DNA from: Planctomycetaceae bacterium
GTDB taxonomy: Bacteria > Planctomycetota > Planctomycetia > Planctomycetales > Planctomycetaceae
Reading direction: 5' to 3'
Length of the DNA: 47,686 nucleotides
Assembly (NCBI GenBank): GCA_021732415.1
Contig: JAKFVC010000006.1
Location: 1-47,686 of the forward strand
The notes below the pieces were generated by a model. The model made no database searches, was not told the origin of the DNA, and was given only the letters and a program-made list of their open reading frames with translations. This document shows, piece by piece, positions 1-47,686 of this stretch. Positions within the stretch are counted from its first letter, which is position 1, and each line of letters opens with the position of its first letter. A program made the position numbers and the translations under genes.

Positions 1-130
1 AGAGTTCAAAGAGTTCAAAGAGTTCAAAGAGTTCAAAGAGTTCAAAGAGTTCAAAGAGTTCAAAGAGTTCAAAGAGTTCAAAGAGTTCAAAGAGTTCAAA
101 GAGTTCAAAGAGTTCAAAGAGTTCAAAGAG
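1..130. repeat. 9-bp tandem repeat, about 14 copies
   Basis: The unit AGAGTTCAA is repeated without error 14 times from 1 to 126, followed by a partial unit AGAG. It runs off the left edge of the window, so the true copy number is unknown. Because the unit is a multiple of three, any frame through it is periodic: one plus-strand frame reads Glu-Phe-Lys repeatedly and stays open to a TAG at 266. It could therefore be the tail of an upstream gene, but no recognisable protein follows the repeat, so a non-coding microsatellite is more likely. Confidence 0.95.
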
Positions 131-668
131 GGTTATCTTCCAACGCGAGGGAGGTTGTTTAGCCAATCCGGAGGTGGATCACCGATTCGGTGTGGGTCCA
201 GAACGAATGGAATTCACCCCGGCATGGTCGAACATTTCAAAGATGGCGCGAGAACATTGCGTTCGTAGGATGGCCGCCCCGGCCGTCGCATTCTTCGCGG
301 TGGGGTCTCCAAATGCCCGAAATGGGAAGGTGCCCAATGGCCGTGGCGCTTATCCTTGACCGTCTGCCCGCCAGGGGAGACGGCCGGGGCGGCCATCCTA
401 CGCGCTGAAGATTTCAAAGATGTCGCGGGAAGATCGCGCGAATCTTCGCCCTTTCCGCCGTCGATCGGCTGGAGTTCGCAAGACAACTTTGCAATCGGCG
501 GGGGTGTCTCATACAATATCAATCTCGGTTGATGCAATGTGACGGGACGATGTTTCGGCGTTAGTGTCAGTGCGATTGCGATTGCGGTTGAAAAACTCCC
601 TCCGGTTCGGGTCCCTCCAGACCAACGATCTCTATTTCTGGCAGTCCAGTATCAGGTGGCGCTTCACC
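131..668. other. non-coding stretch with a palindromic repeat element
   Basis: I see no gene here. The stretch holds the family E inverted pair at 265-401, and on both sides of that pair an imperfect direct repeat beginning ATTTCAAAGATG (234-254 and 411-431, 2 mismatches in 21). Short open frames on both strands cross the hairpin arms and have no recognisable protein content. The last part carries the ribosome binding site AGGTGG (654-659) for the gene starting at 669. Confidence 0.6.
265..401. repeat. REP-like inverted pair, family E
   Basis: The left arm (265-287) starts with GTAG and continues into a GC-rich palindrome, GATGGCCG and CGGCCGTC around a CCC loop. The right arm (379-401) is its near-exact reverse complement and ends in CTAC. 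About 90 bases separate the arms. A single copy of the same sequence lies at 8241-8263. The layout matches a REPIN, two REP sequences in inverted orientation. Confidence 0.75.
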
Positions 669-3600
669 ATGCAGATTCGTTTTCTTGTTCGTTTTCCGGT
701 TCGCTTCCCGGTTCGTTTTCTGGGCTTGTTGTGTGTGGCCGCGTCCTTGGTTTCGGGGCTGGATGCCTCGCGGGCTTGGGCTCAGGCTGCCGCTCCCGCT
801 AACGCTCCGGCGAAGAAAATTGACTTCAGCCGCGATATCAAACCGATCCTGTCGAACAAGTGTTTCCTCTGCCACGGTCCCAGTGAGACTGACCGCAAGG
901 GGGGGAAGAATGGCTTGCGACTCGATACGCCGGCGGGTTCGATTGCCGATCTGGGTGGTCACGCGGCGATCGTTCCCGGTAAGCCTGAGGCGAGCGAACT
1001 GATGACTCGGATCCTCTCGCAGGATCCCGAAGAAGTGATGCCGCCGAAGACCAGTGGTAAGACGTTGTCTCCGCACGAAATTGAACTGCTCAAGGAATGG
1101 GTTCGACAGGGAGCTCACTATTCGCTCCACTGGTCGTACATCAAGCCGGTGCGGCCGACTCCCCCTGCAGTGCAAGATGCGGCCTGGCCGAAGAATGATA
1201 TAGACCGGTTCTTGTTGGCGCGGTTGGAAGCGGAGAAGCTCAAACCCGCACCCGAAGCGGATCGTTATGCCCTCATTCGCCGCGTGTCGCTTGATCTGAC
1301 GGGACTGCCGCCGACTTTGGAAGAGGTTGAGGCGTTCGTTAAAGATGCCGATCCTCAGGCTTACGAGAAATTGGTTGACCGCTTGCTGCAGAAATCGGCC
1401 TACGGCGAGCACTGGGCCAACCTGTGGCTCGATCTGGCTCGGTACGCGGACTCGGCCGGCTATGCCGATGATCCTTCGCGGACGATCTGGCTGTATCGCG
1501 ATTACGTCATTCGCGCCTTGAACGACAACAAGCCGTTCGATCAATTCACGATTGAACAACTGGCGGGAGACTTGCTGCCCAATGCGACCGACGAGCAGGT
1601 TGTCGCCACGGCCTTCCATCGCAATACGTTGACGAATAGCGAAGGGGGCACCAACGACGAAGAGTTCCGCACGGTCGCCATCGTGGATCGAGTCAACACG
1701 ACGATGGCCGTCTGGATGGGAACGACGATCGCTTGTGCCCAGTGTCATGACCACAAGTACGACCCAATTTCTCAGGAAGAGTTTTTCAAATTCTACGCGT
1801 TCTTCAACAACACGGCCGATGCCGATCGCCGGGACGAATCGCCCCTCGCGATGATTTACTCGGACGAGCAACGTCGCCAGAAGTCGCTGTGGGAAGAAGA
1901 ACGGACCAAGCTCGAACTGGTGGCTAAGACATCGACGCCCGCGCTGCAGGCGGCTCAGGCGAAGTGGGAGGCGGCCTACCCGTTGAATCTGGCCTGGCTC
2001 AATGCGAAACCTGCCAGCGCCCGTTCGACAGCAGGAACCGTCATGACCATTGCCGACGACGGTTCTGTCAGCGTTCCGACCGCATCCAAGACAGATACCT
2101 ACAATGTCGATCTGCCCCTGCCAGCGACCGCTGTGCGTGCCGTGCGGCTGGAAGCTCTGCCCGAACCGTTGCTGCCTGGTGGTGGCCCGGGGCATGCCAG
2201 TGGGAATTTCGTCGTGACCAAGATTTCTGCGACATTGAATCCCCCGACGGGAACGGCACTCAGCGGCCGCTATGTCCGCATCGAATTGCCCGGTAAGGGG
2301 AAGATGCTCTCGCTGGCTGAAGTCCAGGCGTTCGCGGGTAAGGACAACCTGGCGAGTAAGGGTGAAGCCAAGCAGAGCACCACCGACTATGACGGCCCGG
2401 CCAAGTTGGCAATCGACGGTAATACCGACGGCCGCTACACGGAAGCCAAGTCGACCACTCACACGGCCGCTTCTGATGATCCCTGGTGGGAGTTGGATCT
2501 GAAGGCCGAGCAGAAGCTCGACCGGCTGGTGGTCTGGGGTCGTGTCGACGTGGGGACGGTCGAACGTCTTGCCGACTTCAAGATCAGCCTCTTGAATGAG
2601 AAGCGTGAACCGGTCTGGGAGCAGAAAGTGGCCGCCCCGCCGAAGCCCAATGCCGAGTTCTCCCTCAGCGGTCGCCGGGAGATTGAGTTCGCCCTCGCCC
2701 TGGCTGATTTTACTCAAGCCGGTCTAGACCCCGCGGCCGTGATCAAGAATCCCGATCCCAAAACCAAGGGTTGGGCCATCGGTGGCGAAATCGGTAAGCC
2801 GCACGCCTTGACACTCATCCCGAAGGCACCGATTGAAGCTCCGGCGGGCTCGACGTTGACCGTCACGATCGAACAAAACTCATCGTTCGACAATCACACG
2901 TTGGGACACTTCCGGCTGTCGACGACCGCCGATGCGGGTGTGGCGGAAGTCGCTCGGACTCCGACGCCGATCCTCGACGCCTTGCGAGTTGCGACTGCCA
3001 GCCGTACGCCGGCGCAAGTGGCGGCGATCGCTGCCTACTATCTGACCATCGCACCGGAGCTTGATGGCACCCGGAAACAGTTGGCGACGCTGACACAGCA
3101 GTTGGCCGATCTGAAGCCGGAAACCGTGCCCATCATGAAGGAGTTGCCAATGGATCAACGCCGGATCACCAAGATTCAGCACCGCGGCAACTTCATGGAC
3201 TTGGGAGCCGAAGTGAAGGAAGGGACTCCCGCGACCTTCCCGGCTTTGCCCGCCGACGCACCGCGGGACCGGCTGACGCTCGCCAAATGGGTCATGAGCG
3301 ACGAGAACCCGTTGACGGGACGCGTCATTGCCAATCGGTATTGGGAGCAGATCTTCGGAGTGGGGATTGTGCTCACCAGCGAAGAATTTGGTTCGCAAGG
3401 GGACCAGCCGTTCCATCCGGAATTGCTCGACTGGCTGGCGACGGAAATGGTCCGCCTGAAGTGGGACACGAAAGCCTTCCTGCGGTTGCTGGTGACCTCG
3501 GCCGCCTACCGCCAGTCGTCTAAAGCCCCAGCCGAGTTGCAACACCGCGACCCCGACAACCGCCTCCTGGCACGCGGACCACGGTTCCGTTTGTCCGCGG

Positions 3601-4208
3601 AAACACTCCGCGATCAGGCCTTGCTGGTGAGCGGCTTGTTGAGTCCCAAGATGTACGGTCCTCCGGTCAAACCGGCGCAGCCATCCATGGGGCTGAGTGC
3701 GGCATTCGGCAGTGGCATCGACTGGCAGACGAGTGCCGGAGCCGATAAGTATCGCCGTGGACTCTACACCACGTGGCGCCGTTCGAGTCCCTATCCGTCG
3801 ATGGCGACGTTTGATGCTCCGAACCGCGAAACGTGTACGGTGCGCCGTATCCGAACCAATACGCCGTTGCAGGCACTCGTCACATTGAACGATCCCGTTT
3901 ATATCGAAGCAGCCCAGGCTCTGGCTCGCCGCATGGTGAGCGCTGGAGGCAAGACGCCGGCCGAGCGATTGGCCTACGGGTTCCGACTTACTCTCGCTCG
4001 TGAACCGCACCCGGCTGAAGTCGTGCGGTTGGTAAAACTTTACGAAGATGCCGTCAAAAAATACGGGCTGAATGCCGATGAGGCTCGCAAGATGGCGACG
4101 GAACCGCTGGGACCGCCGCCGGCTGAGATGAGTGTTCCGGAATTGGCCGCGCTGACCGTGGTCGGTAATGTGCTGCTCAATTTGGATGAGACGATTATGA
4201 AACGTTGA
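669..4208 (+). CDS. PSCyt1 / DUF1549 / DUF1553 secreted planctomycete protein
   Basis: This is a large secreted protein of the planctomycete cytochrome type, 1,179 residues from the chosen ATG. That start has AGGTGG nine bases upstream and opens a signal peptide (about residues 1-39, ending near AWAQ). An upstream in-frame start at 564 would bury the signal peptide. A haem-binding CFLCH motif (C65, C68, H69) marks the PSCyt1 domain. DUF1549 follows, with the typical ACAQCHDHKYDPI block near residue 355. A discoidin-like (F5/8 type C) region lies about residues 535-650, and DUF1553 fills the C-terminal third. The reaction is unknown; proteins of this type occur in many copies in Planctomycetes and are usually paired with DUF1501 proteins, as here. 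Family C hairpins follow the stop codon by five bases. Confidence 0.93.
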   Translation: MQIRFLVRFPVRFPVRFLGLLCVAASLVSGLDASRAWAQAAAPANAPAKKIDFSRDIKPILSNKCFLCHGPSETDRKGGKNGLRLDTPAGSIADLGGHAAIVPGKPEASELMTRILSQDPEEVMPPKTSGKTLSPHEIELLKEWVRQGAHYSLHWSYIKPVRPTPPAVQDAAWPKNDIDRFLLARLEAEKLKPAPEADRYALIRRVSLDLTGLPPTLEEVEAFVKDADPQAYEKLVDRLLQKSAYGEHWANLWLDLARYADSAGYADDPSRTIWLYRDYVIRALNDNKPFDQFTIEQLAGDLLPNATDEQVVATAFHRNTLTNSEGGTNDEEFRTVAIVDRVNTTMAVWMGTTIACAQCHDHKYDPISQEEFFKFYAFFNNTADADRRDESPLAMIYSDEQRRQKSLWEEERTKLELVAKTSTPALQAAQAKWEAAYPLNLAWLNAKPASARSTAGTVMTIADDGSVSVPTASKTDTYNVDLPLPATAVRAVRLEALPEPLLPGGGPGHASGNFVVTKISATLNPPTGTALSGRYVRIELPGKGKMLSLAEVQAFAGKDNLASKGEAKQSTTDYDGPAKLAIDGNTDGRYTEAKSTTHTAASDDPWWELDLKAEQKLDRLVVWGRVDVGTVERLADFKISLLNEKREPVWEQKVAAPPKPNAEFSLSGRREIEFALALADFTQAGLDPAAVIKNPDPKTKGWAIGGEIGKPHALTLIPKAPIEAPAGSTLTVTIEQNSSFDNHTLGHFRLSTTADAGVAEVARTPTPILDALRVATASRTPAQVAAIAAYYLTIAPELDGTRKQLATLTQQLADLKPETVPIMKELPMDQRRITKIQHRGNFMDLGAEVKEGTPATFPALPADAPRDRLTLAKWVMSDENPLTGRVIANRYWEQIFGVGIVLTSEEFGSQGDQPFHPELLDWLATEMVRLKWDTKAFLRLLVTSAAYRQSSKAPAELQHRDPDNRLLARGPRFRLSAETLRDQALLVSGLLSPKMYGPPVKPAQPSMGLSAAFGSGIDWQTSAGADKYRRGLYTTWRRSSPYPSMATFDAPNRETCTVRRIRTNTPLQALVTLNDPVYIEAAQALARRMVSAGGKTPAERLAYGFRLTLAREPHPAEVVRLVKLYEDAVKKYGLNADEARKMATEPLGPPPAEMSVPELAALTVVGNVLLNLDETIMKR

Positions 4209-4213
4209 TGCCC

Positions 4214-4267
4214 GTGGCCGACGCTGCTAGCGTCGATGTTGACGCCGACGCTAGCAGCGTCGGCCAC
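4214..4267. repeat. REP-like inverted pair, family C
   Basis: GTGGCCGACGCTGCTAGCG begins the left arm and the right arm is its reverse complement ending in GCCAC. Each arm is itself palindromic, so the DNA can form one long hairpin or two short ones. It sits five bases after the stop codon at 4208 and before the DUF1501 gene, where it could attenuate or terminate transcription. Other family C copies are at 13941, 18506, 31503 and 46480. Confidence 0.8.
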
Positions 4268-4303
4268 GGGGGCTCAATGGTCTACATTCGCAGTTACTGA
4301 GTT

Positions 4304-5785
4304 ATGAATTGGAATCACATGAATCCTCAGCTCCAAAACCTCACGCTCCAGACTCGCCGTCACTTTCTCCAGCAATCTCAACTGGGATTGGGGGCGATTG
4401 CTCTCTCCGCGCTCATGGGGAACTCGGCCTCCGCGGCCAAGCCCGAATCGTCGATCGATTCTGTGATCAATCCGCTGGCTCCCAAGGCAGCCCCCTTCCC
4501 CGCGAAGGCCAAGCGGGTGATCTACCTGCACTTGACGGGTTCGCCTCCGCACCTGGATCTGTTCGACTACAAGCCCGAGCTCGTCAAGCACACCGACGAG
4601 CCGTGTCCCGATTCGTTCCTCAAGGGAAAGCGTTTCGCGTTTACGTCGGGGGTTCCAAAGCTGCTAGGGACTCCGCGAAAATTCACGCAGTGCGGTCAGG
4701 GGGGCGTCTGGTTGTCGGACGCAATCCCTAACATGCACGGCATTGCTGACGAGATGTGCGTCATCAAGTCGATGTTCACCGAGCAATTCAATCATGCTCC
4801 CGCGGAGCTGCTGCTCTATACCGGGTCGGCTCGATCGGGACGTCCGTCGCTGGGGTCATGGGTCACGTACGGGCTGGGATCAGAGAACGAAAACCTTCCG
4901 GGATTCGTGGTCCTCATTTCCAGTGGAGTCCAGCCCAATGGCGGTAAGAACTCCTACGGTAGTGGCTTCCTGCCATCGGTCTTCCAGGGGGTGCAGTGCC
5001 GCTCGAAAGGTGATCCGGTGTTGTATGTGACCGATCCTCCTGGGATGGACCGAGCCATGCGTCGCGAGAGCCTGGATGCACTGCGGGATCTCAACGAATT
5101 GCAGTCTCAAGAACTGGGCAATCCGGAAACACTGACCCGCATTGCTCAGTACGAGTTGGCCTACCGCATGCAGACCGCGGTGCCCGAGGTGATGGATATC
5201 TCTAAGGAGACCAAGGCGACGTTGGATTCCTACGGAGCTACGCCGGGTGGATCCAGCTTTGCCAATAATTGCCTGCTGGCTCGGCGGTTGGTCGAACAAG
5301 GTGTGCGTTATGTCCAACTGTTCGACTGGGGCTGGGACTTCCACGCGACGGGGGCCGACACCGACATCAAGGGTGGTCTGACCAACAAATGTGCGACGAT
5401 GGACAAGCCGGTCGCGGCACTTATCAAGGATCTCAAGCAACGCGGGTTGCTTGAGGATACGTTGATCATTTGCGGTGGTGAATTCGGCCGCACGCCGTTC
5501 CGTGAAGGCCGCACATCCGGCGGGGCCTTGCTGGGTCGCGATCACTATCCCGATTGCTTCTCGATGTGGATGGCCGGCGGCGGCGTGAAGGGTGGATACT
5601 CACACGGTGAATCCGATGAGTTCGGGTTCTCGGTGGCGAAAGACAAGGTGCATATTCACGACCTGCAGGCGACGATCTTGCATCTGTTGGGCTTCGATCA
5701 CACGCGTCTGACGACCCGTTTTCAGGGACGCGACTATCGATTGACGGATGTTCACGGGAACGTCGTCAAGCAGATTTTAGTGTGA
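4304..5785 (+). CDS. DUF1501 protein, Tat-exported
   Basis: The 493-residue protein belongs to the DUF1501 family, which has an alkaline-phosphatase-like fold and no settled function. The N-terminus carries a twin-arginine signal (TRRHFLQQ, then a hydrophobic stretch to about residue 45), so it is probably exported folded. Family blocks visible include HLTGSPPHLDLFDYKPEL, MFTEQFNHAPAELLLYTG and the C-terminal GGEFGRTP and GRDHYP motifs. It lies 95 bases downstream of the DUF1549/DUF1553 gene on the same strand, the usual pairing, suggesting that the two act together at the cell surface. An internal ATG at 4319 is an alternative start; neither has a strong ribosome binding site. Confidence 0.92.
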   Translation: MNWNHMNPQLQNLTLQTRRHFLQQSQLGLGAIALSALMGNSASAAKPESSIDSVINPLAPKAAPFPAKAKRVIYLHLTGSPPHLDLFDYKPELVKHTDEPCPDSFLKGKRFAFTSGVPKLLGTPRKFTQCGQGGVWLSDAIPNMHGIADEMCVIKSMFTEQFNHAPAELLLYTGSARSGRPSLGSWVTYGLGSENENLPGFVVLISSGVQPNGGKNSYGSGFLPSVFQGVQCRSKGDPVLYVTDPPGMDRAMRRESLDALRDLNELQSQELGNPETLTRIAQYELAYRMQTAVPEVMDISKETKATLDSYGATPGGSSFANNCLLARRLVEQGVRYVQLFDWGWDFHATGADTDIKGGLTNKCATMDKPVAALIKDLKQRGLLEDTLIICGGEFGRTPFREGRTSGGALLGRDHYPDCFSMWMAGGGVKGGYSHGESDEFGFSVAKDKVHIHDLQATILHLLGFDHTRLTTRFQGRDYRLTDVHGNVVKQILV

Positions 5786-5799
5786 GGGCGTTAGCGGCT

Positions 5800-5862
5800 G
5801 TAGCCTGACTCTCCGAGTCGGGTACTCCTCGTCGAAGCTCCCGACTCAGAGAGTCGGGCTAC
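5800..5862. repeat. REP-like inverted pair, family A, between convergent genes
   Basis: The left arm reads GTAGCCTGACTCTCCGAGTC and the right arm is the reverse complement ending in GGGCTAC. Each arm holds its own small palindrome (GACTC/GAGTC). It fills the space between the plus-strand stop at 5785 and the minus-strand stop at 5871, and so is placed to act as a bidirectional terminator. Confidence 0.82.
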
Positions 5863-5870
5863 GGGGCCGA

Positions 5871-6911
5871 TTACGGCTGCTCGAACCCTGCCTTGATCTC
5901 GGCGAGACGCTTGGTGAGCAACTTGATCTCAGCTGAGATGGCCTTCAGATCTGCGGGGTCAGGCTTGTCGGACTCGGCGGCTTTGGACAGCTTCTCGTTC
6001 GAGGCTTCCAGCTTTTGACGCAGTTGGTCGATCTCGTTGAGAGCCTCCGCGGCCTTGAAGGGATTCACCGCGCGCGGACGGTTGAGGATGGCTTGAATGC
6101 CCGGTTGACCAATGGCGATTCCATTGCCAATCGCATTGCCCCCGAAATTCAAACGGATCCCGTTGCCACCTTTGCTGTACTTTTCGAACAGGGCGTGGGC
6201 CTCGGCGTGGTTCTTCTTGAGGTCGTCCTCATCTTTGGCCGTGACCGACTTCGTGACCTTCTGGCCGTTCACGGTCTCGGTCGTCGTGATAGTAATGTCC
6301 TTGCCGTTGTTGTCCTTGATGACGATCTCTTTGCCGTTCTCGGTCACCTTGATCTGGCGGGCGCCGTTGTTGATCTGCACGGCGATCTGCTGGAAATTGC
6401 CCGCCACTCCACCAGGAAATCGACCACCGGGAATCCCCAGCTTGACGGGTGTCTCCAAGGCCGCGCGAGCCCGCTGAGCAACTGACTTGTTCTCACTCTT
6501 GGCGAGATTCTGCAAGGCGGTTCGGGCCGCCTGTTGGACATCTTCAGACTTGGAACTCAGTCCCTCGGTGAGGACCGCCAGGCACCGCGTGGCGAGTTCC
6601 AGGTCGTCGGTCTTGGCCGCGCCGGCGACCGCTTCCATACCGGCCTTGCCCGACTGCACGAGCTTTTGCGAGGCCGCCTGGCGAGTGGCGAACTTGGGAC
6701 TCACCAAGTCCTGGATCCACTGCTGCAGTTGCTCGGCCGTGGCCGCAATGGGCTGGTCGGTCGGCTTCGCTTCGGCAGTATCCGGTTTGCCAGCATCGTC
6801 TCTTGGCGCCGGGGCCTCTTTGGCTGGTGCTTCAACCTTCGCATCCTCTGCCCATGCAGCGGTCATCCCAAAACTGACGAGCAATCCCGCGAGTAGCCAA
6901 TGTCGACACAT
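5871..6911 (-). CDS. secreted protein with HEAT-like repeats and C-terminal coiled coil
   Basis: I do not recognise a named family for this 346-residue protein. Residues 1-22 look like a signal peptide ending AAWAED. A Pro/Ala/Lys-rich low-complexity linker follows, then an alpha-helical segment (about 60-155) with HEAT-repeat character, including VSPKFATRQAASQKLVQSGK, a pattern common in planctomycete proteins. The middle carries an acid- and Asn-rich beta region with TITTTETVNGQKVTKSV. The C-terminal 50 residues are charged and heptad-like, consistent with a coiled coil. It probably acts in the periplasm as a binding or scaffold protein; that is inference. It is transcribed towards the DUF1501 gene and separated from it by a family A element. 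Confidence 0.8.
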   Translation of the reverse strand: MCRHWLLAGLLVSFGMTAAWAEDAKVEAPAKEAPAPRDDAGKPDTAEAKPTDQPIAATAEQLQQWIQDLVSPKFATRQAASQKLVQSGKAGMEAVAGAAKTDDLELATRCLAVLTEGLSSKSEDVQQAARTALQNLAKSENKSVAQRARAALETPVKLGIPGGRFPGGVAGNFQQIAVQINNGARQIKVTENGKEIVIKDNNGKDITITTTETVNGQKVTKSVTAKDEDDLKKNHAEAHALFEKYSKGGNGIRLNFGGNAIGNGIAIGQPGIQAILNRPRAVNPFKAAEALNEIDQLRQKLEASNEKLSKAAESDKPDPADLKAISAEIKLLTKRLAEIKAGFEQP

Positions 6912-7010
6912 GCCTGCACCTCATCCTGCTGAGAACCACCTGTTGTTGTCTCCGAAGTAATTCACCCTCAGATCCCACAAGTGTACCCGAGATCGACGCC
7001 GACCTCCAAA

Positions 7011-7025
7011 CCCGCTTTCCGCGGG
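7011..7025 (-). terminator. small hairpin downstream of the DUF1080 gene
   Basis: CCCGC and GCGGG pair around a five-base loop just past the stop codon at 7033. Only three T residues follow on the minus strand, so this is a weak candidate for a rho-independent terminator. Confidence 0.3.
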
Positions 7026-7032
7026 ATAGGCA

Positions 7033-8220
7033 TTACGGCTTGGGATACTCGGTCAATCGGAAGTTGCGGAAGTCCAGATTGGTTGTGGGATCGTGCCCCT
7101 GCAGGCTGAAATGTCCCGCTTGTGTTCGCAGGCCATTGCGAGGATTGAGGTCCGGCTTACGCGTGTCGATCCAGTCGGTCGTCTGATAGCCATCGACCCA
7201 GACCGAGACATGCGGCCCGCGAGCGACCAGCGTCATCGTGAACCATTCTTTATCGTTCGGGACGACTCGACGAGTCGCGATGCGTCGGTAGATGGCTCCC
7301 GTTCCAAAGTCCACTGGCTTGGTGCGGTCCTTCCCTTCCCACTGATTGCGGATCTGGCATTCATAACCGTCCGAGGGATTCTTCTCGGTACCCGGCAAGG
7401 TGCGAAAGAAGATGCCGCTGTTGAGATGCTCGCCATTGGTGCGAGCCTCCGCCTGCAGGACGAAGTCTGCCCACTGGTCGGTCGTCTCGAGGAATCCGCG
7501 GCCGTTTTCGACGTGGATGGTGCCATCGACCACAGTGAACTTGCTGACCCCTCCGGGGACGACTCGCCAGCCGGTCAAATCCTTGCCGTTGAACAACGGT
7601 TTGGCAGCCAGAGGTTTCAAGTACACGTTCCGAAATTGCACATGGCCCGAGTTCTTCTGCAGTCCGATGAAGCCGGTCTTCGGTGCGGTGGGACTGGGAT
7701 TCGTGTAGTCCAGAACCAGCTCACCATCCAACTTGATGATCAGGTGGGCGCCGCGCACGGTGACGTGGAAGGTCTTCCAAGCCTCTTCGCCGGAGACTTC
7801 CTTCTTGGGTTTCGCGAGCCCCACGAGGCTGCCTGTTTTGAACATCGGATGGACGTCGCAGATATTCAATTCATAGCAGTCTTTCGCCGGATCTTTCGGA
7901 TTGAACGGCGATTGCAAGAACAGTCCGCTGTTGCCCCCTTTGGCCATCCAGAAGTCGCAGCGCAGCTCGTAGTCTGAGAACTCGGTAGTCGTGAAGAGCA
8001 TCCCTGCGTCGCCGGTGGCCGCATCAATGATGCCGTCTTTGACCTTCCAATCGACGTTGCTGTTGGCCTTCCAGCCGAATGTCGATTCTCCGTCAAACAA
8101 CTTGATCCAGCCGGCCTGAATCTCTTCTTTCGTCAACTGATTGTGAGCCACCGGCGGGGCTGCAAGGACGTCAGTCGCCAAGGCAAGGGACAGGAGCAGC
8201 AGACACCAAACACGCAACAT
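7033..8220 (-). CDS. secreted protein with two DUF1080 (3-keto-disaccharide hydrolase) domains
   Basis: The protein has 395 residues from the ATG at 8220, which has GGAG seven bases upstream and opens a signal peptide ending near VLAAPP. A longer in-frame reading would start inside a family E repeat and is rejected. Two copies of the DUF1080 fold follow, about residues 30-205 (WIKLFDGESTFGWKA, GNSGLFLQSP, GHVQFRNVYLKPL) and 206-393 (KPLFNGKDLTGWRVV, NSGIFFRTLPG, LDFRNFRLTEYP). The family is related to concanavalin-like lectins; characterised members hydrolyse 3-keto-glycosides, and many planctomycete copies are uncharacterised. The signal peptide places it outside the cytoplasm. Confidence 0.9.
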   Translation of the reverse strand: MLRVWCLLLLSLALATDVLAAPPVAHNQLTKEEIQAGWIKLFDGESTFGWKANSNVDWKVKDGIIDAATGDAGMLFTTTEFSDYELRCDFWMAKGGNSGLFLQSPFNPKDPAKDCYELNICDVHPMFKTGSLVGLAKPKKEVSGEEAWKTFHVTVRGAHLIIKLDGELVLDYTNPSPTAPKTGFIGLQKNSGHVQFRNVYLKPLAAKPLFNGKDLTGWRVVPGGVSKFTVVDGTIHVENGRGFLETTDQWADFVLQAEARTNGEHLNSGIFFRTLPGTEKNPSDGYECQIRNQWEGKDRTKPVDFGTGAIYRRIATRRVVPNDKEWFTMTLVARGPHVSVWVDGYQTTDWIDTRKPDLNPRNGLRTQAGHFSLQGHDPTTNLDFRNFRLTEYPKP

Positions 8221-8240
8221 TTCGAGTCTCCAGTATTTCC

Positions 8241-8263
8241 GTAGGATGGCCGCCCCGGCCGTC
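8241..8263. repeat. single REP-like sequence, family E
   Basis: A single copy of the GTAGGATGGCCGCCCCGG palindrome, identical to the left arm at 265. It lies 59 bases past the stop of the aminotransferase gene and 20 bases upstream of the DUF1080 start. Confidence 0.75.
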
Positions 8264-8322
8264 TCTTCGTACCTCGGTGATTCTGACAACCCAAATGACC
8301 GGGCTCACCTGACCCATTTCAA

Positions 8323-9243
8323 TTAGATCTGCGCACTAAATGGTGGAATGACAACCGTCCCCGACGTTCGCGTCAGCTCTCCGAAGAGATCACTCAGACG
8401 CTTCGTAAACGGTCCACGGTGGCCATCACCAATTAATCGGCCATCGACAGCCATAACCCAGGCCAGTTCACCCATCGTCCCCGTGCAGAACACTTCGTCC
8501 GCACGATAGACTTCGGTCAGCGAGATATCCCGCTCTTCATGCCGAATGCCGTGCGTGCGGCACAGTTCCAATACGGCGTCGCGAGTGATCCCCTCCGGGC
8601 AGGCAACCAGGCGGCTGGTCAACAGGCAACCGCCATGCACGATAAACACATGCGTGGCGTTGGTCTCGGCAACAAATCCGCGTTGATCGAGCATCAGCGC
8701 ATCGTCGGCACCGGCATTGTTGGCTTCAATCTTGGCCAGGATCGACTGCAGCAGATTGTTGTGATGAATCTTGGGGTCGAGACAATCGGGTGGAAATCGA
8801 CGGATGCTGCTGGTGATCAACTTCAATCCTGCGGTGCCATAAATGGGCGGCTTGTGTTCGGCCAGGATGATTAAGGTGGGGCCCATCTGATTCAATCGAG
8901 GGTCCATCCCCGATGTGTATTTCACCCCCCGGGTCAATGTCAGGCGGAGATGCACCTCGTCAAACATCTCATTCGCCTTTAATGTCCGCGTAATCTCCTC
9001 GATGATTTCGGCATCGGTTGGGATCTCTGTGAACGCCAGTGCTTTCGCAGAACTTCGCAGCCGGGCCAGGTGTTCGGTCAGCTTGAAGATTCGACCTTGA
9101 TACAGCCGCAAGCCTTCCCAAACGGCATCGCCCCCCTGCACCGCCGAATCGAACGGACTAACGCCAGCCTGGTCGCGATGGATCAACTTGCCGTTGATGT
9201 TGACGATCAGATTGCGGTTCTGCTCGTAGAATTTTTGCAGCAT
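8323..9243 (-). CDS. class IV (PLP-dependent) aminotransferase, branched-chain/D-amino-acid type
   Basis: This 306-residue enzyme has the fold-type IV PLP transaminase sequence, the family of branched-chain amino-acid aminotransferase (IlvE), D-alanine aminotransferase and aminodeoxychorismate lyase. The block DPKIHHNNLL contains the probable Schiff-base lysine K158, and GADDALMLDQRGFVAETNAT is the PLP-binding signature with its conserved Glu. QGGDAVWEGLRLYQGRIF near residue 36 is the N-terminal family motif. The length is normal for the family. Substrate cannot be settled by eye; branched-chain or D-amino acids are both possible, so no symbol is given. It lies downstream of the large kinase gene but a terminator separates them. 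Confidence 0.88.
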   Translation of the reverse strand: MLQKFYEQNRNLIVNINGKLIHRDQAGVSPFDSAVQGGDAVWEGLRLYQGRIFKLTEHLARLRSSAKALAFTEIPTDAEIIEEITRTLKANEMFDEVHLRLTLTRGVKYTSGMDPRLNQMGPTLIILAEHKPPIYGTAGLKLITSSIRRFPPDCLDPKIHHNNLLQSILAKIEANNAGADDALMLDQRGFVAETNATHVFIVHGGCLLTSRLVACPEGITRDAVLELCRTHGIRHEERDISLTEVYRADEVFCTGTMGELAWVMAVDGRLIGDGHRGPFTKRLSDLFGELTRTSGTVVIPPFSAQI

Positions 9244-9306
9244 GAAATGAGTTCCCAGCCAACGGGTCGGACGGTCGCCGTAGGACGTGCCTCAACACAT
9301 CTTACG

Positions 9307-9340
9307 AAAAAAGCCCGGCAGTGACACGCACGCCGGGCTT
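9307..9340 (-). terminator. rho-independent terminator of the kinase gene
   Basis: AAGCCCGGC (9311-9319) pairs with GCCGGGCTT (9332-9340) around a 12-base loop. On the minus strand the stem is followed by six T residues (9307-9312). It begins 31 bases past the stop codon at 9372. Confidence 0.85.
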
Positions 9341-9371
9341 CTGGCAAACAGTTCTATTTCAGAGACAGCGA

Positions 9372-12300
9372 CTACTGAATCTCAGTCGTCGGCAATTTCT
9401 GTTTCAGACCGGCAACTTGCGCGGCCGGAATTCGCGTATCACGTAACGAGAGAGTCTTCAATTGCTTTAACGTGGCGATGTATTCGAGTCCCGCTTCCGA
9501 GATTCGCGTGCCATCCAGGCTGAGGCTTTCCAGCTTCGTCGCCTTAGTCAGGACTTCCAATCCGGCATCGTCGATCCGCGTGCCGTTCAGCCTTAAGACT
9601 TTCAGATTCTGCAACTTCGGCAGCATCCACAGCCATCCGTCGCTCACTGGCAAATCGGTGAGATGGATTTCGCGGACCAAGTAGGACGTGGATGTGGGCA
9701 ACTCTTTCAGATCAATGATCTGCCGGGCCTCACCCTTGATGTCGTCCGCAATCATCACCTTACCACCCAGCGACAGACACAGGCTGGCAACTCGCGCGTT
9801 GAAGTCACCATTTGAGAATTCGATCTTCGTGGTCGGGGGCTTGAGCGTCTTCTTCAGATCTTCGATGTCGGTCGGTGTGACATCGGTCTCTCGCAAATCC
9901 AGCAACTTGATTCCGCGCAGTTTCCCGAGCATTTCGACGTTGTAGTTGCCAACGTCGGTCCCACGCAGCCCGATTTCATTGAGCGTATAGCTGTCTTTCA
10001 GATAGGACACGCCAATGTCTGACACGGTCGACCAGTTCAATCTCAACTGACGCAGCTTCTTCAATTCGGCCACAGACTGCATCACCTTGTTGTTGATGGG
10101 AGTCTGCGACAGATCTAAACACGTCAACTGTTCCATCCGCTTGAGACTGGTCAACCCGGCTCCGGTCACACGGGTGTCGGCGAGGTACAGTTCCTTCAAC
10201 AACGTCAACGGCCTGAGCGCTTCCAGACCGGCGTCGGTGACGCTAGTCGAATTCAAACGCACCATGGTTAAGGTCACCAAGCCTCGAATCGGATCGATGC
10301 TCGCATCGGTCACCGGGCAGCGGGACAGATCCAGGTCGAGCAGCTTTTTCAATCCCACCAGATGCACCAGGTTAGCCCCGGTGACATGGGTACCTTGCAG
10401 AGTGAGCTTGCGCAGGGTCTTGAACGAACCGATGATCTCGAGTCCCAGATCGGTGACCGCGTTCTCGGAAAGGTCCAGTTCCTGCAAGGCCGTCAGGCCC
10501 TTCAAACGCAACAGGCCAACGTCGCTGATACCGGAATCGGCCAGCGAGATGGCATAGACACTGAAATCACGCTTCGGCAAATCGCTCAGCTTGGAGATCT
10601 CATTCGAGGGCTGAGGACCAAAGGCAACTCGGACTTTCCCGCCCCAGTTCAGCACACGTTCAGCCGCTTGCAGTTCACGCCGGGCTGGTGTGTCAGCAAC
10701 GACTGCGGCCCCTTCAACTGCCGGTTCCTGCAGCTCCTGAATGACTCGGAAGCCGACCTGCATGAGAGCCTGACCGGGTGCGACATAACCACGCATGCCT
10801 GGACGGCATTCGCTTAATCCTGACTGCCAGGAGGCCCCGCGAACCACCCGGCTGTTACCCACTTCGGGTCCCTGCGGATTCTCCAGCGGCGATGTCTGAT
10901 AGTATTCTGCACCAAATCGATCGCTACAAAGCTCTGCCACGTTTCCATTGAGATCTTGTAATCCCAACACATTAGCAGTGAATTTGCCAATCGGAGCGAC
11001 CGCAGCAAACGTGTCGTCCCAGTCGGCGGCCGCCCCAATGAACGGCTGAGCCGCGAAGTCTCGAACGGCACTGGCATCGGACAGATTCGCGCCTTGTTTC
11101 AACATGGCGGTCCACTCTTCGCTACCCACGGTGGTCATACCCAATCCGGCTCGTGCGACGTATTCCCATTCCGCTTCGGTGGGCAATCGATAGATGACCT
11201 TCTCCTTCTGGCTCAACCATTCGCAGAAGGCGACCGCGTCATACCAGCTCAGGTTGGAGACGGGTTGCTCGTCGTTCAGTGCCGCGTCGCCAACATACTG
11301 CCAGGAGTAGCTTGGCTGCCGGCCCCGTTGCTTCTGAGTGATCCCTTCACCGAGTGACAAACCCGTGGCCGTTTCGCGTTCGGCCAGCGTTTTGTATTGA
11401 GTGGCAGTGATGAATTCGCGGAACTGCCCCACCGTCACTTCCGTTTGTCCCATAGCGAATGGGCGGCTAATCTTGATGTGGTGTCGCGGACCTTCCGAGG
11501 CCAGAAGCTGAGGAATGCTGCCCGTGGGGCCACCGCCGGCGGGAATTCCTGCCTGCTCTTCAGGTGATGATCCCATGTCGAACTCACCCGGCGGAATGAC
11601 CATCAGCGTCATGCCAATGGAGTTGGCTTGATTCGTAGGACGTTCCATGCGCCGTGACCAGGCACCCTGTTGCTTGGCGATCAAATCAGGTGCCATCGGC
11701 AGACGCAGCAGGACAGGCGGCACCAGATTTTCCGGGGCCGGCTCATCTTTGGGAATCTCGGCCGCGGCGACGACTGTCGGCATGGGCTTGCCGCCCTTCG
11801 TTTCGGCCGGCTTCGGCACGGTGCCCGCAACCTTCGGATCATTGCCCTCTGTTTCGGGCTGCATTTCGGGGAGTTCACCGGCAGGCACCGGCCGAACGGT
11901 CACAGAGGCGACTCCCTTGCCATTCTTCCCGCCTTTATTGATCGTTGAGGCGGTCTTTTGAGTTGCCGATTCAGCGTCGGGACCTGGGTCGCCGGCGTTG
12001 ATGACTTCGACCGAGGATCCGACGGGGACCTTGATGTCGGTCACGCGACCGTATTTGTCCCGAACACGAATCACGATAAACGCGGCGACCATGGCAAATA
12101 CGGCCAGCCCCGCGGTGATCATGGCGATCTGCTTTCCAGCTCCCTTTCTCCGAGGAATCTTCATCCCGGAAATGGACGGCATCGAGCCCATGTTGCCAGC
12201 TGCCAAGGGATCTGCACCAGGCAACGGCTCGCAGTAGGGTTGCAAGGCGCTCGCCAGGTCGCCGCCTGTCGCAAAGCGTTGTTCGCGGTCTTTGGCGAGG

Positions 12301-13523
12301 AGGCAATCCAGGACCTGCCGGACCTGATCCGGGAGGTCAGCGCGCAGTTGGCGAATATCAGGCACTGCTCCCGAAGTGTGAGCGAGAACCTTGCTGCCGA
12401 GTGATTCGTGCTCGGACGTGCCAAACGGCGGACGGCCAGCCAGGACGTGATACAGGGTGCAGCCCAAAGCATAGAGGTCGGTTCGACCATCGACGTCGCG
12501 GGCATTGGTCCATTGTTCCGGGGCCATGTAATCCGGCGTGCCCATGCACTGACCGCTCTGGGTCAATTCATGGTTGAACGTTCCCTCAGCCAGGCGGGCC
12601 AGACCGAGATCCAGGATCTTGATGCAACCCTTGGACGTCAAAAACAGATTGGAGGGCTTGATGTCACGGTGGACCAGTCCCAGTGAGTGAGCTTCATGCA
12701 AGCCCAGCGCGGCCTGGCGGATGATTTCGCAGCCTTGCCCCACAGTGAAGGGACCGCGGGCTTTGACCCACTGCGAGACGTCGCGGCCTTCGACGTACTC
12801 CATGACCAGATAATGGAACCCGTCGCATTCGCCGGCGTCCATGGCACGTACGATGTGGGGATGATCAAGCTTACCGACAGCCTTCATTTCGCGTTCGAAA
12901 CGCTCGACGGCAGTCGCTTCCAAACCGCTCTGGCGTGACAGCAACTTGATCGCCACAACCTTGTCCAGCTTGGTGTGGGTTGCTTGATAAACAGCACCCA
13001 TGCCCCCCTGGCCCAGCTTCTTCGTCAGGCGATACGGCCCGATCATCTCGTCAACTGATTCACCGACCTCCACTGAAGGCATCGTGCGACCACCGCCGGC
13101 TTCAGTCTTCGATTCCGTATATCGAGAGTCTGAAGCACCGGGGTGACTGACGAGCGTCTTCTCAAACACTTCTTGGTTCGTATCCATCTGAGAATCACGT
13201 TTTTTAGGGAGTTCGCCGGGCGGAAGAGAAACCATGGTAACTTCGTGCTCACTCTCCCAGTCACGAGTCAGTTTATCGGTATATTCGGGGAAGCGTGTCC
13301 GGTATTCATTGATGCTGGGATGTTCCCCGGACTGCTCGCGCAGAACAATTTCCTGCTTGATCAACGCCTGGGCCGCAACGGCGCGATGTTCAGGCTTGGC
13401 AGCCTGAATCATGGTCTCGACGGGGACGCGCGTGCCTTGCTGCCAGCTTTCGTATTGCCGCTTCAGCAGGGGACGCACCTCGTCGGGTACGCTTTGTTGG
13501 ATAAATGATAATGCTTGAGACAT
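9372..13523 (-). CDS. Ser/Thr protein kinase - TM - FGE/SUMF1 - LRR fusion
   Basis: The protein has 1,383 residues from the ATG at 13523, which has GAGG six bases upstream; a longer reading adds 20 residues without support. A Hanks-type kinase domain spans about 164-430: the glycine loop is GQGGMGAVY (171-179), the ATP lysine is in AIKLL (K193), the catalytic loop is HRDIKPSN (D287), and the Mg loop is DLG (305-307), a common bacterial variant of DFG. One membrane helix follows at about 466-485. An FGE-sulfatase (SUMF1) domain lies about 635-930 with TEVTVGQF, PVSNLSWYDAVAFCEWLS and RLPTEAEWEY. I do not see the paired catalytic cysteines of true formylglycine-generating enzyme, so this domain may be non-catalytic. 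The C-terminal 450 residues are leucine-rich repeats. The kinase is probably cytoplasmic and the rest external, a receptor-like layout. Confidence 0.93.
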   Translation of the reverse strand: MSQALSFIQQSVPDEVRPLLKRQYESWQQGTRVPVETMIQAAKPEHRAVAAQALIKQEIVLREQSGEHPSINEYRTRFPEYTDKLTRDWESEHEVTMVSLPPGELPKKRDSQMDTNQEVFEKTLVSHPGASDSRYTESKTEAGGGRTMPSVEVGESVDEMIGPYRLTKKLGQGGMGAVYQATHTKLDKVVAIKLLSRQSGLEATAVERFEREMKAVGKLDHPHIVRAMDAGECDGFHYLVMEYVEGRDVSQWVKARGPFTVGQGCEIIRQAALGLHEAHSLGLVHRDIKPSNLFLTSKGCIKILDLGLARLAEGTFNHELTQSGQCMGTPDYMAPEQWTNARDVDGRTDLYALGCTLYHVLAGRPPFGTSEHESLGSKVLAHTSGAVPDIRQLRADLPDQVRQVLDCLLAKDREQRFATGGDLASALQPYCEPLPGADPLAAGNMGSMPSISGMKIPRRKGAGKQIAMITAGLAVFAMVAAFIVIRVRDKYGRVTDIKVPVGSSVEVINAGDPGPDAESATQKTASTINKGGKNGKGVASVTVRPVPAGELPEMQPETEGNDPKVAGTVPKPAETKGGKPMPTVVAAAEIPKDEPAPENLVPPVLLRLPMAPDLIAKQQGAWSRRMERPTNQANSIGMTLMVIPPGEFDMGSSPEEQAGIPAGGGPTGSIPQLLASEGPRHHIKISRPFAMGQTEVTVGQFREFITATQYKTLAERETATGLSLGEGITQKQRGRQPSYSWQYVGDAALNDEQPVSNLSWYDAVAFCEWLSQKEKVIYRLPTEAEWEYVARAGLGMTTVGSEEWTAMLKQGANLSDASAVRDFAAQPFIGAAADWDDTFAAVAPIGKFTANVLGLQDLNGNVAELCSDRFGAEYYQTSPLENPQGPEVGNSRVVRGASWQSGLSECRPGMRGYVAPGQALMQVGFRVIQELQEPAVEGAAVVADTPARRELQAAERVLNWGGKVRVAFGPQPSNEISKLSDLPKRDFSVYAISLADSGISDVGLLRLKGLTALQELDLSENAVTDLGLEIIGSFKTLRKLTLQGTHVTGANLVHLVGLKKLLDLDLSRCPVTDASIDPIRGLVTLTMVRLNSTSVTDAGLEALRPLTLLKELYLADTRVTGAGLTSLKRMEQLTCLDLSQTPINNKVMQSVAELKKLRQLRLNWSTVSDIGVSYLKDSYTLNEIGLRGTDVGNYNVEMLGKLRGIKLLDLRETDVTPTDIEDLKKTLKPPTTKIEFSNGDFNARVASLCLSLGGKVMIADDIKGEARQIIDLKELPTSTSYLVREIHLTDLPVSDGWLWMLPKLQNLKVLRLNGTRIDDAGLEVLTKATKLESLSLDGTRISEAGLEYIATLKQLKTLSLRDTRIPAAQVAGLKQKLPTTEIQ

Positions 13524-14037
13524 CGCACGCCTCAGAATCGAATAACAGGGCCTGCACTCACCACATTCCCTTGGAGGACTCAAGGCACAGAATACGGCGA
13601 TGTACAGATACAGATGGCGGTATCATCTCATGTCGTAGAAGTCAAATCAACACTTAACCGATTTTCCACACCCCTAAAGTGTTTTGCCTCCACAAAAGAC
13701 AAATCATTATGGGGTTGGATCTTCCGAATGGAATCAAGTTTGCACATTCCGTGGGCTCGGATTTGAAGAACGTCAATCGGAGAGGACGGTTTGTTGACGT
13801 TTTGCAACGCGTTTGGGAAGTTCGGGCAGGTGAACGATGGCGCAATAATTTTTTTCATCGCTGACTGCAATCTGATCGAACATTGGTTTCGTGGTGCAAC
13901 TCAGGTATCGTGGGACGGGTCTCCAGGCCCGTCCGGCCCCGTGGCGGACGCTGCTAGCGTCCGTGTCTTGGGCGGACGGACGGGCCTGGAGACCCGTCCC
14001 ACGATACGCGACCCAATCCCCAAACGTCACCGTTACC
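13524..14037. other. divergent intergenic region, kinase / methyltransferase
   Basis: The region separates the minus-strand kinase from the plus-strand methyltransferase. The first 380 bases are AT-richer than their surroundings and must hold the divergent promoters, but I cannot pick out a convincing -35/-10 pair. The last part is filled by the nested repeat element at 13910-14002. Short open frames here read through the repeats and are not supported. Confidence 0.5.
13910..14002. repeat. REP-like inverted pair, family B, with a nested family C copy
   Basis: The left arm starts GTGGGACGGGTCTCCAGGCC and the right arm is its reverse complement ending in GTCCCAC at 14002. Between the arms lies a complete single family C palindrome (13941-13964, GTGGCGGACGCTGCTAGCG). 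So one repeat type sits inside another. It ends 35 bases before the chosen methyltransferase start. Confidence 0.8.
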
Positions 14038-15234
14038 GTGCCATCCAACGTTGTAGATTCTCGGTCCGAACTCGATTCCCGCCTGGCTGAGTATTGGCCG
14101 GGGATGATCCAATTCGTCCTCAGTCAACCACGAACCGGATCTGACATCAGTAAGATTTCAGCCCGCACGGTTCAACTGAAGGACGGTGAGCGGATTCAAC
14201 TCACACACTTTCGAGGCGCTCAACAGACACATTCGAACGTGTTGCCAGCCGCCGCACGAGCCACTTGTAGCGAGCTACTCGAGACGCAATTCGAAAAGCT
14301 GCATGTTTTCACGAGCACCGCCGACATCGTCGTGAAGCGGCAGCGAGATGGCTCATTCGCCTGGCGCGCGAGTCCGGCAACCAAAGTGCTCGACGAGCAA
14401 CCTCACAATCGACGCAAGCAGTATCTGATTCCCGAGGACGTCCCGTGCCCGTTTCTGATCGAAATTGGCGTCATGAATCGCGATGGTCGCGTCCTGGCGG
14501 CCAAGTATCACAAGTTTCGGCAGATCAATCGCTTCCTGGAATTGGTCGACGACATCTTGCCGCACCTGCCCCAGGATCGCGAGATTCAAGTCGTGGATTT
14601 CGGGTCGGGGAAGAGTTATCTGACCTTCGCCTTGCATCACTTGCTGACCCAGATCCGTGGTCGCGCTGTCAGGATCGTTGGAGTCGATCGCAAGGCAGAT
14701 GTCATCCGTGATTGCTCGCGGATTGCGAACGAACTGCAGTGTTGTGGGTTGACGTTCGAGCATGGCGACATCGCCCAATTCGGCAGCGTCGGACAGGTTG
14801 ATTTGATGGTCTCGCTGCATGCCTGCGACACGGCGACCGACGCCGCTCTTGCTCAAGCGGTGCGCTGGGAGACACCGGTCATTCTGGCGGTTCCCTGTTG
14901 CCAGCATGAGTTGGCCGCGCAACTGAATCCCGATCCTGCTCTCGCTGCCATTGCCACACACGGCATCTTGAAGGAACGTTTTGCAGCTCTCGCAACCGAT
15001 GCCCTGCGTGCGAATTTGCTGGAGCTTTGCGGATATCAAACCCAAGTCGTGGAATTCATCGATCTCGAACATACGCCTAAGAATCTGCTGATTCGAGCCA
15101 TTCGCCGCAATCCACCAGCGACTCGTACTGAGCATTTTTTGAACAGCTACCAACAGTTGGTGAAACTAATAGGAATTGAAACACCTTATTTGGAGACGGC
15201 GTTGAAGGATTTGTTGCCACTGCCTGTAGCCTGA
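14038..15234 (+). CDS. class I SAM-dependent methyltransferase (Methyltransf_32 type)
   Basis: From a GTG at 14038 the protein has 398 residues. An ATG at 13891 is in frame but its first 40 residues are translated hairpin repeats, so it is unlikely; an ATG at 14104 is another possibility. The SAM-binding motif is VVDFGSGKSYLTFALHHLL at about residue 180, followed by VGVDRK, LTFEHGDI, the family block VSLHACDTATDAALAQA and VPCCQHEL. These place it with the Methyltransf_32 group that includes eukaryotic METTL25/RRNAD1-like proteins; the substrate, perhaps RNA, is unknown. The last codons and the TGA lie within a family A repeat (GTAGCCTGACTC at 15226), so the repeat supplies the C-terminal Val-Ala and the stop. 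Confidence 0.85.
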   Translation: MPSNVVDSRSELDSRLAEYWPGMIQFVLSQPRTGSDISKISARTVQLKDGERIQLTHFRGAQQTHSNVLPAAARATCSELLETQFEKLHVFTSTADIVVKRQRDGSFAWRASPATKVLDEQPHNRRKQYLIPEDVPCPFLIEIGVMNRDGRVLAAKYHKFRQINRFLELVDDILPHLPQDREIQVVDFGSGKSYLTFALHHLLTQIRGRAVRIVGVDRKADVIRDCSRIANELQCCGLTFEHGDIAQFGSVGQVDLMVSLHACDTATDAALAQAVRWETPVILAVPCCQHELAAQLNPDPALAAIATHGILKERFAALATDALRANLLELCGYQTQVVEFIDLEHTPKNLLIRAIRRNPPATRTEHFLNSYQQLVKLIGIETPYLETALKDLLPLPVA

Positions 15235-15249
15235 CTCTCCGAGTCGGGG
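15226..15249. repeat. single REP-like sequence, family A, overlapping a stop codon
   Basis: GTAGCCTGACTCTCCGAGTC is present once, in the plus orientation. The methyltransferase stop codon TGA (15232-15234) is inside its palindrome. Confidence 0.8.
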
Positions 15250-15299
15250 GTATTGAAGCGAACTTAACGTTTTCGTCTGAATGCAGGACCGGGCTGATG

Positions 15300-15424
15300 G
15301 GAGGGCGAGGCTCCCGCCGAGCCTAACACGACCGCAGGTCGGCGTCCGCCGGAGGCCCCTTTCAATGCCTCCGGCGGACGCCGAGCTAAAGCTCGCTTTT
15401 GGCTCGGCGGGAGCCTCGCCCTCC
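15300..15424. repeat. composite palindromic element, family D
   Basis: The outer arms are GGAGGGCGAGGCTCCCGCC (from 15300) and its reverse complement ending in CTCC at 15424. Inside is a second strong hairpin, GTCCGCCGGAGGC pairing with GCCTCCGGCGGAC around a short loop (15343-15380), and a third small one (GAGCTAAAGCTC). The element at 47103-47251 shares both the outer arms and much of this core. Confidence 0.8.
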
Positions 15425-15492
15425 CATTTGCGCCTCACTTTCCGTCAACCGTAACATCCTGCTCAACTACAGAAACTAGAACCAGGCCCTAA

Positions 15493-17313
15493 GTGCTGCG
15501 TCAATTTCTCAGTCTGATCCTGATTGCCATCGGGCCCGCTGCCGCCACCGCAGATGGCCCGAGGTTTGACGCCTTGTTGCGAGACGGTCGGCGATCGATG
15601 GGAGTCGTAACTGGCGGCTCGGCCGATGGCTTCCAATTTCAGGCACGTGACACGGGCACGATTTCACTCGACAAAATCCAAAGTCTGGAACTGCCACGGG
15701 TGCCTCGCTCACTCCCTGACCGCGGCTGGAAACAGCTCAAGCTGATCAATGGAGATGTGCTGCATGCGAAGCTGATTCCCTCCGTTGTTTCCCCTGCAAA
15801 TCCTCCGTCCAAGCCCACAACCAGCCAATGGATCGCCGGCTTCGAAGCGCCTGTGAATTTGCCGTTCACATCTCTGGCACAAGTCTCCCATGCTGCTGGA
15901 ACTCATGGCGTGGTTTACCAGGACTTTGAGGCTGATTCTGCACGCTGGTCAAATCCTGCGAGGGGAGTAATTCCACTCAATCGCGTACAGTTTCGATCGG
16001 GTTCGCACAGCCTGAAATGCTCGTCCGAAGAGCCGTCTATGAAATACCAATTGGCAGAACCCCTTGTGAAAGGCTGGCTCGAATTCAGCTTCTTCCTGGA
16101 TCCTGATTTGAAGGCGCCAGGATCCAGTTCGGCAGTCATTCAAATGACTGAAGGAACAATGCCTCCTGGAGTGCAAACTCGTGCGTTACAAATCAGTCTC
16201 ATGGGCGACGAAACCTGGTACGAAACTCAACTGCCAGAGATCGGCATCTGGCAGCGGCATAAGATTCCGCGCCGTCCCGGCTGGCACACCGTGGTGATGG
16301 AAATCCAGCCCGGTTTGCTGCGACTCACGTTGGACAACTACCCATTGGCCGACTGCGAGGTGACCATGCTCGAATGGTACACCTTGTCGGGACTGAAAGT
16401 CACTACATCTGGCGAAGCTGCTGTCGTCTGGATCGATGATTTCGCTGTCACAAGTTCGGTCCGAGCGTCACGGTTCGATGTCATAGATCGAGGCCGCGAT
16501 CAAGTGGATCTAGCCTCCGGGGACCAGTTGTTCGGTAAGCTCATCGGCATGAGTGGTCGATCAATCACTCTGCAGGCCGGCGCACAACAGACGGAATTGA
16601 AGTGGCCCGATCTGGCCTGCCTGCATTTCGCAGCGAGCCCGTCTGTAGCCCGAGGCGTTACCGGCAGAATTGTGCAGATGGAACTGCAACCGTGGAATAA
16701 TACGACTCCGGAACCGGCTTCGGACACACTTTCTGGCGCCTTGATCGCGATCGATCAGCAGTCTTGTACGCTGGACCATCCGCTGTGTGGCCAGTTGAAA
16801 ATCCCCTGGAATCAAGTCTGGCGCATCCGGCCAACATATCATGGCCGGCAATGGTCGCTGGAAGGTCGGCCGTTTCACCTGGGCGACGAAGTGAAGTCAG
16901 CCCTGGAGACGAAAACTCCCGACGGCACGCTGCTGGATCGCACAATCGACATTGAGGATATCCCCGACGGAGCCGCCTACATTTCGCTCACGGCCGTCGA
17001 CTTGGAACCCGCGGGCGCTGGGACGCTCGACCATCCCTGGTTGAAACGCTTGCAGGCAGGAGAGATGACCACGGAGCTGTGGTTGAATGCGCGTCGGATC
17101 TCGGTTCTCAATTCCGAAGTGACGGGCCGAGGAACGGCCAGTCGGCCGCAACGCCTGCGGATCAAGGTGCCGGTAGATGCCATCCAACTTGGCAAGAATC
17201 GATTGGAAATTCGGTTGAAGCCCAGTCGCGGAGAACCGATTGAATACGACGACTGGGAATTGAAAGACTGGCGATTCGAATTCGAAACGAAGCCAGCGAC
17301 CGCGAAAAAATAG
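15493..17313 (+). CDS. secreted protein of unknown function with repeated small beta modules
   Basis: I do not recognise the family of this 606-residue protein. It starts at a GTG whose product opens with a signal peptide (LRQFLSLILIAIGPAAATAD). A short beta-rich module of the form L-x-D-G-x4-G-V-x(n)-I-x-L-x-x-I-x-x-L appears near residues 28-68, and similar modules recur near 335-378 (LASGDQLFGKLIGMSGRSI) and 400-440. Between them a lectin-like beta region (about 135-300) contains FEADSARW and YQLAEPLVKGWLEFSFFLDP. The C-terminal 130 residues look like another beta domain. The layout suggests an extracytoplasmic carbohydrate- or surface-binding protein, which is inference. No strong ribosome binding site precedes the GTG. 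Confidence 0.75.
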   Translation: MLRQFLSLILIAIGPAAATADGPRFDALLRDGRRSMGVVTGGSADGFQFQARDTGTISLDKIQSLELPRVPRSLPDRGWKQLKLINGDVLHAKLIPSVVSPANPPSKPTTSQWIAGFEAPVNLPFTSLAQVSHAAGTHGVVYQDFEADSARWSNPARGVIPLNRVQFRSGSHSLKCSSEEPSMKYQLAEPLVKGWLEFSFFLDPDLKAPGSSSAVIQMTEGTMPPGVQTRALQISLMGDETWYETQLPEIGIWQRHKIPRRPGWHTVVMEIQPGLLRLTLDNYPLADCEVTMLEWYTLSGLKVTTSGEAAVVWIDDFAVTSSVRASRFDVIDRGRDQVDLASGDQLFGKLIGMSGRSITLQAGAQQTELKWPDLACLHFAASPSVARGVTGRIVQMELQPWNNTTPEPASDTLSGALIAIDQQSCTLDHPLCGQLKIPWNQVWRIRPTYHGRQWSLEGRPFHLGDEVKSALETKTPDGTLLDRTIDIEDIPDGAAYISLTAVDLEPAGAGTLDHPWLKRLQAGEMTTELWLNARRISVLNSEVTGRGTASRPQRLRIKVPVDAIQLGKNRLEIRLKPSRGEPIEYDDWELKDWRFEFETKPATAKK

Positions 17314-17356
17314 CGGCCCGCGCAGCCAGAGCCGTAACAGCGATTTCGACGTCACG

Positions 17357-17390
17357 GGAGGGTGAGGCTCCTGCCGAACCGCAAGCGTCA
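17357..17390. repeat. single family D arm
   Basis: GGAGGGTGAGGCTCCTGCCG is one arm of a family D element with several substitutions and no partner nearby. It lies about 45 bases past the stop of the secreted-protein gene. Confidence 0.6.
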
Positions 17391-17420
17391 ATCGGCCCTC
17401 AAAAGACTATGTTATTTTTA

Positions 17421-17522
17421 ACCACGAATGAAACGAATGACACGAATTCGGAAGACGGATTCATAGTCTTTCGGTGGCAATTTTCCGGATCTCGATTCGT
17501 GTCATTTTGTGTGATTCGTGGT
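17421..17522. repeat. inverted repeat of the ACCACGAAT type, between convergent genes
   Basis: ACCACGAATGAAACGAATGA at 17421 has an inverted partner at 17494-17522 ending GTGATTCGTGGT. A single copy of the same sequence (ATTTCGTGTGATTCGCGGTT) is at 38278-38297. The pair lies between the convergent secreted-protein and FHA genes, and may fold into a long hairpin. It lacks the GTAG/GTGG start of families A to E. Confidence 0.7.
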
Positions 17523-17561
17523 TCACACTTTCATGACCTAATGGATGATTTCTCTGCCGTT

Positions 17562-18215
17562 TTAAGAATCTTCGGGCTCGGACAATCGCAGCAGGTACTT
17601 CGCGAGCGTCATCTCCAGGGCCAGCAGCCGCTGCCAGGTCGCTTGAGGAACTTCGATCCACTGTTCCTCTTCCTGAGTCACCTCGGACGAATTCTCGATC
17701 ACCTTGCCCAACTGGGCGTGCAGGTAGGAGAGCATATCCGACATCTGAGCCGCTTGAACCGGTCGCAACCGAGCGGGCAGTTCTGGCGGACCGTTGGGAA
17801 AAAACTCGGGGTCCTCGCCGAGAGGATCGCACTCCGAATCAATTTCCAGATTCTGCCCGCGTAGAGTCGGGGCGTCGATCGGACTGTCAATCCGAGAGGC
17901 TGCCCGCAGACGGGCACCTACCTGTTCGGGGCTGCCATAAACCAGGATCGAGCGACCGACCGACACATGATCGCCGACTTGCAAGACCCGCATTTGAACC
18001 GGCAGCCCGTTGACTCGCGTGCCGTTCGTACTATCCAGATCAGTCAGGACGATGCTGCCCGAATCTTCTTGAATCTTGGCGTGAAAACGACTCACCCGGT
18101 CATCGTTCAAGCGGAGGCTGTTTTCTTCCTCGCGGCCAATGGTGACGGGAGTGGCGAGATCGAGAGTTCGCCCCTGCTCCATCCCACTGATGATTTGAAA
18201 CGTGACGTGGCTCAT
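17562..18215 (-). CDS. FHA-domain protein
   Basis: This 217-residue cytoplasmic protein carries one forkhead-associated domain at about residues 3-90. The phosphothreonine-binding residues are visible: GREEENSLRL, SRFHAKI and DLDSTNGTRVNG. FHA domains bind phosphothreonine peptides and in bacteria usually partner Hanks-type kinases, so the large kinase 4 kb away is a possible source of its ligand; that is inference. The C-terminal half is helical and acidic with no recognised domain. The start codon has AGAGG five bases upstream. It is codirectional with the response regulator gene, 364 bases downstream of it. Confidence 0.92.
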   Translation of the reverse strand: MSHVTFQIISGMEQGRTLDLATPVTIGREEENSLRLNDDRVSRFHAKIQEDSGSIVLTDLDSTNGTRVNGLPVQMRVLQVGDHVSVGRSILVYGSPEQVGARLRAASRIDSPIDAPTLRGQNLEIDSECDPLGEDPEFFPNGPPELPARLRPVQAAQMSDMLSYLHAQLGKVIENSSEVTQEEEQWIEVPQATWQRLLALEMTLAKYLLRLSEPEDS

Positions 18216-18579
18216 CCCATCCTCTGGACGCGAAGTAATCCCGCGGTGCGAATCAGTCTGTGATCAGGCAAAATCTCACCCGTTTCACGGCATAACGGAC
18301 ATCATGTTGGCAGTAGAAACGGAATTCCCCGTCCCGATCACGCGAAATGACAGCGCAGCCGATTGATCAGTTGAGTCTTCATCGCATCTGGAGAACTTGA
18401 TTATGGGCAAATTTGGAAGTCACGTCCAGTCCCTGATCCGTCGTCCAGACCAGAATCATGGCGGCGACGTTGCCGACGACAATAGTAGACAGTTGGAAAG
18501 GCCCCGTGGCAGACGCTGCGAGCGTCTGCAATCCGACGCTGGCAGCGTCGGCCACGGAGGCGATGATCTTAGATCAGTC
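18216..18579. other. intergenic region with a family C pair and a doubtful small ORF
   Basis: The region lies between the response regulator and FHA genes, both on the minus strand. It contains the family C inverted pair at 18506-18555, 24 bases past the response regulator stop. On the plus strand an ATG at 18403, with GGAG about nine bases upstream, opens a reading frame of about 34 sensible codons that then runs into the repeat and on through the antisense of the response regulator. This may be the remnant of a small gene, but support is thin. Confidence 0.4.
18506..18555. repeat. REP-like inverted pair, family C
   Basis: GTGGCAGACGCTGCGAGCG and its inverted partner ending in GTCGGCCAC. 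Paired substitutions in the left arm (AGACGC with GCGTCT) keep its own palindrome intact, which suggests that the hairpin is maintained. Confidence 0.78.
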
Positions 18580-18987
18580 TCATTCGGGCTGTTCGTCGGC
18601 CTCGGCATAGGCCGCAAGCAACGCTGTCGACACCGTGGCGACCAACTCTTGACGCGTCACCGGCTTCTTCAGCACGGAATACGCCTCGGCGACTCTAGCG
18701 TCCCGTCGCAGTTCGTCGGTGGCATCGGCGGTAATCAGAATACAAGGCAGAGTGGCCTGGAACTGCTTGACGATGCGCACCGTCTCCAAGCCCGTCAAGA
18801 CGTGCATATGCATATCGACGAGCACGATGTCGACTCGCCGATGGTGGACGATATCAATCGCCTCTTCCCCGGAACACGCCTCGACTGTGCGCAGAAACGG
18901 GGCCAAAACCAATCGCAGCACTTCACGGAAATCGGGGTCATCATCCGCAATCAATGCGGAATAGGCCTTAAATCGCGGGGCAACCAT
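18580..18987 (-). CDS. stand-alone response regulator receiver protein
   Basis: The protein has 135 residues from the ATG at 18987, chosen because GAGG lies five bases upstream; a TTG at 19005 is an alternative. It is a single CheY-like receiver domain: acidic cluster DDD (15-17), phosphorylated Asp in LVDMHMH (D58), Thr in ITADAT (T86) and Lys in LKKPV (K108). No output domain follows, so it must act through a partner protein. No histidine kinase gene is in the window, so the cognate kinase is unknown. The nearest gene downstream encodes an FHA protein, and the two may both belong to phospho-signalling. Confidence 0.92.
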   Translation of the reverse strand: MVAPRFKAYSALIADDDPDFREVLRLVLAPFLRTVEACSGEEAIDIVHHRRVDIVLVDMHMHVLTGLETVRIVKQFQATLPCILITADATDELRRDARVAEAYSVLKKPVTRQELVATVSTALLAAYAEADEQPE

Positions 18988-19515
18988 CTCCACCTCGAAG
19001 GTCAATCAAGACGGAACTTCCAACGCAAATACCGGTGTCATCCACTTATTCAACGGCATCGCGCAGCCGCACTCATCCATTAGATGCGGCATTCGGGACC
19101 GTTTTCTATAGCAAAATTTTGATGAATGCAAGCCGTGCCGTGCTAAACAGTTGCGGCGGGCCGGAAAAATTTACCGATTGCGACTCTCTTAAAATCGAGA
19201 ATCCAGGCTTTTTGAGGCGATCGCAGAAATCAGATAAAACACCGCTCCACAATGATTGAGATGCGAAATCCAATACAATTCGTGTAACAAACCGATTGCT
19301 CACAGAAAAGACAAGGATCGCCTGCTGGGTGATCACAATAGAGGAATTGGCAGTGGAACCTGCCCCATCCCATTAGTCTCATCCGTCCCATAAGTCCCAT
19401 GAATTCGACGGAACACATGGGGCCGCAGCGACGCGTGGTAGCCGTCGAGCATCCGCGATAATATGGCCCAGCACACGCCGCCAATCGGCGATTTCGCCAC
19501 CGGGAAACAGTATTG
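18988..19515. other. intergenic region, response regulator / epmB
   Basis: I find no gene in these divergent 528 bases. They are AT-rich in the middle, as expected for promoters. A stretch near 19375-19400 (CATTAGTCTCATCCGTCCC) resembles simple GTCCCAT-type interspersed repeats. Confidence 0.4.
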
Positions 19516-20547
19516 ATGACAGTGATAGAATCAACGATCCAGCCTGCCGCCACCGAATCATGGCAGCGCGGACTGGCGACGGCCGTGCGAGATCCAGACG
19601 AGCTGCTCGATTTGCTCCAGTTGTCCGACGAATGGCGTGAGCCGGCTCGCCGGGCGGCTCAACTCTTCCCGTTAATGGTGCCGCGATCCTTCCTGGAGCG
19701 CATGGAGGTTGGTAATCCCTACGATCCCCTGTTGCTGCAAGTCTTGCCGCTGGGGGCCGAAGAAATCGTTCCCGACGACTACTCGCTGGATGCCGTGGGT
19801 GACCAGGATGCGAAACGGGCTCCGGGCCTGCTGCAAAAATATGCCGGCCGGGCGCTCATGATTGCGACCGGTGCGTGTGCTGTGCATTGCCGGTATTGCT
19901 TCCGTCGGCATTATGCTTACGGTGAGGACCCGAAACGACTCGTGGACTGGGAGCCCGCCTTCCAAGTTCTGCGCAAAGATGATTCCATCCATGAATTGAT
20001 TCTCAGCGGCGGCGACCCGTTGATGTTGACCGACCGCCGGCTGGGGGAACTCTGCGCCCTACTGCAGACGATCCCGCATTTGCGACGATTACGCGTGCAT
20101 ACTCGATTGCCGATTGTGCTGCCCGAACGAGTCACTCCGCAGTTACTGGAATTGCTGACCGCTGGACCACTGACGCCGATCGTCGTCGTACACAGCAATC
20201 ATCCTCGCGAACTATCGGGGAGTTGCAGCGATGCCCTACGGCAGTTGGTCCGCGCTGGCTGCACCGTCCTCAACCAGGCGGTCCTGTTGCGGGGAATCAA
20301 TGACGATGCCGACACACTGGCGGAACTGTGCGAGAAACTCGTCGACCTGGGGGTCATGCCCTACTATCTGCATCAGCTTGATCGAGTCATCGGGACGGCC
20401 CATTTCGAAGTCGCTGAAGCTCGGGGCTTAGAATTGATTGCCGCCTTGAGGCCTCGGTTACCGGGTTATGCGATCCCGCAATTCGTGCGGGAGATCGCCG
20501 GGGCGCCACACAAAGTTCCGATTAGTGAGGCTCCGCCGAACCCGTAG
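19516..20547 (+). CDS. epmB: EF-P beta-lysylation protein EpmB (lysine 2,3-aminomutase family)
   Basis: This 343-residue radical SAM enzyme matches EpmB (YjeK) in length and block order. EpmB converts (S)-alpha-lysine to (R)-beta-lysine, which EpmA attaches to elongation factor P to relieve stalling at polyproline. The iron-sulfur cluster motif is CAVHCRYCFRRHY (C121, C125, C128). Other family blocks are DPDELLDLLQL, VPRSFLERMEVGNPYDPLL, LILSGGDPLMLTDRRL, RLRVHTRLPIVLPERVT and VMPYYLHQLDRV. The ATG at 19516 is preferred over the TTG at 19513. Neither epmA nor efp is in the window. The stop codon TAG is the last three bases of the GTAG that starts a family A repeat. Confidence 0.93.
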   Translation: MTVIESTIQPAATESWQRGLATAVRDPDELLDLLQLSDEWREPARRAAQLFPLMVPRSFLERMEVGNPYDPLLLQVLPLGAEEIVPDDYSLDAVGDQDAKRAPGLLQKYAGRALMIATGACAVHCRYCFRRHYAYGEDPKRLVDWEPAFQVLRKDDSIHELILSGGDPLMLTDRRLGELCALLQTIPHLRRLRVHTRLPIVLPERVTPQLLELLTAGPLTPIVVVHSNHPRELSGSCSDALRQLVRAGCTVLNQAVLLRGINDDADTLAELCEKLVDLGVMPYYLHQLDRVIGTAHFEVAEARGLELIAALRPRLPGYAIPQFVREIAGAPHKVPISEAPPNP

Positions 20548-20566
20548 CCCGACTCTCCGAGTCGGG
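20544..20566. repeat. single REP-like sequence, family A, supplying the epmB stop
   Basis: GTAGCCCGACTCTCCGAGTC is present once. Its first four bases GTAG contain the epmB stop codon at 20545-20547. Confidence 0.82.
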
Positions 20567-20615
20567 TGCATGAGAATTGAAATCTGTAACTCCCGCTTCA
20601 ATGGCCTTGGAAATC

Positions 20616-20680
20616 TTTGTGTCCTTTGTGACCTTCTGTTTAAACTTTTTTTGAACAGAAGGTCACGAAGGACACGAAGA
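20616..20680. repeat. inverted repeat of the GTCCTTTGTGACC type
   Basis: GTCCTTTGTGACCTTCTGTT pairs with AACAGAAGGTCACGAAGGAC across a T-rich centre. The hairpin lies between the codirectional epmB and phosphodiesterase genes and could work as a terminator. It belongs to a different repeat type from families A to E. Confidence 0.75.
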
Positions 20681-20758
20681 AATGCAATGGTTGGCGTTAG
20701 TATGAACAAGTTACTCGTCTAAAGAGCTACCGAACTCCAAAGAGTCACACAGGACATC

Positions 20759-22147
20759 ATGGTAACGCCCCTCGTGGTGATCGATATTGTCGGTTTGACG
20801 CACGCGATGCTCGGGCCGGACACCCCTTGCCTGCAGCAACTGGCGCGGGATGGATTCGCGCGGCCGATGACGACCGTCCTGCCCGCGGTCACCTGCACCG
20901 CGCAGTCGAGTCTTCTCACCGGCCTGCCGCCGAGCGGGCACGGGGCGATCGCCAACGGGTGGTACTTTCGAGATCTGTCCGAGGTCTGGTTCTGGCGACA
21001 GTGCAACCGCCTGGTGCAGGGCGAAAAACTCTATGAATCGGCCAAACGCCGAGATCCCAGTTACACGACCGCCAAGATGTTCTGGTGGTACAACATGTAT
21101 GCTCCGGTCGACTGGTCGTTGACCCCTCGCCCCAGCTATCCCGCCGACGGCCGCAAGCTGCCCGATACTTACAGCGAACCCGAGGGCCTGCGTGACGAAC
21201 TGCAGGAGAAACTGGGGCAATTTCCCCTCTTCAAATTCTGGGGGCCGGGAGCCGATATCTCGAGTACCCGCTGGATCGCCGAAGCCTCGGTCGAGGTCTT
21301 CAAGAAGCACCGCCCCAGTTTGACCCTCGTGTATTTGCCGCATCTGGATTATGACCTGCAACGGTTCGGCCCGCAGGATCCGAGGATTTCCAAGGCCTTA
21401 CGAGAAGTTGACGCCGAAGCGGGTAAGGTGATTCGTGTCGCCAAAGAAGCGGGAGCCCATGTCGTCGCACTGTCGGAATATGCGATCACGCCGGTCTCCC
21501 ATCCGGTGCATATCAATCGCGTGCTGAGAACTGCCGGCTGGCTGCGAGTCCGCCGCGAACCGCTGGGTTGGGAGACGCTGGATTGCGGAGCGTCCCGGGC
21601 CTTCGCGGTGTCCGATCACCAGGTGGCCCACGTGTATGTCCGCGATCCCAAGGACATCCCACAAGTCGCGGAACTACTTCGCGGAACCGCGGGGATCGAA
21701 CAGGTCCTCGATTTCGAGGGCCAGCGGGTCGCCGGGATCAATCATGAACGATCCGGGGAACTCGTGGCGGTGGCGGCGCCCGAAAGCTGGTTTACCTATT
21801 ACTTCTGGCTGAACGACAGCGTCGCCCCGGACTACGCCCGTTCGGTCGACATCCATCGCAAACCGGGCTATGACCCCGTTGAGCTGTTCCTGGACCCCGA
21901 GCTGCGCTGGCCGGCCCTCAAGATTGCTCAGCGCCTGGCGCAAAAGAAGCTAGGATTCCGCTATTACATGGATGTGATCGGCCTCGACGCCAGCATCGTC
22001 AAAGGGAGTCACGGCCGCTTGCCCGCGCCGGGAAGAGAGGCCGAGGATGGCCCCGTATTCATCAGTTCGTCACGGGCGATTGAGACCGATCAAGTGGTGA
22101 TGACATCTGTCAAAGAGATGCTGTTGAAGCTGCAGTTTGGGAATTGA
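20759..22147 (+). CDS. alkaline-phosphatase-fold phosphodiesterase / nucleotide pyrophosphatase-like protein
   Basis: The 462-residue protein is a type I phosphodiesterase/nucleotide pyrophosphatase relative of the alkaline phosphatase superfamily. Metal and nucleophile motifs are visible: VVIDIVG near the N-terminus, PAVTCTAQSSLLTGLPPSGHG around the expected Thr nucleophile, YLPHLDYDLQRFGP and ALSEYAITPV. There is no signal peptide, so it is probably cytoplasmic. The blocks FWWYNMYAPVDW and DIHRKPGYDPVEL resemble, from memory, the phosphatase found in ebo metabolite-transport clusters (EboF-like), but no ebo neighbours are present here. AGGA lies about nine bases before the ATG. The true substrate is unknown. 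Confidence 0.85.
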   Translation: MVTPLVVIDIVGLTHAMLGPDTPCLQQLARDGFARPMTTVLPAVTCTAQSSLLTGLPPSGHGAIANGWYFRDLSEVWFWRQCNRLVQGEKLYESAKRRDPSYTTAKMFWWYNMYAPVDWSLTPRPSYPADGRKLPDTYSEPEGLRDELQEKLGQFPLFKFWGPGADISSTRWIAEASVEVFKKHRPSLTLVYLPHLDYDLQRFGPQDPRISKALREVDAEAGKVIRVAKEAGAHVVALSEYAITPVSHPVHINRVLRTAGWLRVRREPLGWETLDCGASRAFAVSDHQVAHVYVRDPKDIPQVAELLRGTAGIEQVLDFEGQRVAGINHERSGELVAVAAPESWFTYYFWLNDSVAPDYARSVDIHRKPGYDPVELFLDPELRWPALKIAQRLAQKKLGFRYYMDVIGLDASIVKGSHGRLPAPGREAEDGPVFISSSRAIETDQVVMTSVKEMLLKLQFGN

Positions 22148-22179
22148 TTCAGGAGTTTGGCGAGGCGTCAGCCGAGCCT

Positions 22180-22244
22180 GTAGCCTGGCTCTCTGAGCCG
22201 GGAGCGTTTCGACGAGGAGTACCCGACTCGGAGAGCCAAGCTAC
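22180..22244. repeat. REP-like inverted pair, family A, between convergent genes
   Basis: The arms are GTAGCCTGGCTCTCTGAGCC and an inverted partner ending in AAGCTAC. The left arm carries a change (GGCTC/GAGCC for GACTC/GAGTC) that is compensated within its own stem. It ends seven bases before the minus-strand stop at 22252. Confidence 0.82.
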
Positions 22245-22251
22245 AGGTCGA

Positions 22252-22728
22252 TCACTCGACAACCAACTGCTTCAGCCAGAATTCCTGCATAGGCTCGCCG
22301 GGAGCAAATCCCAGCGACCGGTAGAGATTCTGGGCCGGCTGGTTATCCTGGCGGACCTCCAAGGTGACGCGGCAACAACCCGTTCGCGCAGCGTGGAGTT
22401 CGATCTTCTTGAGCAACTCTCGGCCCACCCCCTGCCCGCGGAAATCGGGATGGACCGCCAAGTCATGCAGATTCAACACCGGCGCGGCGCGAAACGTTGA
22501 GAACACTCGGAACGCAATCGCCAACCCTGCGGGCCGACCATTCACGCGGGCCAACATCACGAGCCGCGAATCGACCGTACGCAGTCGTGGGATGAGGAGT
22601 TCCAGGACCTCGGGCGCGATGGGCTGGCCTCCCCCCATCGGATCCGATGCGTAGGTCTGCAGCAGGACGAGGACCGCCAAGGCATCTTCGGGGTTGGACA
22701 GGTCGGCTTCGGTAATCGTCAAGGCCAT
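22252..22728 (-). CDS. GNAT family N-acetyltransferase
   Basis: The protein has 158 residues from the ATG at 22728; an in-frame TTG at 22743 is less likely. The acetyl-CoA binding motif A is visible as HPDFRGQGVGRELLKKIE (the R/Q-x-x-G-x-G/A signature), preceded by LNLHDLAV and followed by VTLEVRQDNQPAQNLYRSLGF. This is the standard GNAT fold, transferring an acetyl group from acetyl-CoA to an amine. The substrate cannot be deduced. Its end is convergent with the phosphodiesterase gene across a family A hairpin, and its start is divergent from the oxoprolinase-type gene. Confidence 0.9.
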   Translation of the reverse strand: MALTITEADLSNPEDALAVLVLLQTYASDPMGGGQPIAPEVLELLIPRLRTVDSRLVMLARVNGRPAGLAIAFRVFSTFRAAPVLNLHDLAVHPDFRGQGVGRELLKKIELHAARTGCCRVTLEVRQDNQPAQNLYRSLGFAPGEPMQEFWLKQLVVE

Positions 22729-23080
22729 CTCGAACTCTTTCAAATCAAGTAGTCGTAATCATCAGCTTTCGCGCAATCAGCCGGCACGCGCTAGCGTCCG
22801 GTTCTTGTCGTAGGTTGGCCAGCCCGACCTGATTGTGTCCCCAGAACCGTGGGCTAGCGCCCAGCGGCTGATTGTCGCCCTCGGTGTCTGTCGACTTCTT
22901 CGACCCATCCCGCCGCAGTGGTAATTTGCGTTCAAATGTCTCAAACTTCTCGTGGCTCTGCGGCTGTTACCAGATTTTGCATCGGAAGTGCTCTGACTCC
23001 AAGCAAAATCTCCCCACAAGCTAACGAATTTTGCCATAGAGTCTTGCTCTTGCAAAGTCACCTGGAGATGAAATCCGACA
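22729..23080. other. divergent intergenic region, GNAT / hydantoinase
   Basis: This 352-base region holds a palindromic element at 22775-22873 and, after it, unassigned sequence leading to the hydantoinase start. GGAG about 12 bases upstream is the only candidate ribosome binding site for the gene at 23081. Open frames across the hairpin are not supported. Confidence 0.45.
22775..22873. repeat. palindromic element with CGCTAGCG-type arms (family F)
   Basis: The left arm begins AATCAGCCGGCACGCGCTAG and the right arm is an imperfect reverse complement ending GCGGCTGATT. About 36 bases separate the arms. It starts with AATCAGCC, not GTAG or GTGG, and is the only full copy in the window, so it is listed apart from families A to E. 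Confidence 0.7.
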
Positions 23081-26000
23081 ATGGCTTCAACCTGGGAATT
23101 CTGGATCGATGTGGGTGGCACGTTCACCGACGTTCTGGCTCGTCGACCCGATGGAGAATTGATTCCGTTCAAACTGCTCAGCAACGGTTCCTTCAAGGGC
23201 CGGATCGGTGAGTTCCTAGGTCCAGTCCGCTTCGCGGATACCGCACGCATTGGCGACCCGGCGCGGTTCTGGGGCGGCTACCAGTTTCGAGTCTTCGACA
23301 GCCATGGCCGCCCCTGCTTCGCAACGCGCGTCATCGACTTCGATACCAGCACCGGCAGCTTCAATGTCGCGGCCGTGTTCCCGGATGATTTGCCGCTCGA
23401 CGCCGTCTACGAACTCAAGTCAGACGAACCAGCCCCGGTCGTGGCGATCCGCTACTTGCTCGGCCTGCGACTGGAAGAGCCGATCCCGGAAGTCCAGGTG
23501 CGACTCGGGACCACGCGTGGCACGAATGCCCTGCTCACCCGCACCGGTGCGGCGACCGGGTTCATCACGACCAAGGGATTTAAAGATGTCCTGTTGATCG
23601 CCACACAAGATCGACCGCGGTTGTTTGACCTCAATATCCAAAAACCGCAACCGCTGTTTCAGCAAGTCGTCGAGATCGACGAACGCCTGGATGCCAACGG
23701 GCAGGAGTTGATTGCGCCCGATGCGGCTGTCGTCCGCCGGCAGTTGGAAGAATTAAAGGCAACTGGAGTCGTCTCCGTTGCAATCTGTCTGCTCCACGCG
23801 TTTGCCAATTCCGCGCATGAGCTGTTGATTGCGGATCTCGCGCGAGAAGTTGGCTTCACCGAAATCAGTGTCAGCAGCCAATTGGCGCCACTCATTAAGA
23901 TCGTGTCCCGCGGCGATACGACGGTGATGGATGCCTACCTCAATCCGATTCTGAAAGACTATATCTCGCGACTGCGACGCTCACTCGGGGGCAGCAATCT
24001 GCGGCTGATGAGTTCCGCCGGCGGGTTGATCAGTGCCGAACGGTTTGTGGGCAAGGACAGTATTCTATCGGGGCCGGCGGGGGGAGTGATCGGATTCTCT
24101 CGCGCTGCGTTAGCGGCTGGATTTGAAAAGTCCATTGGTTTCGATATGGGCGGGACCAGCACTGATGTCTCGCGATTTGACGGTCAATACGAGTTGGAGT
24201 TCGAAACACGGAAAGCGGGTATCCGCGTCGTCGCGCCGATGCTGGCCATTGAGACCGTGGCCGCGGGCGGCGGCAGCGTCTGCGACTTCGACGGGGTCAA
24301 GTTGATTGTCGGCCCGGCGAGTGCAGGGGCGGATCCGGGGCCCGCTTGCTACGGTCGTGGGGGACCGCTGACCGTCACCGACATGAATTTCTTCCTGGGA
24401 AAGATCCTGTCACAGCGGTTTCCGTTTCCCTTGTTGCGCGACTGCGTCGAACAGAAGCTGCAAGCATTGTGCGAAAAAATCGCCTCCAGTGAAGGAGGCC
24501 AACGCTACACGCCGGAAGCCCTGGCTCAAGGTTTTCTCGATGTCGCCAACGCCAACATGGTGCGGCCCATCCGGAATATTTCGGTCGCTCGCGGTTATGA
24601 CCCGCGAGACTATGTCCTCGTGACATTCGGTGGTGCGGGGGCACAGCACGCGTGTGCGGTGGCTCGGGCGCTGGGGATCAGCCAGATTCTGTCACATCCG
24701 TGGGCCGGGATTCTCAGTGCGTATGGCATGGGCCAAGCCGACGTGCGTCGTCATCAGGCTCAAGCCATCCTGAAGCCCTATAATCCCGCGCTCTTGCCGG
24801 AATTGAATCCGATCTTCGAACGCTTGGAGGCGACCGCAGTTGCCGAAGTCGAAGCCGAAGGCATTCCCACAGACCTCATTCAGCCGCCAGTCCGGTCGCT
24901 GGATCTCCGCTACGCCGGAGTCGAAGCCACGTTGAATGTGAGGTGTCCCGCCGATGGTGACTATGCCGCCCGTTATGGGGAACTGCACCAGCAATTGTAC
25001 GGCTATCAACATGCGGGTCGCGGATTGGAGATTACAGCCGCCCGAGTCGAAGTGGTGGGGACGACGCCTCAGCCTCCCGAGCCACGACAGGAGCTCGTCG
25101 AACGGCATCCTGCGCCAACCGAACAAACGACCGCCTGGTTCCACGGACAGGCGTTGCCGACGGCGGTCTTTACCCGGGCTCAATTGCACCCGGGAGACCG
25201 CATTTCTGGCCCAGCCATCATCTGCGAGCCCACCTCAACAGTCGTCGTTGATCCTGGGTTCTCGGCGGAAATTCGCGGCCGCGGTGAGATCGTCCTGACC
25301 GACGATCAAGCCGGGCAGGCCAATCAGCATGTCGATACCTCGACCACCGCCGATCCCGTCCGGCTGGAAATCTTCAACAACCTGTTTGCCTCGATTGCCG
25401 AGCGGATGGGGACCACGCTGCAGCGGACGTCGTTCTCGACCAATGTGAAGGAGCGTCTCGATTTCAGCTGTGCGATTTTTGACTGTCGCGGTCAACTCGT
25501 CGTGAATGCTCCGCACATTCCCGTCCATCTGGGAGCGATGGGCGAAACCGTGCAGCGGATCATCGCCGATAACCCGGATCTCCAACGGGGAGATGTCTAT
25601 GTCACGAACGATCCGTACCGCGGCGGCTCGCATTTACCGGACGTCACTGTCGTCACTCCAGTCCACGATCAAGCCACGCGAGAGCTCCTCTTCTTCACGG
25701 CCAGCCGCGCACATCATGCGGAGATCGGGGGAATCGTCCCCGGCAGCATGCCCCCCTTCTCCAAGAATCTGGGTGAGGAAGGAGTGCTGATTCGCAACTT
25801 CAAACTCGTCGGGCAAGGCCAATCGCACGAGGCCGAGTTGCGCGAACTGCTGCTGTCGGGTCCGTATCCGACGCGCTCGGTCAACGACAATCTGGCGGAC
25901 ATCTCGGCTGAAGTCGCCGCGAACCAGAGCGGCGCCCAGCAGTTGCTGGATCTGATCCGCCAATATTCGCTGCCGGTCGTGAAGGCCTATTTGCAGCACA

Positions 26001-26902
26001 TTCAGGACGCGGCCGAGATCAAGATGCGGCGGGCCCTCGCGGCTCTGCCGGATGGAGTATATGTCTTCACCGATCACTTTGACGACGGGTCGCCTCTCGC
26101 GGTCAAGGTGACGATCCAGGGAGATCAAGCCATGGTCGACTTTACCGGTACAGGTCCCGTTGTTCCCGGTAACCTGAACGCCAATCCGGCGATCGTGACC
26201 GCGGCCGTACTGTATGTCTTCCGCTGTTTGATCAACGAGGACATCCCTCTCAATGGTGGCGTCCTCGCGCCAGTCCAGATCATCATTCCCGAGTCTCTCT
26301 TAAATCCTCCCGACCATGCTGATCCGGCCCAGCGAGCCGCGGTCGTTGGGGGGAATGTGGAAGTGTCCCAGAAGATTGTGGATACGCTGCTGGGTGCGTT
26401 GGGATTGGCAGCAGCCAGCCAGGGAACCATGAACAACCTGACGTTCGGGGACGAACGGTTTGGCTACTACGAGACCATCTGCGGAGGTTCCGGAGCCACC
26501 GCGACAGCCTCCGGGGCTGATGCCGTACACACTCACATGACCAATACACGGCTGACCGATCCGGAAGTCCTGGAACGCCGCTATCCGGTTCGGCTGTGGG
26601 AATTCTCGATTCGCACAGGCTCGGGCGGCGCGGGACGGCAACACGGTGGAGACGGGATACGGCGGCGTCTGGAGTTCCTGCGGCCCCTACGTGTCTCGAT
26701 ACTTTCTGAGCGTCGCGGACCGTCATTTCCATTTGGGCTCGAGGGGGGTGAGCCGGGGGCTCAGGGGCGGAACACCTTGCAAAAGGCGGGGACTCAAGAG
26801 ACGGTCGCACTGGGGGGAAAGGTACAACTCGACGTCGCCGCTGGGGATGTCCTGTTGATTGAAACGCCCGGGGGCGGAGGATTTGGACGATCAACGAATT
26901 GA
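23081..26902 (+). CDS. fused hydantoinase A / hydantoinase B (5-oxoprolinase-type) protein
   Basis: The 1,273-residue protein fuses HyuA-like and HyuB-like halves in the order and length of ATP-dependent 5-oxoprolinase, which opens 5-oxo-L-proline to glutamate; hydantoinases and acetone carboxylases share this fold. The HyuA half begins DVGGTFTDVLARRPDG, has GTTRGTNALLTRTGA and the phosphate-binding block GFDMGGTSTDVSRFDG near residue 350, and ends with the oxoprolinase C-terminal region. The HyuB half starts near residue 760 with LEIFNNLFASIAERMGTTLQ and includes DVYVTNDPYRGGSHLPDVT and GETICGG-like residues near the end. It is cytoplasmic and stands alone. Substrate is not proven; 5-oxoproline is the best guess for a fused protein of this length. 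Confidence 0.9.
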   Translation: MASTWEFWIDVGGTFTDVLARRPDGELIPFKLLSNGSFKGRIGEFLGPVRFADTARIGDPARFWGGYQFRVFDSHGRPCFATRVIDFDTSTGSFNVAAVFPDDLPLDAVYELKSDEPAPVVAIRYLLGLRLEEPIPEVQVRLGTTRGTNALLTRTGAATGFITTKGFKDVLLIATQDRPRLFDLNIQKPQPLFQQVVEIDERLDANGQELIAPDAAVVRRQLEELKATGVVSVAICLLHAFANSAHELLIADLAREVGFTEISVSSQLAPLIKIVSRGDTTVMDAYLNPILKDYISRLRRSLGGSNLRLMSSAGGLISAERFVGKDSILSGPAGGVIGFSRAALAAGFEKSIGFDMGGTSTDVSRFDGQYELEFETRKAGIRVVAPMLAIETVAAGGGSVCDFDGVKLIVGPASAGADPGPACYGRGGPLTVTDMNFFLGKILSQRFPFPLLRDCVEQKLQALCEKIASSEGGQRYTPEALAQGFLDVANANMVRPIRNISVARGYDPRDYVLVTFGGAGAQHACAVARALGISQILSHPWAGILSAYGMGQADVRRHQAQAILKPYNPALLPELNPIFERLEATAVAEVEAEGIPTDLIQPPVRSLDLRYAGVEATLNVRCPADGDYAARYGELHQQLYGYQHAGRGLEITAARVEVVGTTPQPPEPRQELVERHPAPTEQTTAWFHGQALPTAVFTRAQLHPGDRISGPAIICEPTSTVVVDPGFSAEIRGRGEIVLTDDQAGQANQHVDTSTTADPVRLEIFNNLFASIAERMGTTLQRTSFSTNVKERLDFSCAIFDCRGQLVVNAPHIPVHLGAMGETVQRIIADNPDLQRGDVYVTNDPYRGGSHLPDVTVVTPVHDQATRELLFFTASRAHHAEIGGIVPGSMPPFSKNLGEEGVLIRNFKLVGQGQSHEAELRELLLSGPYPTRSVNDNLADISAEVAANQSGAQQLLDLIRQYSLPVVKAYLQHIQDAAEIKMRRALAALPDGVYVFTDHFDDGSPLAVKVTIQGDQAMVDFTGTGPVVPGNLNANPAIVTAAVLYVFRCLINEDIPLNGGVLAPVQIIIPESLLNPPDHADPAQRAAVVGGNVEVSQKIVDTLLGALGLAAASQGTMNNLTFGDERFGYYETICGGSGATATASGADAVHTHMTNTRLTDPEVLERRYPVRLWEFSIRTGSGGAGRQHGGDGIRRRLEFLRPLRVSILSERRGPSFPFGLEGGEPGAQGRNTLQKAGTQETVALGGKVQLDVAAGDVLLIETPGGGGFGRSTN

Positions 26903-26914
26903 CGTCTGAGCGTC

Positions 26915-27140
26915 GTGGGACGGGTCTCCAGGCCCGTCCGTCCCTTTTACCTTCAGCGCTACAAGGCTCTCAAACCCTGCGAACTTCGCGCAGCTTACGA
27001 GTTGCCAAGTATCTGAGATGAAGCGACACTCGGTCTCTCTCTTGAGCGAGACCAGTTATTCGCTCCGCGAAGATCGCGAGGCATGAATAAGTTTGAAGTC
27101 GAAAAAGACGGGGACGGACCGGCCTGGAGACCCGTCCCAC
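26915..27140. repeat. family B arms, widely spaced inverted pair
   Basis: The left arm (26915-26939) starts GTGGGACGGGTCTCCAGGCC 12 bases past the hydantoinase stop. The inverted arm (27111-27140) ends in GTCCCAC. About 170 bases separate them, far more than in the other pairs, so they may be one stretched element or two single ones. Confidence 0.7.
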
Positions 27141-27388
27141 GATACGACGCAACGACCTTCTTGAACACGCGTTCGTCTTGACTTGGAGTATTTCAGTGCG
27201 AAAATCCAAGTGTCCAGCAAAATGATTAAAGTCGTGTCGATCGATAATCTCGAATCGCCACTTCCGTACAGATAAACTGGGCGAAGGATTCGCATTCTGT
27301 GGAACTTACGTTTCACGGAGGTAGTGCAACCAACAGCCGGATTTGAGGTTGCGCTGGGGGGCAAGATGCTCATAGAGCCCATTTTTCT

Positions 27389-27416
27389 TTGACGATCAGT
27401 AGCCAGCGGGTACAAT
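27389..27416 (+). promoter_or_regulatory. sigma-70-type promoter, probably of dnaG-rpoD
   Basis: TTGACG (27389-27394) and TACAAT (27411-27416) are separated by 16 bases, close to the housekeeping consensus. Transcription would start near 27423, about 280 bases before the dnaG ATG. No other gene follows in this direction before dnaG. The call is by sequence match only. Confidence 0.6.
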
Positions 27417-27702
27417 TCAGCGTGCGGACGACATTGTAAGAGTGATCCCCAGATTGCGTATTGAGGCGTTCCGGACAGCTCTCTATTGAGAAAAAGCTTA
27501 GTCCGATACTCGCCCGGCGTTGACAGCCTCGCACTGCCGTGATCCATCCTTACTCTCGCAACGGGCCAGCTTCCGAAAAAATTTCCGGGGCTGATCTGGC
27601 AGGCTGAATTTGTCAGCAATGAATAAGACTCGCTGACTGATCTCACCGTGCCAGTGACTTCCCCAGCATCGGAAACTCTCCGTAGCGGAAATTTTTCTCT
27701 CC

Positions 27703-29613
27703 ATGTTGTCCCAATCACAGTGGCAGGATTTCAAGGAACTCGTTCGGCGAAGTACCGATCTGGTGACCTTGATCAGTGAATCCGTGACCTTGCAACCCAT
27801 CAGCGGCGGCCGTGAGTTTGTTGGCCTGTGTCTGTTTCATACTGATCACTCTCCGTCGATGCGGGTCTATCCCGAACGCCAAACGTTCAAGTGCTGGGCC
27901 TGCCAGACTGGGGGAGATTGTTTTGAATTCGTGATGCAACGTGAGAAAGTCTCGTTTCGTGAGGCTTTAGAGATGCTCGCATTGCGGGCGCGAATTGAAG
28001 TGCCCAAGAGCATTGATCGGCAAGAAAACCAAGGAGCAGGCGAGAACAAAGGAGTCAGTAAATCGCAGGTGTACGACGTCTTGAATTGGGCAGAGAACCT
28101 CTACCATGAGGTGCTCGTCTCATCGCCTGGCGCCAAACACGTTCTCAGCTATCTCACTGATCGAGGAGTGCAGCCCGAAACAATTCGCCGTTACAAATTC
28201 GGATACGCACCCAATGTTTGGGGATGGTTACAAAACCAGGTCAAAGCAAAGTTTTCAAAAGAGCAACTGCTGGCCGCAGGATTGATCAGGAAACGTCTCG
28301 ATTCGGCAGATTTTTCCGATTTTTTCCGTGATCGGGTGATGATTCCAATACACGACTCCCAAGGGAAAACTGTCGCATTTGGGGGACGTATTCTACCCGA
28401 CTCGAAATTGGAAAATGTTGGAAAATATATCAATAGTCCAGAAGGGATCTTGTTTTCCAAGAGTCGCGTGATCTATGGATTGAACTATTCGCGGGAAGAA
28501 ATCGTCAAGGCAGAGACGGCGATTGTGATGGAAGGGTACATGGATTGCATCATGGCACAGCAGGCGGGAATCGCCAACTGCTGTGCCACACTGGGGACAG
28601 CCCTTACCGAACAACATGTGACGACATTGAAGCGGTTTGCTCGCAAGGTCGTCGTGGTTTTCGATGGAGACGATCCCGGCCAGAAGGCGGCAGAGAAATC
28701 GATTCCACAATTCCTGGCCCAAGAGTTGGACCTGAGAATCCTGACCTTAACCGAAGACAAAGATCCCGCCGACGCGATGCTGACTCGCGGACCAGAATGG
28801 TTCCGGGAACAGGTTGCCAAGGCACCGGAAGCGTGGGAGTTCAAACTGAGACGGGTCCTCGAGCGAATCGGACTTGATAGCGTCGATAGCGCTCACCGCG
28901 TCCTGGAAGAGATGTTGGAGCTCCTGTGCGAAGTGCCGACGTACCTCGGGTCAACCCCTACGGGACGCTGGCAGATGCGGGAAGACATTTTGCTTGGCAA
29001 ACTTTTCCAACGATTAGGAATACCGGAGAAAAACGTCAGAGACCGATTAAGCGAATTGCGACGGCTGCGGGTACAGAGGGGCGCCAACATGAATTCAAAT
29101 GGGGGCGCTCCGCAGAGTCCCATAATCCCCTCCCAGATCAATCGCTTAAAGCAAAAGCCCACCGTTGACGAGCAGATCGAAGCGGAATTGCTGCAGATTG
29201 TCTTATTGTATCCCGAAACAGTGAGGTCAATACGTCAGGAAATCTCCGCAAAAGAGATCAGCAGTACCCCGCTCAGGCAACTCTGGGAGCTATGTTTGGA
29301 GTTAATTGACCAGCAGATTCTGCCGTCGATCGATCAAGTGCTGTTACGACTGGAAGAATCGGAACTGAAGCCATTGGCAGTCTGGTTGGATGAAACCGGA
29401 CGACAGAAGAACATCACACCTGAATTAATCAATCGAACATTACTTGCAGTGCAGCGGCGGAGAGTTCGCACCACGCGACCCTCAACGCAGGACGGGCCTG
29501 GAGCCACGCCGGACAATTTGAAGATCAACGAGCCAGTCGACAGCAAGACGCTTCTCAGACAGGCCGCAGAAAAACAACAACGACTACATGAGCGACGTGA
29601 CGCGGGACAATAA
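27703..29613 (+). CDS. dnaG: DNA primase DnaG
   Basis: DnaG makes the RNA primers for DNA replication. The 636-residue protein has the usual three parts. The N-terminal CHC2 zinc-binding domain shows C43, H46, C64 and C67 in CLFHTDHSPSM and TFKCWACQTGGDCFEF. The catalytic core with TOPRIM fold follows, with VMEGYMDCIMAQQAGI and VVVVFDGDDPGQKAA holding the acidic metal-binding residues. The C-terminal third (from about 440) is the helicase-interaction region, which is poorly conserved as in other phyla. The length is normal. The ATG at 27703 has only a weak ribosome binding site. It is followed 115 bases later by rpoD on the same strand, the classical arrangement linking primase and primary sigma factor synthesis. 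Confidence 0.96.
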   Translation: MLSQSQWQDFKELVRRSTDLVTLISESVTLQPISGGREFVGLCLFHTDHSPSMRVYPERQTFKCWACQTGGDCFEFVMQREKVSFREALEMLALRARIEVPKSIDRQENQGAGENKGVSKSQVYDVLNWAENLYHEVLVSSPGAKHVLSYLTDRGVQPETIRRYKFGYAPNVWGWLQNQVKAKFSKEQLLAAGLIRKRLDSADFSDFFRDRVMIPIHDSQGKTVAFGGRILPDSKLENVGKYINSPEGILFSKSRVIYGLNYSREEIVKAETAIVMEGYMDCIMAQQAGIANCCATLGTALTEQHVTTLKRFARKVVVVFDGDDPGQKAAEKSIPQFLAQELDLRILTLTEDKDPADAMLTRGPEWFREQVAKAPEAWEFKLRRVLERIGLDSVDSAHRVLEEMLELLCEVPTYLGSTPTGRWQMREDILLGKLFQRLGIPEKNVRDRLSELRRLRVQRGANMNSNGGAPQSPIIPSQINRLKQKPTVDEQIEAELLQIVLLYPETVRSIRQEISAKEISSTPLRQLWELCLELIDQQILPSIDQVLLRLEESELKPLAVWLDETGRQKNITPELINRTLLAVQRRRVRTTRPSTQDGPGATPDNLKINEPVDSKTLLRQAAEKQQRLHERRDAGQ

Positions 29614-29728
29614 TTGAAAGTGCCGAGCGGGCTCCGATCCGACCTGGTCCAGATACCAAGCGGCGGCTCCGGAGTTCGCGACGTAACTGACAAGCCCGCC
29701 CACGCAGGCCGTCTCAACTGGGGGAGGA

Positions 29729-31420
29729 ATGACTTTGCATCGTCTGGATGACCACCTGAAGACTTTGATCGACGCTGGCAAGGAACAGGGATTCCTGACC
29801 TTTACCCAGGTCAACGAATACCTGCCCGATGAGGCTGTCAGCCCTGAGAAGCTTGATCAACTGTTGATGTCGATCGAGGAACTCGGTCTGGAAATCATCA
29901 ACGACGACAAGCTCGCCGAGCGCCTGGCCGCGGAACGTCGCGCCAAGAACGCCAAGGGGATGAAGTCGATCAAGAATGGCCGGATGAAAGAGGCCTCGGG
30001 TGAGGACTCTTCGCGCCGCATCGACGATCCCGTCCGCATGTACCTCACGCAGATGGGTGAGATTCCTCTGCTGACTCGCGTGGAGGAAATTTCGCTCGCC
30101 AAGAAGATCGAAGTGACCAGGAAGCGGTTCCGCCGCCAGTTGCTGGAATCTGATTTCGCTCTCAAGTCGGCGATTGACGTTCTGACCCGCGTCCAAAATG
30201 GCGACCTGCCGTTTGACCGGACGATCAAGGTGTCGATGACCGAAGGTTTGGAAAAGACCCAAGTCCTCGGCCGGATGCCGCACAACCTGAAGACGCTCGA
30301 AGTTCTCTATGAGAAGAACCTCGCCGACTTCCAGCGGGCTCACGATCCCAAGGCCTCAGCGGCCGAACGCCAGCAGGCTGCCACGGCACTCGAATTGCGC
30401 CGCCGCAAAATGGTGACACTGGTGGAAGAATTGAGTCTCCGCACACAACGGCTGCAGCCTGCTCAACGCCGGTTGGAACAGATCTCTCGCCGGATGTGCG
30501 AAATCGAATCGCAACTGGTCCGCCTGAAGGATCTCAAGTCGGCGAAGGACGAACGAGCCAACCTGCAGAAGGAACTCGAAGATCTCCAGAACATGACCCT
30601 GGAGACCCCACAGTCCCTCAAGCAGCGTATGCGATCAGTCCAGGCCCGCTTTGGTGCCTACGAACAATCGATGCGAGAACTGTCGGGTGGCAACCTGCGT
30701 CTGGTGGTGTCCATCGCCAAGAAGTACCGCAACCGTGGCCTGAGCTTCCTCGACCTGATTCAGGAAGGCAACACCGGCCTGATGCGAGCGGTCGACAAGT
30801 ACGAATACCGCCGCGGCTACAAGTTCTCGACCTATGCCACATGGTGGATTCGTCAGGCAATCACCCGCGCCATCGCCGATCAGGCCCGCACGATTCGCAT
30901 CCCCGTGCACATGATCGAAACGATGTCCAAGCTGAGGAAGGTCAGCAAGAAGCTGCTGCAGGAAAACGGCCGCGAGCCCACGATCGAAGAAACGGCCGAA
31001 GCCGCAGGCGTGAGCCTCGAAGAAACCCGCCGCGTCATGAAGATCTCACGGCACCCGATCAGTCTGGATCGTCCGGTCGGTGAGAGCGAAGACAGCTATT
31101 TCGGCGACTTCATTGAAGACGACGACATCGAGAGCCCCGTCAACACGGCGACTCAAGAGATGCTAAAGGACAAGATCGAGCATGTCCTGAAGACCTTGAC
31201 CTACCGCGAACGTGAAATCATCAAGTTGCGTTACGGCCTGGGTGACGGCTACACGTATACGCTCGAAGAAGTCGGCCGCATCTTCAAGGTGACCCGCGAA
31301 CGCGTCCGTCAGATTGAAGCGAAAGCCGTCCGCAAGCTGCAGCACCCTGTCCGAGCCAAACAGCTCAAGGGTTTCCTGGATGGCCTGGCCATTCAGTTGC
31401 AGAATGCTGAGAGCAACTAA
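29729..31420 (+). CDS. rpoD: RNA polymerase primary sigma factor RpoD
   Basis: The 563-residue protein is a group 1 sigma-70 factor. Region 1.1 is at the N-terminus ([20 protein letters not shown]), region 1.2 at [19 protein letters not shown], and a long charged, coiled insertion (about 115-310) precedes region 2 ([59 protein letters not shown]). Region 3 and the region 4 helix-turn-helix ([20 protein letters not shown]) follow. The ATG at 29729 is almost touching the ribosome binding site GGGGAGGA (29721-29728). A TTG at 29735, seven bases from GGAGG, is better spaced and may be the real start; the products differ by two residues. A strong terminator follows. Confidence 0.96.
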
Positions 31421-31448
31421 GCTACGAATTTAGATGTCAGATAAGCGA

Positions 31449-31490
31449 AAGAGCCGCCGGAACCAGTTTTTCCGGCGGCTCTTCTTTGCT
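31449..31490 (+). terminator. rho-independent terminator of dnaG-rpoD
   Basis: AAGAGCCGCCGGAA (31449-31462) pairs perfectly with TTCCGGCGGCTCTT (31470-31483) around a seven-base loop, followed by a T-rich stretch. It starts 29 bases past the rpoD stop. Confidence 0.92.
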
Positions 31491-31502
31491 TCTGGTTTCG
31501 CC

Positions 31503-31548
31503 AACGCTAGCAGCGTCGGCCCCGTGGCGGACGCTGCTAGCGTCCGTG
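31503..31548. repeat. family C arms in tail-to-tail order, between convergent genes
   Basis: Here the arm order is reversed: the inverted arm ACGCTAGCAGCGTCGGCC comes first and the direct arm GTGGCGGACGCTGCTAGCG second, so the GTGG feet meet in the middle. It lies between the rpoD terminator and the stop codon of the minus-strand gene at 31561. Confidence 0.75.
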
Positions 31549-31560
31549 TCCAGGCTCGAT

Positions 31561-31998
31561 TCATTTTTGCCCTAACAAATCCAACAAATGCCCCAACCGT
31601 TTGGCGCTTCCATCATGAATACCTAAGTCGCTTGAAACCTTCTCGCCGTCTGTAAATGTCCAAGTCGTGCTGAAACCCGAAAACGGATAATCGCGCCTTA
31701 CCAGTTCCGATCCTGTCCACAGCAAGTCAACGCCATCCGCATTAAACACCGCGTAGGGAATTGGTCCCTTGACAGAAGGTCCGATCGATCCAATACCTGA
31801 ATAGGACTTGCGAAATCTCGCCGATGCGATTTCATTTAGCGTCGTCGGTGCAGTTGTCTCGCAATCACAGCACGAGGCAATGATGCGATTCTTCGAACCA
31901 CTCTGAGAAAGTAGAAGACAGCCCCCAGCGATTGCACAGACGCACAATACTCCGAGAGCGACGTTCCAGCGCTTCCAGATGAACTTCGAGGCCATCAT
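31561..31998 (-). CDS. small membrane-anchored protein overlapping the hpnH operon
   Basis: I do not recognise this protein of about 145 residues. It has one hydrophobic N-terminal segment (WNVALGVLCVCAIAGGCLLL), which could be a membrane anchor or an atypical lipoprotein signal with a Cys after AGG; the rest is probably outside the membrane and contains a CC-x-C cluster (ASCCDCET). The ATG at 31998 is preferred because GAGGAA lies about seven bases upstream, inside the end of hpnH. A GTG at 32013 overlaps the hpnH stop codon as GTGA and is an alternative that would mean translational coupling. Either way it is cotranscribed with hpnH, so a link to hopanoid membranes is possible but unproven. 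Confidence 0.7.
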   Translation of the reverse strand: MMASKFIWKRWNVALGVLCVCAIAGGCLLLSQSGSKNRIIASCCDCETTAPTTLNEIASARFRKSYSGIGSIGPSVKGPIPYAVFNADGVDLLWTGSELVRRDYPFSGFSTTWTFTDGEKVSSDLGIHDGSAKRLGHLLDLLGQK

Positions 31999-32009
31999 GC
32001 GGGACTTCC

Positions 32010-33131
32010 TCACCGCGACCCGACCGGCAGCTCCAAATCGTAGAGCGCCCCAACGGGCTTCGGTTGCGCTGGCGGCGTGTTAGTCGTGGGGGCAGTTGGC
32101 TTGCGAGTTCGACCACGCCCTGCCCCGAACATCGTCAGCCGCGCGGTGGCCCAGAAGCCTTTCCAATTGGAGAACGTCTCCGCAACGGCAGACGGCTCAT
32201 ACCCGCAATGGACCATGCAGTCCTGGCAGTCAGCGTTTCCGCTGGCTCGTCCATAGTTCTTCCATTGCGTGGTTTCCATCAACTGCTGGAAGGTCTCGCA
32301 GTAGCCCTCTTGCAACAAATAGCACGGCTTTTGCCAGCCGAAGATGTTGTAAGTCGGCGTGCCCCACGGAGTGCATTCCAAGTTCCAGTTGCCTTTCAGG
32401 AACTCGATGAACAACGGCGATTGATTGAATTTCCACGCCCGCTTGGGAGCATTCAACATCTCGGAGAACAGCGTCGTTGTCCGTTCTCGTTCGAGGAAAT
32501 GGTCCTGATCAGGGGCCTTCTCATACCCATATCCGGGCGAGACCATCATCCCCTCAACACCGAGTGCCATCATCTCATCGAAGAAGCCTCGATAACGCGC
32601 GGGATCGGCCCCCGCATAGAGCGTCGTATTGGTGGTGACCCGGAAGCCACGCTTCAAGGCCGCCTTGATGGCACTCACGGCGATGTCGTAGGTTCCGTCA
32701 CGACAGACGGCGTGGTCGTGCTCTTCGCGCGGTCCATCCATGTGGATCGAGAACGACAGGTATTGTGACGGGGTGAACTTGTCGAGATGTTTTTCGAGCA
32801 GCAACGCATTGGTGCAGAGGTAGACGTACTTCTTACGCTCGACCAATCCCTTGACGATCTCATCCATTTGCGGATGGAGCAGTGGTTCGCCACCGGGAAT
32901 GGACACCATCGGGGCGCCGCACTCTTCAACCGCTTTGAAGCATTGTTCGGGGGTAAGGTTCTTCTTGAGAATGTCTGGCGGGTACTGGATCTTGCCGCAG
33001 CCGGCACAGGCGAGATTGCAGCGGAACAGCGGTTCCAGCATCAGCACCAGAGGATAACGGGTCACTCCCCGCAACCGTTTGCCGAGGACGTACCGTGCCA
33101 CCGTCCACATCTGCGACATAGGAACCGCCAT
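32010..33131 (-). CDS. hpnH: adenosyl-hopene transferase HpnH
   Basis: HpnH is a radical SAM enzyme that adds the 5'-deoxyadenosyl group to diploptene (hopene), the first step toward side-chain-extended hopanoids. The 373-residue protein carries the cluster motif CNLACAGC (C38, C42, C45) and the family blocks [53 protein letters not shown] and [20 protein letters not shown]. The C-terminal cysteines in [15 protein letters not shown] are also typical. The last 40 residues are a Pro/Thr-rich tail. Its presence indicates that the organism makes hopanoids. No other hpn genes are in the window; squalene-hopene cyclase must be elsewhere. The downstream small membrane protein overlaps its end. Confidence 0.95.
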
Positions 33132-33469
33132 CCATGCCTCCCCGAAGTCGTGTCTTCACGAAAATTGCGTGGGTTGTCTCAATCCTGAGCGGGCTCCATC
33201 CGCGGCGGGTCGTCCTGACCCAACTGCATTGCTCGAACCGGGTAACGGTCGAGAGAGCTCTCTACTGCAGGTGATATCAGATTCCGATTCGCTTGTCAGC
33301 CTCAACCTCCAAAATTGACCAACTTCCGCGAACCTCGCATCGCGGGCGAATATTTCGTAGGCTGTGCAAACCGTAGCCCGACTCTCCGAGTCGGGTCGTC
33401 TGGAAGTCCAAGCACCCGACTCAAAGAGTCGGGCTACGAGCGTCGCGCCGACGCCGAGGAGTGATCGAG
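33132..33469. other. divergent intergenic region, hpnH / rhamnulokinase
   Basis: The region must contain promoters in both directions but none stands out. A family A inverted pair at 33373-33437 lies 32 bases upstream of the rhamnulokinase ATG, leaving the ribosome binding site GAGGAG (33456-33461) just outside the hairpin. Confidence 0.45.
33373..33437. repeat. REP-like inverted pair, family A, in a 5' region
   Basis: GTAGCCCGACTCTCCGAGTC and an inverted partner ending in GGGCTAC, separated by about 20 bases. Unlike most copies it lies between divergent genes. Confidence 0.82.
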
Positions 33470-34963
33470 ATGACCGAACAGTGTTTCCTGGGTGTCGATT
33501 TGGGCGCTGAAAGTGGCCGTGTCATTGCCGGTCTCTTCGATGGGAGTCGGGTGAAGCTCGAATCGCTCCACCGCTTCTCGAACGGACCGGTCACCGTCGG
33601 CGAGACGCTGCGTTGGGATGTCCTCCGGCTATGGACCGAGATCCAACAAGGTTTGACGGCCGGTGGTCACAAGTATGGCGATTCGATTCGTTCGGTGGGT
33701 GTCGACACCTGGGGTGTCGATTTCGCGCTGCTCGGCAAGAACCAGGAGTTGCTGAGTCATCCCTACAACTACCGTGATCCGCGAACGAAGGGACTGCTGA
33801 ACGCCACACTCACCCGAGTTCCCCGGGCCGAGATCTTCGCGGCCACCGGACTGCAGTTCATGGAGATCAATACCCTCTATCAACTGATCGCACTCCAACA
33901 ACAGAATCCCGAGATCCTCGCCCTGGCCGAACGCCTGCTGCTGATGCCCGATCTCTTCCACTGGATGTTGTCGGGCAGTCAAGTCGTGGAATTCACCAAT
34001 GCCACCACGACGCAGTTCTTCAATCCTCCCAGCAACAATTGGGCGTTCGATCTGCTGGGCAAGCTGAACGTCCCGACTCAAATGTTGGGTGAGGTCGTTC
34101 AACCCGGGACGGTCCTGGGCAAGCTACGGCCCAATCTGGCGAACAAACTGGGCCTCGGGCGGATCGATGTCGTGGCCCCGGCAACTCATGACACGGGTGC
34201 CGCAGTGGCTGCGATCCCGACTCAGCTGACCGGCACTGCCCGCTGGGCCTATATCAGCTCGGGCACGTGGTCGCTGATCGGCGTGGAAGTGAAGCAGGCA
34301 GTCCTGAGCCAGCAGGCCTTGCAGCGGAATGTCACCAACGAAGGGGGTATTGATGGCACCTATCGGCTGCTGAAGAACATTATGGGCATGTGGCTGGTCG
34401 AAGAATGCCGCCGTTCCTTTGATCGTCACGGCCGACCGCTTGATTATGCCGAAATGGTGCGCCAGGCCGAGGCCGCGCCGGCGTTTCGCTCATTGATTGA
34501 CCCCGATGATCCCAGCTTCCTCGCCCCGGAAGATATGCCCACTGCGATTCGTAGCTGGTGCGAGAAGACTCAACAACCAGCCCCCGAAACGAGCGGCCAG
34601 ATCATTCGTTGCGTGCTGGAAAGCCTGGCGCTCAAGTACCGAGTCGTCCTGGGCTGGCTGGAAGAATTGACCGGCGAACAAGTCGAGGCAATTCACGTCG
34701 TGGGCGGTGGATGTCAAAACGTCCTGCTGAACCAGTTCACCGCGAACGCCTGCGATACACCAGTCATCGCCGGCCCGGTTGAGGCGACAGCGCTGGGCAA
34801 CGTGCTCATCCAGGCCCGAGCGACAGGAGCCATTTCGAGTCTGAAAGAAATCCGCGAAGTCGTCCGGGCCTCCACCGAATTGAAGACGTTCGAGCCCGCC
34901 TCGAGTGCTGAATGGCAACAGGCCTCACGCCGGTTTCAGGAGTTACTGGAGCGGCCGAAGTAA
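33470..34963 (+). CDS. rhaB: rhamnulokinase (FGGY carbohydrate kinase)
   Basis: The protein has 497 residues from the ATG at 33470, which has GAGGAG about nine bases upstream; a GTG at 33461 is in frame but overlaps that site. It is an FGGY sugar kinase: the N-terminal ATPase motif is FLGVDLGAESGRVIAG, and the C-terminal nucleotide-binding block is IHVVGGGCQNVLLNQFTANA. The rhamnulokinase-type blocks SVGVDTWGVDFALLG, HPYNYRDPRTKG, TGLQFMEINTLYQL and MPDLFHWMLSG support phosphorylation of L-rhamnulose to the 1-phosphate. No rhaA or rhaD gene is nearby. Fucose- or rhamnose-rich polysaccharide use is common in Planctomycetes, so the role is plausible. Confidence 0.93.
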   Translation: MTEQCFLGVDLGAESGRVIAGLFDGSRVKLESLHRFSNGPVTVGETLRWDVLRLWTEIQQGLTAGGHKYGDSIRSVGVDTWGVDFALLGKNQELLSHPYNYRDPRTKGLLNATLTRVPRAEIFAATGLQFMEINTLYQLIALQQQNPEILALAERLLLMPDLFHWMLSGSQVVEFTNATTTQFFNPPSNNWAFDLLGKLNVPTQMLGEVVQPGTVLGKLRPNLANKLGLGRIDVVAPATHDTGAAVAAIPTQLTGTARWAYISSGTWSLIGVEVKQAVLSQQALQRNVTNEGGIDGTYRLLKNIMGMWLVEECRRSFDRHGRPLDYAEMVRQAEAAPAFRSLIDPDDPSFLAPEDMPTAIRSWCEKTQQPAPETSGQIIRCVLESLALKYRVVLGWLEELTGEQVEAIHVVGGGCQNVLLNQFTANACDTPVIAGPVEATALGNVLIQARATGAISSLKEIREVVRASTELKTFEPASSAEWQQASRRFQELLERPK

Positions 34964-35001
34964 TGCTTCTCCGAGATTCCGCTACCGAGATTTAATATCA
35001 A

Positions 35002-35036
35002 CAGGCCACCGAGTTCGCCTCGGTGGCCTGTTGTGT
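35002..35036. terminator. bidirectional terminator, rhaB / VWA gene
   Basis: CAGGCCACCGAG (35002-35013) pairs with CTCGGTGGCCTG (35019-35030) around a five-base loop and is followed by TTGTGTTT on the plus strand. It lies between the convergent stops at 34963 and 35063. This is the one convergent junction with a plain hairpin and no REP-like element. Confidence 0.85.
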
Positions 35037-35062
35037 TTCAGTTTGAGAAGTTTGATCGCGGA

Positions 35063-37852
35063 TTAGAAGAAGCCACCGCCACCACCGCCCATGCCGCCCA
35101 TACCACCGCCACCCATTCCACCCATGCCGCCGCCCATTCCACCACCCTGCTGGCCGCCGTTGAACTGACCGCCGCCACCGGTCTGGCCACCCGAACGGCT
35201 ACCGCCCATACCGAACAACGGATTGATCGGCATGACGAGGTCACCGACGTTGTAGACCCGCAGAGGTCGCTTGGCGATCCCGTCGGTCTTGGTCGTGATC
35301 TTCATGACTTCGTTTTCAATCACGTAGGTCAGGTTCTTCGAATCCAGCAACAATTTGAGGGCGTTCTTCAGCGAGATTTCGCTCACCTTCAATGTAATAT
35401 CAGTGGCGTCGGTCGCCACGCTTTCCTCTTCCAGCTTGGTCTTGTCGATGACAATGTCAAAGCCGTGGCGCTCCATGATCGTATCTTTCACGCCATCCAA
35501 GGATTCATCGGTGAAGTCGAACGTCGTCGGCTTATCGAGTTCCCGGACGATCTTTTCTTCCTTCTTGCTGTAGCTCTTCAGATCAACCGATTTCCACTTC
35601 TTGCGGTTCTCGGTGATCCACTGCCAGCGTTCCGGGCTCGGCCACACAATCGGCGGCTCATCGGGGAACGGGACGTGTGACAGTTCGACCTGATACAGCA
35701 ATGCCAGCAATTTGTCCTGGCGTTCGCTGCGCAACCGGCGGGCTTTGTCCAAGTGACCGGCCGCTTCGGAATTGAACACGTCGAGGTTCGGCACACCCAG
35801 GTAGGGATCCAACTCCACAGCCACGCGAGACACCGCTTCGGCGTCTTCGAAGGCTTGCGGGTTCCCCTTGTATCCACGAATCAGCAGGGCTCGAACGCGA
35901 TCGATCAGTTGTTCCATCTTCTCTTCGTCGCGTTGAGTCTGATCCATCAGCTTCTTCATCGCTTCCTGCTGCGACAGTTGGCGATCCAAAGCGGCCCGCT
36001 TTTGCTCGAACGATTCGCTCTCATTCTGCAATTGCTGAATGGCATTTTCGACTCGCTTCCGCAAGGCTTGACGCACATCGGCCGAAATATCAGTCGCCGC
36101 GATGACCGTATCGAGCTGTCGTTTCAAAATGTCGTACGCATCCGGATAACTGTCGCGAGCACCCGCCTGAGCATCCTGGATCGCCACATTCACGTCGATC
36201 GTGATCTGCTCTTCGCGAACCTTGCGGCGGGCTTCCAGATCCTCGAGCAACGAACCCGACTTCGGGTTCGACTTGTCTTCCGTATCATTCAACTGATCGA
36301 CCGCACCGGCGGGCTTCTCTTCGACGCCAGCTTCGGGAGCCGGCTTCTCGTCCCCTGCGGGCTTCTCTGCGGCCGGCTTTTCTTCAGCGGCCGGCTTCTC
36401 CTCAGCCGGATCTTCATTAGCCGCTGGATTCTTTTCGGTCGCTGGTTTTTCTTCCGGTTCGGTCTTCTCGGCAGCCGGCTTTTCTTCGGCTGGTTTTTCT
36501 TCTGCAGCAGGCTTCTCTTCCGGTGCGGCCTTTTCTTCGGGCTCGGGTTTTTCTTCCGCCTGAGCGAGAACGAGTTGCCGCTTGACCGGCTTCGCCTGCA
36601 ACTGCCGCGAGGACTTCAACAGGTCCTTCGCAGCCACATTACCGGGCTCGAGTTCTTCCAGGGTCTTCGCGATTTCCTCGACCCGCTTATTATCCTTCGC
36701 ATTCAACGATTGGATGCCAGCTTGGGTCAACGTGAAGATGTGAGCGTCGAAAGACTCTTGAGCACGCTTCAGCAACTGCCGACCCGCAATCGGCATGACC
36801 AGTCCCTGCGAACTCTCGGCCATATTCCAAGTGGGAGCCAGGAAGCCGGTGGAACCAGTCGCCTCGTCGGCCTTGATTGACCAGGAATACGTCTGGGGCT
36901 GACCGTGCAAAGTTCCGGTCAGTTTGACCTGAACCTGACTGGCGGTCAGATCTTTGCCCAGCAGCACAGTTTCGCGGTCGAAACGGACGGGGGGCAACTT
37001 GATCGGATAGACGTTCGGAATCTCGGGCGTTGTGGCAAGCGACTCGGGATAGAACACGGGAGCAACGGCGGCTCGGGCCAGATCCCGTGCAATGTAGGCC
37101 ACATCGCTGCCATCTTTCTTGAGGTCAGCGACCAGTTGCGGTTCATCGATGACAATGATCCCACCCGTGTGCTGAGCCAGAGTCCCGAGGAGAATCAGGT
37201 CGAGCCGCGGACCAACGGCAAAGCTGTTGACGGGAACGGCAGCCGTCCGCAGATCACCCAGCAACTTGACCATCGCCGGCGATTCGATCAACTTCGCGGT
37301 ACTGAATCCATCGCCGATATACAGAATCGACCGAGTTCGATCGGCGGTCGTGTTCTTCACCGGCGAATTCTTCACGGGCATTGCCATGCGGAGCGAACTC
37401 TCGATGTTCGTCGAGCCGAGCGGCACGCGATCTTCCAATTTCGTGAAGGCCGCCTTGAGTGCCTGCGAATCGGTGGCCACAAAGCCGTCCGTCAAACTGG
37501 TTGACGCCACGTCGGATGCAATCAATTGCACGCGGTCGCCAGCGGGCAAGCTGTTACAGAAGACGTTGGCCAGAAGCAGGGCACGCGAACGATAGATCCC
37601 GCTCTGGCTGGCCGATGTGTCGACGATCAACACATGGTCGTGCGGGACGCTTGCCGACTTGGGTAAAGCCGGAGCCGGCAAGATCAACGCGGAGTACGTC
37701 ACTCCTTGCGGTGCCTCGAACCGCAGTAGACCCGGCACGGGTGCCAGCGCGGCCGATTTGACGGGGGGCGCGGCGAAGAGACTGGAAACTAGAAAACTGC
37801 CACTGACCAGCGCGCCTAGACAGCGCCAGGTTGACGGGGTGAAGGAGCCCAT
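35063..37852 (-). CDS. secreted VWA-domain protein with STN-like domain and Gly/Met-rich tail
   Basis: The protein has 929 residues from the ATG at 37852 (GAGGAAA about ten bases upstream), which opens a signal peptide ending SSLFAAPP; a longer reading adds 58 unsupported residues. A von Willebrand A domain starts near residue 70 with a complete metal site motif DTSAS (D78, S80, S82). A repetitive acidic linker of Glu-Glu-Lys-Pro-Ala units spans about 432-515, followed by a helical, coiled-coil region to about 770. A segment at about 777-850 (FDFTDESLDGVKDTIMERHG, then SEISLKNALKLLLDSKNLTY) resembles the STN (secretin/TonB N-terminal) fold. The last 50 residues are almost only Gly, Met and Gln. 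It probably acts at the cell surface; function is not known. Confidence 0.88.
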   Translation of the reverse strand: MGSFTPSTWRCLGALVSGSFLVSSLFAAPPVKSAALAPVPGLLRFEAPQGVTYSALILPAPALPKSASVPHDHVLIVDTSASQSGIYRSRALLLANVFCNSLPAGDRVQLIASDVASTSLTDGFVATDSQALKAAFTKLEDRVPLGSTNIESSLRMAMPVKNSPVKNTTADRTRSILYIGDGFSTAKLIESPAMVKLLGDLRTAAVPVNSFAVGPRLDLILLGTLAQHTGGIIVIDEPQLVADLKKDGSDVAYIARDLARAAVAPVFYPESLATTPEIPNVYPIKLPPVRFDRETVLLGKDLTASQVQVKLTGTLHGQPQTYSWSIKADEATGSTGFLAPTWNMAESSQGLVMPIAGRQLLKRAQESFDAHIFTLTQAGIQSLNAKDNKRVEEIAKTLEELEPGNVAAKDLLKSSRQLQAKPVKRQLVLAQAEEKPEPEEKAAPEEKPAAEEKPAEEKPAAEKTEPEEKPATEKNPAANEDPAEEKPAAEEKPAAEKPAGDEKPAPEAGVEEKPAGAVDQLNDTEDKSNPKSGSLLEDLEARRKVREEQITIDVNVAIQDAQAGARDSYPDAYDILKRQLDTVIAATDISADVRQALRKRVENAIQQLQNESESFEQKRAALDRQLSQQEAMKKLMDQTQRDEEKMEQLIDRVRALLIRGYKGNPQAFEDAEAVSRVAVELDPYLGVPNLDVFNSEAAGHLDKARRLRSERQDKLLALLYQVELSHVPFPDEPPIVWPSPERWQWITENRKKWKSVDLKSYSKKEEKIVRELDKPTTFDFTDESLDGVKDTIMERHGFDIVIDKTKLEEESVATDATDITLKVSEISLKNALKLLLDSKNLTYVIENEVMKITTKTDGIAKRPLRVYNVGDLVMPINPLFGMGGSRSGGQTGGGGQFNGGQQGGGMGGGMGGMGGGGMGGMGGGGGGFF

Positions 37853-38777
37853 AGTCTCGGATTTCCTCAGTTTGAGGGAGCCAAAGGTTGGACAAGTCAG
37901 ATGTGGATGATGTCCGAGCGGGCCAATTGCAACGGCGCAAGAAGCGAGTTGAAACATGTGGGTATCTGACAACCAACAGCGAGGATACCACTGACATCCA
38001 GTCGCCGGAAGGAAAAAGTGCCTCAATTCTGAGAGATTTTTCTCGGAAGGGGTGAGTGTGGCACATTTATATCGAAAAGGTAAAACCGCGGGCTGGGGGG
38101 CACCGCGAAATCAGTCCGAGAAGGTCGAAATATGCGGGCTTTTCCGTCGATTCGGACTTTTTCGCCAATGATTCTCGTACCGAGAAATCGCGGTACAAAC
38201 ACGCGAAATCGGCGTCCCGCAGATCAACCAATCGGAGTCGAATTCCACGTATGGATTCGTGCCGCGTCTATTCATGTATTTCGTGTGATTCGCGGTTAAG
38301 AACTTCCCCGGTAGAAGGGCCACGAACCAGAAGAGAGAACTGGTGTGACGAGAGGCTGGCCTCGGGCTTTCACGGACGCACCTCAACCCGCAGAGGAGCA
38401 CAAGAAACCGCAGAGGAGCACAAGAATCATCCGTCACCACGAACACGATGACCTCGTGGGGATGCGAGAACGGTGAACGAATCTCGACAAACCCTGTCCG
38501 GGCAATTCCCACCAAGCGAGGGGGGACGCGATGCACCCGACGATGATCAATGCGTAGAGACGCGATCGATTGAAATTTCAGAGGCCGTCACCAAGGCAGC
38601 CAGAACTCTCGGTGAATTCTGCTGCAAGAGCCTTCACACCGGAGCCCACAGGGGCGGCAGAATCGACTGTCTCGCCCCCACTTGCGCAGTCCTGCTTTGC
38701 GAATCGCTGTGGTCGCCCCCGGCGATTGCACAGCTAGATCGACCCGACACTTAATTCATTATGAATCAACACCGGAA
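37853..38777. other. 925-base region without a supported gene
   Basis: The region is upstream of the VWA gene. It contains GTACCG/CGGTAC and GAGA/TCTC type small hairpins, a single ACCACGAAT-type repeat copy (38278-38297), and a tandem duplication of a 20-base unit around CCGCAGAGGAGCACAAGA (38386-38426). A plus-strand frame from GTG 38473 (93 codons) has no ribosome binding site or recognisable content. The mixture of simple repeats suggests degraded intergenic sequence. Confidence 0.5.
38386..38426. repeat. two tandem copies of a 20-base unit
   Basis: CCGCAGAGGAGCACAAGA occurs twice in a row. It resembles the CGCAGAG-type simple repeats seen in several bacterial phyla. Confidence 0.8.
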
Positions 38778-39023
38778 CTAGAAAGCCATCCAGCCGGGAA
38801 CTTGTTGGAACAGACCGCTCAACGTTTCCCAGTTCTTGGATTCCCCGGATTGGAAGGCATAACCGCGATCACCCCGATCTCCGTGTGAATTCACGAAGTC
38901 GTGAATGACGATATTCACGGTAGAACGCACATAACGCGTCCCGTTCCACTCCAACAACACGGCCTTGGCAGTTCCAGCGGGAATCAAATCCTCAAGCAAC
39001 TCGAAACAACGAATTCCGTTCAT
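38778..39023 (-). CDS. small conserved-looking protein of unknown function
   Basis: This 81-residue gene is too small to recognise but has unusually good expression signals. AAGGAGAG (39029-39036) lies five bases before the ATG, and a near-consensus promoter is at 39092-39120. The product is soluble, with no signal peptide or membrane segment; it has a beta-like core (AVLLEWNGTRYVRSTVNIVI), then SHGDRGDRGYAFQSGESKNW and a C-terminal aromatic tail. Three aromatic and Gly-rich turns suggest a compact fold. Flanking sequence is non-coding on both sides for 400 bases or more, so it is an independent transcription unit. Function cannot be stated. Confidence 0.78.
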   Translation of the reverse strand: MNGIRCFELLEDLIPAGTAKAVLLEWNGTRYVRSTVNIVIHDFVNSHGDRGDRGYAFQSGESKNWETLSGLFQQVPGWMAF

Positions 39024-39028
39024 TGCAT

Positions 39029-39036
39029 CTCTCCTT
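39029..39036 (-). promoter_or_regulatory. strong ribosome binding site of the 81-residue gene
   Basis: AAGGAGAG on the minus strand, five bases before ATG at 39023. It is among the best Shine-Dalgarno matches in the window and fixes the start. Confidence 0.85.
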
Positions 39037-39060
39037 AATACTTACGACTTTGTAACGCCA

Positions 39061-39077
39061 GCCGAGTACTTATCGGC
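39061..39077 (-). promoter_or_regulatory. leader hairpin of the 81-residue gene
   Basis: GCCGA and TCGGC pair around a seven-base loop within the roughly 62-base leader between the promoter and the ribosome binding site. It may stabilise the mRNA 5' end; that is inference. Confidence 0.5.
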
Positions 39078-39091
39078 TCCGAGCTGACTGA

Positions 39092-39120
39092 ATATTACAA
39101 TTTCTTAAGCATCAAGTCAA
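39092..39120 (-). promoter_or_regulatory. sigma-70-type promoter of the 81-residue gene
   Basis: On the minus strand TTGACT (39115-39120) and TAATAT (39092-39097) are separated by 17 bases, a near-consensus housekeeping promoter. Transcription would start near 39085. Confidence 0.78.
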
Positions 39121-39461
39121 GACACGACAGTCATTGTCTCTGCCGTTACACGCCGCCTGTGGCAGGCTGTGGCGATGAGAATCTCGGGATTTCCCAAGGG
39201 ATATCGCGCCTTTCGGCAAAAGCCGCCGGACAATCTTCGCAGATTATTCTTCAGATGCGGACAACAAGACACAATCTCACGGCGAGAAACCTTACGATTT
39301 CATAAGGTGGAGCTTGCGGTCACAAAACGGTGAACAGAACACGGACTCCAGTTTTCTGGGTCCTTTCTGTCTCGTCCGTGCTTTAAGTCCTTCCCTGAAA
39401 TGGACATAAGGGACCCAACGGACAGCAAGGACAAAATTTGGGCAGTATCGCGAACGCCGGC

Positions 39462-40337
39462 CTATTTCCCCGCGGCAGCCTCTGCCGGAATCAACTTCTG
39501 TTCGGCCAGGAATTCCAGCGACTGCTTCTGCCAGGCGTCCCACATAGGTCCCTTGTAGCCATTCAGCCCATGTCCCCCCGACGGCAGCTCCAGATACTTC
39601 GAAGGAATCTTCTGCGCCTGCAGGGCCTCGTACAGAGCCTTGCTGTTTTCGGGCGGCACCGGCGCGTCGTCCAACGCATGGGCGAGGAACGTGGGCGGGG
39701 TCTTCGCGGTGACTTGCTTCTCATTGGAGAACAGCTTCACCAACTCCGGTGTCGGGTTCTTGCCGAGGAGATTGCCCCTCGAACCGCCATGCGTCTTCTC
39801 TCCCATGGTGACCACAGGATAGACCAGGATCATAAAGTCGGGCCGGCAACTCGCTTGATCAACCACATCGCTGGCCTTCGCATCGCCAGCATCGAAATGA
39901 GTCCCTGCCGTCGATGCCAGGTGACCTCCGGCCGAAAACCCCATGATGCCGATCCGCGCGGGATCGACACCCCATTCTTTCGCATTCGTGCGCACCGTGC
40001 GAATGGCCCGCTGAGCATCCAGCAGCGGGACGAACGATCGGCCAGCAGGTAAACGATACTCCAGCACGACACCAGTAATGCCATGCTGATTCAGCCACTT
40101 CGCAATGCCATGTCCTTCGGCACCCGTCACGAGTCCGCCATAACCACCACCCGGGCAGATGACGACAGCCGCCCCATTGGGCTTTTCTGCTTGATGCACG
40201 GTGATAAACGCGTCGCCATCCTGAAACTTGCCGTCACCAATGGGTGCGTGCCCTTTCCACAGCGAAACCCGTGTGGGTTCGGCGGCGAAGCAAGTGGTCG
40301 TGAGAACGAGAAAACACGCAATTAAGACGTACTTCAT
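39462..40337 (-). CDS. secreted alpha/beta hydrolase (esterase, BD-FAE/acetyl-esterase-like)
   Basis: The protein has 291 residues from the ATG at 40337, with GGAG seven bases upstream and a signal peptide ending TTCFAAEP. It is an alpha/beta hydrolase: the oxyanion-hole block is VICPGGGYGGL (62-66 region), the nucleophile elbow is GFSAGGH (S135), the acid is in FLAHALDDAPVP, and the catalytic His is in LPSGGHGLNGY. The blocks YRLPAG, DAQRAIRTVRTNAKEWGVDP and the length fit the esterase/lipase group that removes acyl or feruloyl groups from plant-type polysaccharides. Secretion and the planctomycete setting fit polysaccharide breakdown, though the substrate is inferred. Confidence 0.91.
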   Translation of the reverse strand: MKYVLIACFLVLTTTCFAAEPTRVSLWKGHAPIGDGKFQDGDAFITVHQAEKPNGAAVVICPGGGYGGLVTGAEGHGIAKWLNQHGITGVVLEYRLPAGRSFVPLLDAQRAIRTVRTNAKEWGVDPARIGIMGFSAGGHLASTAGTHFDAGDAKASDVVDQASCRPDFMILVYPVVTMGEKTHGGSRGNLLGKNPTPELVKLFSNEKQVTAKTPPTFLAHALDDAPVPPENSKALYEALQAQKIPSKYLELPSGGHGLNGYKGPMWDAWQKQSLEFLAEQKLIPAEAAAGK

Positions 40338-40503
40338 GGGATGCTCCAGAGCGATTGGAATCATTTCAGCCGTGTGTCATGGTACACCGATTGTGAGCGG
40401 AATGGCGCTAGCCACCGGTTTTTGGTGCAGATTACCACAGAAGAACCTGCGGCTATAGCGCACGGAAGAAACACGTTCGTCCATTTGCAGGACCAGCGTG
40501 ATG

Positions 40504-40583
40504 GGAGGGCGAGGCTCCCGCCGAGCCGCAAAGTCTGGCGAGGCCCGATAAACGCTTGCGGTTCGGCAGGAGCCTCACCCTCC
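40504..40583. repeat. inverted pair, family D
   Basis: GGAGGGCGAGGCTCCCGCCG and an inverted partner ending in CACCCTCC, with a central sequence unlike the other family D copies. It lies 44 bases past the stop of the membrane protein gene. Confidence 0.78.
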
Positions 40584-40627
40584 CATCGACTGCACAAACA
40601 AATCAGCGTCCTCCAAGGATCGCTGTC

Positions 40628-41398
40628 CTACAACGGATAACCAGTCACGGCCAGTAACAGTGTTCCGGTCAGTTCTCCCAACAATGTCAGAATCACGCCG
40701 ACGAACAGCACACCAGTCGCCGCCTGTGTATTCTTAAAAACCAGGATTCGCTGCACCATCTGCCAGACCATCAAGGGTCCGCCAATGCCGGCAATCCAGC
40801 GTAAGCTGAGCCAGATCCAGGTGCTGTCGCCACTCAAATAGGGCCACGCAACCAGCAGCACAGCGCCGGAAATCACCCCGCGGACAATTCCCGCCCAGCC
40901 CAAAAACGTATTCAACCGCAGCAGGGGAGCGATCGACATCGTGGGCGCTGTGAGATACGAATGCCCCAGCAGCATCCCGCACATCGCGCCCCCCAAGGTG
41001 AGGGCCGAACTCAGGTCTGACAGGAACACGCAACTCCAGTGCAATTTCCAAGTCCCGGAGATCAACAGGATACCCAGGCTCAGGGCGACCAAGGACAGGA
41101 TCGAAATGGCCGCGATCAGCGCAAATCCCATCCGCCGGCGTTCGAGCGTCCAGAAGACCGAGGCCAGAAACCCCAATCCCGCGATGACGATGCACAGGGC
41201 ATAGTGCACCTGCCCGATCCAGGGGGCGACGGCCGAGGGAGCTTGCGGTGTCTGTACGGCGAGCGTCGCCAGGACCCCTAACCCCATCACGATCAACATT
41301 TGCACGCGAAAGAAGCCCGATGCCACCGTCTTGTGGGGCATCGCGGCCAAGACCAAACTCATGCCGCAGATCAAGCGTACGGCAAACTGGGCCAACAT
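40628..41398 (-). CDS. integral membrane protein of unknown function, about 8 TM helices
   Basis: I do not recognise the family. From the ATG at 41398 (GAGG eight bases upstream) the protein has 256 residues and is almost entirely hydrophobic, with about eight predicted membrane helices, among them LIVMGLGVLATLAV, YALCIVIAGLGFLASVFW and LFVGVILTLLGELTGTLLLA. A TTG at 41419 would start inside a family A repeat and is rejected. A few polar residues lie within the helices (His in QVHYAL, GHSYLTAP, Lys/Trp in TWKLHW), compatible with a cofactor-binding membrane subunit, but no signature is clear. It lies downstream of folE on the same strand across a family A hairpin. Confidence 0.8.
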   Translation of the reverse strand: MLAQFAVRLICGMSLVLAAMPHKTVASGFFRVQMLIVMGLGVLATLAVQTPQAPSAVAPWIGQVHYALCIVIAGLGFLASVFWTLERRRMGFALIAAISILSLVALSLGILLISGTWKLHWSCVFLSDLSSALTLGGAMCGMLLGHSYLTAPTMSIAPLLRLNTFLGWAGIVRGVISGAVLLVAWPYLSGDSTWIWLSLRWIAGIGGPLMVWQMVQRILVFKNTQAATGVLFVGVILTLLGELTGTLLLAVTGYPL

Positions 41399-41410
41399 AA
41401 GGACAGCCTC

Positions 41411-41468
41411 GTAGTCCAACTCTCTGAGTCGGAGAAATAGGGAGTCCCGACTCAGAGAGTCGGGCTAC
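41411..41468. repeat. REP-like inverted pair, family A
   Basis: GTAGTCCAACTCTCTGAGTC and an inverted partner ending in GGGCTAC. It lies 24 bases past the folE stop and 12 bases upstream of the membrane protein ATG, so the membrane gene reads out directly from the hairpin. Confidence 0.8.
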
Positions 41469-41492
41469 GACGAATCGGCGTACCACCGGCGT

Positions 41493-42101
41493 TTACTTGC
41501 GGTTAATCAACGACATGACTTCCGCCCGGCTCGACACGTTCGACTTGAACAGCCCGCGGACAGCACTGGTCACCGTCAAACTGCCCGGCTTGCGAACGCC
41601 GCGAATGGTCATACACGTGTGCGTCGCTTCCAGCACCACGACAACGCCTTTCGCATCGAGCTCTTCTGCCATCAGATCAGCGAGTTGATTGGTCATGCGC
41701 TCCTGCACCTGCGGTCGATGCGAGATGTCTTCGACGATGCGCGCCAGTTTGCTCAAGCCGGCCACACGGCCATTGGGAAGATAACCGATGTGGGCCACAC
41801 CCATAAACGGCAAGAGGTGATGTTCACACATGCTGTTGAAGCTGATATCTCGAACCAGAACCAGTTCGTCGAACTTTTCTTCGAAGACGCGCTTCAAATG
41901 ATGGCGTGGGTCGTTGTAGAGTCCGGAAAACAGTTCGGCGTACATCCGCGCGACACGGTTCGGTGTTTCTTTTAAGCTGGCGCGATCGGGATCCTCGCCG
42001 ATGGCAAACAGGATTTCGCGCACCGCCCGCTCAATCCGCGGCAAGTCAGCCTGGCTGCGAGTGGGGTGGGGCAATACGTCTTCGGGTGATTCATCAGTCA
42101 T
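41493..42101 (-). CDS. folE: GTP cyclohydrolase I
   Basis: FolE converts GTP to dihydroneopterin triphosphate, the first step of tetrahydrofolate and related pterin synthesis. The 202-residue protein has the three zinc ligands expected from the E. coli enzyme: C92 and H95 in [20 protein letters not shown] and C163 in [28 protein letters not shown] and [10 protein letters not shown] are further family blocks, and the C-terminus SRAEVMSLI is typical. The length is normal. The start is odd: a family A repeat begins two bases upstream of the ATG, so there is no Shine-Dalgarno sequence and the mRNA would carry a hairpin right before the start codon. No better internal start is evident. Confidence 0.96.
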
Positions 42102-42103
42102 CT

Positions 42104-42126
42104 GTAGCCTGACTCTCTGAGTCGGG
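42104..42126. repeat. single REP-like sequence, family A, abutting the folE start
   Basis: GTAGCCTGACTCTCTGAGTC lies two bases from the folE start codon. A degenerate inverted remnant (CTCACAGAGTCGGG) is present near 42268-42282, so this may be one old pair. Confidence 0.78.
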
Positions 42127-42395
42127 AGTATTTTTCAAAGGGGGGAGAGTGCCGCTCGTTGGCGCGGGCCTGGCACACGAATCACCGGCTGGCGCGGTGC
42201 TGTCTTTTGCGGCTCCCTTTAGTCATACTCATTTTGGTTGATCCAATCGTCTGCGCGATAGCCGCTCAACTCACAGAGTCGGGCGGCTGATCCGCATCCG
42301 GGATTCTAGGACGCAGGGTAGCGAACTTCAACAAGCGGCGTTTGATTCCAGCGACGGCACAAGTACGTCAGACTCCAATGAAAGGCGAGGCACCG

Positions 42396-43436
42396 ATGAT
42401 CGTAAGTTCTGAAGCAGCAAGGGCGATCGATGTTCGTCCGAGTTGGATCTGGACGGCCACTTGGTTGTTATTCGCTGCGATCTCCCCGTGGACCGTGATC
42501 TCGAGTGCCTCGGCGGAAGACCGTTACGCGAATTTGCCCACAGAGAAGTATTTGGGAGCCGCCGAAATCGCGGCGACGGTTGAAGAGCAGAAATTCTTCA
42601 CCGAGGGACCGGTCGCGGATGCTCATGGCGACCTCTACTTCACCAATGTCTATGCGAATCGAATCCTGAAGTTCACGGTGAAGGACCGGACGTTGACAGT
42701 GGCGAGAGAGAACTCAAACGCAGCGAACGGGCTGGCATTTGATCGTGCGGGGAAACTGCTGGCCTGCGAAGGCGGCACAGAGGATCGTGGCCAGGTGACG
42801 CGGATGGATTTGAAATCAGGCAAGATCACAGTTCTGGCCGACAGTTTTCAAGGCAAACCGTTGGGCGCGCCCAATGACTTATGTCTGGATGCCGCGGGCC
42901 GGATCTACTTCACGTCACGTTCGGTGAAGCCCGAAATCGCGAACGTCAATTCGGTTTATCGCATCGATCCCGACGGCAAAATCTCGCAAGTCCTGGCCGC
43001 GCCGGAGATCGACATGCCGAACGGCATCGAAGTCACCGCGAACGGCAAGTGGCTCTATCTTGTGGAATCGGACGGTCGAGTCGATCGGTCACGGTGCATA
43101 AAACGTTACCCGCTGCAGCCCGACGGAACCGTCGGCAAAGGAACGGTCCTGATCAACTTCTATCCGGGCCGTAGCGGAGACGGATTGTGCCTGGATGCGG
43201 ACGGCAATCTGTATATCGCGGCAGGCCTCCACAAGACGCGAGGCAGCAGCGAGACTCTCGACACCAAACCCGGCATCCATGTTTTTACTCCCGATGGCAA
43301 ACTGGTCGGCTACGTCGCGACGCCGGAAGACACGATTACCAATTGTGCTTTTGGTGGTCCTGATCGCCGGACGCTTTTTGTTACTTGCAGCAAGTATCTG
43401 CTGCAGATTCCGGCTAAGATCGGCGGAACAAAATAG
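42396..43436 (+). CDS. secreted SMP-30/gluconolactonase-like beta-propeller protein
   Basis: The protein has 346 residues from the ATG at 42396, chosen because GAGG lies six bases upstream and a signal peptide follows (WIWTATWLLFAAISPW to SASAED). In-frame starts at 42342 and 42378 are alternatives. The sequence is a six-bladed propeller of the SMP-30/gluconolactonase family, with repeats such as FFTEGPVADAHGDLYFTNVY, NGLAFDRAGKLLACEGG, PNDLCLDAAGRIYFTS and GDGLCLDADGNLYIAAG. The family contains metal-dependent lactonases; the EGP and N-D motifs fit metal binding. Export suggests it works on sugar lactones outside the cytoplasm, which is inference. Confidence 0.9.
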   Translation: MIVSSEAARAIDVRPSWIWTATWLLFAAISPWTVISSASAEDRYANLPTEKYLGAAEIAATVEEQKFFTEGPVADAHGDLYFTNVYANRILKFTVKDRTLTVARENSNAANGLAFDRAGKLLACEGGTEDRGQVTRMDLKSGKITVLADSFQGKPLGAPNDLCLDAAGRIYFTSRSVKPEIANVNSVYRIDPDGKISQVLAAPEIDMPNGIEVTANGKWLYLVESDGRVDRSRCIKRYPLQPDGTVGKGTVLINFYPGRSGDGLCLDADGNLYIAAGLHKTRGSSETLDTKPGIHVFTPDGKLVGYVATPEDTITNCAFGGPDRRTLFVTCSKYLLQIPAKIGGTK

Positions 43437-44048
43437 CGGTGTCAACGTGTCGTGGGACGGGTCTCCAGGCCCGTCCGTCTGATTCGTACCGCCCTAGAAA
43501 GGCCCGATAAAAGGACTGCTGCTCTCGCCTAGATCATCCTTTTTTGCACTTGATATTCTGCGGATTGACGGACGGGCCTGGAGACCCGTCCCACGACACC
43601 GGTGCCCTAAATGCGCGCGGTGTGATTGTTTCTTGAGCAGCAAGACAAATAAAACTCTGCAAAGGCGATCCAGACGGGCTTTGCAGACCGTGGTAATTCC
43701 CAATCAAAACGTCAAAATCAAAACTGAATGCCTATTGGCACGGCAGTTGTTGTACGGTCTGGCATCTGACTGCGAAACCGGGTCGAAAATCCGGATTTCG
43801 CCCGTCGCAAGGCAGAATTTGAGTTTGTCCTGCCCGAACGAACTCAAAACTGGCTTTGGCTGATCGAGATGTGTTGTCGTTGGTGACCTCAACATGTGGG
43901 CCCTTTCGCGGGGTGCTCGGACAGTGATTTTCCCACCTGACTCGGGGCGCTCAGAGTTTCCGGCTGCCAATTCCACGAAGCCCGCAGGATGGTTAGCAAA
44001 CCTTCCTCCGAGTTGCGTAGGACGACGCGCGCCGTAGTGACTGGAATC
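43437..44048. other. intergenic region upstream of glgC
   Basis: The region holds a family B inverted pair (43452-43594) directly after the SMP-30 gene and then about 450 bases without a supported gene. Short frames here read through the repeat or lack a ribosome binding site. The glgC promoter must lie here but I cannot identify it. Confidence 0.5.
43452..43594. repeat. REP-like inverted pair, family B
   Basis: GTGGGACGGGTCTCCAGGCC starts 15 bases past the SMP-30 stop; the inverted arm ends in GTCCCAC at 43594. About 90 bases lie between the arms. Confidence 0.82.
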
Positions 44049-45272
44049 ATGCTGGATAAGACGCTCTCTATCATCCTGGCTGGCGGTGTTGGTTCACGCC
44101 TGCATCCCCTGACGGCAGACCGCGCCAAGCCTGGCGTTCCCTTCGGTGGCAAGTATCGGATCATCGACTTCACGCTCAGCAATTGCCTGCATTCCGGCAT
44201 GCGGCGCGTGCTGGTGCTGACGCAGTACAAGTCGCACTCGTTGCAGAAACACTTGCGTGACGGCTGGTCGATCTTCAATCCCGAGCTGTCTGAATACATC
44301 ACGATGGTTCCCCCGCAGATGCGGAAGGGAGACTCGTGGTATGTCGGGACCGCCGATGCCATCCATCAGAACCTGTATCTCCTTGAACGCAGCGGCGCCG
44401 ATAATGTGCTGATTCTGTCGGGCGATCACATCTATCGGATGGATTACCTGGCCATGCTGCAGGCCCACACCGAACGCAAAGCCGACGTGACTCTAGCCTG
44501 CATGGAAGTCCCGATTGCCGATGCGACAGGGTTCGGCGTGGTGGCGATCGATGACCAGCAGCGAATTAACCAGTTCATTGAAAAATCCCCGACCCCGGCT
44601 CATATGCCCAACGATCCGCACCATGCACTGGCGTCGATGGGAATCTATGTGTTCTCGCTGCCACTGCTGTGCGAAGCCTTGGAAGCCGATCATCGCAACC
44701 CCGATTCCTCACACGATTTTGGCAAGGATATCCTGCCACAGTTGATCAAAACGCACCATGTATCGGCCTACCTGTTCGGCGGTCCAACCGGACGCGTTTC
44801 ACAGGATCGATACTGGCGAGACGTAGGCACGATCGACGCCTTCTTCGAAGCCAATATGGACTTGCTGCAACCGCTGCCGCCGATCAACCTCTACCAGCCG
44901 AACTGGCCCATCCGCACTTATGAACCGCAAGTCCCCCCCGCACGGATGATCCACGGCCCGACCGGCCAGGAGGGACAGCTCATGAATTCGATGCTGGCTT
45001 CGGGCGTCGTGATCGAAGGTGGCGTGGTCCGGCACTCCATTGTCTCGGCCAACGCGTTTGTGGGCGAAGGGGCCGTCGTGGAACGTTCGATGTTGTTCGA
45101 AGGAGTCTCCGTCGGCGCCGGAGCCCGGCTGCAGAATTGCATCATCGACAAATACGTGAAGATCCCGCCGGGAACGCAAATCGGTCACAACCGCGAGCAG
45201 GATGCCCAGCGATTTACCGTATCCGACCGCGGTGTCGTCGTCGTCCCGAAGAAGTATCAGTTTGCGACGTGA
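44049..45272 (+). CDS. glgC: glucose-1-phosphate adenylyltransferase
   Basis: GlgC makes ADP-glucose from glucose-1-phosphate and ATP, the committed step of glycogen synthesis. The 407-residue protein from the ATG at 44049 opens with the nucleotide-binding motif LAGGVGSRLHPLTADRAKP and continues with YRIIDFTLSNCLHSGMRRVL, the adenylate-site block WYVGTADAIHQNL, ILSGDHIYRMDY and the substrate lysine region FIEKSPTPA. The C-terminal beta-helix ends GVVVVPKKYQ. A GTG or ATG farther upstream (43989) would add 20 residues absent from the family. No other glg genes are adjacent, so regulation with the rest of glycogen metabolism cannot be read here. Confidence 0.95.
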   Translation: MLDKTLSIILAGGVGSRLHPLTADRAKPGVPFGGKYRIIDFTLSNCLHSGMRRVLVLTQYKSHSLQKHLRDGWSIFNPELSEYITMVPPQMRKGDSWYVGTADAIHQNLYLLERSGADNVLILSGDHIYRMDYLAMLQAHTERKADVTLACMEVPIADATGFGVVAIDDQQRINQFIEKSPTPAHMPNDPHHALASMGIYVFSLPLLCEALEADHRNPDSSHDFGKDILPQLIKTHHVSAYLFGGPTGRVSQDRYWRDVGTIDAFFEANMDLLQPLPPINLYQPNWPIRTYEPQVPPARMIHGPTGQEGQLMNSMLASGVVIEGGVVRHSIVSANAFVGEGAVVERSMLFEGVSVGAGARLQNCIIDKYVKIPPGTQIGHNREQDAQRFTVSDRGVVVVPKKYQFAT

Positions 45273-45281
45273 GCATCTTCC

Positions 45282-45351
45282 GTAGCCCGACTCTCCGAGT
45301 CGGGTATTCCCCGCGCTGTAAGGAAGCACCCGAATCAGAGAGTCGGGCTAC
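45282..45351. repeat. REP-like inverted pair, family A, between convergent glgC and gcvT
   Basis: GTAGCCCGACTCTCCGAGTC starts nine bases past the glgC stop and the inverted partner ends seven bases before the gcvT stop. It is placed as a shared terminator. Confidence 0.84.
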
Positions 45352-45358
45352 GGAGCGA

Positions 45359-46453
45359 CTACGTCGCTCGTTTGTAGAACGGCAGTTTGACGACTTCAGC
45401 GGCCACCCTTTGCCCGCGGATATCGACTTCCAACTTCGTGCCAACGGCCGCGAATTCCTTGGGAACATAGGCCATCGCGATCGACTTATCCAACGTCGGC
45501 GAGGCCGTTCCCGACGTAACATGTCCGATCTTCGAGCCAGTCGTGTCGAAGACCTCAGTCCCTTCACGAGCGATCCGCTTAATCGCCAATTGCAACCCGA
45601 CTCGTCGCGGACGAGCGGTATTTGCCTTGGCCTGCACGAGAGCCTCGCGGCCGATAAACGGTCCCTTGTCGAGTTTCACCGCGAAGGCCAACCCCGCGGT
45701 GAAGGGGTCGGTCGATTCGTTGAGCTCGTGGCCATACAACGGCATGGCCGCTTCCAGCCGTAACGTATCGCGACATCCCAGCCCGGCTGGCAGAACACCT
45801 TGGGTCTTACCGGCCTCCAGCAACTTCGTCGCCAACTCTTCGGCGTGCGACGCTGGCAGCATCACTTCGAAACCATCTTCTCCCGTGTAGCCCGTGCGGG
45901 TGACGATTGCCGGCTGCCCCAAAACCTGGGTCTCGGTACCGGTGTAATAGACCAAGTCCGCAATGGGTGCAGCCGTCAGGGGAGCCAACAGTTGGATCGC
46001 GAGCGGCCCCTGCACGGCCAGCATGAACCACGCGGCCGTCAGATCTTCAATCGTCACGTCGAAGCCACCACGTTGCTTCTCCAGCCAGTCGAGAATCTTG
46101 ATCCGGTTCGAGGCATTCACGACCAGGAGAAAATACTGCGGGAAACGATAGACCAGGATGTCATCCAGCACGCCTCCCTGCTCGTTGGTCACCAGCGAGT
46201 ACTGGATTTCCCCCGGCTTCAGAGTCCGCACATCATTCGTGGTGACGTGATTGAGGAAACGCTCGGCATCGGGGCCGGTGAACTTCACACGTCCCATGTG
46301 AGCGATATCAAACAACCCGGCCGCTTTGCGTACGGCGTGATGCTCGGGCATGATCGAAGTGTATTGAATCGGCATATCCCAGCCGCCGAATTCGACCATC
46401 TTGGCCCCGTGAGCTTGATGCCAGGCATGCAGCGGAGTGGTGAGCAGTGACAT
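45359..46453 (-). CDS. gcvT: aminomethyltransferase (glycine cleavage system T protein)
   Basis: GcvT transfers the methylene group from the aminomethyl-lipoyl H protein to tetrahydrofolate, releasing ammonia. The 364-residue protein is normal length and carries HGAKMVEFGGWDMPIQY, GLFDIAHMGRVKFTGPDAE, NHVTTNDV, IQYSLVTNEQGGVLDDILVY and TGYTGEDGFEVMLP. The catalytic Asp lies in the ARDTLR-type block, here LGCRDTLRLEAAMPLYG. GGAAAA upstream of the ATG is a modest ribosome binding site. gcvH and gcvP are not in the window, so the operon is split. acpS lies upstream on the same strand, across a family C element. Confidence 0.96.
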   Translation of the reverse strand: MSLLTTPLHAWHQAHGAKMVEFGGWDMPIQYTSIMPEHHAVRKAAGLFDIAHMGRVKFTGPDAERFLNHVTTNDVRTLKPGEIQYSLVTNEQGGVLDDILVYRFPQYFLLVVNASNRIKILDWLEKQRGGFDVTIEDLTAAWFMLAVQGPLAIQLLAPLTAAPIADLVYYTGTETQVLGQPAIVTRTGYTGEDGFEVMLPASHAEELATKLLEAGKTQGVLPAGLGCRDTLRLEAAMPLYGHELNESTDPFTAGLAFAVKLDKGPFIGREALVQAKANTARPRRVGLQLAIKRIAREGTEVFDTTGSKIGHVTSGTASPTLDKSIAMAYVPKEFAAVGTKLEVDIRGQRVAAEVVKLPFYKRAT

Positions 46454-46479
46454 GAGGTTTTCCGTAGCGGGTGTGCCCC

Positions 46480-46566
46480 GTGGCCGACGCTGCTAGCGTC
46501 GGTGTGTGGGATTAATGAAGTCATCAATTCAGTACGTTGACACCGACGCTAGCAGCGTCGGTCATG
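46480..46566. repeat. REP-like inverted pair, family C
   Basis: GTGGCCGACGCTGCTAGCG and an inverted partner, with about 40 bases between the arms. It starts two bases past the acpS stop (46569) and lies upstream of gcvT. Confidence 0.8.
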
Positions 46567-46568
46567 GG

Positions 46569-46964
46569 TCAAGCTGCCGGCATTTCGCCGACAGCGATTG
46601 CCGTCGCGGTGGCATAGGATCGACAGTGAGAAATCGTAATCAGAATCTCAGTGATCCCCAGTTTCTCGGCGATGATCTTGGCTCCCCCGTGGATGGCAAT
46701 AATCGGAGCCCCGCTGGCCTGCGAGACGACCTCAATATCGCGCCAGCCGACCCCTTTGGCCCAGCCGGTGCCCAGCGTTTTCATTACCGCTTCCTTGGCC
46801 GCCCAGCGCCCGGCGTAGTGCTGCAGGTATTGCTTCCGATCGCGGCAATACGCAGCCTCGCCTTCGGTATATACCCGGTTGATGAAGAGCTCACCGTGCT
46901 TTTCGATCATGCGGCCAATCCGCAGTGTTTCGACGATATCCGTTCCCAGTCCCACGATCCGCAT
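46569..46964 (-). CDS. acpS: holo-[acyl-carrier-protein] synthase
   Basis: AcpS transfers 4'-phosphopantetheine from coenzyme A to apo-acyl carrier protein, which switches on fatty acid synthesis. The protein has 131 residues from the ATG at 46964, which begins with the family motif IVGLGTDIVE (Asp 9 binds metal); a longer reading adds 17 residues without support. The second signature is RWAAKEAVMKTLGTGW (Glu 58 binds metal), and ITISHCRSYATATAIA closes the fold. The length is standard. AGGTG precedes the start at a usable distance. It is transcribed toward gcvT. Confidence 0.95.
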   Translation of the reverse strand: MRIVGLGTDIVETLRIGRMIEKHGELFINRVYTEGEAAYCRDRKQYLQHYAGRWAAKEAVMKTLGTGWAKGVGWRDIEVVSQASGAPIIAIHGGAKIIAEKLGITEILITISHCRSYATATAIAVGEMPAA

Positions 46965-47102
46965 CCCAGCACCTTGCGATCTTCGGTAAGTCCTTGCCGT
47001 CGGGCACTTTTCCAAGAGCCCCGATTACGACCATGAACGATATCGGGAATCATCGTGAAAAGGTACCGTCCCGAAGCCCGACTCTCGGAATGCAGGCAGA
47101 TG

Positions 47103-47251
47103 GGAGGGCGAGGGACCCAGAGGGTACCCCGCCGAGCCTAAGACGAGCTTTAGCTCGGAGTCCGCCGGAGGCTGGATGTCATGCCTCCGGCGGTCGCCGA
47201 CCTTCGGTCGTCTTAGGCTCGGCGGGGTACCCTCTGGGTCCCTCGCCCTCC
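47103..47251. repeat. composite palindromic element, family D, overlapping a gene end
   Basis: The outer arms GGAGGGCGAGGGACCCAGAG and their reverse complement (ending CTCGCCCTCC) enclose a core shared with the element at 15300-15424, including the CGCCGGAGGC/GCCTCCGGCG hairpin. Compared with that element the arms have an added GGGACCC/GGGTACC segment that is itself palindromic. The stop codon of the gene to the right lies within it. Confidence 0.8.
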
Positions 47252-47686
47252 CAACGTGCGCTGTAGAACCGCATGACAACCAATCCTAAAAAACTCCCCA
47301 ACAGAATCTCGCCCGCATAAAACAACTCAGGCCACGGTTGAGGAACATCTCCCAGCTTGCGCAACCGGCGTTGGAGAAACGTCGACAAGCTCAAAGCCTC
47401 GCGCCGGCGTTGACGGACCCGTTCGAATTCCGCGAGCAACTGCTTGCGAAGTTCGATCTCCTCGGGCTTGGCATTCGCAACGGAAGTTTGCTCGGCCTTT
47501 TGGACGAGACCCGCAGCAGGGTCCCGGTTGAATTGCTGCCGTAGATCCAATTGATAGTGCTGCCAAGCCTGATAGACGATCCCTGCTTCACCGCTCGCCA
47601 GCAGGAGCCAGGCAACGCAGTAGACCCAGCGTGACAATTTGAGGCGGCACTCACCGGCCCACCAGGCGTATCCCAATCCCAGTAGG
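47179..47686 (-). CDS. partial gene for a membrane protein of unknown function
   Basis: The reading frame is open to the right edge, so the start is missing; a TTG at 47676 is not needed. The visible 169 residues include a hydrophobic segment at the start (LLGLGYAWWAGE), a second helix (YCVAWLLLASGEAGIVYQAW), then a charged, probably coiled region (about 60-120) with LRKQLLAEFERVRQRRREAL, and a last membrane helix (LFYAGEILLGSFLGLVVMRF). The last 24 residues are translated from a family D repeat and the TGA lies in it, so the native C-terminus was probably replaced or extended by the repeat. I do not recognise the family. Confidence 0.65.
   Translation of the reverse strand, partial: LLGLGYAWWAGECRLKLSRWVYCVAWLLLASGEAGIVYQAWQHYQLDLRQQFNRDPAAGLVQKAEQTSVANAKPEEIELRKQLLAEFERVRQRRREALSLSTFLQRRLRKLGDVPQPWPELFYAGEILLGSFLGLVVMRFYSARWEGEGPRGYPAEPKTTEGRRPPEA

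Follow-up and report, generated by a model that had tools for sequence, protein, structure and literature searches.

A small gene of 81 codons in a Planctomycetaceae genome of 9.87 Mb probably belongs to a regulon for inorganic-carbon (bicarbonate/CO2) uptake of Schlesneria-like planctomycetes, in which it would act as an accessory. The gene lies on contig C53, the whole of which (47,686 nucleotides) is called the window here. Three copies of a 16-bp palindrome, mTTACGAwwTCGTAAk, stand within 283 bp upstream of the gene and had been overlooked in the original prediction. The palindrome is shared with genes for bicarbonate transporters and carbonic anhydrases, and paralogues of the small gene are linked to a permease gene. 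Based on these comparisons of sequences, we regard the membership of the gene in the regulon as well supported; more tentatively, we infer what the small protein does and which regulator acts on it.

The original prediction singled out an 81-residue reading frame with a promoter, a ribosome binding site and a leader hairpin, and each of these could be located (Table 1), the promoter as TTGACT-17-TAATAT at 39120-39092 and the ribosome binding site with its GGAG at a distance of 7 nt from the ATG. The low dN beside a substantial dS in the comparison with the relative L030 (dN/dS of about 0.04) indicates purifying selection and hence a real protein gene. The description of the gene as having no operon neighbours was also right: the nearest open reading frames on the same strand are 751 bp downstream and 438 bp upstream, gaps which support a single-gene transcript. 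Its expression signals are not the best in the window, as had been claimed. The promoter scores 9/12, no better than chance when the window is scanned against shuffles (12 promoter-like sites listed, with one site counted at two spacings in two cases, against an expectation of about 16), and a promoter-like TTGACG-16-TACAAT on the plus strand at 27389-27416 scores 10/12. The hairpin is present, and its fold is no stronger than those of shuffled sequences; a riboswitch or special leader hairpin was considered and rejected, the window being without any match in Rfam. The promoter owes its credibility to conservation, as 36 consecutive bases over the -35, the spacer and the -10 are identical in L030, in an aligned region which is 74.7% identical overall. 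This is stronger evidence than the promoter score or the hairpin, which prove little on their own. The gene had also been called strongly expressed. With an operator copy on the -10 and a further one in the leader, the layout of the region makes a switched gene more likely than a strongly expressed one.

Table 1. Features of the 81-codon gene and of its upstream region, in window coordinates
Feature	Position	Strand	Basis
CDS of the 81-aa protein	38778..39023	-	open reading frame; homologues; dN 0.021 / dS 0.59 against L030
Ribosome binding site AAGGAGAG	39029..39036	-	sequence; AAGGAGA retained in L030
Operator O3	39041..39056		leader, just 5' of the ribosome binding site; exact TTAC-N6-GTAA; 16.3 bits; conserved in L030
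Leader hairpin AGCCGA-N7-TCGGCT	39060..39078	-	6-bp; fold z -0.16, within chance
-10 TAATAT	39092..39097	-	sequence
Operator O2	39094..39109		overlaps the -10 and the spacer; 20.3 bits, the best of the window; conserved in L030
-35 TTGACT	39115..39120	-	sequence
Operator O1	39291..39306		268-283 bp upstream of the ATG; 19.1 bits; conserved in L005 at 919

Two other features of the window are recorded here for their own sake. Three pairs of inverted 17-bp repeats, GGACGGGTCTCCAGGCC, lie at 13913-13999, 26918-27137 and 43455-43591 and enclose about 90-220 bp; 0.01 copies are expected by chance, the repeat is also found in L047 and L049 of the same genome, and the pairs look like a small dispersed repeat element. 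The neighbouring open reading frame of 987 aa (35063-38026, minus strand) is single in the window, and two adjacent related ones (862 and 990 aa) are found in the genus-mate G072 (L030:2036-7794).

The homologue search suggested with the original prediction did find relatives. The closest in named records are from the metagenome-assembled genomes Planctomycetaceae bacterium RYN_439 (95% identical protein) and Schlesneria sp. RYN_441 (72%). An alignment of 15 family members has 13 invariant columns, and a profile search made with it gave matches in 9 of 150 sampled genomes of the taxonomic family, one of them (G008) weak and partial; in a phylum-wide sample of 392 genomes, the window's own was the only one to match. 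Six of the eight genomes found with a single-sequence search carry two copies. A tree of the 15 proteins places the five copies that follow a SulP gene together in one clade (B, support 0.92). The other ten, which include the window gene and two pairs of near-duplicates (window/L030 and L006/L032), are called clade A here, a type which is not established as one clade. The clade-B copy of the own genome (C1:119187-119429) is 53% identical to the window protein. In the partial G008 match, two strong operators at G008:C670 about 30155-30280 (L096, L042) abut the C-terminal third of the small gene, and the N-terminal part is without family match, as if lost, so that we read it as a decayed copy. 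The attention asked for this gene was therefore deserved: the small gene is genuine and conserved, stands by itself and belongs to an unnamed family.

The protein was said to have no recognisable function. This stands insofar as the 81-aa protein has no Pfam, PHROGs or NCBIfam family match at E ≤ 10, but the shared operator and the paralogues behind SulP genes suggest inorganic-carbon uptake. AlphaFold models were built from three sequences and are weak (pLDDT 55.5 and 65.8); at this low confidence, both are all-beta, with no helix-turn-helix and indeed no helix at all, and we take the protein to be soluble and probably beta-rich. Structure matches of the models were uninformative (best Foldseek E 0.96, VIA Z ≤ 3.4), and we neither claim nor exclude a fold on their basis. 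The best PDB sequence match is a phage nozzle protein, at E 0.14. A resemblance of the small protein to planctomycete phage-tail domains, and with it the reading as a phage structural protein, found no support: the window protein has no PHROG match at E ≤ 10, the best among family members is 0.03, and no relative turned up in viral contigs or in phage or plasmid records (best phage tblastn E 0.4).

The claim of operators at the window gene was examined with a matrix made from eight sites at transporter and carbonic-anhydrase genes, a test which is not wholly independent, as these sites were chosen for matching a motif first seen at clade-A genes. With this matrix, which gave the bits listed in Table 1, operators O2, O1 and O3 came out, in this order, as the top three sites of the window, the fourth scoring 12.1 bits. 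A broader matrix without the window's sites gave the same top three, and O1, roughly 200 bp before the likely transcription start, was left out of training in every matrix scan. Controls for the broader matrix, namely 30 column-permuted matrices and 12 dinucleotide shuffles, yielded at most one site each at a threshold of at least 14 bits, against 3 in the window. A loose 8-base pattern with one mismatch was not significant over the whole window (5 found against 3.4 expected), and it is the 16-bp matrix, together with the clustering of the copies, which carries the claim at the window.

In the relatives, the inverted repeat TTAC-N6-GTAA is common to the upstream regions of the small genes. Within 160 bp upstream of clade-A genes it is exact in 6 of 10 and present with at most one mismatch in 8 of 10, against 0.56% and 1.8% of 5000 random background windows of 160 bp, and it precedes none of the five clade-B genes within the same distance. 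When gap lengths from 0 to 12 were compared, six was clearly the best. Loci of SulP and canonical sbtA genes, fetched by protein similarity and not by the motif, carry the operator within 300 bp upstream in 3/8 cases exactly and in 5/8 with at most one mismatch, compared with 2/147 and 8/147 for the other open reading frames of the same loci (Fisher 9e-4 and 9e-5, p-values which flatter the result because the genomes are related). A start later than that of the longest open reading frame was taken for SulP in L036, and the longest one in L065. Of the two exact background cases, one is a site which in L036 also serves as that of the divergent SulP, and the other is the exact site about 450 bp upstream of sbtA in L065. 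The operator also precedes sbtA in the own genome. It was absent before the clade-A genes in L035 and L041, SulP in L039 and sbtA in L073, as well as before dabA in the own genome and before a second Sbt_1 type.

Genome-wide counts give a more restrained picture. A scan of ten genomes with the pattern TTACRNNNYCGTAAG returned 24 rows (23 distinct sites, 7 of them already known), with no enrichment over the reversed control, which gave 36. In the own genome, TTACNNNNNCGTAAG occurs at 8 sites, against 20 for the reversed control, and only the window's and that of sbtA among the 8 fit the regulon; TTACGANNTCGTAA occurs at one place which adjoins no recognised carbon gene, and a strict double-operator pattern had no match. 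Five of the 16 newly found sites in the ten genomes adjoin SulP, beta-carbonic anhydrase or a decayed small gene, and the other 11 adjoin no recognised carbon gene. The five are before SulP in L082 (by tblastn and frame reading) and L086 (by Pfam), before an ArsR gene followed by a beta-carbonic anhydrase in L091 (Pfam), before another beta-carbonic anhydrase in L099 (by tblastn similarity and frame reading), and beside the decayed small gene in L096. Over 17 loci (235 kb), a matrix that included the window sites found 17 sites of at least 12.5 bits, of which 16 fall at loci of the small gene, of SulP or of sbtA or at the G008 remnant; training sites make up most of these 16, and the informative part is the single other site and the untrained G008 pair. 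The operator is in this way shared with bicarbonate-transporter and carbonic-anhydrase genes, as expected of a common regulon.

The neighbourhoods of the paralogues point in the same direction. Clade-B genes lie about 50-107 bp behind a SulP-type permease gene on the same strand in all five loci, that of the own genome included. The permease was identified by Pfam PF00916 in the three loci tested (L029, L036 and L040) and by tblastn similarity in L038, where the contig ends inside it, and in L039. A response regulator and a histidine kinase adjoin the locus in 4 of 5 (Pfam tested for L029 only), DabA (PF10070, Pfam) is found in two of the five clusters (L029 and L040), and a bestrophin in one (L039). 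Among clade-A genes, that of L033 has DabA about 3 kb away, and that of G093, the only one adjacent to sbtA and P-II, stands in the order sbtA, P-II-type gene, two operators, clade-A gene, all on one strand. Linkage to a transporter, as expected for an inorganic-carbon regulon, is thus found at the level of the family, through clade B in all loci and clade A in G093.

Taken together, a DNA-binding regulator would recognise the palindrome and, when bound on the -10 and in the leader, would keep the small gene off; the layout is repressor-like because of where O2 and O3 lie. Shortage of bicarbonate would presumably release the small gene together with the SulP permeases, SbtA and beta-carbonic anhydrase, and the small protein would then most likely act on, or with, a SulP- or SbtA-type bicarbonate transporter. 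That it acts with a transporter is suggested by the paralogues encoded behind SulP; that it directly contacts a bicarbonate transporter is a tentative proposal, which we consider possible and somewhat less than an even bet. Its role is in any case deduced from the company it keeps, namely the SulP linkage and a circumstantial likeness to SbtB.

As for the regulator, we regard it as almost an even matter whether an ArsR-family repressor, as in the ArsR-carbonic anhydrase operon of G030, or a LysR-type regulator (CmpR/CbbR or NhaR-like) is to be sought. In G030, the distance from the operator to the arsR-type gene behind it is about 40 bp, and further ArsR genes are found next to the own clade-B locus and next to an Sbt_1 gene in G148; however, a site before the regulator's own gene was seen in G030 only, and the ArsR genes of the own genome have none directly upstream. 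The ArsR-family candidate of G030 has no cysteines. With respect to LysR, the palindrome reads TTA-N8-TAA and, as regards the site itself, agrees with the CmpR consensus TTA-N7/8-TAA given in the available text of PMC13249358, and an open reading frame with a LysR-type helix-turn-helix is divergent to the clade-A gene in L035 (L035:9502-10044), but it is only 180 aa long and that clade-A gene is without operator. A BlaI/MecI operator was rejected, as none of the four blaI genes of the own genome has TTAC-N6-GTAA directly upstream. In L047 (G000:C174), two palindromes resembling TTACG-N8-CGTAA precede a blaI gene, with a spacing different from that of the carbon operator.

A rather unlikely alternative is that the small gene is co-regulated with carbon uptake and its product acts elsewhere, for example with a metabolic enzyme, the linkage of clade B then reflecting co-expression only. 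Most clade-A genes lie alone, away from transporters, the window gene among them, and the transporter contact is itself a deduced one, which would fit this view. The constant position of clade B behind SulP and the gene order in G093 speak against it, and we keep a role at the transporter as the preferred reading.

It seems less likely still that the regulon is concerned not with carbon supply but with the general balance of anions, sodium or pH (through SulP, SbtA and Na+/H+ exchange), the small protein then assisting a permease whose substrate is sulfate or another anion. The substrates of SulP permeases include other anions as well, and the SulP here reaches 141 bits with the BicA model, far below its 880-bit cut-off. 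Furthermore, the cluster in L039 includes a gene with a PAPS-reductase domain, and an operator in G062 is near a Na+/H+ exchanger gene, beside it rather than clearly in front. Nevertheless, the operator stands before carbonic anhydrase in two genomes and before SbtA in the own genome, DabA is present in two clade-B clusters, and in cyanobacteria, bicarbonate uptake driven by Na+ likewise goes together with Na+ export, according to the available text of PMC13249358. Finally, self-control, in which the small protein would be the regulator that binds the palindrome, is very improbable: its own promoter has the most copies seen, but the genus-mate G030 (97% complete), to which L091 and L086 belong, has operators before SulP and before ArsR-carbonic anhydrase with no small gene found, so that the operator is independent of the small protein, and the low-confidence models offer no helix-turn-helix.

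The preferred reading, an accessory of carbon uptake, has parallels in known systems. The cyanobacterial low-CO2 regulons of NdhR/CcmR and CmpR likewise have one operator for SbtA, SulP/BicA-type permeases and other inorganic-carbon genes, and the TTA-N8-TAA form of the palindrome is in keeping with them, as far as the available text goes. Here, in contrast, the phylum is another one, the regulator is a matter of candidates (in one genome, it is an ArsR gene which carries the site), and the regulon includes a small protein without a name. The transporter and enzyme families are those of the "DIC toolkit" of SulP, SbtA, DabA and carbonic anhydrase (available text of PMC10880623), in the main text of which the terms ArsR, planctomyc, SbtB and small protein are absent. 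SbtB, an interaction partner of SbtA, BicA and CmpC that plugs SbtA (available text of PMC13249358), offers the closest comparison: the window protein would also be a small soluble protein, encoded and co-regulated with bicarbonate transporters. Unlike SbtB, it has no P-II domain (PF00543) match in Pfam at E ≤ 10, nor has any of the 15 family members at E ≤ 1, and the separate P-II-type gene beside sbtA in G093 indicates that the small protein is additional to P-II. We would venture, as a rather unlikely extension of the preferred reading, that the family is a new class of small proteins for transporter control, with no sequence relation to P-II/SbtB, which would gate or stabilise SulP- and SbtA-type bicarbonate transporters within an undescribed inorganic-carbon regulon with its own palindromic operator. 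Among the full-text literature matches listed (most subscription papers lie outside their scope), no title or abstract start describes this regulon, and control of CO2 or bicarbonate supply in planctomycetes appears in no title or abstract.

In conclusion, bacteria require CO2 or bicarbonate for growth, non-autotrophs included (available text of PMC8567241), and with the operator sequence, the target genes listed here and a candidate partner among the transporters, the control of carbon supply in planctomycetes becomes directly testable. An unnamed protein family thereby gains its first functional hypothesis.
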